Position numbers and translations under genes: made by a program | Notes under the pieces: model-generated | What the model was told of the DNA's origin: nothing | Databases searched by the model: none | Seen by the model: only the letters and a program-made list of their open reading frames with translations | Shown: positions 1-64,000 of the stretch, piece by piece | Layout: every line of letters begins with the position of its first letter | Position numbering within the stretch: the stretch's first letter is position 1 | DNA from: Vallitalea guaymasensis | GTDB taxonomy: Bacteria > Bacillota > Clostridia > Lachnospirales > Vallitaleaceae | Length of the DNA: 64,000 nt | Reading direction: 5' to 3' | NCBI RefSeq assembly: GCF_018141425.1 | Contig: NZ_CP058561.1 | Span: 2,170,001 to 2,234,000 of the forward strand

Positions 1-22
1 CTCCACAAACTAAAATAGCCAT
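1..22 (-). CDS. galE: UDP-glucose 4-epimerase, first codons only (partial)
   Basis: Only the first seven codons are inside the window. They read MAILVCG from an ATG at 22-20, preceded by a GGGAG ribosome binding site. This matches the usual start of GalE, where the nucleotide-binding GxxGxxG loop follows. The gene lies directly downstream of galK on the same strand with a gap of about 40 bases, the common galK-galE Leloir arrangement. The identification rests on a very short peptide plus context. Confidence 0.6.
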
Positions 23-61
23 ACTAATATCTCCCTTCTATTAAAGATTCTTCAAATTCTT

Positions 62-1222
62 CTATTTAATTCTTCCTGCTCCATCACCAACATTAGCCAC
101 ATAAAACTCAGGCACTAACCCAATTCTATCCTCATAATTCTTACCAACTACTCTAATAAACTCATCAACACTATCCTCTTTCACAATACTAACTGTACAA
201 CCACCAAAACCAGCACCAGTCATACGTGAACCAATAGTCCCCTCTATCTTCCTAGCTTCCTCTACCATAGTATCAAGCTCAACACCTGTAACCTCATACA
301 AATCTCTCAAAGATTCATGAGAAGCATTCATCAACTTACCAAAAGTAATAATATCTCCCTCATTAAGCGCCTCAACCGCTTCCTTAACCCTTACATTTTC
401 CTCAACAGCATGCTTAGCCCTATCTCTAGGAACATCCTTATCAATAAGATGCTTATATTTATCAAATGTCTCTACATCCATCTCACAAAGATTCTTGATA
501 TCCAACTCTTTCTGAATACACTCCAAAGCATATTGGCACTCCGAACGTCTCTCATTATACTTAGAATCTGCTAACCCTCTTCTCTTCTTAGTATTACCTA
601 TAACAATCTTATACCCATCCAATTTAAGAGGTGCATACTCATAATCTAATGTCTCACAATCAAGCAATATTGCATGATTCAATTTACCCATCCCAGAAGC
701 AAACTGATCCATAATACCACAATTAACTCCTACAAATTGGTTCTCCGCTCTCTGACTCATCTTAACCATCTCAACCATATCTTCCTTACAATCAAACAAC
801 TCATTAACAACTACAGCTGTCAACACTTCAAGAGATGCAGAAGAAGATAACCCCGAACCATTAGGAATATTACCATAATACAAAATATCAAAACCACCAA
901 CTTCATGACCCATATCAATAAACTCCTTAATAACTCCCTTAGGATAATTAGTCCAATCATCCTCTTTCCTATACCTAATATCCTCAATATCAATCTCTAC
1001 CCTAAGATCAAAATTAAGAGTAGCAAACCTAACCTTACCATCATCCCTCTTCCTAGCAGCCGCATATGTACCAAAATCAAGAGCACAAGGAAAAACATAC
1101 CCACCATTATAATCAATATGCTCCCCAATCAAATTAACTCTCCCCGGCGCAAAAAACTTATCTACACCACTCACTTCTCCACCATACAACTCCACAAACT
1201 TACCAACAATCTCTCTCTCCAT
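62..1222 (-). CDS. galK: Galactokinase
   Basis: Phosphorylates alpha-D-galactose to galactose 1-phosphate with ATP, the first committed step of the Leloir pathway; cytosolic. At 386 residues it has the normal family length. The galactokinase signature GRVNLIGEH lies at residues 27-35, the GHMP-kinase ATP loop [12 protein letters not shown] near residue 120, and the C-terminal motif MTGAGFGG near 340. The start ATG follows a GAGGAA ribosome binding site. galE follows downstream and a LacI-family regulator lies upstream on the same strand, separated by a nested palindrome. No copy of that regulator's putative operator is visible in front of galK. Confidence 0.97.
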
Positions 1223-1312
1223 ATCTATTTCATTCCTCTCTATAATTTTAAATTCTTATATTATTTTTATTTATCTAATTAATATATCTCTATCAATATT
1301 TAACGTAGCCCA

Positions 1313-1507
1313 GTAGGTAATATATATACAAATAAAGCGATTTTTAAATACTTGTTAGAAAATCTTAATGAGTGGAAATAAATATTACGTTAAGAACCTT
1401 GACTGTTTGACCAACGGGAGTTGTCAAGGTTTAGTAATATTTATTGGAACGAATTTAGTTTTTCTTCAATTATTTAACATAAGCTGTTTTGTATATATAT
1501 TACCTAC
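1313..1507. repeat. Nested inverted-repeat element between lacI-type gene and galK
   Basis: Fills most of the 301-base gap between galK and the regulator gene. The outer arms are a perfect 20-bp inverted repeat (1313-1332 and 1488-1507), starting GTAGGTAATATA and ending TATATTACCTAC. Inside is a second stem, AATAAATATTAC plus AACCTTGAC (1377-1403), pairing with 1423-1445. The loop at 1404-1422 contains CCAACGGGAG. Short GTAGCC sequences flank both ends. It may be a small non-autonomous mobile element or a processed RNA structure. It contains no ORF. Its sequence differs from the two elements at 49.3 and 56.6 kb. Confidence 0.75.
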
Positions 1508-1523
1508 GGTAGCCACACTAGAA

Positions 1524-2558
1524 TTATAATCTACCAGCTACGCTATTCCTATGAATCAACCTAGTTTCAATAATAATCTTCTTATTCTCCTTATCCCTAT
1601 CTTTAATAATCTCACATATCCTATTACCCGATATCTGTCCAAGTCCACTCATATTCTGATCCACCGTTGTAAGACTAGGTTCTGTTATCTGACTAATAAT
1701 AGTATTATCAAACCCAATAATTGAAAACTCCTCAGGCACAGATATACTAAGAGCCTTAGCCGCCTTCAACGCCCCAACAGCCATCCAATCATTACAAGCA
1801 AACAAACAACTAACCTTATCATTCTCTCTAATTATCTTCTCAACAACCACCTTTGACTGTTCAACCGCTTCTAATCCATTACCATCCTCAATAATCAATA
1901 TATTATCTTCATCAAACTCCAACTTAAACTCTTCACAAAACTTCCTATATATATCCTCTTTCACATCATAAGAATAACTATGTCGCCCTCTTAGAAAAAC
2001 TATATCCCTATGACCTAACTCATACAGATACTTAAGCGCTTCATAAGTTCCAACCTCTCCATCATTAAGAACATAATTACAATGAATCCCCCTGTTATAT
2101 CCATTAATGATAACCAACGGTATTTGTTTACTGATCCCCTCATAATAACCAGACTTTATATTCTTAGTTCTAGGGTTAATAGCAATAATACCATCAACGC
2201 TTCTATCCTTCATATTATCAATCATCAGTTTTTCCTGCTCTGGGTCTCCTTCTGTATTACATAAAAACGTAGTATATCCCTTGTTCTTAATAACACTATC
2301 AATACCTTTAACTACCTCAGAAAAGAAAAGGTTTTCTATGCTAGGCGTAAGAATACCTATAGTCTGTGTCTTATTATGAATAAGTCCTCTAGCCAGTAAA
2401 TTAGGCTTAAATTCAAGCTCTTCTATTGCTTTTTCAACTTTTTTCCTCGTTGCCTCTTTTACTGGATAGTTTTTATTCATTACTCTTGATACCGTAGTAA
2501 TGGAAACTCCTGCTAATTTAGCAACATCAGCGATTGTAGCTCTTTTTTGCTGATCCAT
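1524..2558 (-). CDS. LacI/GalR-family transcriptional regulator
   Basis: Sugar-responsive DNA-binding repressor of 344 residues. The N-terminal helix-turn-helix reads TIADVAKLAGVSITTVSRVM. It is followed by the hinge helix and a periplasmic-binding-protein-like sensor domain (SIENLFFSEVVKGI, later IIGFDNT and the usual TTVDQ). The ATG at 2558-2556 is preferred over a GTG three codons earlier because that GTG lies inside the AGGAGG ribosome binding site. A palindromic operator overlaps its own promoter, indicating autoregulation. The neighbouring galK-galE genes suggest a galactoside effector, but this is inference from position only. Confidence 0.92.
   Translation of the reverse strand: MDQQKRATIADVAKLAGVSITTVSRVMNKNYPVKEATRKKVEKAIEELEFKPNLLARGLIHNKTQTIGILTPSIENLFFSEVVKGIDSVIKNKGYTTFLCNTEGDPEQEKLMIDNMKDRSVDGIIAINPRTKNIKSGYYEGISKQIPLVIINGYNRGIHCNYVLNDGEVGTYEALKYLYELGHRDIVFLRGRHSYSYDVKEDIYRKFCEEFKLEFDEDNILIIEDGNGLEAVEQSKVVVEKIIRENDKVSCLFACNDWMAVGALKAAKALSISVPEEFSIIGFDNTIISQITEPSLTTVDQNMSGLGQISGNRICEIIKDRDKENKKIIIETRLIHRNSVAGRL
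2324..2338. promoter_or_regulatory. Possible auxiliary operator inside the lacI-type gene
   Basis: AGAAAAGGTTTTCTA is identical over 15 bases to the core of the operator at 2577-2592, about 250 bp away. Two such sites could support repression by looping. The sequence also encodes the family-conserved residues ENLFF, so the match may be coincidental. Confidence 0.3.
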
Positions 2559-2576
2559 TTCTCCCACCTCCTATTA

Positions 2577-2626
2577 TAGAAAAGGTTTTCTAAAATCATT
2601 ATATGATATATAATCAATATTTGCAA
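2577..2626 (-). promoter_or_regulatory. Promoter and LacI-type operator of the regulator gene
   Basis: Read on the minus strand: -35 TTGCAA (2626-2621), a 17-base spacer and -10 TATAAT (2603-2598). Just downstream, over the expected transcription start, lies the inverted repeat TAGAAAA-GG-TTTTCTA (2577-2592). Position and symmetry fit an autoregulatory LacI-family operator. Confidence 0.7.
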
Positions 2627-2649
2627 GTACTAATATTAATTTTAAAAAC

Positions 2650-2681
2650 AAAAAAAGTACCCATTCAAAAAAATGGATACC
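2650..2681 (-). terminator. Rho-independent terminator
   Basis: On the minus strand GTATCCATT pairs with AATGGGTAC (one G-U pair) across a T-rich loop and is followed by seven T. It ends the transcript of the small secreted protein gene at 2695-3084. Confidence 0.8.
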
Positions 2682-2694
2682 TCTTATATTCTTA

Positions 2695-3084
2695 CTACAT
2701 ACCAACAAAAGCAAATTGACAATTATCTATAACATTACCAGCTACATCTGCTACATTACTAATGCTAAGCATATATACAGAATAATTATTCTGTTCATTT
2801 GTTGTAATGATAACTTTATTTTTAGCATCATTAAGTTTTGCACTATAAATATCTAATTTAAGCTTTGCACCATATGGCTGCTCAATACTATAATTAGATA
2901 TATCTTCTGCTGTAGTTTCATCTAACTCTTCGTTAAAGGTAATCTCTACCATATTATCTCCGACTGCTATAACTTTAACAACTTCTGGTTTTACTTGATC
3001 ATCACCATTAGCATGTACATAGTTAGCACCAAATAAAAAAACTGTAATTAAAAAACACATACTAAGTAGACTTATTCTTTTCAT
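2695..3084 (-). CDS. Small secreted protein with one bacterial Ig-like domain
   Basis: A 129-residue exported protein. Residues 1-26 form a signal peptide (MKRISLLSMCFLITVFLFG, cleavage after YVHA). The remainder is one beta-rich domain with the pattern VVKVIAVGDNMVEITFNEELD..TAEDISNYSI and a distal ISNVADVAGNVI. This pattern resembles the SbsA-type or Big_5 Ig-like folds of Firmicutes surface proteins. It has no anchor motif, so it is probably secreted or held non-covalently. The next upstream gene (3346-4053) encodes two copies of the same domain, so the pair are paralogs, each with its own promoter and terminator. Function is unknown. Confidence 0.8.
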   Translation of the reverse strand: MKRISLLSMCFLITVFLFGANYVHANGDDQVKPEVVKVIAVGDNMVEITFNEELDETTAEDISNYSIEQPYGAKLKLDIYSAKLNDAKNKVIITTNEQNNYSVYMLSISNVADVAGNVIDNCQFAFVGM

Positions 3085-3137
3085 AATTTTAACTCACTCC
3101 ATATCTTTTTCTATATTTTTCTACTTTTTACGACTTT

Positions 3138-3166
3138 ATTCTAAACGTTTTTTATATAATTGTCAA
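3138..3166 (-). promoter_or_regulatory. Sigma-A-type promoter for the one-domain Ig-like protein
   Basis: On the minus strand: -35 TTGACA (3166-3161), 17-base spacer, -10 TAGAAT (3143-3138), about 55 bases upstream of the start codon. Confidence 0.7.
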
Positions 3167-3238
3167 TAATATGTTTTATTAATATAATGTTTTATATGTT
3201 ATTACATTATTCTTTATATAAAAACTTACTTATTTACG

Positions 3239-3280
3239 TAAAAAGAGTTATATCCATTAATACCTAACAGACATAACCCT
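3239..3280 (-). terminator. Probable terminator of the two-domain Ig-like protein gene
   Basis: On the minus strand AGGGTTAT (3280-3273) pairs with ATAACTCT (3251-3244) with one G-U pair, followed by a short T tract. The loop is long (about 21 bases). Confidence 0.55.
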
Positions 3281-3345
3281 TATTTATTACTTATTCAATT
3301 ATAAATGTTAATTTATTAATTACTTATTATTGCTTATATGTAAAT

Positions 3346-4053
3346 CTATTTTTGAAATAACATTGAAGCATTTATTCCATTACCATCAATATCCATAACA
3401 TTTTCAATAAGTATAGCATATACAGATTCAGTACTTAGATCACCAATATTAAGGATAGCTTTTGTACCAGTAGCATCAAGTTCTGCTGAAATAACATCTA
3501 CTTTACCTTTTAGTTCGCATCCATATTGATAATATACATCAGCTATTTTATAATTAGCGACATTTTCAACTGCTTCTTTATCTACTAAACGGTTAAAATT
3601 AACTTCTAGTCTATTATCTCCAACAACTCTTACATGGATATTATTAGTTTTAGAAGCATAACTAAATACTCTCCAGCAATTATCAATATTTTCACCATTT
3701 ACATCTTGGATTTTGTTATTAATACCAAGCATGAACATATCATGACTTATATCACCAGTAGTAAGAGTAACAACAGTATTAGTTTCATCTAGTTCTGCTG
3801 AAATAATATCTACATAATAAAATATTGCTCCAATAGAAGGATGAATACAATAATTAGTAATATCTTCAGCCATTTCTTTGTCTAGCTCACGAGTAAATGT
3901 AATCTGTACTTGGTTTTCGTTCAAAATCTTAAAGTCTGAAATACGTGTCTTTACATAGTCATTAGTACTAGCATAAGCAACTACATTAGTACAAAAAAGT
4001 ACTGCCACCAAAAAACCTAAACCAATTTTTCTAATTTTTTCCATAACTTGCAT
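3346..4053 (-). CDS. Secreted protein with two Ig-like domains
   Basis: A 235-residue protein with an N-terminal signal peptide (hydrophobic GLGFLVAVLFCTNVVAYAS). Two tandem domains follow, of about 95 residues each, homologous to each other and to the 129-residue neighbour. Each has the pattern V.I.F.R.LDKE.AED..NY.I, then VDIISAELDET.T..L..GD, then a terminal I.NV.D.dGN.I. These look like SbsA-type Ig-like folds. The first ATG lies only 3 bases after GGAG, while a second ATG (4044) lies 12 bases after it, so the exact start is uncertain. There is no enzymatic motif and the role at the cell surface is unknown. Confidence 0.8.
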   Translation of the reverse strand: MQVMEKIRKIGLGFLVAVLFCTNVVAYASTNDYVKTRISDFKILNENQVQITFTRELDKEMAEDITNYCIHPSIGAIFYYVDIISAELDETNTVVTLTTGDISHDMFMLGINNKIQDVNGENIDNCWRVFSYASKTNNIHVRVVGDNRLEVNFNRLVDKEAVENVANYKIADVYYQYGCELKGKVDVISAELDATGTKAILNIGDLSTESVYAILIENVMDIDGNGINASMLFQK

Positions 4054-4097
4054 CGTCTCCTTTGAATTATTATTATATTTGATTTTCTACATAGGAT

Positions 4098-4126
4098 ATT
4101 CTAATAGTTTAGGTAGTATTTATCAA
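4098..4126 (-). promoter_or_regulatory. Promoter of the two-domain Ig-like protein gene
   Basis: On the minus strand: TTGATA (4126-4121), 17-base spacer, TAGAAT (4103-4098). It shares the 328-base intergenic region 4054-4381 with the divergent murG promoter. The rest of that gap is plain AT-rich sequence. Confidence 0.65.
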
Positions 4127-4310
4127 TACATATTATGTATTTTTGTGTTTTATTAAAATATTTTTTGGTTTTATTAATTTTATATTGTTTAATTATCAAA
4201 TAATTTATATAATTAATATTCTTTTGCTGTTTTTCATTAATTACCATATTTTGTAAAGTATATTAGAGAAAACGGTTAATGAAATTAATTATTGTTTTAT
4301 AATTAATCTA

Positions 4311-4339
4311 TTGACATTTATTTTACCAAAAGGGATAAT
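4311..4339 (+). promoter_or_regulatory. Promoter of murG
   Basis: TTGACA at 4311-4316, 17-base spacer, GATAAT at 4334-4339, about 43 bases before the GTG start. Confidence 0.75.
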
Positions 4340-4381
4340 AATAATACAAACAGACTTAGATTCACACTGGAGGTAAAAAAA

Positions 4382-5446
4382 GTGAAACGAATTGTATTAA
4401 CAGGTGGAGGAACCGCTGGACATGTAACACCTAATCTAGCCCTTATCCCCCATCTAGATAAACTTGGTTACGATGTTCATTATATAGGTTCTTATAATGG
4501 TATGGAAAAAGAATTAGTAGAGAAAAAAGGTATTCCATATCATGGTATTTCATCTGGAAAGCTTAGAAGATATATTGACCTTAAGAATCTTTCAGACCCA
4601 TTTAGAGTTGTAAAAGGCGTGGGTCAGGCAGCTAAATTAATAAGAAAACTAAAACCTGACGTAATATTTTCAAAAGGTGGTTTTGTAACAGTTCCAGTTA
4701 TTCTAGGTGCCAAGTTAAATAGAGTACCTTCAATTATACACGAATCAGATATGACTCCAGGACTCGCCAACAAAATAAGTATCCCTTTCGCAACAAAAGT
4801 ATGTACTACTTTTGCGGAGACCCTTACACACCTTCCAGAAGATAAAGCAGTTCTCACTGGAACACCAATCAGAGAAGAGATATTACAAGGTGATAGAGCA
4901 AAAGGTTTGTCACTATGTGAATTCAGTACTTCAAAACCTGTATTACTAATGACAGGTGGAAGTCTAGGAGCTGTGAGAATCAATGATGTTCTTAGAGAAT
5001 CTCTGGATATGATATTAGAAAAATATCAACTAGTGCATTTATGTGGTAAAAATAATCTAAAAGAAGAATTAGTAGGGATACAAGGTTATAGACAATTTGA
5101 ATATGTGAATGAAGAGATGTCAGATATATTGGCAATGAGCGATGTAGTAATATCAAGATCTGGTGCTAACATAATCTCAGAACTATTAGCTCTAAAGAAA
5201 CCTCATGTACTTGTACCATTACCTGCTAATGCTAGTAGAGGCGACCAGATACTTAACGCTGCTTCTTTTGAGAAACACGGATATAGCTATGTTCTGAACG
5301 AAGAGGATATGACTCCTAAGAACGTGATGAAAGCTATAGATTCTGTATATAACAACAGGAATGAATATATTGACCATATGAACCATAGTAAATCAAGTAA
5401 CGGAATTGAAAATATTCTAACTCTAATAAATGAATTAGTGAAGTAA
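4382..5446 (+). CDS. murG: UDP-GlcNAc transferase of lipid II synthesis (MurG)
   Basis: Transfers GlcNAc from UDP-GlcNAc to undecaprenyl-pyrophosphoryl-MurNAc-pentapeptide (lipid I), making lipid II at the inner face of the membrane. The protein has 354 residues, a normal length. The N-terminal glycine-rich loop GGGTAGHVTPN is at residues 8-18. Other family segments are FSKGGFVTVP, the central GGSLGA, and the C-terminal donor site SRSGANIISELLALKKPHVLVPLP. It starts at GTG 4382, 6 bases after a GGAGGT site. It is monocistronic here, away from any division and cell wall cluster, with its own promoter and terminator. Confidence 0.97.
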   Translation: MKRIVLTGGGTAGHVTPNLALIPHLDKLGYDVHYIGSYNGMEKELVEKKGIPYHGISSGKLRRYIDLKNLSDPFRVVKGVGQAAKLIRKLKPDVIFSKGGFVTVPVILGAKLNRVPSIIHESDMTPGLANKISIPFATKVCTTFAETLTHLPEDKAVLTGTPIREEILQGDRAKGLSLCEFSTSKPVLLMTGGSLGAVRINDVLRESLDMILEKYQLVHLCGKNNLKEELVGIQGYRQFEYVNEEMSDILAMSDVVISRSGANIISELLALKKPHVLVPLPANASRGDQILNAASFEKHGYSYVLNEEDMTPKNVMKAIDSVYNNRNEYIDHMNHSKSSNGIENILTLINELVK

Positions 5447-5467
5447 AAATAATATTTTAGTTAAATT

Positions 5468-5496
5468 AAGGGCATTTCTATTATAGAAATGCCCTT
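5468..5496. terminator. Bidirectional hairpin between murG and the HIT gene
   Basis: A perfect 13-bp stem AAGGGCATTTCTA / TAGAAATGCCCTT with loop TTA between convergent genes. T runs on either side are poor, so termination efficiency is uncertain. Confidence 0.7.
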
Positions 5497-5503
5497 AGTA
5501 ATA

Positions 5504-5920
5504 TTATAGCCTGCTTGCAATCTCTTTAGCAATAGCATCCAGCTCTTCTTTTTCAATCTTAATGGTTTCCCATTTAATCTTTACATTATCATTATTATAT
5601 CTTGGTATAAGATGCATATGAAAATGAAATACTGTTTGACCAGCTGCCTCGCCATTATTCTGTAATATGTTTAGTCCATCGCAATTGTAGATACTCTTCA
5701 ATACCTTTGCAATATGTGTTGCAAGAGCAAATAATCTTGATGCTGATTCAGTATCTAGTTCATATATGTTTTCTATATGTTCTTTTGGAATAATCAATGT
5801 GTGCCCTTTTGCTGCTGGATATGGATCAAGTACAACTTTAAATTCACTATTTTCGAAAATAGTAGCTGAGTCCATGGAACCGTTGGCAACATTGCAGAAT
5901 AAACAATTTTGTTTAATCAT
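5504..5920 (-). CDS. HIT-family nucleotide-binding hydrolase
   Basis: Histidine-triad protein of 138 residues, likely acting on adenylated or dinucleoside polyphosphate substrates in the cytosol. The HIT motif FHFHMHLIP places the triad at H99, H101 and H103. An N-terminal CLFC with a later H fits the zinc-binding start of HinT/Hit-type proteins. The ATG at 5920-5918 is chosen because AAGGAG sits 5 bases upstream; the longer reading to 5989 lacks such a site and adds an unconserved tail. It is convergent with murG. Confidence 0.92.
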   Translation of the reverse strand: MIKQNCLFCNVANGSMDSATIFENSEFKVVLDPYPAAKGHTLIIPKEHIENIYELDTESASRLFALATHIAKVLKSIYNCDGLNILQNNGEAAGQTVFHFHMHLIPRYNNDNVKIKWETIKIEKEELDAIAKEIASRL

Positions 5921-6232
5921 AATTTCTCCTTCCCAATGCCTTATTTTCTCAATATCTAAGTATCCGCCTATATCTAAGATATTATTCATAAGACATATAT
6001 CCCTCGATGATAAAAACCTAAGTTAATAAATACCAAGCCTGTATAGACTATACTAAACTATATTTTAATTTTTTTCAAGGATAATTTTGTAATAATTTAT
6101 TATAGGCATATATAATCATAAAGGTCAAATTTTATGTTATTATTATATATAAATATTATGATATTTAATTAGTATAAATTATATTATTTGTTAGTATTTT
6201 ATCAAATATTGCGTTTTTTTATATAATATTCA

Positions 6233-6261
6233 TTGTATTATTCGATTTTCTTTGATACAAT
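6233..6261 (+). promoter_or_regulatory. Promoter of the histidine kinase gene
   Basis: TTGTAT (6233-6238), 17-base spacer, TACAAT (6256-6261). The hexamers lie inside the inverted repeat ATTGTAT...ATACAAT, so a dimeric regulator could also bind here. The rest of the 364-base gap 5921-6284 is AT-rich with nothing else I can name. Confidence 0.6.
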
Positions 6262-6284
6262 AGTAAACGTTAGGAGGTGGATAA

Positions 6285-7028
6285 ATGAATTATCATGAAA
6301 AAAGTATTATTGAAAATTTTTCTGTACTACTTGATGATTGGTTAAATATCTATCAGCAAACTAGAAAACCTGAAATAATAGCAAAAATAGTTCATGAAAT
6401 CAAAAATCCGATTTCATTGATAAGAAGTACTTTACAACTTATTGAAGTCCAGACTCCAGAAGTCAAAGAGAATATGCATTGGAGTTCTTTATATGAAGAA
6501 CTTGATTACATTTGTTTATTGCTCAATGATTTTAATACTTTGAATTACTCATTCAATATACAAAAGACATGTGTTGATGTATCTACTTTACTTGATTCTG
6601 TGACAAAATACTTTTATTCGTCAGCATATAGCAAGAATATCCACTTATATATGACCAAATCAAAAGATCTGCCTGTCATATCAGGTGATAAAACAAGACT
6701 AAAAGAGGCTTTTATGAATCTGATAAAGAATGCTATAGAGGCTACTGACGAAAACGGTACTGTTACAGTTGACATCAATTACTTGGATTCGTTTTTATTG
6801 ATTACTGTCAGCGATACTGGTTCAGGTATCAGAGAAGACAGGATAGATGAAATATTCAAGCCATTCGTAACCTATAAAGAAAATGGGACAGGTCTTGGAT
6901 TACCAATAGTAAAATCAATAATTGAGCAGCACTGTGGTACTATTGAAGTTGAAACAAAAGAGGGCGAAGGCACTTCATTTATTATCAGCCTCCCAATTAA
7001 TACCGAACAAGCTTTGCAGGTACAATAA
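6285..7028 (+). CDS. Cytosolic sensor histidine kinase (Spo0 phosphorelay type)
   Basis: A 247-residue kinase without membrane segments. The dimerisation/phosphoacceptor box is VHEIKNPISLIRSTLQLIE (H37). It is followed by the N box NLIKNAIEATD, the G1 box DTGSGIREDRIDEIFKPF and the G2 box GTGLGLPIVKSI. The short, sensorless N-terminus and the sequence around H37 resemble the sporulation kinases feeding Spo0F/Spo0A. No response regulator gene is adjacent, which fits an orphan phosphorelay kinase; that role is inference. The start ATG follows AGGAGG. The last 54 bases overlap the 3' end of the convergent gene 6975-7421. Confidence 0.9.
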   Translation: MNYHEKSIIENFSVLLDDWLNIYQQTRKPEIIAKIVHEIKNPISLIRSTLQLIEVQTPEVKENMHWSSLYEELDYICLLLNDFNTLNYSFNIQKTCVDVSTLLDSVTKYFYSSAYSKNIHLYMTKSKDLPVISGDKTRLKEAFMNLIKNAIEATDENGTVTVDINYLDSFLLITVSDTGSGIREDRIDEIFKPFVTYKENGTGLGLPIVKSIIEQHCGTIEVETKEGEGTSFIISLPINTEQALQVQ

Positions 7029-7421
7029 TTTAAATAAGATTAGATTTTCATCATTGATAATTTTTTGTATCATATGTTTTATATCATAATCCAAAGTATT
7101 GGCATATATGTAATTAAGCACTTCCCCATGATTACTTTCTTTCGCGAACATCTGAGCTAACCTATATTTTTTATCATAATTCATCTTCTTGTTTACATAT
7201 TTCCTGCAACTCAATTTGTCATATAGATTAATTAATTCATTACATTGATTTATCTTAGATTTCATTATGTCTTGTACGATATTTCTATTGATATGCGAGA
7301 TAATTTTGTTGTGCATAGCTTTATAGCCAGTACATAAGTTATAACCTTCATCAATAAGATTTTCATAGAGTAATAATAATTGTTCTCTTTCTATAAATTC
7401 ACTTGAAGCTTTTTTATCCAT
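6975..7421 (-). CDS. Hypothetical helical protein convergent with the kinase
   Basis: I do not recognise this 148-residue protein. It is predicted almost wholly alpha-helical (EREQLLLLYENLIDEGYNL, IVQDIMKSKINQCNELINLYDKL), cytosolic, lysine/asparagine-rich and without a metal or catalytic motif. The helical pattern loosely recalls ferritin-like or spore-coat-type bundles, but I see no metal ligands. A GGAAG site precedes the ATG. Its 3' end overlaps the histidine kinase gene by 54 bases on the opposite strand, so the two transcripts are complementary at their ends. Confidence 0.65.
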   Translation of the reverse strand: MDKKASSEFIEREQLLLLYENLIDEGYNLCTGYKAMHNKIISHINRNIVQDIMKSKINQCNELINLYDKLSCRKYVNKKMNYDKKYRLAQMFAKESNHGEVLNYIYANTLDYDIKHMIQKIINDENLILFKLLYLQSLFGINWEADNK

Positions 7422-7651
7422 TTCTATACCATCTTCCTTTATTATATATAAGATGAATTAAATATTTTGTTGTATTGTGTAACCAACCAATTTATAAGTT
7501 GAATACTTAATTCATTTTATATATATACTCATTACTTTCCATAAATATTATTTATTCAAGTAATTTTTTAGCTTTGTAATAAATTTCCACTCACCCTGTT
7601 GTATATATTCTCTATGTTCATTCCATAATAATATTGGAAGGAAGTGACAGT

Positions 7652-8398
7652 ATGAAAAGACGAATCTATAAACCTAAAATTATGATGGCATCGTTAGTTA
7701 TTATCTTATTACTTAGTTTTTTTACAACCAATGTATCTACTGCAAAAGGTCTGATTTTTAAATGGACCAATGTAAAACAGGTGGAAGTTACAGCCTATAG
7801 ACTTAATGTCAGAATAGGTCCAAGTACTTCATATAGGAAGATTGGTGCAGTATCTCGTGGAGATGTTCTAGATGTTCTTGGCACACTTGGCAGTTGGTAT
7901 GTAATTCATATGAAAGATGGTTCGGTGGGTCTGATTTCAAGCACGTATACTCGTGTTCATTCTTATTATAATCCACCTCCAACTACAAAAGAACCTGATA
8001 AATACAGCGGTAATCTAACACCGGAAGAAACCTTAATGATTAATTTAATAAATGCAGAACGCAAGAGTGCTGGTCTCCCCGGCTATAAACCAGATATGGA
8101 ACTTATGAGAGTAGCCCGAATAAAAGCAGAGGACCTATCAACTAACAAATATTTCAGTCATGATTCGCCTATCTACGGTTCTCCTTTCAAAATGCTTTCG
8201 GATTTTTCTGTGGATTATAAAATGGCTGGAGAAAACATTGCTGGTAATAGCACTGTAGAATCGGCTCAATATTCTCTTATGAGCAGTCCATCCCACAAAG
8301 CAAATATACTCAGTACTAATTTTAATTATGTGGGTATAGGCATATACAATGATTCAAGATACGGTAAAGTGTTCGTTCAGATGTTTATTCAGAAGTAA
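7652..8398 (+). CDS. Secreted SH3b-CAP domain protein (YkwD-like)
   Basis: Exported 248-residue protein. An N-terminal signal/anchor (IMMASLVIILLLSFFTTNVS) is followed by a bacterial SH3 domain (LNVRIGPSTSYRKIGAVSRGDVLDVL), a proline-rich linker (PPPTTKEP) and a C-terminal CAP/SCP domain (MINLINAERKSAGLP, YFSHDSPIYGSPFKML, AGENIAGN, HKANILSTNFNYVGIGI). CAP-domain proteins of this type are common in spore-formers and are thought to act in the wall or coat; the biochemical role is not established. The ATG at 7652 is chosen for its GGAAGGAAG ribosome binding site. The upstream gap of about 230 bases shows no clear feature. Confidence 0.9.
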   Translation: MKRRIYKPKIMMASLVIILLLSFFTTNVSTAKGLIFKWTNVKQVEVTAYRLNVRIGPSTSYRKIGAVSRGDVLDVLGTLGSWYVIHMKDGSVGLISSTYTRVHSYYNPPPTTKEPDKYSGNLTPEETLMINLINAERKSAGLPGYKPDMELMRVARIKAEDLSTNKYFSHDSPIYGSPFKMLSDFSVDYKMAGENIAGNSTVESAQYSLMSSPSHKANILSTNFNYVGIGIYNDSRYGKVFVQMFIQK

Positions 8399-8405
8399 TA
8401 TATAA

Positions 8406-8467
8406 ATGGTGAATTTCTTTTATACTAGTTTCTAATATACAGAATTTAGTTAAATGAAATTCACCAT
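8406..8467. terminator. Long-loop hairpin after the CAP gene
   Basis: A perfect 12-bp stem ATGGTGAATTTC / GAAATTCACCAT with a loop of about 38 bases, followed by a weak T-rich stretch. It lies between convergent genes. Confidence 0.55.
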
Positions 8468-8535
8468 ATTTATTGAAAACCATTAATCAACAAAACAATA
8501 ATAAATGATACTAGTTTACTTATTATGAATCAATC

Positions 8536-9570
8536 TCAGAAATCAGTGAATTTGAATATATTATCAAATTCATATAGTAATGTAAAGTTACCCTTGGCTT
8601 TTAATTTACCTGTTAAAAAACCTCTCTGTATGGTTAACTTACCCTTTATTACCTCATCCAGGATATTAGTATCAATATTGATTATAACATCAGCTGAAGG
8701 GTCAGTTCCTATATATCCTGCTAATTTTTTATCTTTTACCTTTAAGATTATGTCTTTATTCTTTTGATCCGTTATTATTATATTATATGTACAATTAAAT
8801 GATGGGTCTTCACATATAAATGTTTGTAGAAATCTATCTATGTATTTATTCCCTGATAAATTATCGTTTTGATTCAACTGTTGTTTCAAGAAATCGGATA
8901 TCTCTAATATATCTTTTCTCTGTTCGGCTATAAATGGGTCTTCTTCGATAATTTTATTAGCTTTGTTTTCTCCTACATATTCATCAATGATATTCATCTT
9001 GGTAAATGTATCAGGTCTATCAAGTTCCATTTCATTAGATATATATTTTGGTGAATAGCCAGTACCTGTTGGTAACGTATCACGTTTTTGATTAAGAACC
9101 CTATAGAAATCCTCTGTTTTTTTATCTATTATTGATATTGTTCTTTCATTAGTTTCAAGCTCTACAGAGTTTTCTATTCTACCACAGACATTTACACCTT
9201 CTAAGCCTCCTAGCATATCCCAGCATTTTGTAAGATAGTTAGAAGCATCTCTATCCCCATTAGTCTTAGTAAATGCTACAGACATCAAGTATTTCCCTTG
9301 AAACAACTCTTGTTGATTAGAATGGTAACATCTATCAAGGAATGTCTGCATTCTTCCCCCTATTCCAATCCATTCTACGGTTGTTGCTAATACAACCCCT
9401 TCTGCTATTGATAATTCGCTTAAAAACTCTTCTGTTATATCTTGGTAATCAAGACTCCATTGTTTTACATTCACTTCTAATTCATTAAGTACTGTATGTA
9501 TTCGTTTCACTGCTGCCAACGATAAATCATCAGCCAACCCATTGCCCGCATAAATGATTAATATCTTCAT
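8536..9570 (-). CDS. Flavodoxin-like NAD(P)H oxidoreductase fused to an SCP2 domain
   Basis: A 344-residue cytosolic protein. Residues 1 to about 175 are a flavodoxin/FMN-reductase fold (MKILIIYAGNGLADDLS, ATTVEWIGIGGRMQTFLDRCY). The last 100 residues match an SCP2-type lipid-carrier domain (IGTDPSADVIINIDTNILDEV, then GFLTGKLKAKGNF). An FMN-dependent reductase working on a hydrophobic or lipid substrate is a reasonable inference. The ATG at 9570-9568 follows GGGAGG. It lies 55 bases downstream of an unknown gene, with a hairpin in the gap, and probably shares a transcript with that gene and the rhomboid gene. Confidence 0.82.
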   Translation of the reverse strand: MKILIIYAGNGLADDLSLAAVKRIHTVLNELEVNVKQWSLDYQDITEEFLSELSIAEGVVLATTVEWIGIGGRMQTFLDRCYHSNQQELFQGKYLMSVAFTKTNGDRDASNYLTKCWDMLGGLEGVNVCGRIENSVELETNERTISIIDKKTEDFYRVLNQKRDTLPTGTGYSPKYISNEMELDRPDTFTKMNIIDEYVGENKANKIIEEDPFIAEQRKDILEISDFLKQQLNQNDNLSGNKYIDRFLQTFICEDPSFNCTYNIIITDQKNKDIILKVKDKKLAGYIGTDPSADVIINIDTNILDEVIKGKLTIQRGFLTGKLKAKGNFTLLYEFDNIFKFTDF

Positions 9571-9590
9571 ATGTCCTCCCTCTAAGTGAT

Positions 9591-9617
9591 AAGGGGACAA
9601 AAATATAATGCCCCCTT
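9591..9617 (-). other. Intercistronic GC-rich hairpin
   Basis: AAGGGG and CCCCTT pair across 15 bases immediately upstream of the flavodoxin-SCP2 ribosome binding site. There is no T run, so it may set message stability or partial termination. Confidence 0.45.
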
Positions 9618-9625
9618 GGTTACTT

Positions 9626-10384
9626 TTATTCAATACATTTGCTTATCTTACTTGAATAGTAATCTTTTACATCGATTATATCCCAAGTCGTGTAGAAAAA
9701 TCTTTTTTTGATTCTCATATTGATAACATCCCCACATCTCATGTCAGATGCAAGAGAACTTTCTACTTTTATTTTAATATAAGTATTGCTAGATTTCAAT
9801 TTTCTTTTCTTCAAAATTATAATTCCACCAATTTTGTCTATAATCTCAAAGTGTCCTTGTTCGTACATCTCTCTCTTAGATACCTCTACATGCTTCTTCC
9901 TCTTTTTGTAACAATTCATGTCAATTATCATAGGGTTAAAACTAAGAACCGGTGCTTCTGTATATTTCTGTATTTTCCTTAAGATATAGTACACTCTGGT
10001 TATCTCATCAAGATTAGTAGTATAATTTTTCTTATAACTTTTATGCAAATTGATTCCATGACAGCTGTTAATGTATTCAAGGAATCTACTAAGTTCAGTT
10101 AGAGTGAGTTTAATTTCTTGTTCTGTCAATGATAGGCTGTAACTTGGCATAAACAATAGAATGAATTTATTGTAAAAATCTTCTTCAAGAGTTGATATAA
10201 GACTGTTTTTATAAAATTTCATACAATAATTAGTAATAATCTTAAATACGTGTTCTCTATCAGTATTTATCTTATCTTCCCATTTGTAAGAGTCGTTATA
10301 ATAGTCATTTAGTACTTCAAGCACTTCTTTGTCATCATATAGTACGCTTGCTTCATTTTGTAAAATTTCTTTACTGAAAAACAT
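9626..10384 (-). CDS. Hypothetical protein
   Basis: I do not recognise this 252-residue cytosolic protein. The N-terminal 150 residues look helical with many aromatic and acidic residues (EVLNDYYNDSYKWEDKI, TLTELSRFLEYIN). The C-terminal 80 residues are basic and beta-rich (KKRKLKSSNTYIKIKVES, DVINMRIKKRFFYTTWDIIDV), possibly an OB- or SH3-like module. No catalytic motif is visible. A GGTGG ribosome binding site precedes the ATG. It lies between the rhomboid gene (99 bases upstream) and the flavodoxin-SCP2 gene, all on the minus strand. Confidence 0.65.
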   Translation of the reverse strand: MFFSKEILQNEASVLYDDKEVLEVLNDYYNDSYKWEDKINTDREHVFKIITNYCMKFYKNSLISTLEEDFYNKFILLFMPSYSLSLTEQEIKLTLTELSRFLEYINSCHGINLHKSYKKNYTTNLDEITRVYYILRKIQKYTEAPVLSFNPMIIDMNCYKKRKKHVEVSKREMYEQGHFEIIDKIGGIIILKKRKLKSSNTYIKIKVESSLASDMRCGDVINMRIKKRFFYTTWDIIDVKDYYSSKISKCIE

Positions 10385-10483
10385 AAATTCACCACCGCAA
10401 AAAGTTATTTTGTAGTATTTATTTTTCTCTTTGCGTGGGTGTTTTATTCATGTGTTATGATTAATTATTAAATAATTCTGTTA

Positions 10484-11521
10484 CTAGGCCTGCTTTCTAA
10501 GTGTTAGTATATAAGCTACAAGTGCTCCACCAATAAATCCGCCTAAATGTGCCAGATTGCTTATTCCTGGATTCATAGTACCAAAAGCTATACCAACTAT
10601 GAACATTATTAGTATCGTATATGAGTTAAGGCCACCAATGTGTTTTTTATAAACTCTTGAATAGACTAAGATAGCTCCAATAAGTCCATATATAGCACCT
10701 GAAGCTCCAGCAGATATTACTGGTCTTTGGTTGATTAAATCTACTGTTATGCTAAGTAATCCTCCAGATATTCCAGATAATCCATATAGTAATATATATT
10801 CCCATTTTTTCATATATCTTTCAATTCTGGTTCCAAATATAAATAATGAAAACATATTATATAAAAGATGAAGTGCGCCAATATGGATAAACATTGAGGT
10901 GATTATTCTATAATACTCACCTTTTGTAAAGAAGGAATAATAGTCTATAGCTCCAAATTTTACTAGATTGAGGATGTTAGTTGTTCCTCCTGATTTCTCC
11001 ATGTATATGAAGAAAATAATATTGATTGCCAAAAGGCCATAAGTAATATATGGTATGCTTGTGCTTTCTTGTATAATCTTAGGTCCCCACGATTCATCAT
11101 CAGCTTCTAATAATTTTCTTATGTCTTTTTCAATACCTATTACATTGTTAACCTGCATATTGGGAATAATCAGCTTCCCTTCGTTATCGTCTATGATCCA
11201 ATTAATATCTATAAGGTCTTCATCAAAGTCGGGCGTATAATTGACATCTTTATATATATCCAATGCATTTTCCGTTATTATTAGATTCAGCAGAATGATC
11301 TTATTGGAATCCATATGTCCAAACTGCTCTTTAGTTATGACTTTATACTCTTCAAACTTTTCTTTACTGAATGTATAAGCACTGTCAAGAGATATTATGT
11401 TCACTAGATATAAGCTGCTATTATTGAATGTTGCATACATTTTAACTTTTTTACTGTCTGTTGGAATGATTTGATAATTATAGCTATCAAAAATATTACA
11501 TATTTTGGTAAAAGTCTTCAT
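10484..11521 (-). CDS. Rhomboid-family intramembrane serine protease
   Basis: A 345-residue membrane protease that cleaves transmembrane segments of other proteins. The C-terminal 200 residues hold the rhomboid core: IHIGALHLLYNMFSLFIFG, the catalytic serine S274 in GASGAIYG, and the histidine H325 in NLAHLGGF, within about six membrane helices. The N-terminal 150 residues are a soluble domain of unknown fold, as often seen in Firmicutes rhomboids. The start ATG follows AAGGGTGGG. It probably heads an operon with the two downstream genes. The substrate cannot be told from the sequence. Confidence 0.93.
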   Translation of the reverse strand: MKTFTKICNIFDSYNYQIIPTDSKKVKMYATFNNSSLYLVNIISLDSAYTFSKEKFEEYKVITKEQFGHMDSNKIILLNLIITENALDIYKDVNYTPDFDEDLIDINWIIDDNEGKLIIPNMQVNNVIGIEKDIRKLLEADDESWGPKIIQESTSIPYITYGLLAINIIFFIYMEKSGGTTNILNLVKFGAIDYYSFFTKGEYYRIITSMFIHIGALHLLYNMFSLFIFGTRIERYMKKWEYILLYGLSGISGGLLSITVDLINQRPVISAGASGAIYGLIGAILVYSRVYKKHIGGLNSYTILIMFIVGIAFGTMNPGISNLAHLGGFIGGALVAYILTLRKQA

Positions 11522-11616
11522 TTCATGTGCCCACCCTTAAAGTTATGTTTTTTATTATTATTGTATCCATTACACAGAATAAGTCAACCATTATTTGTTA
11601 ATAAAATATATATTAA

Positions 11617-11645
11617 AAGCACCAGCCATAAAATGACTGGTGCTT
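11617..11645 (-). terminator. Terminator of the por operon
   Basis: AAGCACCAG and CTGGTGCTT form a perfect 9-bp stem with an 11-base loop, followed on the minus strand by TTAATATATATTTT. Confidence 0.85.
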
Positions 11646-11670
11646 AAATTATATAATAAGAGAGAATCTA

Positions 11671-12603
11671 TTAAGCTTCTTCTCCACAAAGTCTTAATAA
11701 TGTTTCCCATCTTTCGTCAATAACTTGTTGGATTTCAGCTACAACTTCTGGATTCTTAGCTACATGCTTGAATCTTCCTTGAGCTTCTAACCAATCGCTG
11801 ATTGGACGTTTGTTTTTAGGCTTGTAAGTTAACTTGTACTCACCATTAATTACTTCATATAATGGCCAGAAGCAAGTATCTACAGCGATTTCACATAATT
11901 CCATTAAACGTTCACTTTCGTATCTCCATCCACGTGGACATGGAGCTAATACGTTAAGGAATGCTGGACCTGGAGTATAGATAGCTTTTTCAGCTTTTTC
12001 ATATAAATCTTTGAAATTTTTGAAAGGAGCTGATTGAGCTACATATGGAATACCATGTGCAATCATAACTCTAGTTAAATCTTTTCTGTATTGTTGCTTA
12101 CCTGGTACTGCTGTACCTGCTGGTGAAGTTGTTGTATCAGCATATTTTGGTGTAGCTGATGATCTTTGAATACCAGTGTTCATGTAAGCTCCGTTGTCAT
12201 AACATACGTATACCATGTCATGACCTCTTTCCATAGCACCTGATAATGATTGGATTCCGATATCATATGTTCCACCGTCTCCACCAAAAGCTATGAATTT
12301 ATAAGTATCATCTAATTTACCTTGTTTTTTAAGTGATGTGTAAGCAGCTTCTACACCGGCAACTGTTGCTCCAGCGTTTTCAAAAGCTGAGTGGATGAAA
12401 GAATCTTTCCAAGCTGTAAAAGGATAAAGGAATGTAGAAACCTCTAAACATCCTGTTGCAGATCCAATTACTGCATGATCTTCTTCTTTTAATGCTCTAA
12501 GGATAGTACGTACTACTACAGGAGCACCACATCCAGCACACATTCTATGTCCACCAGTTAATCTTTCTGGTTTTTGTGTTGTTTCTTTTAAATTATATGC
12601 CAT
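11671..12603 (-). CDS. porB: Pyruvate:ferredoxin oxidoreductase, beta subunit
   Basis: The thiamine-pyrophosphate-binding subunit of a four-subunit 2-oxoacid:ferredoxin oxidoreductase; 310 residues. It shows the N-terminal MCAGCGAP cysteine pair (C22, C25), the GSATGCLEVS segment and the TPP motif GGDGGTYDIGIQSLSGAMERG with the downstream DNGAYMNTG. Together with porC, porD and porA it catalyses pyruvate + CoA to acetyl-CoA + CO2 with reduced ferredoxin. It is the last gene of the operon, 23 bases after porA, with a GGAGGTG site before the ATG. Pyruvate is the most likely substrate, but a related 2-oxoacid cannot be excluded. Confidence 0.94.
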   Translation of the reverse strand: MAYNLKETTQKPERLTGGHRMCAGCGAPVVVRTILRALKEEDHAVIGSATGCLEVSTFLYPFTAWKDSFIHSAFENAGATVAGVEAAYTSLKKQGKLDDTYKFIAFGGDGGTYDIGIQSLSGAMERGHDMVYVCYDNGAYMNTGIQRSSATPKYADTTTSPAGTAVPGKQQYRKDLTRVMIAHGIPYVAQSAPFKNFKDLYEKAEKAIYTPGPAFLNVLAPCPRGWRYESERLMELCEIAVDTCFWPLYEVINGEYKLTYKPKNKRPISDWLEAQGRFKHVAKNPEVVAEIQQVIDERWETLLRLCGEEA

Positions 12604-12626
12604 CTTCTATTTCACCTCCAATTATT

Positions 12627-13811
12627 TTAAGCTTCTACTACGCCTAAGTAACGATAAGGATCGTCTACTTTGTTAGCATTAACGATTTCTGTTAAATCAG
12701 CGTATACTTTATCTATATCATTAGTCTTAACGTCACGACCACCTAAACCATAGATGTAGTTTACTGCTAATGGTTTTGCTTCACCATAGTATAATGCACT
12801 AACTGTTTCAGTGAATAATGGAGCACCTTTAGCGTTGAATCCATCACATTTGTCTAATACAGCTACTGCTTTAACTCCTGCTAAAGCTTTTGCAAGTTCT
12901 TCTGATGGGAATGGACGGAATACTCTAATCTTAATTAAACCAACTTTTTCGCCTTTAGCTCTAAGTCCGTCAACTACGAATTTAGCTGTTCCTGCTGTAG
13001 AACCAATAACAACGATTGCTCTCTCAGCATCTTCCATTTTGTATTCTTCGAATAAGCCATACTCTCTACCAGTTAATTTAGCAAAGTCAGCTGATACTTC
13101 TAAGATAGCTTTCTTAGCATTTCTCATACTTTCTGCTTGTTGACGTTTGTGCTCGAAGTAATGAGTTGTAATAGCTAGTGGACCTACAGCTATAGCTTCA
13201 TCTTTGTTTAATAAGTAATTCTTTGGCTCAAATTTACCAACGAAATCTTTAACTTTTTCATCTTCAAGAAGTTCAATATTCTCAACAGCATGAGAAGTGA
13301 TGAATCCATCATAACAGTTCATTACAGGAAGTTGAACATCTTCTACTTCACTGATTCTAACTGCCATGATACAGTTATCATATGCTTCTTGATTGTTTTC
13401 TCCATATATTTGAATCCATCCTGAATCTCTAGCACCCATAGAGTCTGAATGATCATTATGTATGTTGATTGGTCCTGATAACGCACGGTTAACTACTGAT
13501 AATACCATTGGTAATTTACATGATGCAGCGATATATAACATTTCCCACATTAATGCTAAACCATTGGCTGATGTTGCTGTCATTGTTCTTGCACCTGCAG
13601 TTCCTGCTCCGATACAAGCTGACATAGCTGAATGTTCTGATTCTACAGGAACGAATTCTGTATCTACTTGACCATTTGCAACAAATGCTGAGAAGTATTG
13701 AGGTACTTCTGTTGATGGAGTAATTGGGAATGCTGCTACTACATCAGGATTAATTTGTCTCATCGCAATGGCTACAGCCTCGTTACCTGATAATTTATCA
13801 CGAATTGCCAT
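12627..13811 (-). CDS. porA: Pyruvate:ferredoxin oxidoreductase, alpha subunit
   Basis: A 394-residue subunit carrying the pyrimidine-binding half of the TPP site. It opens with LSGNEAVAIAMRQINPDVVAAFPITPSTE and continues with VESEHSAMSACIGAGTAGARTMTATSANGL, the classic PorA N-terminus. The later GSTAGTAKFVVDGLRAKGEKVGLIKIRVFRPFP is the transketolase-C-like domain. It lies between porD (22 bases) and porB (15-23 bases) in the order C-D-A-B, with AGGAGGG before the ATG. Confidence 0.95.
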   Translation of the reverse strand: MAIRDKLSGNEAVAIAMRQINPDVVAAFPITPSTEVPQYFSAFVANGQVDTEFVPVESEHSAMSACIGAGTAGARTMTATSANGLALMWEMLYIAASCKLPMVLSVVNRALSGPINIHNDHSDSMGARDSGWIQIYGENNQEAYDNCIMAVRISEVEDVQLPVMNCYDGFITSHAVENIELLEDEKVKDFVGKFEPKNYLLNKDEAIAVGPLAITTHYFEHKRQQAESMRNAKKAILEVSADFAKLTGREYGLFEEYKMEDAERAIVVIGSTAGTAKFVVDGLRAKGEKVGLIKIRVFRPFPSEELAKALAGVKAVAVLDKCDGFNAKGAPLFTETVSALYYGEAKPLAVNYIYGLGGRDVKTNDIDKVYADLTEIVNANKVDDPYRYLGVVEA

Positions 13812-13833
13812 ATCTTCATTTCCCTCCTATCTA

Positions 13834-14145
13834 TTATTCACCTTCTGGTACAAAATCGAATGCATTGAAAGGACAAGTTTTAACACAAACTCCGCAACCT
13901 TTACAATGATCGTAATCTATTCCAGTCATTTTTTTATCTTTAACTATAATTGATGCATCTGGACATACTGGGAAACATAGTAAACATTGTTTACATTTAT
14001 CTGAATTCCAGATAGGTTTCATAGCTCTCCAGTCACCTGTTTTAAATTCATTAGCGTTTCCTGCTTCAGTTATTACACCACCTGGAGTTGTATCTTGCCA
14101 AGGCGTATAAGCTGGCACTATATCATGTTCGAATTTCTTACTCAT
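13834..14145 (-). CDS. porD: Pyruvate:ferredoxin oxidoreductase, delta (ferredoxin-like) subunit
   Basis: A 103-residue subunit with two [4Fe-4S] motifs, CKQCLLCFPVCP and CKGCGVCVKTCP, that wires the TPP centre to external ferredoxin. Its start codon overlaps the stop of porC by 4 bases (ATGA), a sign of translational coupling. The length and the position between porC and porA are typical. Confidence 0.95.
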   Translation of the reverse strand: MSKKFEHDIVPAYTPWQDTTPGGVITEAGNANEFKTGDWRAMKPIWNSDKCKQCLLCFPVCPDASIIVKDKKMTGIDYDHCKGCGVCVKTCPFNAFDFVPEGE

Positions 14146-14720
14146 GCACCTTTCACCTCCGATAGTGATTTCTTTAATGCTTCCATGTTAGGAGCAATTA
14201 CATGTGGCTTATTAGCAAATTTGTGGTGGAATGATTTTTCCATTGATTGAATCAATGTATCTTCATCCATGATCTTTGCTACTTTTACTACTGCTGCAAG
14301 CATAGGTGTATTAGGGAAATATCTTCCAAGAGTTGCCATAGAAATTTCTCTAGCATCAATTGTGTATACTCCACCTTTGTAACCTTTTAACTTGGACTTT
14401 ACTTCTTCTGGTGTCTTTGATGTATTAATGATGATACCACCAGTTTCTTTTAGACCTGCAGTTACATCAACTACATCGATTAATGTTTCGTCTACAACTA
14501 CTACATAATCAGGTTCATAAATGTTTGAATGAATTGGACATCTTTCATCACTTATACGATTGTATGCAGTGATAGGTGCTCCCATACGCTCTGGACCGTA
14601 TTCTGGGAAGCCTTGGATGAATTTTCCTGTGTCGAACGCAGCCTCAGCTAACAATAATGATGCTGTTTTAGCACCTTGTCCGCCTCGACCATGCCAACGA
14701 ATTTCTAACATATTACCCAT
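14142..14720 (-). CDS. porC: Pyruvate:ferredoxin oxidoreductase, gamma subunit
   Basis: A 192-residue subunit of the PorC/VorC family. The N-terminal MLEIRWHGRGGQGAKTASLLLAEA signature and the GFPEYGPERMGAPI segment are clear; the subunit is thought to take part in CoA binding. It is the first gene of the operon. An upstream TTG (14726) lies 4 bases after AGGAGG and the ATG used here lies 10 bases after it, so the start is not certain; the conserved part begins a few residues later in either case. Confidence 0.93.
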   Translation of the reverse strand: MGNMLEIRWHGRGGQGAKTASLLLAEAAFDTGKFIQGFPEYGPERMGAPITAYNRISDERCPIHSNIYEPDYVVVVDETLIDVVDVTAGLKETGGIIINTSKTPEEVKSKLKGYKGGVYTIDAREISMATLGRYFPNTPMLAAVVKVAKIMDEDTLIQSMEKSFHHKFANKPHVIAPNMEALKKSLSEVKGA

Positions 14721-14775
14721 TGACAAGTTCCCTCCTTATATATAATTAAATTTTTTTAAACAATTTTCAACATTG

Positions 14776-14807
14776 TTAGTGTAACACTAATATATACCTA
14801 ATGTCAA
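14776..14807 (-). promoter_or_regulatory. por operon promoter with overlapping palindrome
   Basis: On the minus strand: -35 TTGACA (14807-14802), 18-base spacer, -10 TACACT (14783-14778). The -10 lies inside a perfect odd palindrome, TTAGTGTTACACTAA (14776-14790). This placement suits a repressor. The sequence does not match the Rex consensus. Confidence 0.6.
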
Positions 14808-14838
14808 TAGTAAGTATATTGTATGCACGGTTATTTTT

Positions 14839-14851
14839 TTAACAATGTTAA
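14839..14851. promoter_or_regulatory. Palindrome upstream of the por promoter
   Basis: TTAACAATGTTAA is a perfect 13-base palindrome about 32 bases upstream of the -35 box. It resembles overlapping Rex half sites in the wrong arrangement, so the binding protein is unknown. Confidence 0.35.
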
Positions 14852-14860
14852 CCAAATATA

Positions 14861-14883
14861 AAAGAGCTTAATAAGCCTTTTTG
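14861..14883 (-). terminator. Weak terminator at the end of the Tad-like operon
   Basis: On the minus strand AAAAGGCTT and AAGC-T-CTTTT pair with one bulge and a 3-base loop, ending in four T. It lies just after the last gene of the pilus-like operon. Confidence 0.4.
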
Positions 14884-14891
14884 TCGATTAA

Positions 14892-15380
14892 TCACCTTTC
14901 CAAATATTCATAAGCAGATGATCTTACAGCATTTCTTAATTGAAGGAATTTTAATCTAAAAGGTGGTTTTCCTGCATTTATCTCTACTATTATAGTAGGT
15001 TCTGCTATAAGCTTGGTGAATCTATTAAGGTCATCTGTATAGGAATGTGGGAAAACAGTATTACTGTTGTCAAAAAATACTACTTTATAATTAATAGTAT
15101 CTTTCCAATAACTTTTGTCTGAAGGTGAGTGTTCATCTATTAAGTCTAGATTCTTTTTTATTATATACTCTATGGCTTTTTTGCCCTCTTCTTGATTATA
15201 GATGGTTAATCCTGCTGAAAAAGCTTCTTCATCATAGAAAAGCCCTGCCGCCGCTGAACATTCATCTGCTACCTGCTTTAGTTTTTCCAGTTGTCTGTTG
15301 TAGGTATTATTATCCGTTTGATAGGTCAAAAAGATTGAAAACAGTATAAGCATGGCAAGTGTAAATATGAATGGTTTCAT
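14892..15380 (-). CDS. Minor pseudopilin-like membrane protein, second of pair
   Basis: A 162-residue protein with one N-terminal membrane helix (FIFTLAMLILFSIFLTYQT) and an extracytoplasmic domain I cannot assign. Start and architecture are like the preceding gene, and its ATG overlaps that gene's stop as TAATG. Last gene of the Tad/Flp-like operon, in the place where TadE/TadF-type minor pseudopilins are usually found. There is no visible prepilin cleavage motif. Role as a minor pilin or assembly factor is inferred from context. Confidence 0.7.
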   Translation of the reverse strand: MKPFIFTLAMLILFSIFLTYQTDNNTYNRQLEKLKQVADECSAAAGLFYDEEAFSAGLTIYNQEEGKKAIEYIIKKNLDLIDEHSPSDKSYWKDTINYKVVFFDNSNTVFPHSYTDDLNRFTKLIAEPTIIVEINAGKPPFRLKFLQLRNAVRSSAYEYLER

Positions 15381-15790
15381 TATAATATCGCCTCGCTCGC
15401 AGCATACCCCTCTATGGTATACATTGTTTTGTTTTCGTCATTACCGATTCCCCATAGTATAGGAACAGCTATTATTTTTCTTATTGGCACTTCAATTTTG
15501 TAATATATAAGATTATCCTCATTGAATTTGCTTTGCCTATATTTACGTACTTTCTCTGTTGTTATATGTACATCACTTTCTTCTATATGGAAAGTTTTAG
15601 TAATGTTATCAATTAATTGTTCCTTTATCTCAGGTGTGAAATACCCTTCTTGCTTAGCTTTTTCTTTTGCAGTATAAACATATGATTGTATTTCTGATTT
15701 TTGATTATGGTTATATTCTTCTAATGCGTATTGCAGCGGGAATGGTAATAGGATTATTAAAACTGCAATCAAAACTATAAAATCTTTCAT
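15380..15790 (-). CDS. Minor pseudopilin-like membrane protein, first of pair
   Basis: A 136-residue protein beginning MKDFIVLIAVLIILLPFPL, one N-terminal membrane helix followed by an extracytoplasmic alpha/beta domain (SYVYTAKEKAKQEGYFTPEIK, then YYKIEVPIRKIIAVPILWG). The opening MKDF is shared with the two tiny pilin-like proteins encoded upstream. TadE-like in size and position, though I see no TadE signature. Ribosome binding site AAGGGG. A strong hairpin separates it from the pilin-like genes. Confidence 0.7.
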   Translation of the reverse strand: MKDFIVLIAVLIILLPFPLQYALEEYNHNQKSEIQSYVYTAKEKAKQEGYFTPEIKEQLIDNITKTFHIEESDVHITTEKVRKYRQSKFNEDNLIYYKIEVPIRKIIAVPILWGIGNDENKTMYTIEGYAASEAIL

Positions 15791-15930
15791 TTTTATCCAT
15801 TTCCCCTTTTTGCATATTTTTAGTAATTTAATAGGTTATTTTTTTATGATTAGTAATTATTAAGTATTTATTCTTATATTTATTATGATTAGCTGTTGTT
15901 TATATATTATTTTCTTTAATAATAATAGTA

Positions 15931-15962
15931 ATTGTATGAGTTAATATAATAACTCATACAAT
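15931..15962 (-). other. Strong intercistronic hairpin after the pilin-like genes
   Basis: A perfect 13-bp stem, ATTGTATGAGTTA / TAACTCATACAAT, with a 6-base loop and no T run. It lies in the 192-base gap between the tiny pilin-like genes and the minor pseudopilin-like genes. It may protect the upstream message or attenuate the downstream one, giving high pilin and low minor-pilin levels. Confidence 0.6.
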
Positions 15963-15982
15963 AATCTTTACTTAATTTATTT

Positions 15983-16144
15983 TTACGGGTAATTCTTTTG
16001 GAAATCTAAATTCTGTTGCATTACATTCTTTGTTTTGTGTAGTAGACTATTATTAGCAGAACCTTTGATAGTACCTAATATCAATGCTCCAGCTATAAAT
16101 ACTCCAAGGGCTATTTTGGCACACATTATTATGAAGTCTTTCAA
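15983..16144 (-). CDS. Tiny pilin-like protein 2 (53 aa)
   Basis: A 53-residue protein starting at TTG 16144: MKDFIIMCAKIALGVFIAGA, then a short polar tail ending QKNYP. The start is fixed by alignment with the 59-residue neighbour (MKDFLILCAKVALGIFIGFV), since both begin with the same MKDF..(L/M)CAK.ALG.FI pattern. An AAAGGA site lies about 11 bases upstream. Single membrane helix, size and position fit Flp-type pilins, but the usual G/A-x4-E-Y processing motif is absent. Confidence 0.75.
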   Translation of the reverse strand: MKDFIIMCAKIALGVFIAGALILGTIKGSANNSLLHKTKNVMQQNLDFQKNYP

Positions 16145-16163
16145 TTAGTTAACAATCCTTTCA

Positions 16164-16343
16164 TTAATCTGAAGTACTAGGTGTAGTTGTTGATGAAAGT
16201 GAGATGCTATCAATTACTTTACCAGCTTCTCCATTAACACTATTTGCTTTATCTTTCAGTGAACTTGCTCCACCAAATATCAAAACAAATCCAATAAATA
16301 TTCCTAAAGCTACTTTTGCACATAGGATCAAAAAATCTTTCAT
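16164..16343 (-). CDS. Tiny pilin-like protein 1 (59 aa)
   Basis: A 59-residue protein beginning MKDFLILCAKVALGIFIGFV, one hydrophobic helix, then a small polar tail rich in Ser/Thr (ISLSSTTTPSTSD). GGAGG lies 7 bases before the ATG. It lies directly after the TadC-like gene and before its 53-residue paralog. Size, helix and place in the operon suggest the major Flp-like subunit, although it lacks a leader peptide and a prepilin peptidase site. It might instead be a small membrane scaffold of the machine. Confidence 0.78.
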   Translation of the reverse strand: MKDFLILCAKVALGIFIGFVLIFGGASSLKDKANSVNGEAGKVIDSISLSSTTTPSTSD

Positions 16344-16399
16344 TATATTTCCTCCATTTCGTATTACTTATTTTCATTTTTATATAAGTTGAATTTTAT

Positions 16400-17263
16400 T
16401 TAATTCAAAAATATTACTTTCTCTATCCTAGGAATCCAAACGGTTATCATTATAAAGTTAAGAAATAATATAAATACAGGTATTATAATAGGAAGATAAA
16501 TTAAATCTGATATGGCATTTTGCTTTCTATGTTTTTCTGTAATGTGTTTCTCCCTATTTCTTTCTTTTATAATATCTATCTGCTCTACCAACTCTGTAGG
16601 GTTGAGCTTATCCAACTTCAATAGAATCATTCCTATATCATTTCCCATTTGGGTATTTATATCTTTTGTAAACTTTTTATAAGCCTCATCTTCTTTTCCT
16701 AAGTTATAGTACATCAAGAAATTTATTAAAGCATTTCTCGTGAGCTTAGAAAATTTTATTAATTGATTGATAGTATAGTCAGCACTATATGGTTTATCTT
16801 GCTGAGTTATGGCTATGTTTTTTAGCTGAATAAGAATCCTGTATATTTCTGTATCCTTCTTCTTGTTCTGCATAGTTTTAATCATCTTGATGACCAGCAT
16901 AAATGGACTGTCTTTTTTCCCTAACTTTATTACTGGTGCTGATATTAGATAGGCTGTCAACCATAATGCAAGGACTATGGGCAATCTGTTGCCATGATAA
17001 GAAATACATGTAAGTATGACAGTGGTCAAAAATATGATTAATCTCAAATTGTTATATTTGTCTGTTGTTATATTGATTCCAGCATCTGTAAATGCGATAT
17101 TTATTTCTTCTTTTGAATAATTGCTTTTGGTAAATTTCATTTTAGGTTGACGAAAAGCATAGTTGTAATTCTTCTTTTTCCTCATACTCTTAAATACTAT
17201 CCAAGCAACATATAATAAGGTAAGAACAAAACAATAATATAGTATAGTAATATTAAATTTCAT
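16400..17263 (-). CDS. TadC-like inner-membrane platform protein
   Basis: A 287-residue membrane protein with an N-terminal helix, a central pair of helices (LIIFLTTVILTCISY, VLALWLTAYLISAPV) and C-terminal helices (LIYLPIIIPVFILFLNFIMI) flanking a cytosolic helical domain, as in type II secretion F/TadC proteins. It should pair with the adjacent TadB-like protein to form the platform turned by the CpaF ATPase. The gap to the TadB-like gene is 24 bases; AGGAGC precedes the ATG. Confidence 0.8.
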   Translation of the reverse strand: MKFNITILYYCFVLTLLYVAWIVFKSMRKKKNYNYAFRQPKMKFTKSNYSKEEINIAFTDAGINITTDKYNNLRLIIFLTTVILTCISYHGNRLPIVLALWLTAYLISAPVIKLGKKDSPFMLVIKMIKTMQNKKKDTEIYRILIQLKNIAITQQDKPYSADYTINQLIKFSKLTRNALINFLMYYNLGKEDEAYKKFTKDINTQMGNDIGMILLKLDKLNPTELVEQIDIIKERNREKHITEKHRKQNAISDLIYLPIIIPVFILFLNFIMITVWIPRIEKVIFLN

Positions 17264-17287
17264 TTTAGCTCCTATTCTCTGTTCTTT

Positions 17288-18232
17288 TTATATATCAAAT
17301 TTCTGTTTCTTCATTAATATAAGTAGACTACTATTGAATATAGTCATTATTACAATAAGCATGAAATAGTTGAAACCTGTACGTGTATTAATCTGATAAT
17401 CCAAAAACTCTCTAAAGGAAATATTGAATACACTGTTAGCAAGTATTATAGATAGTATGTATAATACTGGTGTCAGATATCTTACGATGCTGACACTTTC
17501 CAGATTTATTCTCTTTTCTCTTTCTTTATCAGCAATAGCTTGTTTTATTTCTTTTTGAATATCTTCAAGTCCTGTAGTAATATCAATGTTATCGGTTATG
17601 CCAATATATATATTGTTCGCCAATAATATAATCCATTCTGTTCCTACAGCATAAACGAAGTTCTCTATTATCTCTTCCAACTGTTCATCTCTTCTGTATT
17701 CCTTAAGCTTCAACGACATAATAAAGAGTTGTCGTTTCATAACCGGCGCTTCCTTCATTTTTACGATTGTTTCATCAATTGAATCATATATGTTCTGATT
17801 ATTCAATTTGTACTGATTCAAGAATTCATTAATCAATATATCTGCTTCATAACTTCCTTCTACCCTTATCTGTTTTAACTGCAATCTTAAAAATAGATAA
17901 GGTACAAGAGATAGAATAATTGCAAAAACCAAGCTTCTGATTAGTGATGTTCTCTGTATTACCACTAAAAAAGTAAGGAAAAACAATAGTATACTGATTA
18001 AATAGAAGGTAGATACTTTTTTATCATCATCTTTTCCATATACGATTAATATAAGTCTCTTAATATGTTTGTACATATTGGAAGAAGAGACCTGAGTGTT
18101 GTTTCTAAAGGTTTTTCTAGGTTTGATTACTTTGAGAAAATACAGTATATAATTAGAAGAGATCATCCAGATACCCACTATCACCATACAATACAAAAAT
18201 ATTTTTATTAATGTAACCACTGTATTTATCAT
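17288..18232 (-). CDS. TadB-like inner-membrane platform protein
   Basis: A 314-residue protein with two N-terminal helices near residues 5-30 and 75-115, a cytosolic helical type II secretion F-like region, and two C-terminal helices (YLTPVLYILSIILANSVF, YFMLIVIMTIFNSSLLILM). This is the TadB layout. Its start overlaps the stop of the ATPase gene by 4 bases (ATGA), so the two are probably translationally coupled. Confidence 0.8.
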   Translation of the reverse strand: MINTVVTLIKIFLYCMVIVGIWMISSNYILYFLKVIKPRKTFRNNTQVSSSNMYKHIKRLILIVYGKDDDKKVSTFYLISILLFFLTFLVVIQRTSLIRSLVFAIILSLVPYLFLRLQLKQIRVEGSYEADILINEFLNQYKLNNQNIYDSIDETIVKMKEAPVMKRQLFIMSLKLKEYRRDEQLEEIIENFVYAVGTEWIILLANNIYIGITDNIDITTGLEDIQKEIKQAIADKEREKRINLESVSIVRYLTPVLYILSIILANSVFNISFREFLDYQINTRTGFNYFMLIVIMTIFNSSLLILMKKQKFDI

Positions 18233-19716
18233 TTGTCTACACCTCTTAAGCTGTCATATCTAGGTTCGTAAACCATATAGTTTTTGTAAGGATATTTTTG
18301 TTCAATCTTTTTTAGTTCATTTTCAAAAATAGTTAAAGCCTTTTTATTTTCTTCATGACCTATTTCTTTCTTATCATCGCCAATGTCATATTTGAACTGC
18401 CAGCTATCACTGCTGTAATCATATTTACATATTTGATGAATGCTTATCTTATGGTCATAACGATTGAATCTTATTTCGTATATACCTTTTAATCTCTTTT
18501 TGCTTTTATCTGCTAACTGGATGAAGTGAAAAACGTAATGAAAAGATTTTGCTACTTTAAATATGGTATTATACAGATCGCCACCATAGAATTTGACTAT
18601 TTCATCTGCAATATCGTAGCAGATATCAGTCGGGTCAGTAGTATGATATGTAGTCTTACATCTTCTAGTTCCCTTGTTAGCTGCTCTCATTGATACATTA
18701 AGAGCTCGTCCATCCCTTGCTTCAGCTGAAATAATATAATCTGCATCAGACCTAAGTACTTGCTTCATTATGCTTCCCAGTTCATCATCATCTGCTATCA
18801 ATTGAATGATTGGAGCGTAGGGTTGAAGCTTATGTGCTGGAATCTCTGCTCCTGTTTCAATCATAACACCTTCCAAAGTAGTATCTTCATACATCTGCCA
18901 AGTCTCTAAGAAAGTTGTTTTTCCAGTTCTTACAGCACCAGTAAATATTACATTGTATCCTATATCAACCATATTTTTTAACATAGGTATGACTTCATGA
19001 GGTATAGTATTTCTCTTAGCCTGTTCTTCAAATGATAACTTGGGTATAATGTACTTTCTGAATATGATAACTTCTAGATTTTCCTTGACTAATTTCTCAC
19101 CGTATATGGTTATTCTGGTTCCATCATGCATTGATACTTCTGCATGTTTTTCGTTGTAATGAATATTTTTTTCATTAAGTAATAGTGCTTTTATGAGTTG
19201 TTTTCTTCTATCGTCTGATATGGTCTGATGCTGTAATTTCATCTTACCATTTTCCATGAAATATATCTTGTTGCCTATTACTTTTGCAGATTGGGATAAA
19301 GCATATTTCTTACTGTATTTCCACTGGGCGATACCACCTAATCCCCAACATTCTTGATAAATGGCATCAACTATGTCCATATACCAATTGGGATACCACT
19401 CCATGAGTTTATTGTTTCTCTTGAGATAATCCTCTATATTATCTTTAAAATACTTAACTTCCAGTTCTTTACCTAGAATAGCGTTTTTCTGTCTTATCAG
19501 AGTACTGGTTTCTAAACCTTCACGTTCCCACCCTGTATGAAAGTATGCGAAGATTGTATCACATAGTATTTGAAATCTTGTTAATTCATCTCTGGTAATA
19601 TTTATTATCTCTTCTCTTTTTTCACCTGTAACAGAATATATATATTCTTCTAAGTCAAATTCTTTTACTTGTGTTCTATTGTAAAAATCTATCTTATCAG
19701 TCACTAAACTATTCAT
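18229..19716 (-). CDS. cpaF: CpaF/TadA-type pilus assembly ATPase
   Basis: A 495-residue secretion ATPase that powers pilin assembly. It shows Walker A FTGAVRTGKTTFLE near residue 265, the Asp box region EGVMIETGAEIP, the Walker B region DADYIISAEARDGRALNVS and the His box YHTTDPTDICYDIADEI. The N-terminal 200 residues are the usual CpaF helical and substrate-recognition domain. The ATG at 19716 is chosen over an upstream TTG (19743) because AAGGAG lies before it; the 12-base spacing is long. The gene starts 4 bases after the TadZ-like gene. Confidence 0.9.
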   Translation of the reverse strand: MNSLVTDKIDFYNRTQVKEFDLEEYIYSVTGEKREEIINITRDELTRFQILCDTIFAYFHTGWEREGLETSTLIRQKNAILGKELEVKYFKDNIEDYLKRNNKLMEWYPNWYMDIVDAIYQECWGLGGIAQWKYSKKYALSQSAKVIGNKIYFMENGKMKLQHQTISDDRRKQLIKALLLNEKNIHYNEKHAEVSMHDGTRITIYGEKLVKENLEVIIFRKYIIPKLSFEEQAKRNTIPHEVIPMLKNMVDIGYNVIFTGAVRTGKTTFLETWQMYEDTTLEGVMIETGAEIPAHKLQPYAPIIQLIADDDELGSIMKQVLRSDADYIISAEARDGRALNVSMRAANKGTRRCKTTYHTTDPTDICYDIADEIVKFYGGDLYNTIFKVAKSFHYVFHFIQLADKSKKRLKGIYEIRFNRYDHKISIHQICKYDYSSDSWQFKYDIGDDKKEIGHEENKKALTIFENELKKIEQKYPYKNYMVYEPRYDSLRGVDK

Positions 19717-19720
19717 AATG

Positions 19721-20860
19721 TTATCCCACTCCTTGCATGCCAAACCATTTTCTTTTTCTAGGAGTTTCCTTTTTACTTAGATTAAGCTGTTCTATAATGA
19801 TATCAACCAATTTATTAAAATCTTTGTTGACTTCTTTGTCATTATAATGAATCAGAGCTTTCTTATCATTTTCAGCTTGCAAAGCATACTTAGAGAACTC
19901 GATCTTGGACAGATAAGGGTGTCCATATGCTTTTGCAACATCGTAAGTAGTTAATAATGAACCATCAGCCATATGCTTATTCACTATGACTTGGAAATCA
20001 TCTAAGGATAATCTATCCAAAATAGGCTTCTTTTCCATATATCTCCTTAGACTGTTAGCCTGCTGTGTGGTCACTAGATATCTATGATTAGTAGATGTGA
20101 GTGCAGTTATTGGCATTGCTCTATCTATACAGCTACCTGCATCAACTACTACAAGGTCACATGCTAATGACAATATATTAAGTAAGTAGGAAATATTTTC
20201 TGGCTGATATTCTTTTCTGTACAATATGGATTTAGTTCCTTCTATAATATATAGATTATTTTTTACTTTTTCAGCAATATCAAATATCTCATCAACTGTT
20301 GCCAGCTCTGATATCAATTTTATCTTAATGGTATCTATATTATTTCTGAAATTAATATCTATGTAATCAGTTCCTGCTTCTCCATCAAGAAATATAAGAC
20401 AAACTCTTGCATAGGATTTATCTATTATCCTCTCTGATATACTTTGAGCTATTTGAGTTGTTCCTACTTTTGAATCAGCACCAAAAAAAGTAACTATATT
20501 CTTATTAACAGTTAATCTATATTTTTTAATTACTTCTGAGCATACATATTCAACTATATTCTCATCTGTCATATAAGGCTGAATTAGTTTAATCTCATTG
20601 GACTCTAAAATGCTTTTGGTTGAAAACTTGAAGTTGTCATTTGATACTTGGTAGAAAATATATCTTGAGGATATCTTACCTCTATCTTCTAGTAGATCAT
20701 TTACACCTATTATTCTATCGTCTATGATAGCAATATCTTCCTCTATCTCATCTAGAGATGTACTCATAGATACTTCTTCAAAGTAATTGACATTATATAA
20801 TTTTCTTCGTAAATTCTCGTTGTTGGATATTAAATGTATTCTGTAGTTGTTAGTAGCCAT
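19721..20860 (-). CDS. CpaE/TadZ-like MinD-family ATPase with degenerate P-loop
   Basis: A 379-residue protein with an N-terminal receiver-like region (about 1-120) and a MinD-fold domain. The P-loop reads FFGADSKVGTTQIAQS, lacking the leading KGG of standard deviant Walker A motifs but keeping K-V-G-T-T. Later segments LIFLDGEAGTDYIDINF and LVVVDAGSCIDRAMP match the A' and Walker B regions. TadZ/CpaE proteins localise the Tad machine. The ATG at 20860 follows GGGAGG. Confidence 0.85.
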   Translation of the reverse strand: MATNNYRIHLISNNENLRRKLYNVNYFEEVSMSTSLDEIEEDIAIIDDRIIGVNDLLEDRGKISSRYIFYQVSNDNFKFSTKSILESNEIKLIQPYMTDENIVEYVCSEVIKKYRLTVNKNIVTFFGADSKVGTTQIAQSISERIIDKSYARVCLIFLDGEAGTDYIDINFRNNIDTIKIKLISELATVDEIFDIAEKVKNNLYIIEGTKSILYRKEYQPENISYLLNILSLACDLVVVDAGSCIDRAMPITALTSTNHRYLVTTQQANSLRRYMEKKPILDRLSLDDFQVIVNKHMADGSLLTTYDVAKAYGHPYLSKIEFSKYALQAENDKKALIHYNDKEVNKDFNKLVDIIIEQLNLSKKETPRKRKWFGMQGVG

Positions 20861-20907
20861 AGCTGCCTCCCATTTTATGTAACACATTAGAGATTGAACA
20901 ATCTAAT

Positions 20908-21579
20908 CTACTGGTACATAATAATGAATACCTTATCATTATTAACCGAATCCCTTAATAGATTAACTGTTTCTAGATCAGTAATTATTTCTATCTCGTT
21001 GATTTTGCTTGACCCATTATATCTTTCTTCATCACTAAGAGTAATAACCTCTCTGTTAGCACTGTCTTTTACATATGCAACCGTAGCATTAGTTATAGGG
21101 TCTTTTTCTAAAGCTTTTTTATTATTTACAGCTATTTCTCCTTCAGTAGAGTTATAATTCTCAGTTCCCTTACCTACTTCGTAAAAATAAATCTCGTCTC
21201 CCCTTCTAAGAGAATCAGGAAAAGCTTTTATCCATTCTAATGGAATCTTAAATATGTACTCATCTTCATCAAGAACCAAGTTAGGGTTTTCAAAATATTT
21301 TTCTACTAGTTGAACTCCTTTTGGAATATAATTGTTTGCAGCTTTTCCTATTATTTTATTGGGGTCTAAGATAACTTTGTCGATTAGCGTATTTTCTTCT
21401 CTCTTTTGAATCTGAACCATATCTTTTGTTATTACTTCATTCTTATTTACATCTTTGGTAAGTACTACTATATCTTTGAATAACAGACTTTCTCTACCAT
21501 ACACCTCCCAATAGAATATAGAGCCAATGGCAATTACGATTAAAATAATCCCCATTAAACCTTTCATAAAGTTTTTCAT
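20908..21579 (-). CDS. CpaB/RcpC-like SAF-domain protein
   Basis: A 223-residue protein with an N-terminal membrane anchor (LMGIILIVIAIGSIFYW) followed by an SAF domain (VVLTKDVNKNEVITKDMVQIQ..., IPKGVQLVEKYF) and a further beta-rich part with RRGDEIYFYEV. CpaB/RcpC proteins belong to Tad systems and are thought to bind peptidoglycan or guide the pilus. It is the second gene of the operon. AGGAGG precedes the ATG. Confidence 0.85.
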   Translation of the reverse strand: MKNFMKGLMGIILIVIAIGSIFYWEVYGRESLLFKDIVVLTKDVNKNEVITKDMVQIQKREENTLIDKVILDPNKIIGKAANNYIPKGVQLVEKYFENPNLVLDEDEYIFKIPLEWIKAFPDSLRRGDEIYFYEVGKGTENYNSTEGEIAVNNKKALEKDPITNATVAYVKDSANREVITLSDEERYNGSSKINEIEIITDLETVNLLRDSVNNDKVFIIMYQ

Positions 21580-21613
21580 TTCTGTCCTCCTTCTAGTAAA
21601 AGTAAGTTAATAA

Positions 21614-23176
21614 CTACCCAAATAATTTTCTTCTATGTTTTTTATTATTGAGTTCTTTTGGTAACAGTTCACTATATACTGATACGAATTCATCATCAAA
21701 TATACTTTTGAGTTTCTTCTCTTGATATGGAAACTTCTTTTTATATGCACTTCTATACATTAATTCTGCTGGTAATCTAGGTATTGTTACATTAGGTTTT
21801 ATACCAAGATAGTTATTAAGACTTCTTCTGTTAATACCAGTATTGTCATTATTAAGAACATACCTGATGTTATTGTACTTTCTATTATGAGTCTCTATCT
21901 TTTCCAGTACACCATAGTTAGCCATCAAGTCTGGTGGCATAGCATCATATATGACATATATCAAATCAAATTCTGGTAGAAGACTTTCTATCTTGTCATA
22001 GTTATGACCTATATCAACTATGGAAATCAAGGATTCCTTTGCAGAATATATCAACTTCATGGTTTTGTTATCGTCCCAATTATCTATCTTACCTCTAGTA
22101 GGGTCCCTTACCAGAAACATGATATTGTTGATAGTTGTTATCCTATCCCTCTCAACATTTTTATTGTTATTAATTTCGTTGAGAATAGAATAATATGTTA
22201 ATTCATTATAATTAGAAATTCCTACCAGATCATATATATAAGGGTTATCATAGGGTAATTCTATTAGTGATATAAGCAGATTTTTATCCCCTAATGCTGC
22301 TGCAAGGTTAGTTGCAAAAAAAGTTGATCCTGCTCTTTTAGTTAGTGCCATAACTCCTATAGTCTTTTGCTTAATAACTGAATATACTCTTTGCACCTGT
22401 GATTTGTTCGAATCTATCATGTGAACCAATTCATCTTTTATCTCAGTGACAGATTGATACCTTTCTTCAGGTTGTATCCTTATACATTTTTCAATTATAT
22501 TTTCTAATGAATCTGAATAATTTCCGTATTCTTTTAGAGATAAAACTTTATAGGGCGAAGATAGGTTATTACCAGATATCAAATAATATAACGTTACACC
22601 AAAACTATAGATGTCAGTTCGAATGTCACTCTGCCCCAATCCATATTGTTCTGGTGCTGCATAGCCCCTGGTACCTATTAATACCGTATCTGTGTTGGAG
22701 CTATATTTATATTCTCTGGCTATTCCGAAATCAACAAATTTTATTTTGTTTCCTTCAGTAAGCATTATATTACCTGGTTTCATATCCCGATATATTATTG
22801 GGTAAGGTTTCCTTGAATGTAGATATTCCAGTACGTCACACATCTGGACAGCAAAATCGACAATAATGTTTTCATTAATGTCTCCATTCTGATTTTTATA
22901 TTCTTGGAGATTAATACCCTCTACATATTCTTCAATAATATATAGATACTCTGTATCTTCCTCTATATCTACTATTTGTGGAATTAATGGATGATTTAGA
23001 TCTTTTAATATGCTTGGTTCAGCTAATAGATTAATGGGACTACCACTTTTTTTGATTCTCTTAATAGCCCATCTATTACCAAGCTTAATGTTCTCTGCCA
23101 AGAAAACATTGCTCATGCCGCCTTTGCCAATTTCTTTAATCACACGGTACTTGTCAAAATAGATTCTTCCTACCAT
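21614..23176 (-). CDS. Hanks-type Ser/Thr kinase fused to a MinD-like domain
   Basis: A 520-residue soluble protein. Residues 10-255 form a protein kinase with the glycine loop IGKGGMSNV (16-24), ATP-lysine K39, catalytic loop IIYRDMKPGNIM (D131, N136), DFG at 149-151 and activation segment GTRGYAAPEQYG. Residues 270 to about 490 look like a MinD/CpaE fold with a decayed P-loop (ALTKRAGSTFFATNLAAALG), so it probably does not hydrolyse ATP there. There is no transmembrane sensor. It is the first gene of the Tad-like operon and probably controls assembly by phosphorylation or by pairing with the TadZ-like protein; this is inference. The substrate is unknown. Confidence 0.85.
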   Translation of the reverse strand: MVGRIYFDKYRVIKEIGKGGMSNVFLAENIKLGNRWAIKRIKKSGSPINLLAEPSILKDLNHPLIPQIVDIEEDTEYLYIIEEYVEGINLQEYKNQNGDINENIIVDFAVQMCDVLEYLHSRKPYPIIYRDMKPGNIMLTEGNKIKFVDFGIAREYKYSSNTDTVLIGTRGYAAPEQYGLGQSDIRTDIYSFGVTLYYLISGNNLSSPYKVLSLKEYGNYSDSLENIIEKCIRIQPEERYQSVTEIKDELVHMIDSNKSQVQRVYSVIKQKTIGVMALTKRAGSTFFATNLAAALGDKNLLISLIELPYDNPYIYDLVGISNYNELTYYSILNEINNNKNVERDRITTINNIMFLVRDPTRGKIDNWDDNKTMKLIYSAKESLISIVDIGHNYDKIESLLPEFDLIYVIYDAMPPDLMANYGVLEKIETHNRKYNNIRYVLNNDNTGINRRSLNNYLGIKPNVTIPRLPAELMYRSAYKKKFPYQEKKLKSIFDDEFVSVYSELLPKELNNKKHRRKLFG

Positions 23177-23665
23177 ATAATTTACCTGCCTTATCTTAAA
23201 GATAATTGATCAATAGACACAATATTAAAATATAATAGATTTGCAACGACATTATTACTAATAAATAAAATATTCCCCTCTATGACATTTATGTATTTTA
23301 TTTATTTTATTAGTTATATTTATTGTACTAATTAAATTAATTGTATTTCTTTGTATACTTTTGTAACATAATGGTATTATATATCAGATTATGTAGTTTT
23401 GCAATATATTTTTAGTGTTTTTTAAATAATAATGTATTTTTTCGCCTTTTTACTACTTTTTGTACATTGCAATATGTTTTTATTAGCCTAATTCTAAAAA
23501 TTTTAAAATATTGCATTGAAAAGATTTGTTAGATATATTAAAATAACAGTACATTATGTCTAATAATGATGAATAACATAAAAAATTGCAAGTTTATAAT
23601 TAATAGGTTTAATCAATCAGAAGTTAATTAAGGAGTAAATAAAAAAATGACAAAGGATGAAGGAT
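23177..23665. promoter_or_regulatory. AT-rich divergent regulatory region
   Basis: 489 bases without a gene between the divergent kinase operon and the SLH-thioredoxin gene. The best promoter for the latter is TTGCAT (23511-23516), 17-base spacer, TATATT (23534-23539). Two 16-base direct repeats, TTGCAATATATTTTTA (23399-23414) and TTGCAATATGTTTTTA (23467-23482), differ at one base and may bind a regulator. I could not fix a promoter for the kinase gene. Confidence 0.5.
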
Positions 23666-25378
23666 ATGAAAAAAACGGTATTGTTCATTACATTAATATT
23701 TATGCTTGTTAACAATACATATGCAAAGGCAACAGAACAGATATTATTTACTGATGTACCTAAGGATTATTGGGCTAAAGACAGTATTGAAAAGTTAGTG
23801 GAATCAGGTATTGTAAACGGCTTCAATGACGGAACTTTCAAACCAAAGGATAATATCAATGTTGACGCTTTTATTAAACTTACTGTTACCGCTATTGGTT
23901 TTTCAAATATTAAAAATGCTGATGGTTATTGGGCAACAAATTACATAAACAAAGCATTAGAGTTATCGATTATTGATAAAGGACAATTTGACACTTATGA
24001 TCGAAGTATAACAAGGGAAGAAATGGCTAGTATTACAATCAAGGCACTGGGATACGTTGAAGATAAAGATGATATTCAAAATGATTTTGTGTTCATTAAA
24101 AATAATATCCGCGACTTTTATAATATAGCTGATAAGTATTTACAGGATGTAGTGGAAAGTTACTATTATGGATTAGTTACTGGAAAATCCAGTGGATTTG
24201 ACCCTAAAAGCAATGCTACCAGAGCTGATGCTGTTACAGTAATTTTACGATTGTTGGATAAGGAGTCTCGTAGACCGATTCTAATACCGCCAGTGATTGC
24301 TGAAAGTGATATTAAGAAAGACGAAAACAATAAAATGTATTTTGATTTTGTTAGATACAATAATTATAAAATTAGTAAAAAGGGCAAAAAGGATATCTGT
24401 AGAATATCAGAATGTCCTAATGGTGAAATTACAGCATTACAGCTATTGTATGCTATGGATAAAGTCTATCAGAAAAATGATGGTTATGTATATCTCCAAC
24501 AATTAGGAGAGGATTCACATCCTATTGGAATCAAATATAACTGTATTGATGAAATTGAAAACTCTTATGACCTTGTGGATTTGGTTAATAATTCAGAAGT
24601 TGAGTTTTGTATAAAACACAGTAAACATGATACTATCAGTTCTTACAATATTTCTATGAATCATAAAACACACCTTATGTCTTACATGGATAGATATTAT
24701 AAATATCAAGAAATGTTTGATACCATGCTTTTATATCTATATGATGATAAGTTTCCAGTAATAAAAGAAAAATTTCTTGAGATATTGACCTATGCAGATA
24801 ACATTGATGTAGATAAATACAGCTATATCATCAATCTAAATGATAGGGAAATGTACGTTGTCATTGATAAAGAGCAAAGTGTATCCATTGATGTAACAAT
24901 TAAAGGTGGAAACATAGAGCATATTGAGGAAAATGATGCAACTAATGATGAACAAATAAGTGAACCAGCACCTTATTTTTCTTTGAAAGACATTAATGGT
25001 AAGATTCATAATTTGAAAGATTATAAGGGTAAAAAAGTTTTTATTCAGTTTTGGTCATCTTGGTGTTCCCACTGTGTAAATGGACTTGATGAAATAGATA
25101 CATTATCGGAAAAAGAGAATGATTTTGTAATATTAACTATAGTTTCTCCAGGCTATAAAGGTGAAAAGAGGGAAGAAGAATTTAAAACATGGTTTAATAA
25201 TTTAGATTATAAAAACATGACGGTTCTACTAGATGAAAATGGGGAAATTGTTAAATCGTATGATATAACAGCTTATCCAACTGCTGTTTATATAAATAAA
25301 GATGGTTTTATTGTGAAAAGGGTTTTAGGACATGAAACAAACTCTAATATTATAAAAGCGTTTAGTAATATGGAGTAA
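23666..25378 (+). CDS. S-layer-anchored thioredoxin-domain protein
   Basis: An exported 570-residue protein. Signal peptide 1-20 (KKTVLFITLIFMLVNNTYA); three SLH domains to about residue 210 (FTDVPKDYWAKDSIEKLVE, then YWATNYINKALEL, then YLQDVVESYYYGLVTG); an unassigned middle domain of about 220 residues; and a C-terminal TlpA/AhpC-like thioredoxin domain with the active-site motif WCSHC after VFIQFWSS and a cis-Pro segment ITAYPTAVYINKDG. SLH domains bind secondary wall polymers, so this is a cell-surface thiol-disulfide protein. Start 23666 is chosen because AAAGGA is 8 bases away, matching the paralog. Confidence 0.9.
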   Translation: MKKTVLFITLIFMLVNNTYAKATEQILFTDVPKDYWAKDSIEKLVESGIVNGFNDGTFKPKDNINVDAFIKLTVTAIGFSNIKNADGYWATNYINKALELSIIDKGQFDTYDRSITREEMASITIKALGYVEDKDDIQNDFVFIKNNIRDFYNIADKYLQDVVESYYYGLVTGKSSGFDPKSNATRADAVTVILRLLDKESRRPILIPPVIAESDIKKDENNKMYFDFVRYNNYKISKKGKKDICRISECPNGEITALQLLYAMDKVYQKNDGYVYLQQLGEDSHPIGIKYNCIDEIENSYDLVDLVNNSEVEFCIKHSKHDTISSYNISMNHKTHLMSYMDRYYKYQEMFDTMLLYLYDDKFPVIKEKFLEILTYADNIDVDKYSYIINLNDREMYVVIDKEQSVSIDVTIKGGNIEHIEENDATNDEQISEPAPYFSLKDINGKIHNLKDYKGKKVFIQFWSSWCSHCVNGLDEIDTLSEKENDFVILTIVSPGYKGEKREEEFKTWFNNLDYKNMTVLLDENGEIVKSYDITAYPTAVYINKDGFIVKRVLGHETNSNIIKAFSNME

Positions 25379-25430
25379 AAAATAAATAATTATGTTATAA
25401 AAAAATCAAACATACAAAGGATGATAATTT

Positions 25431-26756
25431 ATGAAAAAAGTAATATTAGTACTTACTATGGCACTTATAATCTCAAATACTACGTGTGTAAAAGCAGTAG
25501 ATGATGTTTTTTTTAATGATGTACCTAATAGTCATTGGGCTAAGGGTAATATTGAAAAATTAGTTGGATTAGGTATTGTTGACGGGTATGAAGATGGATC
25601 TTTTAAACCAGATAAGAATATTAATGTTGATGCTTTTATTAAACTTGTGGTGACTAGTTTAGGTTATACGGATATTAAGAATGCAGAAGGTTATTGGGCT
25701 ACTAATTATATAAATAAGGCATTGGAGTTATCTATCATTCAGTATGGACAATTTGATAGTTATAATAGAATTATTAGTCGTGAGGAAATGGCGAGTATTA
25801 CTGCTAGGACGCTTGGACAGGTTGAAGAAATGGAGAATGGAAACAAAGAGCTAAACTTGGATTTTATAAAAAGTTGTATTCTTGACTTTAATATTATTGA
25901 CAATAAATATCAGCAGAACGTTGTAGACTGTTATAGTATTGGTCTAATTACTGGCAAACCTAATGGTTTTGACCCTAAGGGTAATGCTACTAGAGCTGAA
26001 GCCGTTACGGTTATAGTAAGATTATTAGATGAATCTTGTAGAAAGCCTATATTTATTCCACCGATGATTACAGAGAAGGATATTAAAAAAGATGCTGATG
26101 GAAAGATGTACTTTGATGTAATACGTTATAGAGATTATAAAAATGAAGATGAGCGTATAGCTACAGAGGTTAAGCATAAGTATAGAGTCTATGAATGTCC
26201 TTCTGGGGAGGTTACAGCTCTACAGCTATTGTATGCAATGGATAAGGTGTATCAGGATAATACAGGTTATGTATATTTGGCTCAATCAGGCAAAAATGAA
26301 CACCCATTAGGTATTATTTATGATTGCGTAGATACTGTTGATAGAACAGTAGACGATTACGATATAGACATTATAGAAAATAAAGAAGTTGGTTTTTGTG
26401 TCAAACATAGTAAACATAAAACCCCTAGTGCTTACGGTATTTCACTATATTACAAAGTACATGACATGACCTACATGGAACGCTTTACTAAATACGAGAA
26501 AATGTTTGATACAATGTTTTATTACTTGTACGAAAACAACTTTCAAGTCATGAAAGACACCATGAAGGAAATATTACAAATAGCTGAAAATATGGACGTG
26601 GATAAATACCGTTACACCATAAAAATGAATGATAGAGAAATGTACATTGAAGTTGACAAAGACCATAGAATATCCTTTGATATTACAATAAAAGGTGGAA
26701 AAGTTGAGCATTTCTATCCTATAGAGGAAAATGCACCTGATTTTCTAAAAAAGTGA
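25431..26756 (+). CDS. SLH-domain paralog lacking the thioredoxin domain
   Basis: A 441-residue exported protein, collinear with and very similar to the preceding one over the signal peptide, three SLH domains and the middle domain. It stops at ENAPDFLKK, exactly where the thioredoxin domain begins in its neighbour (EPAPYFSLKD). The downstream DNA still carries a decayed copy of that domain, so this gene was truncated after duplication. The middle domain is retained intact, which suggests that it has a function independent of the thioredoxin part. Probably same transcript as its neighbours (52-base gap). Confidence 0.9.
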   Translation: MKKVILVLTMALIISNTTCVKAVDDVFFNDVPNSHWAKGNIEKLVGLGIVDGYEDGSFKPDKNINVDAFIKLVVTSLGYTDIKNAEGYWATNYINKALELSIIQYGQFDSYNRIISREEMASITARTLGQVEEMENGNKELNLDFIKSCILDFNIIDNKYQQNVVDCYSIGLITGKPNGFDPKGNATRAEAVTVIVRLLDESCRKPIFIPPMITEKDIKKDADGKMYFDVIRYRDYKNEDERIATEVKHKYRVYECPSGEVTALQLLYAMDKVYQDNTGYVYLAQSGKNEHPLGIIYDCVDTVDRTVDDYDIDIIENKEVGFCVKHSKHKTPSAYGISLYYKVHDMTYMERFTKYEKMFDTMFYYLYENNFQVMKDTMKEILQIAENMDVDKYRYTIKMNDREMYIEVDKDHRISFDITIKGGKVEHFYPIEENAPDFLKK

Positions 26757-26959
26757 AATAAATAGCATTTAAACTCTCATTGTAAGATATAAACGGAAAG
26801 TATCTAATTTAGATGATTTTAAAGGTAAAAAACTTTATATAATGTATTGGTCTTTATGGTGTCTACATTATGTTAATGGACTTGATAAAATCAATGAATT
26901 ATCTATGCAAGTAATAAATTTGAAGTATTAACGATTGTATCGCCAAGTTTCACACTAAA
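26757..26959 (+). pseudogene. Decayed thioredoxin domain of the SLH paralog
   Basis: Conceptual translation in shifting frames gives DINGKYL, then LDDFKGKKLYIMYWSLWCLHY and VNGLDKINELS, then FEVLTIVSPS. These align with DINGKIHNLKDYKGKKVFIQ, WCSHCVNGLDEIDTLS and FVILTIVSP of the intact neighbour. There is an early stop, at least two frameshifts and loss of the second active-site cysteine (WCLHY instead of WCSHC). The rest of the domain is missing before the next gene. Confidence 0.85.
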
Positions 26960-26990
26960 GAATTGAAAGCTATAAATAGAGGTGAAGAAA

Positions 26991-29900
26991 TTGAAAAATA
27001 CATTCAGAAAAATAGGCTTGATGATTTTTATATTTAGTATCTTATTTACAAGTATTAGATATAAAACATTCGCTATAACGAACAGCAACCAATTGAGTTA
27101 TGAGTATATGTCGGGGCAAATACCCTTTGAAACCCTATCTTTGCCACCTGATTATAAAAATAAACCTTATATAAAAATCAATATAAGTGGAAAAGAAACA
27201 AAGCTATGGTTTAATACAGAATTATGGGTTGACAAAAATATTGGTGTTTACGGTCACTATGGTTATGTACCAGACAACGATTTTAAGAATTACACCGAAA
27301 ATCCCGATCCAAGTATTACAACACCTTACTATACAAGGGACGGAATAAAAGGAGAGTACCGTTATCATGGATACACTGTAGATGGCATCCGTCATACAAA
27401 CAAGTCCTTTCCAGTAGATGAAGCTAGTACCCGAAAGGCAGAGCAAAAGACATGGCAGTATCATTACTGGGCGAATCCTATCTTAGCCAAAAAACAAGAT
27501 GGCGAGATAAGTGGTTGGAATGATGAAGCTATTATTAATAATAGGCAAGGAATCCAAGAATGGATTAATGAGGGACTACCCTTTGAAATAAAGAATGGTA
27601 GCAACCCATCAAGTCAAAATGCCTACGATTACGCTAACGTGCTGACACCCTCCACCTTGTATAGCTATGGTGAAGCCAAAATGTGGCACAAAAACCGTAC
27701 TGGTTATTGGTATCAGACATTCACCCTTAAAAAGCGTACAGGACGTAAGCAGACTCCTATTACGTTAGATATTAATATACTTGATAAAGGAAAGTACATC
27801 ATTAATCCTGGAGAAGATGAAGTCAAGGTGAATGTTGATGTAACAATAACCTTACAAGATGAAGCTTATTACAATAACGTTATTGAACGTGAAATATATT
27901 ATACTCGTAGGGATATTAGTCACTACAATTTACAATTAAACGACACTACATATACATTTGACGGAAACAGCACTACCAACACCTATAAGGGTACTGTTTC
28001 CCTTGATATACCACGTAGTATAATTTCTGATGACGGAAACTATACGGTTAGCGGAATAGCAAGCGTTTCTTATAGAAACCCACAATCAGACAATGCTTAT
28101 GATAATGATACCGACAAAGTTAATAAAAGCAAGCTTGATAAATTCGTAATCCCGTTCAATAAAAGTGATGATTTAGTATGTAAATTCAGTGTGGCATCAG
28201 TGGTTAATTGGAATGATACCACCCCTTTAAAAGCTGATAACTTCAAATATCAGGACTTATCATTAGGTGACATTAAAAAATACGAATTCGAACTTACTGG
28301 AGAAGATGGAACAAAAGTTGTAAAAGAATATAATAATTCTTCTATAGACAATCAAACAATAAATAATCTGTTATATGATATGGCAAAAGATAAAAACAAA
28401 GAAAAATATAAAATACATGTAAAACAAACTGTATATGATAGTAATAGAAGTGCTGAATATGATAAAAATGTGTATGTTATGAAGGCATACACACCCCAAA
28501 AGACCGTTGAGATTGATGTAGAGTTACCAAGAAAGGTTTTTGATATTGAACCATATGGTGCAACCATAGGTGATATGAAAGCAGAAGATATTAACTTATT
28601 GAAGGTGACTATAGATGGTACACCAATAAATGTATCTGTAAATGATTTTTTCAATGGTGGTTTTGTTTTTGGTGCAATAGAGAGTGATAATAATACAGAA
28701 GTTCACTTCATAGAAGTAGCAGCAACTAGTTCGGACGATGTGGAAAGTCATGTTCAAAAGTGGGTAACAGTATACAATACTAAACCCAAAGCACAGCTTA
28801 CATTACAAGGAACACAAAAAGAAAATCGTAAATTTGAAACACTAAACACGTCTGATAGTGCTAATGATCCTTACTTGTTGCAACACTATCCTACAAGCTA
28901 TACATATGAGATAACAGCCTTGAATGATACTGATATGGATAAGTTAAATTATGAACGTCAAGGAGAAAATCACATATTTCAAAGTTCTAAGGAAGGTGTT
29001 TATCAGATTAGTTGTACAGCTACCAATAGGTCAGGTAGAAGCAGTACCTATAATCTTCCATTGGTTGTGATGAAAGACCATAAACCAGCTATGAATTTTG
29101 ATATATGGAATAATTATCTAGCAAGAAGTGAAGCTTTATCAATGGAGTTTGGTGCTGAATCTATAGATGGCGATACCATAATTAACAAGCGAATTAAGAT
29201 TTTAAAAGACCAGGACAAAGATGGTACTTATGAAAAAGAGGTACTTAACACATCTTTAACAGATGATTTTAGTTATACACCAACAGATCTTGGACACTAC
29301 AGAGCTATTATATCAGCCGAAGAAAGCTTCGGAGAAGAAACCATTATTAAATGGTTAGATGGTACAGAAAAAAGAACTAATGAAGTCATAAGAGATTTTT
29401 TTGTAGAAAATCTAAGACCTTTAACCGAAGTTCATTTAGATATACCTTATAACTTCCCCCAAGTAGACGTTATTATTTCCTTAGACAAGAATCTTACAGA
29501 CAGTAAAAAAGCTGATATTAAGAGCAAGAGAATTTACTATAACAATTACTTACGTTCCCAAGGTATTAACCCTATTATTGAGATATGGGATATGAAATGT
29601 TATGAATATTCTACTCCTGCCAGTACCAGTAGAAATACTGGAAGTACTTACCCTCAAAATTCTATACCATACTCTAGTAGTGGCTATTCAGGAACACTGA
29701 CCCAAACTAATGTAGTTAACAACTGGTATTGGCATGATTTTGGCTATTATACTACAGAGGAAGAATGCCATACAGTTACTGAACGATATAAATATTATCA
29801 CTGTGATTACTATTCTTATGATGAATTAGTTGAAATGTACGGTGCTTGGGACTGTGGAAACTTTGAATTTCGTACACGTACAAAGAATGTTTGCAGTAGC

Positions 29901-32246
29901 GTTGATGTATGGCATTCTGATAACAGGAAAGTTAATAATTATACTGGATATTACAGTGGTAATATCTACAAATATGTTCGTCAAAACCCGCCTGTTGAAA
30001 ATTTTAGGAGCGAAGCCGATAAGTATATCATTTATGTATCAGAAAATGGCATTAATACAACTTCACCATCTGAACATAAAAATAGGTTAACACCAATTAA
30101 GGAATTTGAGGACTTGGCTAAAGAGCATGATTTTAATGTAACACTTATAGGTAACAGTACTATAAAGAGCCAGTACAGCTTGTACACTCATTACTATAGT
30201 GCTGATGATATTTTAGATAGCATTAATAAAGCCTTAGATGATATTATTGAAGATAATCCTTTTTCTTCTGATTATTTAGTAGAGCTAGGAAGTAATGTCA
30301 ACATTGAAACGGTAGAATTAGAAACAGAAGGAGACGAGTTAAAAGAAAACGGATTCCAATATATCCACAACCCAAACTACTACGATAACTCCCTAGGAAT
30401 GTTTAGTTACAGTAAATCAGAATTTAATGAAGATGAAGATTGGACAACCACCAAACCAACTATACTTGATAAAACTGGACGCTTAGATATTTATCATAGG
30501 GTAAAGGACAGTATTACTGGTTATGAAGATAATGAATTATATTCTAATATATTCAGGACTTCAATCAATATACACCGTAAACCCATTGCACAGTTTAACT
30601 TAGATTGGATATACAATCCTGCTACCAGAGTATATGAAACAACATGGGAGGACGGGTCGTATGATCTAGACCATCAATACAGCCATCCACAAAAAGGTAT
30701 CATAGAACGTAAAATTGTATATTGGGATAAAACACGTCCTATAGAAAAATATTATAAAATTCCTGATAATCTGAAACCAGGGGCAACATATACTGTGGAA
30801 TACATTGTAAAAGACTTAGAAAACACATGGAGCTTACCATGTATAAAAGAATTTACATTACCGACAGCTCCACCACCACAGATATTAGAAGCAAAATTAA
30901 AAACTGTTCTAGATAAATTTAATCTTAACAGTATACCTGCATCAGAAAATCTCTTAGCATATGATATAAAAACTAGATTTCCATATAGTCATCACATAGA
31001 AATGGCTATGTACAATGGAAACACAATCAAAACATCAAATAAAACCATTACATCATATGCAATTAAAAATGGCCAAGATTATAATTGGAATGATGTCACT
31101 TATAATATTCCTTCAACATTACCTGATGGCTATTACCTATTCAAGCTTTTTGCAGTTGATAGCAATAATAGTAATAATAAAAGGTGTAAGGATTTTACTG
31201 TAAGAGTGGAAACTCCTGTAGATCTAGAGGGAACAATTCAAAAAGATAAAATAACCTATGATAGGGAAACTTTGATAGAAGCCAGTACCTCAAAATATGT
31301 TAATACTGTCACTATCACCCTATTTAAGGATACCATGTATGAACGCACAAGAAATTTATCCTGTATAAAAACAGAAGGTGACAAGAAATATTGGTCTTTG
31401 ACTTATAAAGAAGAAAGAAGATATATAGAAGATGATTTTTATACAGCTAGATTTACAGCTAGAACACCAAATAATAATCAGGAAACCCAAGATAATATTT
31501 TTGAATTTACTCATAATACACCACCTACAGTAAGTATTCAATCTACTGAACCAAGTTATATATACGAAGGAGATAATGTCTTCGCTAATATTATAGTTAA
31601 TGATATTGATTTGGATACTTTAACACTTGATATTGATTTATATAAGGGTAGTAACCGACTTAGCAGTAACAGAGTAATAGCTAATCCTGAAGGTACAACC
31701 TATGATTTAATCAAACAGAATCTAATAAATAATATAGAATCTGGTGATTATGAGATAAGAGTACATGTAGATGATGGTAACGGAGGCGTTGCAAATGCTA
31801 ATATGCTATTTATAGTGTATGAATTAACTATTGATGGCTATGTGAATCATACTCCGAAATGGGATGAAAATAGAGTCAAATACAATAGAGCAATGTCAAA
31901 AACTGATGATGATCCTAGAGACAGCGATACATATTGGTCAGGGGAGCGTTTTATTGTAAGTGCTGATACAGCTGTAATTCATGCGGATAGTAATGTTGTT
32001 GCAGATAATGTGGAAACTGAAATTCTAGATACAGCTTATGATACGAACCTAGAATCAGCCAATAAAACCAACTGGCATGGAGAACTATGGGACAATTCCA
32101 TGATAAATAAATGGGGGAATGATGCAGCCATCTACATCACTTTCAGATTTACAGTTAACTATAGCAACGGTACTGTCAAGACAGATGATGTAAAAGTAAA
32201 AATGGATAATATAGATTCTTATTATCGCTATCATAGAAAATGGTGA
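26991..32246 (+). CDS. Giant secreted surface protein (1751 aa) with cysteine cluster
   Basis: I do not recognise the family. TTG 26991 follows AGAGGTG; a GTG at 26982 lies inside that site. Signal peptide in the first 30 residues (GLMIFIFSILFTSIRYKTFA). The chain is mostly beta-rich, Tyr/Asn-rich repeats resembling Ig-like or cadherin-like folds. Near residue 825 is VDVIISLDKN, recalling the first strand of a von Willebrand A fold without the MIDAS DxSxS. An insert at about 860-975 carries 5 of the 10 cysteines, and YIIYVSENGINT (about 1010) may resume the fold. There is no SLH, LPxTG or membrane anchor. It follows the SLH-thioredoxin pair and may share their transcript. Confidence 0.8.
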   Translation: MKNTFRKIGLMIFIFSILFTSIRYKTFAITNSNQLSYEYMSGQIPFETLSLPPDYKNKPYIKINISGKETKLWFNTELWVDKNIGVYGHYGYVPDNDFKNYTENPDPSITTPYYTRDGIKGEYRYHGYTVDGIRHTNKSFPVDEASTRKAEQKTWQYHYWANPILAKKQDGEISGWNDEAIINNRQGIQEWINEGLPFEIKNGSNPSSQNAYDYANVLTPSTLYSYGEAKMWHKNRTGYWYQTFTLKKRTGRKQTPITLDINILDKGKYIINPGEDEVKVNVDVTITLQDEAYYNNVIEREIYYTRRDISHYNLQLNDTTYTFDGNSTTNTYKGTVSLDIPRSIISDDGNYTVSGIASVSYRNPQSDNAYDNDTDKVNKSKLDKFVIPFNKSDDLVCKFSVASVVNWNDTTPLKADNFKYQDLSLGDIKKYEFELTGEDGTKVVKEYNNSSIDNQTINNLLYDMAKDKNKEKYKIHVKQTVYDSNRSAEYDKNVYVMKAYTPQKTVEIDVELPRKVFDIEPYGATIGDMKAEDINLLKVTIDGTPINVSVNDFFNGGFVFGAIESDNNTEVHFIEVAATSSDDVESHVQKWVTVYNTKPKAQLTLQGTQKENRKFETLNTSDSANDPYLLQHYPTSYTYEITALNDTDMDKLNYERQGENHIFQSSKEGVYQISCTATNRSGRSSTYNLPLVVMKDHKPAMNFDIWNNYLARSEALSMEFGAESIDGDTIINKRIKILKDQDKDGTYEKEVLNTSLTDDFSYTPTDLGHYRAIISAEESFGEETIIKWLDGTEKRTNEVIRDFFVENLRPLTEVHLDIPYNFPQVDVIISLDKNLTDSKKADIKSKRIYYNNYLRSQGINPIIEIWDMKCYEYSTPASTSRNTGSTYPQNSIPYSSSGYSGTLTQTNVVNNWYWHDFGYYTTEEECHTVTERYKYYHCDYYSYDELVEMYGAWDCGNFEFRTRTKNVCSSVDVWHSDNRKVNNYTGYYSGNIYKYVRQNPPVENFRSEADKYIIYVSENGINTTSPSEHKNRLTPIKEFEDLAKEHDFNVTLIGNSTIKSQYSLYTHYYSADDILDSINKALDDIIEDNPFSSDYLVELGSNVNIETVELETEGDELKENGFQYIHNPNYYDNSLGMFSYSKSEFNEDEDWTTTKPTILDKTGRLDIYHRVKDSITGYEDNELYSNIFRTSINIHRKPIAQFNLDWIYNPATRVYETTWEDGSYDLDHQYSHPQKGIIERKIVYWDKTRPIEKYYKIPDNLKPGATYTVEYIVKDLENTWSLPCIKEFTLPTAPPPQILEAKLKTVLDKFNLNSIPASENLLAYDIKTRFPYSHHIEMAMYNGNTIKTSNKTITSYAIKNGQDYNWNDVTYNIPSTLPDGYYLFKLFAVDSNNSNNKRCKDFTVRVETPVDLEGTIQKDKITYDRETLIEASTSKYVNTVTITLFKDTMYERTRNLSCIKTEGDKKYWSLTYKEERRYIEDDFYTARFTARTPNNNQETQDNIFEFTHNTPPTVSIQSTEPSYIYEGDNVFANIIVNDIDLDTLTLDIDLYKGSNRLSSNRVIANPEGTTYDLIKQNLINNIESGDYEIRVHVDDGNGGVANANMLFIVYELTIDGYVNHTPKWDENRVKYNRAMSKTDDDPRDSDTYWSGERFIVSADTAVIHADSNVVADNVETEILDTAYDTNLESANKTNWHGELWDNSMINKWGNDAAIYITFRFTVNYSNGTVKTDDVKVKMDNIDSYYRYHRKW

Positions 32247-32262
32247 TAAGTCCCAAATAAAT

Positions 32263-32303
32263 TTAGGCAGGAAATACTTACAAATCAAGTATCTCCTGCC
32301 TAA
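32263..32303. terminator. Bidirectional terminator-like hairpin
   Basis: TTAGGCAGGA-A-ATACTT pairs with AAGTAT-C-TCCTGCCTAA across a 7-base loop, between the convergent giant-protein gene and purA. Confidence 0.8.
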
Positions 32304-32333
32304 TATAATGGGATTGTTATAGCAATATTACAA

Positions 32334-33623
<1,290 letters not shown>

Positions 33624-33699
33624 CTAGAGAGAATTATTGTTAGTTAACTCTATACGTGATAAAAATTCAATTCACCTCGTATAATAAATCTATATGGAA

Positions 33700-33723
33700 G
33701 TACCAGATTAAATTACCTGGTAC
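33700..33723 (-). other. Hairpin in the purA leader
   Basis: GTACCAG and CTGGTAC form a perfect 7-bp stem with a 10-base loop, about 90 bases before purA. It matches no riboswitch I know and has no T run. The gap 33609-34261 otherwise holds the purA promoter, the PurBox pair and the mecA leader. Confidence 0.4.
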
Positions 33724-33939
33724 GGCATCTTTTAATTCAATCACATCATATCTATTATTACCCATACTATCAGCTTCTATAAAATATTTTTTCCATTAAC
33801 GCATATGAAAATGGTTCTGTTTCATATGATTAATTAATAGAACTTTTCTATAAGAAGAAAATAGTTATATTTCATATATTTAATAGAAGGAAATTTTATA
33901 TAGCTAATTTATAGGAATAAATAAACATAATCCTTTAAA

Positions 33940-33968
33940 ATTTTAACAGAAAAAGAAAATAAAATCAA
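33940..33968 (-). promoter_or_regulatory. purA promoter
   Basis: On the minus strand: TTGATT (33968-33963), 17-base spacer, TAAAAT (33945-33940). It lies immediately downstream of the PurBox-like pair and implies a long 5' leader on purA. Confidence 0.6.
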
Positions 33969-33972
33969 TAGT

Positions 33973-34014
33973 TTTTCGAACATTTATTTATTTTTTTTAA
34001 AAAACATTCGTTTA
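33973..34014 (-). promoter_or_regulatory. Inverted PurBox-like pair (PurR operator)
   Basis: CGAACATT (33977-33984) and the inverted ACATTCG (34004-34010) flank a spacer close to that of Bacillus PurR operators (26 bases between the CGAA/TTCG cores). The PurR consensus AWWWCGAACWWT from Bacillus subtilis is established; the second box here is CGAAT, one base off. The position just upstream of the purA -35 box fits PurR control. Confidence 0.55.
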
Positions 34015-34146
34015 TAAAATGACAGCAATATCCTCTTTACATTTTACCCCACTTTCTATTATACTATACATAAGAGGTAATATGTGATTTGCATAAGAAA
34101 TCTCAAATTGTAACTTTCTTTTTTAATATGTAGGCAGGCAATTAAT

Positions 34147-34235
34147 ATATATTGGGTTTTATAACTATCCGTTTAATGAAATTCAATATATAAATGATTA
34201 AATGATATATGCTAGGTTAAAACTTAAGCATATAT
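34147..34235 (+). other. Two hairpins in the mecA leader
   Basis: ATATATTG (34147-34154) can pair with CAATATAT (34184-34191), and ATATATGCT (34205-34213) with AGCATATAT (34227-34235). The second ends about 18 bases before the GGAAG ribosome binding site. They may influence mecA translation or RNA stability. No ligand motif is recognisable. Confidence 0.35.
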
Positions 34236-34261
34236 AGGTCAAGTATTAAGGAAGTGATAAT

Positions 34262-34918
34262 ATGAAAATTGAAAAGATAAGTAATGCTCAGATTAGATGT
34301 ACTTTAAATAAAACAGATTTGACAAAAAGACAGATAAAGATCAGCGAACTCGCATATGGAACCGAGAAGACACAAGAATTATTTAAAGATATGATGGCAC
34401 AAGCTTCTGTTGAATTTGGTTTTGAAGCAGATAATGTACCTTTAATGATTGAGGCAATACCCCTTTCAAAAGAAAGTATAATGTTAATAATTACTAAAGT
34501 TGATAATCCTGATGAATTAGATGATAAATTAGCTTCTATTCCTCAGCAGAACATACGTAATTTTAAGAAAAAAGAAGTTGCAGATAATAATGACCAAGCA
34601 GTTAACAAAGAAATCAATCTAAATACAAAACAGATTATTTATTCCTTTAAATCTCTTGACGAAGTGATTAAAGTAACCCAGATTATAAGTCCACTTTATG
34701 ATGGTCTTAATTCATTATATAAAGACGAAACTATAAAAGAGTATTATCTTGTTATTCACAAATCCGATAATGAGAATGATGCATTTATAGGTCTTAATGG
34801 TTTCTTATCAGAATATGGAAATAAGGTTCCAGCTACCAATATAATGGAGATATTTTATGAAGAACATCATGAAATTATCATAAAAAATAATGCAATTCAA
34901 ATATTATCTAATTTATAA
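34262..34918 (+). CDS. mecA: MecA-type ClpC adaptor protein
   Basis: A 218-residue adaptor. The N-terminal domain MKIEKISNAQIRCTLNKTDL with FKDMMAQASVEFGFEADN.PLMIEAIPLSKESIMLIITKV is typical of MecA and would bind substrates. An acidic/asparagine linker (near 105-120) leads to the C-terminal domain (IYSFKSLDEVIKVTQII.... YDGLNSLYKDETIKEYYLVIH) that docks on ClpC. In Clostridia the client is unknown; in Bacillus MecA targets ComK. Ribosome binding site GGAAG, ATG start. Monocistronic with its own terminator. Confidence 0.9.
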   Translation: MKIEKISNAQIRCTLNKTDLTKRQIKISELAYGTEKTQELFKDMMAQASVEFGFEADNVPLMIEAIPLSKESIMLIITKVDNPDELDDKLASIPQQNIRNFKKKEVADNNDQAVNKEINLNTKQIIYSFKSLDEVIKVTQIISPLYDGLNSLYKDETIKEYYLVIHKSDNENDAFIGLNGFLSEYGNKVPATNIMEIFYEEHHEIIIKNNAIQILSNL

Positions 34919-34927
34919 ACAAAAATA

Positions 34928-34959
34928 AGGTACCCTACTTAATACGGTTGAGGGTACCT
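34928..34959. terminator. mecA terminator
   Basis: AGGTACCCT and AGGGTACCT pair across a 14-base loop, followed by AAATTTATA; a weak T run. It lies between convergent mecA and the DUF1858 gene. Confidence 0.65.
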
Positions 34960-34979
34960 AAATTTATATCTATCTTTAT

Positions 34980-35186
34980 TTATTCTTTAGTTTCTAAAAA
35001 AGTGTTGATTTTGTTAATTAATTCATCTACATCCATTCCGTGAACAAATGCTGCTTCTTCTAATGTTTCTCCTTGAGCAGATGGACACCCAATACAATGC
35101 ATACCTGCTTCCATTAAAATAGGAATGATATTTTGATCTACTGCAATAATATCAGCGATTATCATGTCTTTAGTTACTTTTGCCAT
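34980..35186 (-). CDS. DUF1858 small redox-type protein
   Basis: A 68-residue protein of the DUF1858/ScdA N-terminal-like family, with the pattern [24 protein letters not shown] followed by [18 protein letters not shown]. The CIGC motif (near residues 31-34) is the family's disulfide or metal-binding pair. Such proteins accompany hybrid-cluster and other redox proteins; no partner gene is adjacent. AGGAGG precedes the ATG. Confidence 0.85.
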
Positions 35187-35390
35187 AGCATTTACCTCCT
35201 TTTAATAGTATTAGTCGTTATAAACGTCTAATCCGAAGTATTTTGTTGCTAAAAATTTGAAGTACAATATCAAATTTTAATTCATTATAATATAAATCCT
35301 AATTATTTACAATAAAATTATTGTAATTAAACCAACTTTTCCACATGTTATCATAATACATTGGGTAAAAAACAATTTAGTAGTTATAAT

Positions 35391-36104
35391 TTATGTTCTT
35401 CTAAAAATGTCAACACGATATTTATATAAGTCTGGTCTATAATAGGATTCTTCATAGAATAATTTTTCCCCATTACTGGTATAGCTTATACCTGTTATTT
35501 TGAGTAATGCTCTAGCTTTTTTCATGTTGAATACTTTCATCATTATGTTATTGGCAATACAAGCATCAATATCACAAGATATATTCTCCACTTTATAGCC
35601 ATAATGCTCTTCAAGGACTTCGTATAAGGATTTGCTGATATCATATTTGTGGAGTCCCAGACATCTATCTTTTTGAATATACACTGTTTCTAACGCCATA
35701 GGAAGTTCATTACCTAATCTCAATCTCTTTAATTTATAGAATTTCGTTTCATAGGGTACTTCCATTATATTACTGATATCTCTAAGATTATAAACCGTTG
35801 AAAATTCAATGATATTAGTGCTGGGATTAAATCCTCTTTCTCTTAAGGTATCAGTAAAACTCTTAACATTCCTTTGGAGAAAATTAGGTGATGAAACAAA
35901 CGTACCTCTTCCCTTTTCTCTATAGACAATACCGTCTTTCACCAGTTCATTGACGGCTTGCCTTGCTGTCATCCTACTTATATTATACAACTCACATAAT
36001 TTTCGCTCAGATGGTATTTTTTCCCCTGATTTGAATTCTCCAGTATTGATTTTATTTTCTATATCTTTTTTAATTTTTTGATACTTAGTTTCTATTTTCT
36101 CCAT
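35391..36104 (-). CDS. GntR-family regulator, HutC subfamily (UTRA domain)
   Basis: A 237-residue regulator. Residues 10-75 are a winged helix (GEKIPSERKLCELYNISRMTARQAVNELVKDGIVYREKGRGTFV as separate segments), followed by a UTRA ligand domain (LKRLRLGNELPMALETVYIQ, then LYEVLEEHYGYKVE). The ATG at 36104 is chosen because AGGGGTG lies 6 bases upstream. It is divergent from pflB, and the pflB promoter spacer contains a GTNTANAC operator typical of this subfamily. UTRA proteins usually sense small metabolites, often amino sugars; the ligand here is unknown. Confidence 0.9.
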   Translation of the reverse strand: MEKIETKYQKIKKDIENKINTGEFKSGEKIPSERKLCELYNISRMTARQAVNELVKDGIVYREKGRGTFVSSPNFLQRNVKSFTDTLRERGFNPSTNIIEFSTVYNLRDISNIMEVPYETKFYKLKRLRLGNELPMALETVYIQKDRCLGLHKYDISKSLYEVLEEHYGYKVENISCDIDACIANNIMMKVFNMKKARALLKITGISYTSNGEKLFYEESYYRPDLYKYRVDIFRRT

Positions 36105-36147
36105 TAATTTCACCCCTATTACTTCTCATGTTTAAACTATATAATAC

Positions 36148-36176
36148 ATTTTAACATTCTATTTTTTTAAGTTCAA
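36148..36176 (-). promoter_or_regulatory. Promoter of the HutC-type regulator
   Basis: On the minus strand: TTGAAC (36176-36171), 17-base spacer, TAAAAT (36153-36148), about 40 bases upstream of the start. Confidence 0.65.
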
Positions 36177-36230
36177 TATCTTTTATCAATATCTTTTACT
36201 AAATAAGAATGATTATTTTGTAAAAATCTC

Positions 36231-36259
36231 TTGACGTGTATACAGTATCCATATATAAT
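36231..36259 (+). promoter_or_regulatory. pflB promoter with HutC-type operator
   Basis: TTGACG (36231-36236), 17-base spacer, TATAAT (36254-36259). The spacer holds TGTATACA (36237-36244), and GTGTATAC (36236-36243) fits the GTNTANAC core known for HutC-type GntR proteins. Binding here would block the promoter. The remaining 240 bases to pflB contain AT-rich sequence with repeated TTCAATAT-like stretches and nothing I can name. Confidence 0.65.
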
Positions 36260-36501
36260 ATAACTATAAATTATACATGATGTTTTACATAATATAATTT
36301 ATTAACCACTTAGTTATAAAATCACTTAAAAATGTATTTACTAATTATATCTTGCTATTCAACTTATAAAAGAGATATATTGAATTTACCCATATGGTTT
36401 TATAGATGTTTAAGTTCAATATATATAGCTAATAATAACTATAGCAATTAATAACTTTGGTAACTGTATATTAATATAAATCTAGAAGGAGGTCATTGAC
36501 C

Positions 36502-38733
36502 ATGAAAGATTATTGGAAAAATTTTATACCTGGAAACTGGGAAAAAAATATTGATGTAAGAGATTTTATCCAAACAAACTATAAACCATTTGATGGTGAC
36601 GATTCTTTCTTAGAGGGACCTACAGCAAACACAAAAAAACTCTGGGAAGAAGTATGCGAACTAACAAAAGAAGAAAATAAAAAAGGAATCTTAGATGCAG
36701 AAACAAAAGTTCCTTCATCAGTGACATCACACGGTCCTGGTTATGTAAACAAGGATTTAGAAAAAATTGTTGGATTCCAAACTGATAAGCCTTTAAAAAG
36801 AGGTATAATGCCTAATGGTGGTATCAGAGTTGTAAGAAACGCTTTAAATGCTTATGGCTATGAACTTGACAAAGAAACTGATAAAATTTTCACAAAGTAT
36901 AGAAAGACTCATAACGATGGAGTTTTCGATGCTTATACTGATAATATGCGTCAAGCAAGACATTCAGGTATTATTACAGGGTTGCCAGATGCTTACGGAA
37001 GAGGTAGAATAATTGGTGACTATAGACGTGTGGCTCTATATGGTACTGATTTTCTAATCGCTGGTAAGCAAGAAGAGAAAAAGCAATTAGAAATGGATTT
37101 CATGGAACCAAATGTCATTGTTCTTAGAGAAGAAATCTCAGAACAAATCGTTGCATTGAAACAATTAAAAGAGATGGCTGCCACTTATGGACATGATATC
37201 AGCAAACCTGCTTCTAATGCAGCAGAAGCTATTCAATGGACTTATTACGGATATCTTGGAGCTATAAAAGAACAAGATGGAGCCGCAATGTCATTAGGTA
37301 GAGTTTCTACTTTCATAGATATATATATTGAGAGAGACTTAAATACAGGCGTTCTAACTGAAAAAGAAGCACAAGAATTAATGGATCAGTTTGTAATGAA
37401 GCTTAGAATGGTAAGATTCCTACGTACTCCTTCTTACAATGAATTATTCTCTGGAGACCCAACATGGGTTACAGAAGTTATTGGTGGAATGGGAATTGAT
37501 GGTAGAACTCTAGTAACTAAAAACAGTTTCAGAACTCTTCATACATTAAACAATCTAGGACCAGCACCAGAACCTAACTTAACAGTTTTATGGTCTGAAA
37601 GATTACCTGAGAACTTCAAGAAATTCTGTGCAAAAGTTTCTATAGATACAAGCTCAATCCAGTATGAAAATGATGATTTGATGAGAGCATGGTATGGTGA
37701 TGATTACGGTATTGCTTGTTGTGTATCTGCTATGAAAATCGGTAAGCAAATGCAGTTCTTCGGAGCAAGAGCAAACCTTGCAAAAGCATTACTATATGCA
37801 ATCAATGGTGGTAGAGATGAAAAATCTGGAGACCAAATCGGTCCAGAATTCGCTCCTGTGACTTCTGAGTATCTTGATTATGATGAAGTTACAAGAAAAT
37901 TTGATGCTATTCTTGATTGGTTAGCTCAATTATATATTAATACATTGAATATTATTCACTATATGCATGATAAATACTGCTATGAAAAATTACAAATGGC
38001 ACTTCATGATAAAGATGTACTAAGAACTTCTGCTTGTGGTATCGCTGGATTATCCGTTGTAGCCGACTCATTATCAGCTATAAAACACTCAAAAGTGAAA
38101 GTTATCAGAAATGAAGAAGGTCTAGCTATAGATTACGAAGTAGAAGCTGATAGCTATCCTGCATTCGGTAACAACGATGACCGTGTTGACAATATTGCAA
38201 GTGAAATAGTTGAAAACTTTATGAACAAACTAAGAAAACATAAGACTTATAGAGATTCAGTTCCTACTATGTCAATCCTTACAATTACTTCCAATGTTGT
38301 TTATGGTAAGAAAACTGGTAGCACTCCAGATGGCAGAAAAGGTGGAGATCCATTTGCTCCAGGTGCTAACCCAATGCATGGACGTGACAAAAATGGAGCA
38401 ATCGCTTCAATGTCATCAGTAGCCAAATTACCATATGAGCATTCAGAAGATGGTATTTCATATACTTTCTCAATCGTACCAAAAGCACTTGGTAAGAATG
38501 AAACAACTAGAGTAAGTAACTTAGTAGGTCTATTAGATGGTTATTTCCATGATAAAGGTCATCATATCAATGTAAACGTATTTGATAGAGAAACATTAAT
38601 AGATGCTATGGATCATCCAGAAAAATACCCACAATTAACAATAAGGGTTTCTGGATATGCTGTTAACTTCATCAAATTAACAAGAGAACAACAGTTAGAT
38701 GTTATTCATAGAACATTCCATGAAAGAGCGTAA
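36502..38733 (+). CDS. pflB: Formate C-acetyltransferase (pyruvate formate-lyase)
   Basis: Glycyl-radical enzyme converting pyruvate and CoA to acetyl-CoA and formate. The protein has 743 residues. The catalytic cysteine pair is C406-C407 in [13 protein letters not shown], and the glycyl radical site is G718 in [20 protein letters not shown]. The N-terminus [20 protein letters not shown] is that of true PFL rather than a diol dehydratase. The ATG at 36502 lies 9 bases after AGGAGG; an upstream TTG is too close to that site. pflA follows after 37 bases. Confidence 0.97.
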
Positions 38734-38770
38734 AACAATGTGTTAAGCCATACCTAAGGAGGTTATTGCA

Positions 38771-39508
38771 ATGAGTGTAATAGGGAAAATTCATTCTATT
38801 GAGACTTGTGGTACTGTAGATGGACCTGGTATAAGATTCGTGATCTTTATGCAAGGCTGCCCTTTGCGATGTAAATACTGCCATAATCCAGACACTTGGA
38901 AACTAGGTGATGGCGAAGAGAAGACTGTAGAAGAATTAATTCTAGAAATTAAAAAGTATAAATCATACATGAAATTTTCAGGTGGTGGGGTCACTGTTAC
39001 AGGCGGTGAACCACTCCTACAAGGAAAATTCGTTAAAGAACTATTCAAAAGATGTAAAGAAGAAGGTATTCACACAGCAATTGATACCTCCGGTTATATC
39101 TTTAATGACACAACAAAAGAAGTACTGGATTATACTGATCTAGTACTTCTGGATATAAAGTGTTATGATAGTGATAGATATAAGTATATTACAGGTGTGT
39201 CCCTTGACCCTACTATATCCTTTATGAATTATCTAGGTGAGCTTAATAAACCTGTCTGGATAAGGTATGTATTGGTTCCAGGACTAAGTGATAATGAAGA
39301 ACATATCAAAAACTTATCTATATTTTTGAGTAATTTCAATAATATAGAAAGAATTGAACTTCTACCATTTCATAAAATGGGTGAATTCAAATGGGAAGAA
39401 TTAGGCTATACTTATGAACTTGGGGACACAAAAGAACCTACCAAGGAAGAAGTTATTAAGGCAATGAGTATTATAAAAGAACATAATCTCAATGTTGTAA
39501 CAAGTTGA
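38771..39508 (+). CDS. pflA: Pyruvate formate-lyase-activating enzyme
   Basis: Radical SAM enzyme that installs the glycyl radical on PflB. A 245-residue protein with the cluster motif CPLRCKYC (C30, C34, C37), the GGGVTVTGGEP SAM-binding motif and the C-terminal ELLPFHKMGEFKWEELG stretch typical of PflA. AAGGAGG precedes the ATG. Co-transcribed with pflB. Confidence 0.96.
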   Translation: MSVIGKIHSIETCGTVDGPGIRFVIFMQGCPLRCKYCHNPDTWKLGDGEEKTVEELILEIKKYKSYMKFSGGGVTVTGGEPLLQGKFVKELFKRCKEEGIHTAIDTSGYIFNDTTKEVLDYTDLVLLDIKCYDSDRYKYITGVSLDPTISFMNYLGELNKPVWIRYVLVPGLSDNEEHIKNLSIFLSNFNNIERIELLPFHKMGEFKWEELGYTYELGDTKEPTKEEVIKAMSIIKEHNLNVVTS

Positions 39509-39607
39509 TTAATAACTTTTTGGTAATTTAATTAAGTTAATAAGCATTAAATTAAATTATTGTTATTTTTTAATTTAATGCTTGTATTATAGCTATTAAT
39601 ATATTAA

Positions 39608-39823
<216 letters not shown>

Positions 39824-39841
39824 TAAATAATTACTTATATT

Positions 39842-39870
39842 AAAAAGGAGCAAATTGTTGCTCCTTTTTT
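39842..39870. terminator. Bidirectional rho-independent terminator
   Basis: AAAAAGGAGCAA and TTGCTCCTTTTT form a 12-bp stem with a 4-base loop between the ferredoxin gene and the convergent MerR-type gene. Confidence 0.9.
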
Positions 39871-39885
39871 ATTTAAAATACTACC

Positions 39886-40464
39886 CTATCCCTTTGATTT
39901 TTTTGATCTAAAAAATCTTCTATTTGTTGAAGTTGCTGTTTCTTGCCTCATTTTTTGCATTTCTCTTATAGTTTCATCTAGCTTTTTATATCTTTTTTCT
40001 TCCTTCTCTTCACGCTCTTCCAATAGGAATCTTACTTCGCTTGATACTTCTTTTGTTAATTGTTCTTTTAATATCTGGTTATTCTCTTTTAATGTATCTT
40101 CAAGAACGCATTGGAGGAACTCTTGGAATTGCTGTACCTTACTGCTTCCCGATTTAGATACTTCCATAGGAACTGCTTTAGATACTTCTTGTATTTCCTG
40201 TTTAGGGGTATCTTCCTCCCCACACAGCTTGTCCTCCTCAAGAATCCCTGGCAACATCATTTTGATGGCTTTTAATTGTAGTCCTTGTTCTTTTAGTTTT
40301 TTAACGCTTTTTAATATATTCAAGTCCTCAGCTCGAAAGTATCTATGTCCAAGTTCATTTCTAGGGATATTAAGCTCTAATTCTTCTTCCCAATATCTGA
40401 GTACATGGGGTTCTACATCTAATTGTTTTGATGCATCCGATATAATATAACGTACTTCCACCAT
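39886..40464 (-). CDS. MerR-type helix-turn-helix protein with coiled coil
   Basis: A 192-residue protein. Residues 1-75 are a MerR-like winged helix (YIISDASKQLDVEPHVLRYW, then GHRYFRAEDLNILKSVKKL). A linker leads to a long, highly charged coiled coil (ENNQILKEQLTKEVSSEVRF, then EEREEKEEKRYKKLDETIRE) and a basic tail (FRSKKSKG). No ligand domain is present. The plan recalls RacA-like chromosome-anchoring proteins as well as MerR regulators; the two cannot be separated here. AGGAGGGGG precedes the ATG. Confidence 0.8.
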   Translation of the reverse strand: MVEVRYIISDASKQLDVEPHVLRYWEEELELNIPRNELGHRYFRAEDLNILKSVKKLKEQGLQLKAIKMMLPGILEEDKLCGEEDTPKQEIQEVSKAVPMEVSKSGSSKVQQFQEFLQCVLEDTLKENNQILKEQLTKEVSSEVRFLLEEREEKEEKRYKKLDETIREMQKMRQETATSTNRRFFRSKKSKG

Positions 40465-40571
40465 GTTCCCCCTCCTATCTGTAAATTATTTCCATTTGAT
40501 TACTATTATACCATATATTTACAATAGTTCAAGTCTTTTAGGTATTTTAAGAAAATAATATTAATAGGTTG

Positions 40572-40610
40572 AGAAAAAAAAAAGATACTTAACCATTACG
40601 TCAGCATCTT
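40572..40610 (-). terminator. Terminator of the flagellin-fliS transcript
   Basis: On the minus strand AAGATGCT pairs imperfectly with AAGTATCTT and is followed by a run of about ten T. Confidence 0.7.
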
Positions 40611-40632
40611 TCTCTCTTTTATTATTATATTT

Positions 40633-41109
40633 CTATGCTTTAAATCCTCTAGATTCAACTTCATTTATTATTGTTTCATTAAGAGTACCTTTTCCGTATG
40701 TAAGACCAGCATATAATTTCTGTGAATTTTTTATAAGTGATTTACTATTTTGTCCTTTTGCGGCTTCTTTGAAACCTTCTAATAGTATATTAGCCAGTTT
40801 CTTAACTTCTGTCAAAGGTTCTATATTAAATTGGATTGAAGCTTCTATTAGCTTTTTATTCATGTAAATATATAGTGATAATAAATACCTTGATATCTCA
40901 TAGGACATATCTAGAGTATCCGTTAATTCTCTATGTAATTTGTGAACTTTGGTCATACATTGGTTAAATGTATCTTCATCCTCATTGTTAATAGCTTCAA
41001 TGGAATTATCAATCTCACCCATAAATAGTTCATAGGTAATTATTAACAGTTGTTCTCTATTTGCATTAATTATTTTATTCTGATATGTTTTCACTGTATC
41101 TTCTACCAT
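40633..41109 (-). CDS. fliS: FliS-family flagellin export chaperone
   Basis: A 158-residue helical protein of FliS type (YQNKIINANREQLLIITYEL near the start, then YEISRYLLSLYIYMNKKLIE). FliS binds the C-terminus of flagellin in the cytosol and prevents premature polymerisation. It lies 52 bases downstream of the flagellin gene on the same strand, with GAAAGGA before the ATG. Divergent from typical FliS in its C-terminal third, but the context is strongly supportive. Confidence 0.88.
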   Translation of the reverse strand: MVEDTVKTYQNKIINANREQLLIITYELFMGEIDNSIEAINNEDEDTFNQCMTKVHKLHRELTDTLDMSYEISRYLLSLYIYMNKKLIEASIQFNIEPLTEVKKLANILLEGFKEAAKGQNSKSLIKNSQKLYAGLTYGKGTLNETIINEVESRGFKA

Positions 41110-41161
41110 TATAACATTCCTTTCGGGATATATTATTAACTATTTGCTATAATCTATTTTC

Positions 41162-42934
41162 TTATCCTTGTAATAATTGTAGGATAGATTGTGGTCTTTG
41201 GTTAGCTTGTGCTAACATAGAAGTTCCAGCTTGAGCTATAACATTTCTTTGAGTGTATTGAGCCATCTCAAATGCCATATCTGCATCTTGAATACGAGAC
41301 ATAGCCTCTGTCATACTTTCTGAAGCTACACTTAAGTTGTTAACAGTATGTTCTAATCTATTTTGATAAGCTCCAAGTTTTGCTCTGATACCTGATACTT
41401 GGCTTATTGCATCATCTACAGTACCTATTGCAAGCTGTGCACCATCAGCAGTTGAGAGGTTAAGTGTATGTATTCCTAATGCTTTTGGTGATAAGTTAGG
41501 TATTCTAACTTCCATGAATTGTCCTTCATTGGCACCTATTTGGAGGTCTAATGGACCGGCGTCTAGGACGCTGATGTTAGTTTGATTACATAATACTGCT
41601 TTGTAAGCATCTAATGCTTTTTTAGCAGTTTTTGTAGTTATTGCTCCTGTAGCTATAGTATTAATAATTTCATTATCTGTTTTACCCAAATGACTTTTGA
41701 TAATATCTGATCCAGGAGACCCTAATATACTATCTGCAACATCCCATGCTTTTGCTAATATTGCATCATTAACACTAGACATATCCTTAGTAGATGGTAT
41801 TAGACTCATTGAATGAGCATAGGACTGTGCATCAGCTAAACTCTTACCACTACCTAAAGCACTCATAAATGATTTTACATAAATATCATTTTGCTCTGCC
41901 GTTACACCTGTTACCGAAACGCCTATGCCAGCTTTGTATGCTTCATTATTTTCTACTCTACCTTCAACAGCCTCAAATTTCATCTCAAACCCATTAATAT
42001 CACTAACAGTTACAATATTGCCTTTACAAGATACTGTTGCTGTTGGAGAAAAATCACTATTGTCACTGTCAATACTAGCTTCTACGTCTTTCCCTGTAAC
42101 AGTCTGTGAACTTAAACCAAGAAAGCCTAATACATCATTCGAGCCTTTTAAATCTAATTTATAATCAGAACCATATTGTTTTGATTCAAATTGCAATTTT
42201 ACAGTATCATTTAGCATAAATTCAGTTGAAGCACCCGAACTATCTATTGACTTCAGATTGACTCCTACTTTTTCAGCTAATCCTCTTAACTTAGAAAATA
42301 CCATATCCGCATCATCGGTCGAATATATTTTTACTTCTTCCCCATTAAGACTAATTATTCCATCCTTTGTAATATCTTTACAAGTATCTGTTGATGTTAT
42401 ATTAGCTTTCGTTGCATCAGAGATAATATTCAACTTATAATCACCTGGTTCAACAGTATCTGATAAGGATACTATCTTAGCAATACTATCAAAGTCTGGA
42501 AACGCTCTTCTATCAATCTCACCATTCAATAATTTTCTCTCATTGAATTCAATATTTTCAGATATTCTCTGAATCTCTTTTTGAAGTTGTCCTACTTCTT
42601 CTTGAATAGCTTTTCTATCTTCGTCATCATATGTACCATTAGAAGCTTGTACTGATAATTCTCTTATTCTTTGAAGCATGGAATGTACTTCATTTAGTGC
42701 ACCCTCAGCAGTTTGTATAAGAGATATACCGTCCATGGTATTTCTTTTTGCCTGTTCCAATCCTCTTACCTGTGTATCCATTTTTTGAGTAATGGCAAGT
42801 CCAGCCGCATCATCCGAAGAGTGGTTGATTCTAAGCCCTGATGATAACCTCTCTAATGATTTATCTAATTTGGAATTGTTCATTGTTAATTGATGTAAAG
42901 CTCTAAGTGCTGGTATGTTGTGATTAATTCTCAT
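41162..42934 (-). CDS. fliC: Flagellin
   Basis: Flagellar filament subunit of 590 residues. The conserved N-terminal coiled region (MRINHNIPALRALHQL, then LERLSSGLRINHSSDDAAGL) and C-terminal region (MTEAMSRIQDADMAFEMAQY, ending QSILQLLQG) flank a long variable domain of about 300 residues exposed on the filament. A perfect sigma-D promoter lies about 180 bases upstream. The leader has a small GGA-loop hairpin near the ribosome binding site AAGGGGTG. fliS follows. Larger than the minimal Bacillus flagellin because of the central domain. Confidence 0.96.
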   Translation of the reverse strand: MRINHNIPALRALHQLTMNNSKLDKSLERLSSGLRINHSSDDAAGLAITQKMDTQVRGLEQAKRNTMDGISLIQTAEGALNEVHSMLQRIRELSVQASNGTYDDEDRKAIQEEVGQLQKEIQRISENIEFNERKLLNGEIDRRAFPDFDSIAKIVSLSDTVEPGDYKLNIISDATKANITSTDTCKDITKDGIISLNGEEVKIYSTDDADMVFSKLRGLAEKVGVNLKSIDSSGASTEFMLNDTVKLQFESKQYGSDYKLDLKGSNDVLGFLGLSSQTVTGKDVEASIDSDNSDFSPTATVSCKGNIVTVSDINGFEMKFEAVEGRVENNEAYKAGIGVSVTGVTAEQNDIYVKSFMSALGSGKSLADAQSYAHSMSLIPSTKDMSSVNDAILAKAWDVADSILGSPGSDIIKSHLGKTDNEIINTIATGAITTKTAKKALDAYKAVLCNQTNISVLDAGPLDLQIGANEGQFMEVRIPNLSPKALGIHTLNLSTADGAQLAIGTVDDAISQVSGIRAKLGAYQNRLEHTVNNLSVASESMTEAMSRIQDADMAFEMAQYTQRNVIAQAGTSMLAQANQRPQSILQLLQG

Positions 42935-42960
42935 TGCGACACCCCTTTTTTATTATATAA

Positions 42961-42975
42961 GAAAGTCCTACTTTC
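42961..42975 (-). promoter_or_regulatory. GGA-loop hairpin in the flagellin leader (possible CsrA site)
   Basis: On the minus strand GAAAGT-AGG-ACTTTC is a perfect 6-bp stem, 26 bases before the flagellin ATG. AGGA presented in a hairpin loop is the form of CsrA target known from other bacteria, including the Bacillus hag leader. csrA and fliW are not in the window. Confidence 0.45.
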
Positions 42976-43112
42976 CATTTTTCTAAAGTTTTTATGGTTC
43001 TTATTATTACTTGTTGTTACTTATAATAATTAATATAATATTTATATTTACTACACTTTATATAATTAACTCTGCCCTTTGTTTTATTGTATCTATCTAG
43101 ACTACATATATT

Positions 43113-43139
43113 TTATCGACTTATTTCAAAATTTATTTA
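43113..43139 (-). promoter_or_regulatory. Sigma-D promoter of flagellin
   Basis: On the minus strand: TAAA (43139-43136), 15-base spacer, GTCGATAA (43120-43113). It matches the flagellar consensus TAAA-N15-GCCGATAA except for one base. Confidence 0.85.
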
Positions 43140-43166
43140 GGCATACCCCGATAAAACCCTTAGGCA

Positions 43167-43295
43167 TTATTCATCATTGCTATGATTCCTGTTTTCATCT
43201 AAATTACCTATAAATTCTGCTAGCTTCTTAGCCAATATATAAATGTCACTTTTAGCTTGTTGCTTATTATTTTCATTCACACCTGTATCTTCTAT
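43167..43295 (-). CDS. Possible small protein downstream of the FliK-like gene
   Basis: An open frame of about 42 codons reading EDTGVNENNKQQAKSD then IYILAKKLAEFIGN and ending NHSNDE. AAGGAG lies 8 bases before an ATA codon (43295-43293); a GTG at 43304 lies inside that site. An AUA or AUU start would be rare, so the frame may be a decayed gene or chance. It lies between the FliK-like gene and the sigma-D promoter. No family recognised. Confidence 0.3.
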   Translation of the reverse strand: MEDTGVNENNKQQAKSDIYILAKKLAEFIGNLDENRNHSNDE

Positions 43296-43346
43296 AATAA
43301 ACACTCCTTTTTGAACATTAACTACCTAATACCTCTTGTAAAACTA

Positions 43347-46300
43347 TTATATAAGCATTTCAAAATTACCCATCTTATTATCATTGGATGTATTGTTATT
43401 CACTTGCTGTTTAACATCCAGTGGTGTTTCAATCTGTGGATTATCATATTTAATTGAAGATACATTATAACCCATATCTTCTATCATCGACTTTAGTTCT
43501 TTACTATATTCCATCAAATATTTTGTCTCGTTAACCTTAGTAGATGATATATCGATTTCAATATCTTTATCATTCATTTTTACTATTGAATTGACTATTC
43601 CAAGATTTTTGGTTTTAAGAGATAACAACACTTTCATTGAATTTTCATCAACAGTTTTGTCTTTGTCTATGTAATATATATTAAGTTGAGTCATTTCTCC
43701 ATTGAGTAAAATAGGTATTTGAACATAATCTTCTTTGTCTTCCATCTCTTTGTTCATATCTAATATTCGATTTATCTCTGTGAGATCATTAGTTATATTA
43801 GGTCTTTTATTTTGATTAAGTTCAAATGACTTTCCTTTGATCTCTTTTAATTCTTCTTGTATTTCATTGTAGATATTTGATATTTCTTCTCCACCCGCAA
43901 GGCGATTAAGTATTTCACCAAAAGTATTAGTTATCTCCTTATTAATATCTGTATCATTGAATTCTCCCATAAGGTGTTTCAGCTTATTACTCAATTCATT
44001 GTTATCCTGCATTAGATTACTTATTGTAGTTAGATTTTTAAGGTTAACAGGTAATTGTAGTTTTTGTAAGAATTTAATTGATTCTGAGGATGTATTCTTC
44101 ACTTGGTTAAGCTGTTCTCTTATTCTATGGGTATCCAATTCTTGTATTTCATTTTCATCTATCATATTTAATATTTCTTCAATGGGTTTATCCATTATTC
44201 CATCTTTTTCTAATAATTTTTTTAGATTATCAGGAGAAGATTTTCTGATTAATTCTTTAATGTTATTTTCAAGATACTGCATATCAATTATATTATCTTT
44301 GGTTATCTGTAGTTGAAACTCTTCTATACTTTCCATAAGCTTTATATTGCTTTTATTAACCTCAAAACCAGCTTTCTCAAATGCTTCTTGTATTTGGTTT
44401 CTAATGGATTCACTATCATATTTCAAGTTCTCTAATGCACCAAAATTGTCATCTATGTTCACATTGATATCTGTACGTTTTCCACCAGTTTTTCTTAGAT
44501 ATTTTGCTGCTTCCATAAGGTTGTTGAGAGATAGTTTCATATCTTTTTTTACCAGGAATCCTACTGCTCTTCCTTCTGATTTGGATATGGTATGAAGCAT
44601 TCTATATATACCTATCATACTTTTTCTCTCTTTTTCAGATAGAGTATTGTCTTTATCCATTTCATTTATGAATGCTGCAATTTTATCTGTCAGGTCTTCT
44701 CCTATTAGCTCATCAAAATTGTGCATATAATCTATAACTTCATTAATATTCATTTCTACTGGTGACAGATTATCTTTTATCATATGTGCAACTATGTTAG
44801 GATGAAGTCTGTTCAACACAATGTTTACTTGTTGATCCAGAAGCTTTATATTATTAATATTACTTTCTGAGATTTCCATTTCATTGTGGACCAAGATTTT
44901 AGCAGCCCTTATATTATCAGTATTAATATCTATATTTAACTCTTTTAGAATATTCTCTAACTGATTAAAAGTCTTTTTAATATTATCTCCCAGATCTGCT
45001 CTTGGCTTAGTTCCCAATTTATCATACATTTCCTGTAGCATATTACTCTTATTGGTAACATCATTGGTATCGCTTGTTATGGCTTTCAGCGTAAAGTCTA
45101 CTGCTTTTTTCATTACTTGTCCTAATATGTTGGTAGATGTATTTCTTGCTTTCTCAACTGTCTCTAATACTTTGTTCATCTTATCAATATTAGAATCTGT
45201 TGGTTTAGCTCCTACTGATGACAGTTCATTTTTTATGTCAGCTCTTTCTAGTTGTTTAAGCTCTTCAACAAGTTGGTTCAGTGGTGCTGTATCAATTTTT
45301 ATTCCATTATCAAGCATCCTGTTGGCTGATTCTATGGTCATCTTCAATCTAATCTCTTCAATCTGTCTCTTTGCTGTTATATATTTATCTTGTTGATTTT
45401 CGGATAAGTTAGTTTCTCTTTCTTCACTTATGGGCTTATCTTCATATTCTTTTTCTAGATTGTCTAGGTTAATTGTTTTACCCTTGATTATAAGTTTCTT
45501 AAGATGTTCATCTTTTATGTTAGGTAGATTGTCTATGGTTTTTTTAGCCTTTAATCTATCTGATTTATCATTTTTTATGACCTTATTGTGCTGGGTTATA
45601 TTGTTGGTCAATTCAATGTCATCTATTTTCTTGTTGTTAATAATGTTATCAACAGCTTTATCTATAATCTGTTCTGGTTTAATATTATTTTCAATATCCT
45701 TTAGGTATAGATATTTCTCTATATTCGCCTTATCTATTTCTACATTATTTTGAATTAAGGTTTTAGCAGCCTTAATAGTTTTCTCATTAGGGTCAATATC
45801 ATTATTCTTAAGTATATTTTTTATCTGTGGTTCTAATTCTTTTAACTCATCATTTGTAATAGGTGCACTTTGATTATTAGAGTTATTACCATATGAACTA
45901 TTAGCACTATTAGATTTTCCGCTAGTATATTTCGCCTCATACAGCTTTTCAACTGTCATTTCTATATTGTTTTTAAGGACATTCAATATGGCTTCTTCTT
46001 TTAATTGTTTGATGGCATCATACTTATTGAGTGCACTTCTTAGTTTCATTATATTGTGTTCATTAACAGGAAGATTTTTTTCTTTTAGCTTATTTATTAT
46101 TGATTTTATTTCTTCTTTGCTTCCAAAAATCTTGGCGTATCTTTCAATTTCTTTATTAACCTCTTTTTTTATTTTTTCTGTATCATCTTTCTTAACTGCC
46201 AATTTATTCTTGGATACTATTTTTTCAAATAGATCTATAGTCATTTTTTCCGGATTGTAGCTTTTGTTGATAATATCTTTTATATCATCATCAGTAACTT

Positions 46301-46739
46301 TTGATAGAAGTATCTCTAGTTGTTTTTTAGTACTATTTATTATATCTTTGTATTCATCTATGGTACTTTTATCTTTATTTTTCATGGATGTGATTATATC
46401 CATCATTTCTTTGCTCATAGGCGTATTTTTGTTCCATATATCTCTAAAAGATGACATTTTATTGTTTCTTCTTGTTATTTCTTTTTCTTTTGAAATATAT
46501 TTCAAACTAATCTTATCTCCTTTAGCTTCTTCTATCTGAAAGCTGCATGTTTCACCTACATCTTCTTTTATCTCAATATTATTAGGAACCATAATATCTC
46601 TACCCATAACTTCTATCAATGTACCAGCTTCATTTTTATCCTTCACAAGTCCTGTAACATTATCTTTATTATAGTTCATTTTCTTGGTAGAATCGTCAAT
46701 ATTGAAGGTAGTACTTGTTACATCCCATATAGTATTCAT
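43347..46739 (-). CDS. FliK-like (hook-length control type) protein, 1130 aa
   Basis: A long, highly charged, mostly helical cytosolic or exported protein, rich in Lys, Asn, Asp and Ile, with no signal peptide. The N-terminal 85 residues form a small beta domain (GTLIEVMGRDIMVPNNIEI). The middle 850 residues repeat a pattern of short domains, each near IKAAKTLIQNNVEIDKANIE or RAAKILVHNEMEISESNI. The C-terminal 130 residues (YVQIPILLNGEMTQLNIYYI, then YLMEYSKELKSMIEDMGYNV) resemble FliK C-terminal domains of Clostridia. A sigma-D-like -10 box and the next gene being flagellin support a flagellar role. Much longer than usual FliK. Confidence 0.7.
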   Translation of the reverse strand: MNTIWDVTSTTFNIDDSTKKMNYNKDNVTGLVKDKNEAGTLIEVMGRDIMVPNNIEIKEDVGETCSFQIEEAKGDKISLKYISKEKEITRRNNKMSSFRDIWNKNTPMSKEMMDIITSMKNKDKSTIDEYKDIINSTKKQLEILLSKVTDDDIKDIINKSYNPEKMTIDLFEKIVSKNKLAVKKDDTEKIKKEVNKEIERYAKIFGSKEEIKSIINKLKEKNLPVNEHNIMKLRSALNKYDAIKQLKEEAILNVLKNNIEMTVEKLYEAKYTSGKSNSANSSYGNNSNNQSAPITNDELKELEPQIKNILKNNDIDPNEKTIKAAKTLIQNNVEIDKANIEKYLYLKDIENNIKPEQIIDKAVDNIINNKKIDDIELTNNITQHNKVIKNDKSDRLKAKKTIDNLPNIKDEHLKKLIIKGKTINLDNLEKEYEDKPISEERETNLSENQQDKYITAKRQIEEIRLKMTIESANRMLDNGIKIDTAPLNQLVEELKQLERADIKNELSSVGAKPTDSNIDKMNKVLETVEKARNTSTNILGQVMKKAVDFTLKAITSDTNDVTNKSNMLQEMYDKLGTKPRADLGDNIKKTFNQLENILKELNIDINTDNIRAAKILVHNEMEISESNINNIKLLDQQVNIVLNRLHPNIVAHMIKDNLSPVEMNINEVIDYMHNFDELIGEDLTDKIAAFINEMDKDNTLSEKERKSMIGIYRMLHTISKSEGRAVGFLVKKDMKLSLNNLMEAAKYLRKTGGKRTDINVNIDDNFGALENLKYDSESIRNQIQEAFEKAGFEVNKSNIKLMESIEEFQLQITKDNIIDMQYLENNIKELIRKSSPDNLKKLLEKDGIMDKPIEEILNMIDENEIQELDTHRIREQLNQVKNTSSESIKFLQKLQLPVNLKNLTTISNLMQDNNELSNKLKHLMGEFNDTDINKEITNTFGEILNRLAGGEEISNIYNEIQEELKEIKGKSFELNQNKRPNITNDLTEINRILDMNKEMEDKEDYVQIPILLNGEMTQLNIYYIDKDKTVDENSMKVLLSLKTKNLGIVNSIVKMNDKDIEIDISSTKVNETKYLMEYSKELKSMIEDMGYNVSSIKYDNPQIETPLDVKQQVNNNTSNDNKMGNFEMLI

Positions 46740-46779
46740 AACCTAATCAACTCCGTTTTTGATTCAATAGTTATTTTAT

Positions 46780-46787
46780 ATATCGGC
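46780..46787 (-). promoter_or_regulatory. Sigma-D-like -10 element before the FliK-like gene
   Basis: GCCGATAT on the minus strand, a full match to the flagellar -10 core, about 40 bases before the ATG. The -35 position reads TCAT instead of TAAA, so the promoter is weaker or uses another arrangement. Confidence 0.5.
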
Positions 46788-46861
46788 ATTTATCCTCAAA
46801 TAATGAGATAAAAAAATTCTATTTCATATGCTTAAAAAATTGTACTTTCATATAAAAAAGT

Positions 46862-46886
46862 AAAAGAGACAGATTTCTCTGTCTCC
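46862..46886 (-). terminator. Terminator of the LysM protein gene
   Basis: On the minus strand GGAGACAG and CTGTCTCT pair across a 6-base loop, followed by TTTTACTTTTTT. Confidence 0.85.
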
Positions 46887-46907
46887 TAATGGCAATGTAC
46901 TGAAATA

Positions 46908-48959
46908 CTATTTTACTGGTATTGCTAATACCTGTCCTTCGTATATTTTATTAACATCCTTTATTACATCTTGGTTAGCTTCAACTATCTTATCGAAAGC
47001 ACTGGCATCTTTGTAGAATTGTTTAGCTATCTTAGCTAAAGTATCTCCTACTTTGACTACATATACTTTTGTATCTTCGTCTTCAATAGGTGGTAAGCAT
47101 TTTGCTGGTTCTGGAAGAACTAATGTGTCACCAACATTCAGTTTATTTCCTGTTTTTTTGAAGTAATCTTTATTAGCATTATAGATTGCTTGTTTCATTG
47201 AATAATCTCCATAATATCTTAATGAGATATTACCTACTGTGTCATATTGCTTGATTACAAGAGAAGTCGGCATTACCTTTTCTTCAACAGGTTGTTCTGT
47301 TTCCATATCTGCATCTTCAACTTTATCTGAACCTGTATTATCAGCATCTGTATTTTCATCAGCTTCATTATCTTGAGGTAAAGTATCAACAATACCTTCA
47401 TCTACTTCAACATTCTCTGTATCTTCTTTTTTATAATCTTGTAAATCAACATTTGACTTTGAAGTACTGTTTTGAATCTCTGTTTCCATTGCTTCAACAG
47501 TATCAAAAGTTTTGATATATATCTTTCCATCCTTCAGATTAGCAAAAGATTTAACTTCAGCTTGACCAATAGCATCTCTGATTATTTCAGCTAACTTATC
47601 ATCTCCACCTGATATTTTCAAAATAGGCTTTAGAATACTGCCTAGTCCAGGTATTTTATAAATCATATCAGTGATAATTACTCCAACATCACCATCACCC
47701 AAAACATCATTAATTGATACTTCATTAACTTCTTTTTTCTCTGAACCGTCTTTATTTGTTTTTGTATTACCATTCTTATCTTTTTTTGTATCTTCCATAT
47801 AGAATACAATATCATTGATGCTATCTTTTATCTTATCTCTAAAACTATTACTTATTGGATCTCCAAATGGTACTAATGAATTTATTCCATCTTGTATTCC
47901 ATCTGCAATCTCAAAAGCAATATCTGCTGGTTTCTCAAATTCATTTTTATAAATTACTTTAAGTTCATTAGCATCTGTATTGTTGATAGTAGCTACAAAT
48001 GCCACTTCTTCTTTATTAAGAGCTCTTTTTTCTGTAGGAATTTCTTTATCTCCAAGTTTTAATGTAACAGTAAAATCATCTCTAACACCATATTTTAGTC
48101 CAGTTATTACTAACATGTAATTTCCTTGTAGATTAGCTTTGTCACCTTTGATAGTGTATGTAAAATTCATTCCATCCACTGTATCACTTGGTACAATACC
48201 ATCTTTGTAAGGGTCTATATCAACTAATGTATACTCTTTTAATTCATCATTGATAGCATCTGCTACTTTATCCCCATAGATAAATGAATAAGGAAGTAGA
48301 TTAGCTACATATTCACCTATATTAATATCTCCTGATGTTTCAGAAACCTCTGTGATTACAAATTTACTCCAATATTCAGTAAGACCTATATCTTTTAAAG
48401 CCTTCTTAAGATTCTTTTCTGCTTCAAATGGTAATTTCTTTTCTTTAACATTATCTCCGTATGTAAAAGTCCCAGTTTCTGAAGTAAGTACATTTGTTGC
48501 TGTAGTTACATCCATATTCAATACTGGTAATAAATCAAGCTCACTCAATTCAGGATTGTCCTTTAATACGTCATCCATAAATTCTGATACATCATATATT
48601 GCATTCTTTGTCCAATCAGTTGCATCATCTATTGCGTTTTCTGTCCAGTCTGTCGCATCATCTATTGCGTTCTCTGTCCAGTCTGTCGCATCATCTATTG
48701 CATTCTCTGTCCAGTCTGTCGCATCATCTACTGCGTTCTCTGTCCAGTCTGTTGCATCGTCTATTGCGTTTTCTGTCCAATCCTTTGCATCATCTACAGT
48801 ATCCTCTACCGTATCTTTTACATCCTCTACAGTATCTTTTACTGTATCCTTTACTTTATCCCAAAATCCAGCATGTACTGATACACTTTGAGATAGTAAT
48901 AGAGTCGTTAATAACATTACTGAAACTGATTTCTTGATTACTTTTTTAGTCTTTTTCAT
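46908..48959 (-). CDS. Secreted LysM protein with hendecad repeats
   Basis: A 683-residue exported protein. Signal peptide 1-30 (SVSVMLLTTLLLSQSVSVHA). Residues 33-55 are short repeats (VKDTVEDVKDTVEDTV) and residues 56-121 six 11-residue repeats of DDATDWTENAI. A central domain of about 400 residues follows, which I cannot assign (EKNLKKALKDIGLTEYWSKF). An acidic linker leads to two C-terminal LysM domains (IKQYDTVGNISLRYYGDYSM and VVKVGDTLAKIAKQFYKDAS), which bind peptidoglycan GlcNAc. No hydrolase motif. Two BlaI-type operators upstream suggest induction under wall stress. AGGAGG precedes the ATG. Confidence 0.85.
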   Translation of the reverse strand: MKKTKKVIKKSVSVMLLTTLLLSQSVSVHAGFWDKVKDTVKDTVEDVKDTVEDTVDDAKDWTENAIDDATDWTENAVDDATDWTENAIDDATDWTENAIDDATDWTENAIDDATDWTKNAIYDVSEFMDDVLKDNPELSELDLLPVLNMDVTTATNVLTSETGTFTYGDNVKEKKLPFEAEKNLKKALKDIGLTEYWSKFVITEVSETSGDINIGEYVANLLPYSFIYGDKVADAINDELKEYTLVDIDPYKDGIVPSDTVDGMNFTYTIKGDKANLQGNYMLVITGLKYGVRDDFTVTLKLGDKEIPTEKRALNKEEVAFVATINNTDANELKVIYKNEFEKPADIAFEIADGIQDGINSLVPFGDPISNSFRDKIKDSINDIVFYMEDTKKDKNGNTKTNKDGSEKKEVNEVSINDVLGDGDVGVIITDMIYKIPGLGSILKPILKISGGDDKLAEIIRDAIGQAEVKSFANLKDGKIYIKTFDTVEAMETEIQNSTSKSNVDLQDYKKEDTENVEVDEGIVDTLPQDNEADENTDADNTGSDKVEDADMETEQPVEEKVMPTSLVIKQYDTVGNISLRYYGDYSMKQAIYNANKDYFKKTGNKLNVGDTLVLPEPAKCLPPIEDEDTKVYVVKVGDTLAKIAKQFYKDASAFDKIVEANQDVIKDVNKIYEGQVLAIPVK
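48597..48794 (-). repeat. Six tandem 33-bp repeats within the LysM gene
   Basis: Six in-frame units encoding D-D-A-T/K-D-W-T-E/K-N-A-I/V. The four central units are nearly identical at DNA level, pointing to recent expansion or contraction. The 11-residue period suits a hendecad coiled coil or LEA-like amphipathic helix. Confidence 0.9.
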
Positions 48960-49083
48960 AAATTTCCTCCTCTAGATAATTATAAATAACATTTTAAAAT
49001 AAGAAGTTATACTAATCACAATATATCAATTAATAAATTTCTTATTCTAAAACAAAATTTTGCTATTGTTGTTTAAAAGTGAT

Positions 49084-49093
49084 TACATTTGTA
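49084..49093. promoter_or_regulatory. BlaI-type operator 1
   Basis: TACATTTGTA within ATTACA-TT-TGTAAT (49082-49095), matching the TACA-NN-TGTA dyad known for BlaI/MecI. About 125 bases upstream of the LysM gene start. Confidence 0.65.
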
Positions 49094-49193
49094 ATAACCA
49101 TGGATATACTGAATCCTATCTTTTATTAATTATTGGGTAGATTGATTTCTAAATTATTATTAAAGCAAATATCTATTTTTAATGAATTCATCT

Positions 49194-49203
49194 TACATTT
49201 GTA
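49194..49203. promoter_or_regulatory. BlaI-type operator 2
   Basis: TACATTTGTA again, followed by GTCAC, 110 bases from operator 1. A blaI gene lies at 51772-52149. I could not pick a convincing -35/-10 pair for the LysM gene near these sites. Most of the rest of the 696-base gap 48960-49655 is taken by the structured repeat at 49315 and the promoter at 49611. Confidence 0.65.
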
Positions 49204-49314
49204 GTCACTATGACTTTAATAAATGTTCAGTTACCTATAAATACTACCATAAATAGTTAAAGATGTAAATACTGTTTTAAATTATATCTATTAATAGCCA
49301 ATAGTCAGCTCACT

Positions 49315-49568
49315 CAGAAGAAAAAGAGTTTTGTGATGATATTGAAGGGTATTCTTAGCAAAATAGTATATGTATATGTGAAGTAGTGAGGCAGGACGCC
49401 GAACCCAGCTTTTAATCTGACAGCCCTACTGGACTGTCAGAAATAATAATGGACTCGATGTCCATTATTATTTGTTGAACTCAGGACGAGCAAGTAGCTG
49501 GCGTAACATATACATATACTATTTTGCAAAAACCAAGTCAGAACAAAACTCTTTTTCTGACTTACTTG
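49315..49568 (+). repeat. Structured palindromic repeat, copy 1 (candidate RNA)
   Basis: About 254 bases. The outer arm GAAAAAGAGTTTTGT (49320-49334) pairs perfectly with 49543-49557, and a second, perfect 22-bp arm (49358-49379) pairs with 49506-49527. Inside: hairpin GGC-AGGAC-GCC (49390-49400), hairpin CTGACAG/CTGTCAG (49417-49440), hairpin AATAATAATGGAC/GTCCATTATTATT (49442-49472) and hairpin CTC-AGGAC-GAG (49480-49490). The second copy lies at 56581-56835. No ORF is conserved. Strand is set by the AGGAC loops and is a guess. Confidence 0.85.
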
Positions 49569-49610
49569 AATACCTTATACATATTTTTATAACAATTTAT
49601 TCCAAACCTA

Positions 49611-49638
49611 TTGATTCTTCAGCTATTTCTTATATAAT
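49611..49638 (+). promoter_or_regulatory. Promoter of the BlaR1-like gene
   Basis: TTGATT (49611-49616), 16-base spacer, TATAAT (49633-49638). This gives a leader of only about 11 bases before the ATG at 49656. It lies downstream of the structured repeat and far from the BlaI-type operators. Confidence 0.65.
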
Positions 49639-49655
49639 ATATATTGGTGATTAGT

Positions 49656-51113
49656 ATGCTGAATCTAGATTATTTATTTAATGTATGTATGATAACCTCA
49701 ATCAAAGGTATTATTCTTATTCTCATTATTCTAACACTGCAACATATATTCAAGAGAAACTTTACATCTAGATGGGTCTATACTCTATGGTCAGTACTTA
49801 TAGTTAGATTACTGATACCCACCAGCCCTCTTGAAAATGTATTATCTCTTTATAACTTAGGAATAGTCAAAAGATTAAGCTTTGATAAAGGTAATGTTTT
49901 GTTAGGTAGATTAGGTACTTCTTATGATAACTTTGAGTTTATTGGAGATAACATACCTGTAGACTCATTTGTTAATAGTGCTTTTTCCATGAATTGGAAA
50001 CATCTGTTTGCAATCATATGGATAATAGGCATTCTATTTTTCTTGTTGATTTTTATTTATATCAATATAAACATAACAATGCTTTTCAAAAATTCCAATT
50101 TATGTGCCAACGAAAATATGCTAAATATTATGAAAGAATGCAAGTCTCAGATAAATACAAAGAAAAATATTAAACTATATGTTTCTTCAAATATATCTTC
50201 ACCTATGACTTATGGAATCATGTTTCCCAAAATAATTGTACCACAAAATATCATTACTAGTTTAGACTACAATGAGTTAAAATTCATATTTCTTCACGAA
50301 ATGGTTCATATAAAAAGATATGATGTATTATTTAATATCTTAGGTATGCTGGTATGTATCTTACATTGGTTTAATCCTTTAGTGTGGTATGTATTCTTTA
50401 GAAGTAAAAAAGATTGTGAATTGGCATGTGATGAAAGCGTATTGAAATATCTAGGTAGACATGAACATAAAACTTACGGACTTACTCTGATACAGATGCT
50501 GGAGTTTACTATTTCAACAAAAATCAATAACACTCTTGTAGCTAAAGCCCTTATAAATGATCGTTCAGAAGCTAATGCACGAATACTTCAGATAAATAAT
50601 TTTAACCAAAAAAGTAAACCTGTAATTATTTTTTCATCAATTATAATATTAATAATCGCCTTGCTAGGACTTAATGACGATACTTGTACAAGACCTTCAA
50701 TTACTTATCATAAACAAGATTTATATACTTACTTACAAGTATCTGAACACGATGTTTGCGTAAGTTATGGTATTCAGCCTGTACATACTTTTTTATTGAA
50801 GACCAATGATATTCCTTACTATATTGTTTATTATAATGTGCTTGGAGAAAAAGTACAATTTTGGTTTGATGGTACTGACGGAAATGGTTCATCCAGAAAA
50901 ACACTGGAAATAACAACTACTGGATATAAGGATATAAAACAGGGTATGTCTAAATCCAAAGCACTTGAAATAGCCCAAGTTAATAATATGAAACTGATAA
51001 ATAAAGATTTTACCAATTCATTTCATAAATATTTTTATGAAGGCGCAGACTGTAACGTAATGATACTCATTAACTCGAATAATGAGAAAGTGTATAGTAT
51101 AACTTTATATTAA
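49656..51113 (+). CDS. BlaR1-like M56 membrane metalloprotease
   Basis: A 485-residue membrane protein of the M56 family. Four membrane helices surround a zinc protease domain with H214-E-M-V-H218 in IFLHEMVHIKRYDVL and the downstream LHWFNPLVWYVF and DCELACDESVL motifs. In BlaR1/MecR1 such proteases cleave the BlaI repressor after signal binding. The C-terminal 150 residues are not a penicillin-binding sensor domain, so the signal must differ. The ATG at 49656 is chosen for the GGTGAT site. blaI lies downstream in convergent orientation. Confidence 0.88.
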   Translation: MLNLDYLFNVCMITSIKGIILILIILTLQHIFKRNFTSRWVYTLWSVLIVRLLIPTSPLENVLSLYNLGIVKRLSFDKGNVLLGRLGTSYDNFEFIGDNIPVDSFVNSAFSMNWKHLFAIIWIIGILFFLLIFIYININITMLFKNSNLCANENMLNIMKECKSQINTKKNIKLYVSSNISSPMTYGIMFPKIIVPQNIITSLDYNELKFIFLHEMVHIKRYDVLFNILGMLVCILHWFNPLVWYVFFRSKKDCELACDESVLKYLGRHEHKTYGLTLIQMLEFTISTKINNTLVAKALINDRSEANARILQINNFNQKSKPVIIFSSIIILIIALLGLNDDTCTRPSITYHKQDLYTYLQVSEHDVCVSYGIQPVHTFLLKTNDIPYYIVYYNVLGEKVQFWFDGTDGNGSSRKTLEITTTGYKDIKQGMSKSKALEIAQVNNMKLINKDFTNSFHKYFYEGADCNVMILINSNNEKVYSITLY

Positions 51114-51124
51114 GGTGGAATAAG

Positions 51125-51712
51125 ATGAGATTAAGGAAAAAGGTTTTAATTATATTATTGTTTTTAAACGCATCCGTATTATTTTACATTTTCGTGGTAA
51201 AAGATATACACATACAATATGAGGATAATCCATTGGATCAAAGATCAGGTGATAATCTATTTGAAAATATAACTCCCTTTGTAGTTGATTCTTATAATGC
51301 TTTAATAACCAAGAGTACTATATCTACTGGAATGTATACTGATGCTAATTATAAAAATTTCTATGTAACCATAAAAATTCCAAGCAACCATGCATTGTTA
51401 AAAAATAAAGATAACGTACATATTGAGTTTGAATCAAAACTGCAAAAAACTAGTGAATGGGTTTCCAACAATAAATATATTATTAGAATGTATTATTATA
51501 AAGATGATGATCCCGATAATGAACCAATTCTATTTTATAATAAAAAATGGGTAGGTTTAGATAAAAGAGTATCCACCAAACAACTAATTCCAAAAGAAGC
51601 ACAAGGTAATTCAATATACATTCAATACGCGTCTGATTTAGGTTCCTTTTTATTCATGAAAAATGGTAATGATACCCGTTTCTTCCATAATTACCTATCA
51701 ATAATAAGTTAA
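51125..51712 (+). CDS. Hypothetical membrane-anchored protein after BlaR1-like gene
   Basis: A 195-residue protein with one N-terminal anchor helix (VLIILLFLNASVLFYIFVV) and an extracytoplasmic, beta-rich domain (NFYVTIKIPSNHALLKNKDN, then YIIRMYYYKDDDPDNEPILF). No family recognised. It starts 11 bases after the M56 gene with AAGGTGG before the ATG, so it is almost certainly in the same operon and may serve as a partner or sensor for the protease; that is inference. Confidence 0.75.
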   Translation: MRLRKKVLIILLFLNASVLFYIFVVKDIHIQYEDNPLDQRSGDNLFENITPFVVDSYNALITKSTISTGMYTDANYKNFYVTIKIPSNHALLKNKDNVHIEFESKLQKTSEWVSNNKYIIRMYYYKDDDPDNEPILFYNKKWVGLDKRVSTKQLIPKEAQGNSIYIQYASDLGSFLFMKNGNDTRFFHNYLSIIS

Positions 51713-51749
51713 TAAACATTTCCTTATTTTGAATAACATTATAAAGCAG

Positions 51750-51776
51750 AATAAAACTCGTAAATAGGGTTTTATT
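51750..51776. terminator. Bidirectional terminator
   Basis: AATAAAAC and GTTTTATT pair across 11 bases, followed by six T on the plus strand. It lies between the convergent 195-residue protein gene and blaI, overlapping the end of blaI. Confidence 0.7.
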
Positions 51777-52149
51777 TTTTATTTTCATCCTCATTGAGTA
51801 GATCTTTCAATACATCTATATCCTTCTGTGTCAGCTTATTGTTCTTAACGAAATTAGATACTAAAAGTCCTATTGAACCTTTGTATACTTTATTGATAAA
51901 TTTATTAGTTGCTTCTTTGACACATTCCTCTTTTGATAATAGAGGATAGTACATATTGAATTTTTCCTTTTCAACGCCTAATACATTTTTATCCACTAAT
52001 CTTCTTATTAGAGTCCTTACTGTCTTGTCACTCCAAGAAGTCTTCATCTCTAATTTTTTGATGATGTCATATGCTCTTATCTTCTTATTATCCCATACTA
52101 TCTCCATTACTTCCCATTCGGCGTCGGATATTCTATTGTCTGTTTTCAT
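51772..52149 (-). CDS. blaI: BlaI/MecI/CopY-family repressor
   Basis: A 125-residue winged-helix repressor: ISDAEWEVMEIVWDNKKIRAYDIIKKL, the recognition region SWSDKTVRTLIRRLVDKNVL, and a C-terminal dimer region. The region around FNMYYPLLSKEE corresponds to where BlaR1-type proteases cut. It is encoded opposite to, and convergent with, the M56 protease operon instead of the usual blaI-blaR1 order. I saw no TACA-NN-TGTA dyad upstream of its own start; two are in front of the LysM gene. Confidence 0.92.
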   Translation of the reverse strand: MKTDNRISDAEWEVMEIVWDNKKIRAYDIIKKLEMKTSWSDKTVRTLIRRLVDKNVLGVEKEKFNMYYPLLSKEECVKEATNKFINKVYKGSIGLLVSNFVKNNKLTQKDIDVLKDLLNEDENKK

Positions 52150-52335
52150 TATTTATCATCCCTTTTAATTTTATCTTACTAAGTTATGTTACTATTATAC
52201 ACTATTTTCATATTAATAACTAACTTCATCATATAAGATTTTAAGTGTAATAGAAAGTAGTACTTTGGTATTAATAAAAACAAAAATCATAATTAAAACA
52301 ATTTTTAACTATGATTTTCATATATAAACATATTA

Positions 52336-52935
52336 TTATAATTCTATTCTTCCTTCTAATGCCCTTGATAAAGTTACTTCATCAACATATTCCAAGTCTC
52401 CACCAATAGGAACGCCATTAGCGATTCTAGATACCTTTATCTGTAAGGGTTTTATTAATTTGCTTAGATACATTGCAGTAGCTTCTCCTTCAACTGTTGA
52501 GTTGGTAGCAAGTATAACTTCTTTAACAGTATCAGAAGACAGTCTTGTCAACAGTTCTTTGATCTTGAGGTCCGATGGTCCTATTCCAATCATAGGAGAA
52601 ATTGCTCCATGAAGTATATGATATACTCCTTTGTATTGTTTTGTTCTTTCATAGGCAGCCATATCCCTAGAATCTTCTACTACCATTATAGTATCTAAAT
52701 CTCTTTTTGGACTGCTACAAATAGGACATAACTCTGCATCTGTAATTGTACAACACTTGCTGCAGTACTTAACATGTTTCTTAGCATCAACTATTGCACT
52801 TGATAATCTTTCTGCTTGTTCTGCTGGCATATTTATTATATGAAAAGCTAATCTCTGAGCTGTCTTACTTCCAATACCAGGTAATCTTGATAGTTCTTCT
52901 ATTAACTTTCCTATTTGATTTCCAAAATAGTCCAT
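52336..52935 (-). CDS. recR: Recombination mediator RecR
   Basis: A 199-residue RecF-pathway protein that loads RecA at gaps and ends. The N-terminal helix-hairpin-helix [20 protein letters not shown], the zinc finger [16 protein letters not shown], and the Toprim domain ([34 protein letters not shown]) are in order. GAAGGA precedes the ATG. It lies 12 bases after ybaB. Confidence 0.97.
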
Positions 52936-52947
52936 TATATCATCCTT

Positions 52948-53292
52948 CTAGAATATTCCTGGCATGTTTAATCCACCAGTAACTTTTGACATTTGCTGGT
53001 TAACCTTCTCATCAGCTGTACGCATAGCTTCGTTAACAGCAGCTAGAATTAGATCTTCTAACATCTCTACATCGTCTTCATCAACTACTTCAGGGTTAAT
53101 GCTTACTTTTGTAACTTCTTTCTTACCAGTTACTGTTACTTTTACTGCTCCACCACCTGCTGAAGCTTCAAACACTTGATTATCCAGGTCTTCTTGCATT
53201 TCCTGCATTTTCTTTTGCATCTTTTGTGCTTGTTTCATTAGATTGTTCATATTATTAGGCATTCCGCCTCCAAAACCGCCTCTTTTTGCCAT
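52948..53292 (-). CDS. ybaB: YbaB/EbfC nucleoid-associated protein
   Basis: A 114-residue DNA-binding protein: N-terminal helix [20 protein letters not shown] and the core [26 protein letters not shown] precedes the ATG. The usual dnaX-ybaB-recR order is kept, but cobT and 364 bases of non-coding DNA intervene between dnaX and ybaB. Confidence 0.96.
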
Positions 53293-53565
53293 AGTGAAAA
53301 ATCCTCCTTAAATTGATAATTCAATAATAATTGATAATTTCTTATTTTGATTTATAGAATCTTAACATCAAAGTTATCTTTTGACGTAATTTCTTCATAG
53401 TTCTCATTAACGATTTCTAATCCAATGTATATTTTACTAATAAAAGCGTCTTATGACAAGTACTTTTTAATAACATCATCAACATAGACAATATATATAA
53501 CACTCCATCTAAAACTGGGAATTATATCTTATTTAAAATTCAATCCAATAACAATCATCTATTAA

Positions 53566-53574
53566 ATTATATCA
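53566..53574 (-). promoter_or_regulatory. Extended -10 promoter for ybaB-recR
   Basis: TGATATAAT on the minus strand with no good -35. A 22-base stretch around it (53562-53583) also occurs in the dnaX promoter at 56482-56503. The rest of the 364-base gap 53293-53656 is AT-rich and shows nothing else. Confidence 0.5.
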
Positions 53575-53656
53575 CAAAAAACTAAACATAATCCATAAAA
53601 AATTGCTAAAAAGAAGTTATATAATATATATCAAACTAAAATTCATTGACAAATGC

Positions 53657-54724
53657 TTATGCACGTATATCAACCAAGTAATCCGTATCTATCTTTGCTG
53701 ATTCAAAGGTAATCATATTATTCATCATAGCAAGGGCTGATTCAATTATATTAAACATCAAAGGACAACCTGTTCCCTCTCCTAATCGCATGTTCATATG
53801 TAAATATGGTACTAATCCTATAGTATCCATCATAGACTTATATCCAGGTTCTAGAGAGTAATGGGAAGGTATCATATATTCTTTCACCACTGGATTCAAT
53901 TTATAGGCAAGTAATGCTGCCGCCGCCGATATAAACCCATCTATTACAATTGGTACACGATAATATGCCGCTCCAATATAACAGCCTACAAGACCAGCTA
54001 TATCCAAACCACCAACTTTTGTTAATACATCTATAGGGTCATTCGGATTAGGCTTATGATAGTCAACGGCTTCACGAATAACTCTTTTTTTATTCTCCAA
54101 AGCCTCATCTGTTAATCCCCCTCCTTTACCAACAGCTATGTCCTCATTGCACCCTGTAAGTGACATGAGAACAGCACTGCTTGTACTGGTATTGCCTATA
54201 CCCATTTCCCCTGTACCTAACAGGTTATAGCCTTGGTCTACTAATTGCTTCACGGTTTCTATACCAATACTAATAGCTTCCATTGCTTGTTCTCTATCCA
54301 TTGCAGGACCTTTTGCAAAATTATGTGTTCCATACATTATCTTTTTTTGGATGAGTCTTGGATGTTCTAGATCTGCTTTTATTCCTACGTCAATGACTCT
54401 AATTTCTGCACCAGCTTGTTTACTCAACACACTAATACCCGTTAACCCGTCTAACATATTTATGGTTTGCAAAGCTGTCACATTCTGAGGCGTTGAACTT
54501 ACACCTTCTTCAACAATACCGTTATCTGCAGACATGACAATGGTACATTTCTTTTTTATTACATTATTAATATCCCCTGTGATACCGGCTATTTGTATAG
54601 CTATATCTTCAAGTTTTCCTAAACTCCCCAAAGGTTTTGCCAGACTATTCACCCTTATTTGAGCTTTATTAAGAGCTTTTTTATCCAACGTATTAATAGA
54701 CTCCATCATTTGTTTTAGTTCCAT
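53657..54724 (-). CDS. cobT: Nicotinate-nucleotide:dimethylbenzimidazole phosphoribosyltransferase
   Basis: Makes alpha-ribazole 5'-phosphate for the lower ligand of cobalamin. A 355-residue protein with normal length; segments LAKPLGSLGKLEDIA, MSADNGIVEEGVSSTP, GEMGIGNTSTSSAVL, KVGGLDIAGLVGCYIGAAYY and the C-terminal RLGEGTGCPLMF are diagnostic. The ATG at 54724 lies 9 bases after AGGAG. No other cobalamin gene and no cobalamin riboswitch is visible nearby; it lies between dnaX and ybaB. Confidence 0.96.
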   Translation of the reverse strand: MELKQMMESINTLDKKALNKAQIRVNSLAKPLGSLGKLEDIAIQIAGITGDINNVIKKKCTIVMSADNGIVEEGVSSTPQNVTALQTINMLDGLTGISVLSKQAGAEIRVIDVGIKADLEHPRLIQKKIMYGTHNFAKGPAMDREQAMEAISIGIETVKQLVDQGYNLLGTGEMGIGNTSTSSAVLMSLTGCNEDIAVGKGGGLTDEALENKKRVIREAVDYHKPNPNDPIDVLTKVGGLDIAGLVGCYIGAAYYRVPIVIDGFISAAAALLAYKLNPVVKEYMIPSHYSLEPGYKSMMDTIGLVPYLHMNMRLGEGTGCPLMFNIIESALAMMNNMITFESAKIDTDYLVDIRA

Positions 54725-54813
54725 CACCTATCACTCCTCGTAGAAAGGCTAACTCATTAACCCACTTTAATGTGAAATAGCCCTATTTATTATGTCCATT
54801 TTACTTATTGTTT

Positions 54814-56409
54814 TTAAACAATCTCAACATTCAAATTAACTTTTGCTACAATTTCCCCATAATCGTTTTCTACTTTTTCCTCTTTAACAGCGGAAGCACC
54901 ACCACTTAACATCTTATATTCATCTGCATCTATTATCTTAAGATCAAATTGTTTATTACCTATAGACTGCAACGCATCATTTATTTTACTCATGATCTCA
55001 TCTTGGGATAAGTACTTCTTACCTACATCATCTTTACAAACAATATATAATAGTCCGTCATCCATATATGTAGGTTTTGCATCACGAATCAATGCTTTTC
55101 CAATACCACTAAAATGTCCTACGAATTTATCCCAGTTTTTAATTGCCTTCTTAATATCTTCTGGAACAGCCTTGGATAGAGGTTTCATCTTAGGCACATT
55201 CTTTTCCTCTGGTCCCTTGGAAGTTACTGTACTCTGTGTCTGTACAATCTGTACACCTTTTTCCATTTTCTCTTCCAGATCCTTGATACGTTCTAATAAG
55301 CCCATTGCCGAATTATCCATAGAAGGTTGACATAACTTCATTAGTTCAACTTCCAATAGAATTCTTTTTCTAGATGAATATTTAATCTTCACTTCTAGTT
55401 CAGAGAATACTTTTATATAGTATATCAACTCATCCTCTGTAATTCTATCTGCCTGAACCTTAATTTCATCTATATTCTCCTTGGACATATCCAATATCTG
55501 CATACCGTCTTTTACCGATTTCAAGACTAATATGTTTCTCAAGTGATTAATCAAATCCATAATGAACTGATTAATATCTCTTCCCTGCATTATTACGGAT
55601 TCAGTCAATTCCATGCATTTCTTGGCATCTTTGGTTTTTACCGCATCTATCATGTTTATGAAAATGCTTGTATCAACTGCTCCAAGAACTTCTAATACTT
55701 TTTCTATGGTTATTTCCTGTCCTAGATAGAAAGCTATACATTGATCAAGTATACTCAGTGCATCACGCATGGAACCATCTGCTACCTTTGCTATATATCT
55801 GATTGCTTTTTCCTCTATATCAATATGTTCTTCATTCATATAGAAATTAAGTGTATCTGATATTGTCTGTATGGATATTCTCTTGAAATCATATCTTTGA
55901 CACCTTGATAGAATTGTTGCAGGTATCTTGTGAGGTTCTGTTGTTGCGAGTATGAATATAACATGCTCTGGAGGTTCTTCCAGTGTCTTTAAAAGCGCAT
56001 TGAATGCCCCAGTTGAAAGCATATGGACCTCATCAATGATATATACTTTGTATTTACCTTCTGTAGGTGTATATTTTACTTCTTCTCTGATCTCTCTAAT
56101 ATTATCTACACCATTATTAGAAGCCGCATCTATTTCAATAATATTCATACTTCGATTCTCATTGATGGTTCTACAAACTGAACATTCATTACAAGGGCTT
56201 CCCTCTACAGGTGTCTCACAATTGACAGCCTTCGCAAATATTTTAGCAGTAGAAGTCTTACCAGTACCCCTTGTACCACAAAATAAATAGGCATGTGCTA
56301 TCCTATTTGCCATTATCTGATTGCTCAATGTCTTAACTATATGTTCTTGTCCCATCACGCCCTCAAAACCTTTTGGACGCCATTTCCTATAAAGAGCCGT
56401 ATATGACAT
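54814..56409 (-). CDS. dnaX: DNA polymerase III gamma/tau subunit
   Basis: Clamp-loader ATPase, 531 residues. Walker A GTRGTGKTS (45-53), zinc module CNECSVC region, Walker B VYIIDEVHML, sensor 1 ATTEPHKIPATILSRCQ, and a C-terminal tau-type extension (AVPEDIKKAIKNWDKFVGHF) that contacts the polymerase. GAAGGAAG precedes the ATG. A promoter lies about 80 bases upstream. Confidence 0.97.
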   Translation of the reverse strand: MSYTALYRKWRPKGFEGVMGQEHIVKTLSNQIMANRIAHAYLFCGTRGTGKTSTAKIFAKAVNCETPVEGSPCNECSVCRTINENRSMNIIEIDAASNNGVDNIREIREEVKYTPTEGKYKVYIIDEVHMLSTGAFNALLKTLEEPPEHVIFILATTEPHKIPATILSRCQRYDFKRISIQTISDTLNFYMNEEHIDIEEKAIRYIAKVADGSMRDALSILDQCIAFYLGQEITIEKVLEVLGAVDTSIFINMIDAVKTKDAKKCMELTESVIMQGRDINQFIMDLINHLRNILVLKSVKDGMQILDMSKENIDEIKVQADRITEDELIYYIKVFSELEVKIKYSSRKRILLEVELMKLCQPSMDNSAMGLLERIKDLEEKMEKGVQIVQTQSTVTSKGPEEKNVPKMKPLSKAVPEDIKKAIKNWDKFVGHFSGIGKALIRDAKPTYMDDGLLYIVCKDDVGKKYLSQDEIMSKINDALQSIGNKQFDLKIIDADEYKMLSGGASAVKEEKVENDYGEIVAKVNLNVEIV

Positions 56410-56485
56410 GCTTACACTTCCTTCTATACATCTAAGAGATTATTTCTCATCAATACTTTTTTAACAACCTGCACACTTATATTAA

Positions 56486-56513
56486 ATTATATCACAAAAA
56501 ACACACTTGTTAA
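56486..56513 (-). promoter_or_regulatory. dnaX promoter
   Basis: On the minus strand: TTAACA (56513-56508), 16-base spacer, TATAAT (56491-56486) preceded by TGA as an extended -10. Confidence 0.7.
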
Positions 56514-56580
56514 ACAAATACACAATTTAGGATTCTCTAAATTTTATAGAACATAATAAAATATTCAGTAGTTGCATTAA

Positions 56581-56835
56581 CAGAAGAAAAAGTTTTTTGT
56601 GATCTATATTGAAGATTGCTTCGTGCAAAAGAGTATATGTATATGTGGAGTAGTGAGGCAGGACGCCGAACCCAGCATTTAATCTGACAGCCCTACTGGA
56701 CTGTCAGAAATAATAATGGACTCGATGTCCTTTATTATTTATTGAGCTCAGGACGAGCAAGTAGCTGGCGTAACATATACATATACTCTTTTGCAAATAC
56801 CACGTCAGAACAAAACACTTTTTCCGACTTACTTG
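56581..56835 (+). repeat. Structured palindromic repeat, copy 2 (candidate RNA)
   Basis: Second copy of the element at 49315-49568, same orientation. Inner arm 56625-56646 pairs perfectly over 22 bp with 56773-56794; outer arm 56586-56600 pairs with 56810-56824 with one mismatch. The core is almost base-for-base that of copy 1, with hairpins GGC-AGGAC-GCC and GCTC-AGGAC-GAGC. It sits between dnaX and the SRP RNA gene. Pair T49364:A49521 of copy 1 is G56631:C56788 here, and A49327:T49550 is T56593:A56817. Confidence 0.85.
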
Positions 56836-56856
56836 TACTACAATTTTTTAATATTC

Positions 56857-56889
56857 AAAAAAGGCTACTAATAATTACTAGTCAGCCTC
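56857..56889 (-). terminator. Terminator of the SRP RNA
   Basis: On the minus strand AGGCT-g-ACTAGTAA pairs with TTATTAGTAGCCT (one G-U pair, one bulge) and ends in six T. Confidence 0.85.
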
Positions 56890-56907
56890 ATAAATTACAT
56901 AATTAAA

Positions 56908-57169
56908 CCGTGCACCGCACATCGACAAATATTCATAAGCGTTACCTCTATAGTTAGCTCAAATCAGGCAACCTTACGGCACACAGGAGGTTCTACTTAG
57001 TGCTGCTTCCTTCCAGACCTGACACGGTTCATAGATTCCTGTTGCGTAAGACCCAATCATCATCGCCACTTTTAAAGGGCAGCCTTACAAAATAAATGCC
57101 TCCGATTGGCAACACCCCTGCTATAGCGGATTGCAGGTATAGGGCACCGCTAACTCCCCGGCTGCACGG
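56908..57169 (-). ncRNA. ffs: Signal recognition particle RNA (long, Alu-containing type)
   Basis: About 262 bases. The conserved helix 8 reads GTCAGGTCTGGAAGGAAGCA, with the GGAA tetraloop and the symmetric AGGAAG side that bind Ffh. The 5' part has the GCCGGGGAGTTAGCGGTGCC Alu-domain sequence of Firmicutes SRP RNAs. The ends CCGTGCA (57169-57163) and TGCACGG (56914-56908) close the molecule. It directs nascent membrane and secreted proteins to FtsY. Location upstream of dnaX and near tadA is common in Clostridia. Confidence 0.95.
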
Positions 57170-57356
57170 AAACTTTATATTATTCATACTAAAATCCTAT
57201 AAGACCCTAATATGATAATTCACTTTTATAATATAAGTATAAACTAATAGGTTAATATTATACTTTATATTGTATCGAATAGTATATATGTTTTTTGCTC
57301 ATATGTCAACTGGAATATTATATAATTCATCAAATTTTAATCTTATGTTTGGTCCA

Positions 57357-58940
57357 TTACTTGTTGTTGATAAAAAGTTGACGTATTACACTCAATAGAT
57401 TATCAACTTGTTTAACATGCTTATAGACTTCTATCTTTGCCTTTAAACCCTTGACATCTGCTTGAGATTTAGTTGCATAATTAACATCTAATTTATCTAA
57501 TAACTTATTAAGTGATTTTAATCTAGTAGTAAAATCATCATAATTTTTGTGTTTTTCATCAGTCCATCCTAATTCAGATAAAGCTGACAATCTTGGAAAT
57601 GTCAAATAGTCTATTCTATCAAGATCCTTGACATATTCTGTCCATAAAGGCGCTTCTACTCCTAATATATTTTTTTCTTTATCCTTTTGTATACCCGCAG
57701 AAACAAGTTTATACTCATAGGTTTTCTTTAAAGGAGTAAGACCATATGGATAATCCAGATAAACATGATGAACATCAGACATAATAACTTTTCTGTTCTC
57801 ATTAATAGCCTTTACAGTATTCTTATGATTATCTCCATCCAACCAATGTTGCACAACTACTGATTCATCAAGATTACCTGATTTCAATGCATCGTTCCAT
57901 GTTATAGCTCTTTTATTTCTCTCCTTAAGAAACTTAGCTATCCTATTAGTAAAATAGCCTTGTAACTCTTCTTCATTCTTAAGTTTTTCTTCATTTATTT
58001 TGTTTTGACAATGAGGACATTCTATCCATTGTTCCTTTGGAACCTCATCTCCACCGATATGTATTAGTTCTCCTGGGAATAACCCTATTATTTCTCCTAG
58101 AACATCAAATATGAATTCATAAGTACTTTCCTTACCTGCACAAGCAATATCTTTTATAACACCAAATTTAGTACCTACCTCTAATTGTTTGCCACTGCAA
58201 CTTAATTCTGGATAGGATGCTAAAACAGCCAAGAAATGACCTGGCATATCAAATTCTGGTATGATAGTTATATATCTTTCATTGGCATAATCTACAATTT
58301 CTTTTATATCACTAGCTGTATAATAACCTCCATGAGGCGTATTATCTGACTTACCACCTATTATAGTCTCTTTTCTCTTAGAACCAATCTCCGTTAACTT
58401 CTTATATTTTTCTATCTCCACTCTAAAACCTTGGTCTTCTGTCAAATGCCAATGGAATATATTCAGTTTATGGAGAGCTGCTAGGTCAATCATTCGCTTA
58501 ACAACTTTTTTATCAAAAAAGTGTCTGCACACGTCAAGCATGTAACCCCTATATTCATACCTTGGTTTATCTTCAATCTCTACACATGGCAACTCATTAG
58601 GATAATCATTAATTATCTGCCTAAGAGTCTGTATCCCATAGAACATACCCTGAAGAGTCATAGCTTCCATCTGTATTCTACTATGAGCGATACTAAGCTT
58701 ATAACCTTCCTTACCTAGATTCTCCAGAGCATTATTAAGACTTAATCTTATTACATTATTCTCTACTGGTTCATTTATAACCTGTAACTCCAGATTACTT
58801 GCTTCATTTAAATATTGTTTTAAAAATCTTATAACAGGTTTGATCTCATCTTCAAAGCATATCTTGGTAGACTTGTTAAGGTTGAATACCCCATCTTTTA
58901 AAATAATATGATTAGGTTTTGGTATAATATTAATACTCAT
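57357..58940 (-). CDS. GH20 beta-N-acetylhexosaminidase
   Basis: A 527-residue hydrolase releasing terminal GlcNAc/GalNAc. The N-terminal GH20b-like domain is followed by the TIM barrel with YRGYMLDVCRHFFDKKVVKR, HWHLTEDQGFRVEI, IIPEFDMPGHFLAVL and the catalytic D298-E299 in HIGGDEVP. No signal peptide, so it should act in the cytosol on imported oligosaccharides. C-terminal 80 residues are helical. The start ATG follows GAAGGA. No sugar transporter is adjacent; a HutC-type regulator elsewhere in the window might link to amino sugars, but that is speculation. Confidence 0.94.
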   Translation of the reverse strand: MSINIIPKPNHIILKDGVFNLNKSTKICFEDEIKPVIRFLKQYLNEASNLELQVINEPVENNVIRLSLNNALENLGKEGYKLSIAHSRIQMEAMTLQGMFYGIQTLRQIINDYPNELPCVEIEDKPRYEYRGYMLDVCRHFFDKKVVKRMIDLAALHKLNIFHWHLTEDQGFRVEIEKYKKLTEIGSKRKETIIGGKSDNTPHGGYYTASDIKEIVDYANERYITIIPEFDMPGHFLAVLASYPELSCSGKQLEVGTKFGVIKDIACAGKESTYEFIFDVLGEIIGLFPGELIHIGGDEVPKEQWIECPHCQNKINEEKLKNEEELQGYFTNRIAKFLKERNKRAITWNDALKSGNLDESVVVQHWLDGDNHKNTVKAINENRKVIMSDVHHVYLDYPYGLTPLKKTYEYKLVSAGIQKDKEKNILGVEAPLWTEYVKDLDRIDYLTFPRLSALSELGWTDEKHKNYDDFTTRLKSLNKLLDKLDVNYATKSQADVKGLKAKIEVYKHVKQVDNLLSVIRQLFINNK

Positions 58941-59014
58941 TTCTAATTCCTTCTTTCTATATTATTATAAATTCGGGTCTGTCCTTAAGATGTATTAAGT
59001 AGTCCTATAAAAAA

Positions 59015-59482
59015 TTATTTGTTCTTCTCTCTAAGTTCCCTAAAAAAATCTTTTAATAACTTACTACTTTTCTCTTCCAGTACTTCTCTAGTTACATGGA
59101 CTTGATGATTGAATCTTTCCTCTTCCAATAAATTTATTATTGACCCTGCGCATCCAGCTTTTTTGTTATTGGCTGCTAATACAACTCTTGGTATCCTAGC
59201 TTGTACTATAGCTCCAGCACACATAGGACAAGGCTCCAATGTTATATACATTGTGCAATCATCCAGTCTCCAATCTCCTACTACCTTGGAAGCTTCATTT
59301 ATAGCTAATATCTCTGCATGAGCCAGAGTATTTTTATCCGTGTTTCTTCTATTAAAAGCTTTTGCTATTATTTCATCATTTTTAACTATTATTGCACCTA
59401 TAGGAACTTCATCTATATCAAATGCCTTTTTGGCTTGTTCAAGTGCTTCATTCATATATTCTATGTCTTTATTATTTTGCAC
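59015..59482 (-). CDS. tadA: tRNA adenosine(34) deaminase
   Basis: Converts A34 to inosine in tRNA-Arg(ACG). A 155-residue zinc deaminase with H55-A-E57 in LAHAEILAI and P84-C85-P-M-C88 in LEPCPMCAGAI. It starts at GTG 59482 after AGGTGA; an ATG at 59455 would cut the first helix short. Near the SRP RNA and dnaX, a typical neighbourhood. Confidence 0.94.
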   Translation of the reverse strand: MQNNKDIEYMNEALEQAKKAFDIDEVPIGAIIVKNDEIIAKAFNRRNTDKNTLAHAEILAINEASKVVGDWRLDDCTMYITLEPCPMCAGAIVQARIPRVVLAANNKKAGCAGSIINLLEEERFNHQVHVTREVLEEKSSKLLKDFFRELREKNK

Positions 59483-59651
59483 ACTCTCACCTACATTTCT
59501 TCTGCCTGATTTATTGAAACATTTTCTTGCATTTTCCCTTAGATAATGCTACCATTATTATAAAATAACAGTGCGATTAAAACAATAATATAATTTAACA
59601 TTTTATTATAATATTTTAACATAAAATAAGGTTAATTCTAGGGAGGTTATT

Positions 59652-60077
59652 ATGTCTACTTCATTCAATACGGTTAAAAAAGGTTACGACCCTAAAGAAG
59701 TACAAGAATACATACAACTATTAGAAAAAGAATTAGCAACTTACAAAGATAAGGAAGAATTTATTTCAAGAGCTCTAGTTGAAGCACAAGTTTCTGCCAA
59801 AAATGTAGTTGAACAAGCTAAGGACCAAGCAATACAGATTGAAGAGGATGCAAAACACAAACTTGAACACATTAAAGAAAAGATTGAAAAGTCAAAGGAA
59901 AAGATTTATCAATTCGAAGAGGAATATGCAAACTTTACTAAGAGATTTGAAGCCTCCTTTAATGAAAATGAACTTAATAAATTACTTACAAGTTTAGATT
60001 CCATATATACATCTTTGGAAGTAAGTCAATCTGGAAATGAAGAACCTAATGAAGATGTAATTGACTCTGCAGTTTAA
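59652..60077 (+). CDS. DivIVA-domain protein
   Basis: A 141-residue coiled-coil protein. The N-terminus FNTVKKGYDPKEVQEYIQLL matches the DivIVA/GpsB membrane-binding and polar-recruitment domain, followed by a long coiled coil (IEEDAKHKLEHIKEKIEKSK). Shorter than classic DivIVA, so it could be a GpsB- or SepIVA-like variant. GGGAGGT precedes the ATG. It lies 21 bases before the radical SAM gene and may share its transcript. Confidence 0.85.
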   Translation: MSTSFNTVKKGYDPKEVQEYIQLLEKELATYKDKEEFISRALVEAQVSAKNVVEQAKDQAIQIEEDAKHKLEHIKEKIEKSKEKIYQFEEEYANFTKRFEASFNENELNKLLTSLDSIYTSLEVSQSGNEEPNEDVIDSAV

Positions 60078-60098
60078 TTAAAGATTAGGAGTTTATAT

Positions 60099-60791
60099 AT
60101 GAATATAAAAGGGTTTACAAAAACAACTCTATTAGATTATCCTGGTCATATTGCATCCACTATATTTACTGGTGGATGTAATTTTAATTGTCCCTATTGT
60201 CATAATGGGGATTTAGTTACTGCTCATAAGGACATGGATAATATTACTGAGAAGCGTATACTTGCTCATATCAAAAAACGTTGTGGTATAATTAACTACA
60301 TATGCATAAGTGGCGGAGAGCCAACATTACAACCGGATTTAATTAGTTTTCTACAGAAAATCAAAGAATATCCAATAAAAATAAAGCTTGATACCAATGG
60401 AACCAATCCTAGTTTAATCAAATCAGCTTACGAAAAGGATTTAATAGATTACATAGCCATGGATATAAAAAATAGTAAGGACAAATATGCTCTTACAGTT
60501 GATAGAAAAATCAACATTAATGATATTGAAGAATCTGTAGATTATATAAAAACCTGTGGTATAGATTATGAATTTCGAACCACTGTCATAAAAGAATTCC
60601 ATACTACCCACGATATAGTTAGTATTGGTGAATGGTTGAATGGTAGTAAGAGATTTTTTATTCAACAGTATGTTGAAAGTGATAAACAAATAAAACAAGG
60701 TTTTCATGCTCATAGTCATGAAACATTAATGAATTTCAAAAATCATGTTGAACCTTATTTTGAATCAGTATCTATTCGAGGAGTTGATTAG
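60099..60791 (+). CDS. Anaerobic ribonucleotide reductase-activating-type radical SAM protein
   Basis: A 230-residue radical SAM protein of the NrdG2 type: TLLDYPGHIASTIFTGGCNF, cluster motif C27-x3-C31-x2-C34 (CNFNCPYC), then ICISGGEPTLQPDL. It likely activates a glycyl-radical enzyme, usually the class III ribonucleotide reductase, whose gene is not in the window. The AraC gene begins at the very next base after its stop, a sign of translational coupling. Confidence 0.88.
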   Translation: MNIKGFTKTTLLDYPGHIASTIFTGGCNFNCPYCHNGDLVTAHKDMDNITEKRILAHIKKRCGIINYICISGGEPTLQPDLISFLQKIKEYPIKIKLDTNGTNPSLIKSAYEKDLIDYIAMDIKNSKDKYALTVDRKININDIEESVDYIKTCGIDYEFRTTVIKEFHTTHDIVSIGEWLNGSKRFFIQQYVESDKQIKQGFHAHSHETLMNFKNHVEPYFESVSIRGVD

Positions 60792-61652
60792 ATGGTTAGT
60801 AATTCTGGTTATTCTGAGAATAATCAAGAACCTTTAGGTTACATATCTGATGATCAATTTTTCATTGTCAACAGTTGTGGTAATGACAAGTTTTATAATA
60901 CTAGTTTTTGGCAGAGAAGATTTAGCGGAAGAAAAGATTATTATCTAATCTATGTTAAAAAAGGTGTTCTATCATGTAATATCAATCGTACTCCATATAA
61001 GATTAATAAAGGTGAAGTAATTATTATAGATCCTGACATATCCCATGAAATATATTATTCGGATAAAGTATATCACGAAGTCTTTTGGGTTAATTTTACT
61101 GGCTATGGAGTTACTGATGTATTACAGCAACTAAATCTAATTTGCGAAAAAATCTATTATGTTGAAGATTGTCCAGTTATTGATAACCTATTTATGAATA
61201 TAATAAAAGAACTTCAAATAAAAAGCAAATCATATATCATAATATGTAGTGGATACCTTGTTGAATTGTTAACATCTATCTCTAGATGTAAAAAGAATTG
61301 TCATGGCAATACCCATGCCAGTGAATCTGAATTACATAAAATCATGAATTATCTGAATGAGAGTTACCACCATCAACATACAATAGAAGAACTGGCGAAT
61401 AAGTGTAATCTATCTCCCTATTATTTTATACGAAAATTCAAAAAAGTGTCTGGTTATTCACCACAAAAATATTTATTACGAATACGTATGGAAAATGCAA
61501 AGAAAATGCTTGTAGAATCGAATCTTAATATTGGGGATATCGGAACCATGGTTGGATTCAAGAATGCATTATATTTCAGCAAAGCTTTCAAGGAATTTGT
61601 TGGAATAAGTCCTTCTCAATTCAGGAAGATATTACAGGATACAGAAGAATAA
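60792..61652 (+). CDS. AraC-family transcriptional regulator
   Basis: A 286-residue regulator with an N-terminal cupin-like effector domain (YYLIYVKKGVLSCNINRTPY, IIDPDISHEIYYSD) and two C-terminal helix-turn-helix motifs (TIEELANKCNLSPYYFIRKF and IGDIGTMVGFKNALYFSKAF, ending VGISPSQFRK). Sugar sensing is usual for this layout. ATG follows directly on the stop of the radical SAM gene; GAGGAG lies inside that gene's end. Confidence 0.92.
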   Translation: MVSNSGYSENNQEPLGYISDDQFFIVNSCGNDKFYNTSFWQRRFSGRKDYYLIYVKKGVLSCNINRTPYKINKGEVIIIDPDISHEIYYSDKVYHEVFWVNFTGYGVTDVLQQLNLICEKIYYVEDCPVIDNLFMNIIKELQIKSKSYIIICSGYLVELLTSISRCKKNCHGNTHASESELHKIMNYLNESYHHQHTIEELANKCNLSPYYFIRKFKKVSGYSPQKYLLRIRMENAKKMLVESNLNIGDIGTMVGFKNALYFSKAFKEFVGISPSQFRKILQDTEE

Positions 61653-61688
61653 AGAAGGGGGCTGTAGAATTAAACAGCCCCCCTTCTT
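61652..61688. terminator. Strong bidirectional terminator
   Basis: AAGAAGGGGGCTGT pairs with ACAGCCCCCCTTCTT (one extra C) across an 8-base loop, between the convergent AraC and GNAT genes. Confidence 0.9.
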
Positions 61689-61719
61689 TATCTTTACAGA
61701 ATTCATATTCAGTAATTTT

Positions 61720-62793
61720 CTATACTTTATCAATACATGACATCCACCAATTAATAGGCTCCAACCTTATATCCCCATCTTTTCTATCAAAGAAATCAAA
61801 TGCAAATATTTTCTCAAGCAATTGCCTTTTATCATTTTCTTCGTAATTAGCAATATCTATGTTTTGCTTATCACATTGTTCTTTTATCATAGGATATAAT
61901 TTGTCCCATAATTTTTCAGGATTAATTATATTCATCTGGTCGCAGTGATTGATTGATAGATTACTAGCCAACCTATTAAGACAGCTTAGAACTTCACTAT
62001 TTTCATAAGGATGTAAAACTGTAATCTGTTTTAACTCATTATCTAGCATATGCTTCATCAATAAGCTCTCTATATGTTCACTATCACCTTGTATCTCCAA
62101 TATACATTTAGGATTTTCTTTTTCATATATCATATAACCTTTGCTACTATCATCATTACAGCATTTGATAGCAATATTGGATCTTTCCAGATTTATCTCC
62201 CAATTATCTGTAGACCTTGATGCTCTGTTTTCATAGTTATCATATAATGAGCTTAACATAGGTATATCTTGGATAGTAGCTAAATGGATATCTTTCTCTG
62301 TATCATCAACCAATTTAACTAACTGTCTGTACTCTATTTCAAACTTACATGTTCTACCACTATAATCCCATCCATAATTCTTGTAACGAAGTCTGTCACC
62401 AATCAACCATGAGATATCATAACCTTCATCATACATCATCTTTATTGTTTCTTTTAACATAAAAGACATTAATCCTTTGTTCCTGTAATCTTTCAATATG
62501 CATACAGTTCCAATCCCACCAACAGTTAGATTTACTTTACTTCCTTGGTATGCAGTTTCTAACTCTAGAGGGTATATTCCTATACAGCCTACTATCTTGT
62601 TGTCTATCTTAAGAATTCTATTATTAGCAATCTCCCTACTGGTAGCATGTTCTACCTCTGGAAAAATATGAGGAAGATGTTTAACAAACCAATTATCCTC
62701 TTCTTTCATAAATGCCTCATTAATAACCAATAACAATTCTTCATAGTCCTTAGGTGTACACTTTTCAAAGCTTTTATCTAAATTATTGTTCAT
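61720..62793 (-). CDS. GNAT-family N-acetyltransferase (Eis-like layout)
   Basis: A 357-residue protein with an N-terminal GNAT domain (LTVGGIGTVCILKDYRNKGL is the acetyl-CoA-binding strand and loop) and a second, degenerate GNAT half plus a C-terminal domain, as in Eis-like enhanced acetyltransferases. The substrate is unknown. Its ATG overlaps the stop of the upstream helicase gene by 4 bases (ATGA) and follows AGGAGGG. Confidence 0.85.
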   Translation of the reverse strand: MNNNLDKSFEKCTPKDYEELLLVINEAFMKEEDNWFVKHLPHIFPEVEHATSREIANNRILKIDNKIVGCIGIYPLELETAYQGSKVNLTVGGIGTVCILKDYRNKGLMSFMLKETIKMMYDEGYDISWLIGDRLRYKNYGWDYSGRTCKFEIEYRQLVKLVDDTEKDIHLATIQDIPMLSSLYDNYENRASRSTDNWEINLERSNIAIKCCNDDSSKGYMIYEKENPKCILEIQGDSEHIESLLMKHMLDNELKQITVLHPYENSEVLSCLNRLASNLSINHCDQMNIINPEKLWDKLYPMIKEQCDKQNIDIANYEENDKRQLLEKIFAFDFFDRKDGDIRLEPINWWMSCIDKV

Positions 62794-64000
62794 CCATTAA
62801 CCCTCCTGGTATTATCATTTTTCTTGTCTATTCCCACTATTTTATATTCAAAATCTTGATACACGAATCTTTCCTCTATTCCCCTCTGTAATAGATCTTT
62901 GCTGAAATCGTTCATGGTGTTTTTATTATATGGGTTGGACTCAATATCTATTTCAAATACTTCCTTGGACATATTATCTTGTACATATACTCTGTCTCCA
63001 AACCATACTGTCTGATCTGGATGGAAGTCTCCTTGCAATTCAACATTTTCTTCTTTTTGTTCATCATTTTCAACTATAACTTGTTCACTATCATTATCTT
63101 TCATTTCACCTTTGATGAATTCAATTCTATCAATGACATCATTGACAACCTTCTCAGAATCCTTCCACCAATCTAAGCTCCATATCCTATATAGATTCCA
63201 ACCTCTTGATTCTAAGAATCTCTTTCTATGGATATCACGTTCTCTTGTAGAAGGCTGGTTATAATAAGAATAACCGTCACATTCAATTCCAAGTAAATAT
63301 CTAGAACTATCTTTGTCATATACTGCCAAGTCGATTTTATAATCTGAGACTCCTACGTTTTTCTCTACAAGATAGCCTTTGTCTTTTAATCTGACATATA
63401 ACTTGGATGCGATATCATCCATATCATCTGCTTTTTTATCCCTGTCTTTTGTGTATACCAACTCTCTTAGGACATTTTCTGCTTCAGCATTTTCTTTGGA
63501 GGACACTTCTCTAGCATACTGAAGATAGTTTTTAAATAATTTTGCTCCGATATTCTTTGTTCCTTCTACTTTCAATTCTTCTGGTTCAATAGAAGTTATC
63601 ACATATATTTTTTCCTTAGCACGGCTAATAGCAACGTTAAGTCTATTCTCTCCCCCATCTTGTGATAGAGCACCGAAATTCACAGATACTCTGTCAGATT
63701 CATTAGGAGCATAACCTATTGAGAATATGACTATATCTCTTTCATCCCCTTGGACATTTTCAATATTTTTAACGAATATACTTACATCTTCATTTCCGTT
63801 TTTACGATTCTTTTCATGGTTATATAGCTTCTTGAATTCTTTGTCATAGTTTCCTCTGGTATCCAATAAATCACTGATTAGATCTTTTTGGGTTACGTTG
63901 AATGTTATAATCCCTATAGTCTCATTATTTTTTCTTGTTTTCAATATTGAATCTACCAAGTCCACTACTTTACTTGCTTCTGCATTATTTTTCCTCTCTA
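62790..64000 (-). CDS. Large SF1 helicase, C-terminal part with MTES-like nuclease domain (partial)
   Basis: The reading frame runs off the window edge (ERKNNAEASKVVDLVDS before the first GTG), so only the last 403 codons are present. Helicase motifs V-VI appear as VQGDERDIVIFSIGYA and LNVAISRAKEKIYVIT, typical of UvrD/AAA_12-type SF1 enzymes. A C-terminal restriction-endonuclease-like domain follows (KIDLAVYDKDSSRYLLGIEC, then RERDIHRKRFLESRGWNLYR), of the kind joined to DUF4011-type helicases. Role in DNA repair or defence is not settled. The GNAT gene is coupled downstream. Confidence 0.88.
   Translation of the reverse strand, partial: ERKNNAEASKVVDLVDSILKTRKNNETIGIITFNVTQKDLISDLLDTRGNYDKEFKKLYNHEKNRKNGNEDVSIFVKNIENVQGDERDIVIFSIGYAPNESDRVSVNFGALSQDGGENRLNVAISRAKEKIYVITSIEPEELKVEGTKNIGAKLFKNYLQYAREVSSKENAEAENVLRELVYTKDRDKKADDMDDIASKLYVRLKDKGYLVEKNVGVSDYKIDLAVYDKDSSRYLLGIECDGYSYYNQPSTRERDIHRKRFLESRGWNLYRIWSLDWWKDSEKVVNDVIDRIEFIKGEMKDNDSEQVIVENDEQKEENVELQGDFHPDQTVWFGDRVYVQDNMSKEVFEIDIESNPYNKNTMNDFSKDLLQRGIEERFVYQDFEYKIVGIDKKNDNTRRVNG

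Follow-up and report, generated by a model that had tools for sequence, protein, structure and literature searches.

The structured element that occurs twice in the window (the whole stretch of 64,000 nucleotides of Vallitalea guaymasensis DNA analysed here) is one member of a family for which this genome gives at least 93 matches. It is most likely a divergent, amplified relative of the TwoAYGGAY RNA (RF01731), as opposed to a new class, and most likely a CsrA-binding RNA. Directly observed were the copy number, a fold with paired changes, and two loops in which GGA is nearly invariant, as were the relation to RF01731 and the shared occurrence with CsrA. In the reading that we prefer, to which we assign a probability of about 0.55, this branch of the TwoAYGGAY superfamily would produce an RNA whose two sites receive one CsrA dimer and would function as a distributed CsrA sink.

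Position and fold of the two window copies

Copy 1 (49315–49568) and copy 2 (56581–56835) both lie on the + strand of the window and share 92% identity across query positions 1 to 254. Direct reading of the window sequence bore out the coordinates proposed by the initial annotation and the bases of both compensatory changes that it had reported, T49364:A49521 versus G56631:C56788 in the inner arm and A49327:T49550 versus T56593:A56817 in the outer arm. Alignment of the copies placed the start of the repeat approximately 20 bases further to the left, at TAGCCA, a motif present with at most one mismatch at the left end of 34 of the 37 copies with both ends anchored (4 of 41 copies, in which an anchor was missing, had been left out beforehand). 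TAGCCA is located at 49295–49300 in copy 1 and is found only with two mismatches in copy 2. The predicted fold of copy 1 has an energy of -98.7 kcal/mol (z -11.21 relative to dinucleotide-preserving shuffles) and its reverse strand also folds (-100.4 kcal/mol, z -12.80). Fold energy alone cannot name the strand, since a palindrome folds on both. The two copies contain the following features.

49295–49314, + strand: additional left-hand sequence of copy 1 (TAGCCAATAG...), not included in 49315–49568; TAGCCA in 34 of 37 anchored copies
49315–49568, + strand: copy 1, long form, subfamily A (identity and fold)
49316–49333, + strand: outer left arm of copy 1, pairing with 49544–49561 (fold; copy alignment)
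49358–49379, + strand: inner left arm of copy 1, pairing with 49506–49527 (fold; comparison of 53 copies)
49380–49389, + strand: junction GAAGTAGTGA of copy 1, which alignments A1 and A3 show to be conserved; the GA adjoining hairpin A is opposite the GA at 49401–49402, with possible tandem G-A pairs
49390–49400, + strand: hairpin A of copy 1, loop AGGAC, candidate CsrA site 1 (loop GGA and stem covariation)
49405–49409, + strand: 5' strand of helix B, CCAGC, pairing with 49497–49501 (two-sided changes in 5 of 5 pairs of A3)
49410–49479, + strand: insert module of the long form, with hairpins at 49417–49440 and 49441–49473 (missing in short-form copies; presence or absence at orthologous loci)
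49480–49490, + strand: hairpin C of copy 1, loop AGGAC, candidate CsrA site 2 (loop GGA and stem covariation)
49497–49501, + strand: 3' strand of helix B of copy 1, GCTGG (covariation)
49506–49527, + strand: inner right arm of copy 1 (fold; 53-copy comparison)
49544–49568, + strand: right end of copy 1 together with its outer right arm (fold; copy alignment)
56581–56835, + strand: copy 2, long form, subfamily A (sequence identity)
56625–56646, + strand: inner left arm of copy 2, with a T-to-G change paired by an A-to-C change in the right arm (53-copy comparison)
56657–56667, + strand: hairpin A of copy 2, loop AGGAC (sequence; loop survey)
56684–56740, + strand: the two insert hairpins of copy 2, 56684–56707 and 56708–56740 (sequence search)
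56747–56757, + strand: hairpin C of copy 2, loop AGGAC (sequence; loop survey)
56773–56794, + strand: inner right arm of copy 2 (53-copy comparison)

The core of the element is a three-way junction bearing two short hairpins with loops of the form C-A(N)GGA(N)-G. Its parts follow in the order arm, GNAGNAGTGA, hairpin A, GAAC, helix B, optional insert, hairpin C, helix B', CGNAA, and arm'. Two-sided changes were detected in all 29 pairs of alignment A3 (45 matches, 42 distinct rows), confirming the earlier proposal that the fold is kept through paired changes. In this alignment, 97.0% of 1200 cells pair, as compared to 60.5% in shuffles and 33 to 39% with slid partners, values that are to be read as effect sizes and not as P values as A3 was fitted to the structure and many of its rows are related. 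The arms differ wholly between subfamilies and the core is common to them, in agreement with the initial annotation, which had described the core as more conserved than the arms. We conclude that this is a real, strongly conserved structured element. G-U or U-G cells were few (15 of 1200 in A3, as counted from the pair table), a scarcity that copying of the arms at the DNA level could also produce. Strand asymmetry, considered as a sign of RNA-level selection, gave divergent results: one-sided transitions in the inner arm of 53 copies amounted to 7 G-U versus 0 A-C on the GGA strand, a small count, but G-T and A-C changes were balanced (134 to 130) when every predicted pair of the alignment was taken together, among them spurious pairs in the flanks.

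Relation to TwoAYGGAY and to CsrA

The initial annotation had matched the element to no known family. This holds for the window itself, in which the Rfam scan detected no relevant family and the RF01731 model gave no match to the copies at its gathering cut-off (43 bits; for copy 1, none up to an E value of 10), but not for other copies in the same genome. RF01731 has six matches there, two of them above the cut-off (46.1 and 43.5 bits), and the latter two copies, of an intermediate type (L133 and L139), also match our core model. RF01731 also matched the element at 7 of 16 loci scanned in relatives, in all cases below the cut-off. The suggestion that the element may be a new structured RNA was right as to structure and is qualified by the existence of known relatives. 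Identification as an intron or a riboswitch found no support in Rfam scans of the window and of copy 1.

The resemblance extends to the architecture supported by covariation, which comprises an outer stem, a hairpin, and an inner helix bearing a second hairpin, and to the combination of two GGA-loop hairpins, a junction, and a long outer stem. TwoAYGGAY is likewise multi-copy, since 26 of the 36 genomes of a class-wide sample with RF01731 contained at least two matches (7 candidates scored per genome). The window copies differ from TwoAYGGAY by scoring below the model, by their AGGAC loops in place of AYGGAY, and by the insert module; their subfamily has expanded in two of the six Vallitalea genomes. 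We have not filed them as TwoAYGGAY members on account of score and loop, every shape feature tested being alike.

The consensus for CsrA binding is GGA in a hairpin loop. Both C-A(N)GGA(N)-G loops were present in 88 of the 93 genome matches, which thus carry GGA in the loops of at least two hairpins, as expected for a CsrA-binding RNA; the remaining five were four truncated or core-deleted copies and one variant loop. In alignment A3, GGA occupied 89 of 90 loops (44 of 45 for hairpin A and 45 of 45 for hairpin C), the exception being a truncated row. The AGGAC loops of the window copies are shorter than AYGGAY; ATGGAC, ACGGAC, ATGGAT, and ACGGAT loops were found in other copies and in relatives. 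In 749,073 bases of the genome, consisting of stretches chosen around elements and therefore not giving a genome-wide rate, 177 such hairpins were located in elements and 32 elsewhere, as compared to 15.65 in all following mononucleotide shuffling of the same bases. The initial annotation had missed these two loops, which point to CsrA. Their resemblance to the CsrA consensus is supported by the motif match reported in the available portion of the work of Gardner and Eldai (PMC4333381), who predicted that TwoAYGGAY is an sRNA of Clostridia that binds CsrA. As stated in the same portion, CsrA-sequestering sRNAs had in 2014 been identified only in Gammaproteobacteria, TwoAYGGAY being the proposed exception in Clostridia awaiting validation (PMC4333381). 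RF01731 and CsrB of E. coli both belong to Rfam clan CL00106.

The genome of V. guaymasensis encodes CsrA, as expected for the host of a CsrA-binding RNA: a single csrA gene (PF02599 match, 80.6 bits) is located beside fliW and two flagellin genes. In a set of relatives, CsrA was present in 14 of 14 genomes containing the element and in 102 of 146 overall, which is weak evidence for a link since CsrA is near universal in the family (21 of 22 members). In a sample of 391 genomes of the class, of which 125 have CsrA, RF01731 was detected in 36 genomes (31 with CsrA), model R2 in 9 (8 with CsrA), and one or the other in 37 (32 with CsrA). For this union, the nominal hypergeometric P of 7e-13 is too small, because the genomes are related. 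The five exceptions without a CsrA hit (G317, G357, G394, G411, and G453) come from assemblies that comprise 130 to 400 contigs; CsrA is present in other genomes of their genera.

Copy number, insert module, and copy history

Described as two-copy by the initial annotation, which is correct for the window only, the element has at least 93 matches to the core covariance model R1 (E 0.01) in the V. guaymasensis genome (5,626,074 bases, one contig), a lower bound as 150 of 3951 first-look candidates were scored. The DNA search of this genome revealed a long form of approximately 254 bases and a short form from which query positions 100 to 165 are missing. At least five subfamilies, or arm types, share one common core; three weaker DNA matches combined other arms with the same core, AGGAC being replaced by ATGGAC in both hairpins. 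In the set of relatives, R1 matched in 14 of 146 genomes, including all six members of the genus in the set and one genome from another family (G035), copy counts being lower bounds with 28 candidates scored per genome. Subfamily A was found by DNA search in only two of the six Vallitalea genomes.

The first insert hairpin has 31 matches in the genome (control, 0). Thirty of these are inside core-model matches and the 31st is in a copy that an insertion sequence interrupts. The absence of a free-standing insert among the 31 does not favour free mobility of the module, which we rejected, exchange between copies being simpler. Comparison with 1.25 Mb of a Vallitalea relative (G005) provided 30 syntenic loci with flanks 86 to 98% identical, one of which gave no segment. 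At these loci, G005 displayed both hairpins in 8 cases, a remnant in 15 (scored by eye), and no trace in 5; 2 were not scorable. At 23 of the 30 loci, the copy is thus older than the divergence of the two species, and the remnants reveal erosion by deletion, either in G005 or in both species. Because such deletion affects many orthologous sites, single copies look dispensable. The state of the insert differs at four of the eight intact pairs, the insert being restricted to V. guaymasensis at three and to G005 at one, and also at a ninth locus, which is truncated in G005. In genome G004, three copies have a different hairpin at the insert position. The insert therefore behaves as a changeable module, most simply explained by exchange between copies. 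On contig C74 of G005, the ortholog of G000:C1:464475 (G000 being the V. guaymasensis genome) contains a partial element in inverted orientation in the same intergenic gap.

The initial annotation had also raised the possibility of a MITE-like element. The copies are indeed dispersed and mostly intergenic, but classical MITE hallmarks were not found. Flanks compared from two left anchors gave no excess of words beyond 2 to 3 bases at fixed offsets that would indicate a fixed-length target-site duplication (34 of 37 copies for the TAGCCA anchor), the matches of the whole-element DNA search of the genome included no autonomous or protein-coding relative, and no unambiguous fresh insertion was seen among the 30 syntenic loci, as absence from G005 at five of them may also be deletion. 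These observations bear on the alternative that survives best, although we regard it as unlikely, namely a selfish palindromic intergenic repeat of the REP, BOX, or MITE type, the fold of which would serve copying by an unnamed enzyme. The GGA loops would then be needed by this enzyme or would recruit CsrA for the element's own benefit. The large number of dispersed matches, with at least five kinds of arms within a single genome, the detection of subfamily A by DNA search in only two genomes of the genus, and paired changes with few G-U intermediates, as templated copying of the arms would give, are all consistent with such a repeat. It is disfavored by the lack of the three hallmarks just mentioned and, on its own, leaves the CsrA link and the match to the CsrB clan unexplained.

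A cis-acting role appears improbable. Each copy would in that case be a leader or trailer enabling CsrA to control the mRNA of the neighboring gene, as would befit the Cis-reg type given to RF01731 by Rfam. According to crude ORF calling, 91 of the 93 matches are outside large ORFs; the downstream gene is on the same strand at 54 of these 91, and co-directional neighbors are more often both on the element strand (40) than both opposite (21), the remaining 30 being split. Copy 1 is itself 128 bases upstream of a same-strand ORF (by core coordinates). However, the downstream gene is on the opposite strand at 37 of the 91 matches, copy 2 included, and Weinberg et al. scored the motif as probably an RNA and probably not cis-regulatory (available portion of PMC2864571). 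Promoter-like sites did not exceed the shuffled expectation near copy 1 and none was clearly assignable to copy 2; a terminator was rejected for both window copies, no terminator-like site being found nearby on the element strand. A large bacterial SRP RNA gene (RF01854, 195 bits) is located at 56908–57169 on the - strand, approximately 70 bases beyond copy 2, and a 683-residue ORF at 46908–48959 on the - strand encodes tandem DDATDWTENAI-type repeats near the N-terminus.

The genome contains five full copies of an IS4-family element of 1656 bases (NF033592; PF01609). Four of these are inserted at an identical point of hairpin A, each in a different element (L307, L308, L309, and L310; G000:C1 near 2580524, 2043596, 1547257, and 368039) and are flanked by 10-base duplications (AGCCATGGAC, GTCCATGGCT twice, and GTCCTTGGCA). 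The fifth (L306), with duplication TTCCATAATC, is outside any element. These insertions, the folding of both strands, and the overall balance of one-sided changes would fit a DNA-level structure, such as a site on which insertion sequences land, or a DNA-processing structure in the form of a cruciform or a single-strand hairpin, but this is very improbable given that the loops keep GGA, that RF01731 is in the CsrB clan, that genomes with the family usually have CsrA, and that the few one-sided transitions of the inner arm were all G-U on the GGA strand.

A possible role in CsrA sequestration

If the family is a CsrA-binding RNA, as we favor, the + strand RNA of the window copies would form a long palindromic stem capped by the three-way junction, which would display the two GGA-loop hairpins in such a geometry that each could contact one half of a CsrA dimer. 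Transcription would result from read-through from neighboring genes or from promoters of the element itself. The at least 93 matches would together offer about 175 candidate CsrA sites, and their transcripts could form a distributed sink for CsrA, in addition to its protein antagonist FliW. The mixed orientation of neighbors, the decaying copies, the lack of a clear promoter or of a terminator-like site near the window copies, the 5 of 36 RF01731 genomes without a CsrA hit, and the AGGAC loop count against this reading.

A more specific version of the CsrA sink is tentative. According to it, a repeat family would have been amplified into a genome-wide CsrA sponge, in which about ninety palindromic elements would be compact two-site docks buffering CsrA in Clostridia-type bacteria. 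The docks would take interchangeable hairpin modules, of one kind in V. guaymasensis and G005 and of another in G004, and the modules would change between copies faster than the copies turn over. If true, a bacterial interspersed repeat family would be a distributed protein buffer.

The CsrB/RsmB and RsmX/Y/Z sRNAs carry many sites within one or a few sRNA genes. The present family shares their GGA-loop hairpins, and CsrB is in the Rfam clan of RF01731, but it has two candidate sites per unit and about ninety dispersed units. Multiplicity in 26 of 36 RF01731 genomes, and of at least 93 here, suggests that the family is to be read as a dispersed repeat and not as one sRNA gene. As dispersed intergenic folded repeats, the elements can also be likened, from general knowledge, to REP/BIME, pneumococcal BOX, and bcr1, to BOX by their modular interior, and to REP as the target of an insertion sequence, REP being targeted by IS1397. 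They differ from all of these in that their three-way junction covaries, their two GGA loops are nearly invariant, and relatives of the family occur across a bacterial class.

The copy number, the class-wide CsrA link, the presence or absence of the insert at orthologous sites, and the IS4-family hits on a conserved hairpin are new here, and the link over the 391-genome sample provides independent support for the TwoAYGGAY prediction. In the available portions of the open-licence literature on TwoAYGGAY and CsrA sponges, we found no earlier report of the class-wide link, no report of CsrA-titrating repeats or CsrA sponge RNAs in Clostridia, and, for TwoAYGGAY, no mention of copy number or of a binding test. 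The question of CsrA binding is testable in the genus, which includes a described isolate, V. guaymasensis L81 (available portion of PMC6163223).

Several minor observations concern the surroundings of the copies. Some intergenic gaps contain copies of different subfamilies separated by at most a few hundred bases, often in opposite orientation (G000:C1 1188209/1188418, 3501234/3501501, 3665359/3665576, 967371/967683, and 2515589/2515734). Another repeat, with aligned pieces of approximately 70 to 190 bases that are 80 to 95% alike, adjoins at least seven copies (G000:C1 210146, 2336024, 2735108, 2835896, 3186397, 3747559, and 1945245).

A search with the pattern AGTGAG-hairpin-GAAC identified 20 stretches, of which 13 were scored. 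Three match the core model (L147, L148, and L151). The ten that do not (L146, L149, L152, L153, L155, L159, L161, L163, L164, and L165) may be other CsrA-type RNAs or chance matches. Four of them, from Lachnospiraceae (L153, L159, L163, and L164), have AYGGAY-loop hairpins between AGTGAG and GAAC, near hairpins of the ACAAGGATGT or ACACGGATGC type, and are possibly another CsrA-type RNA. The 21-base motif AGTGAGCCACGGATGGCGAAC is present as an exact match in two genomes of Luteimonas, outside Firmicutes (L149 and L150).
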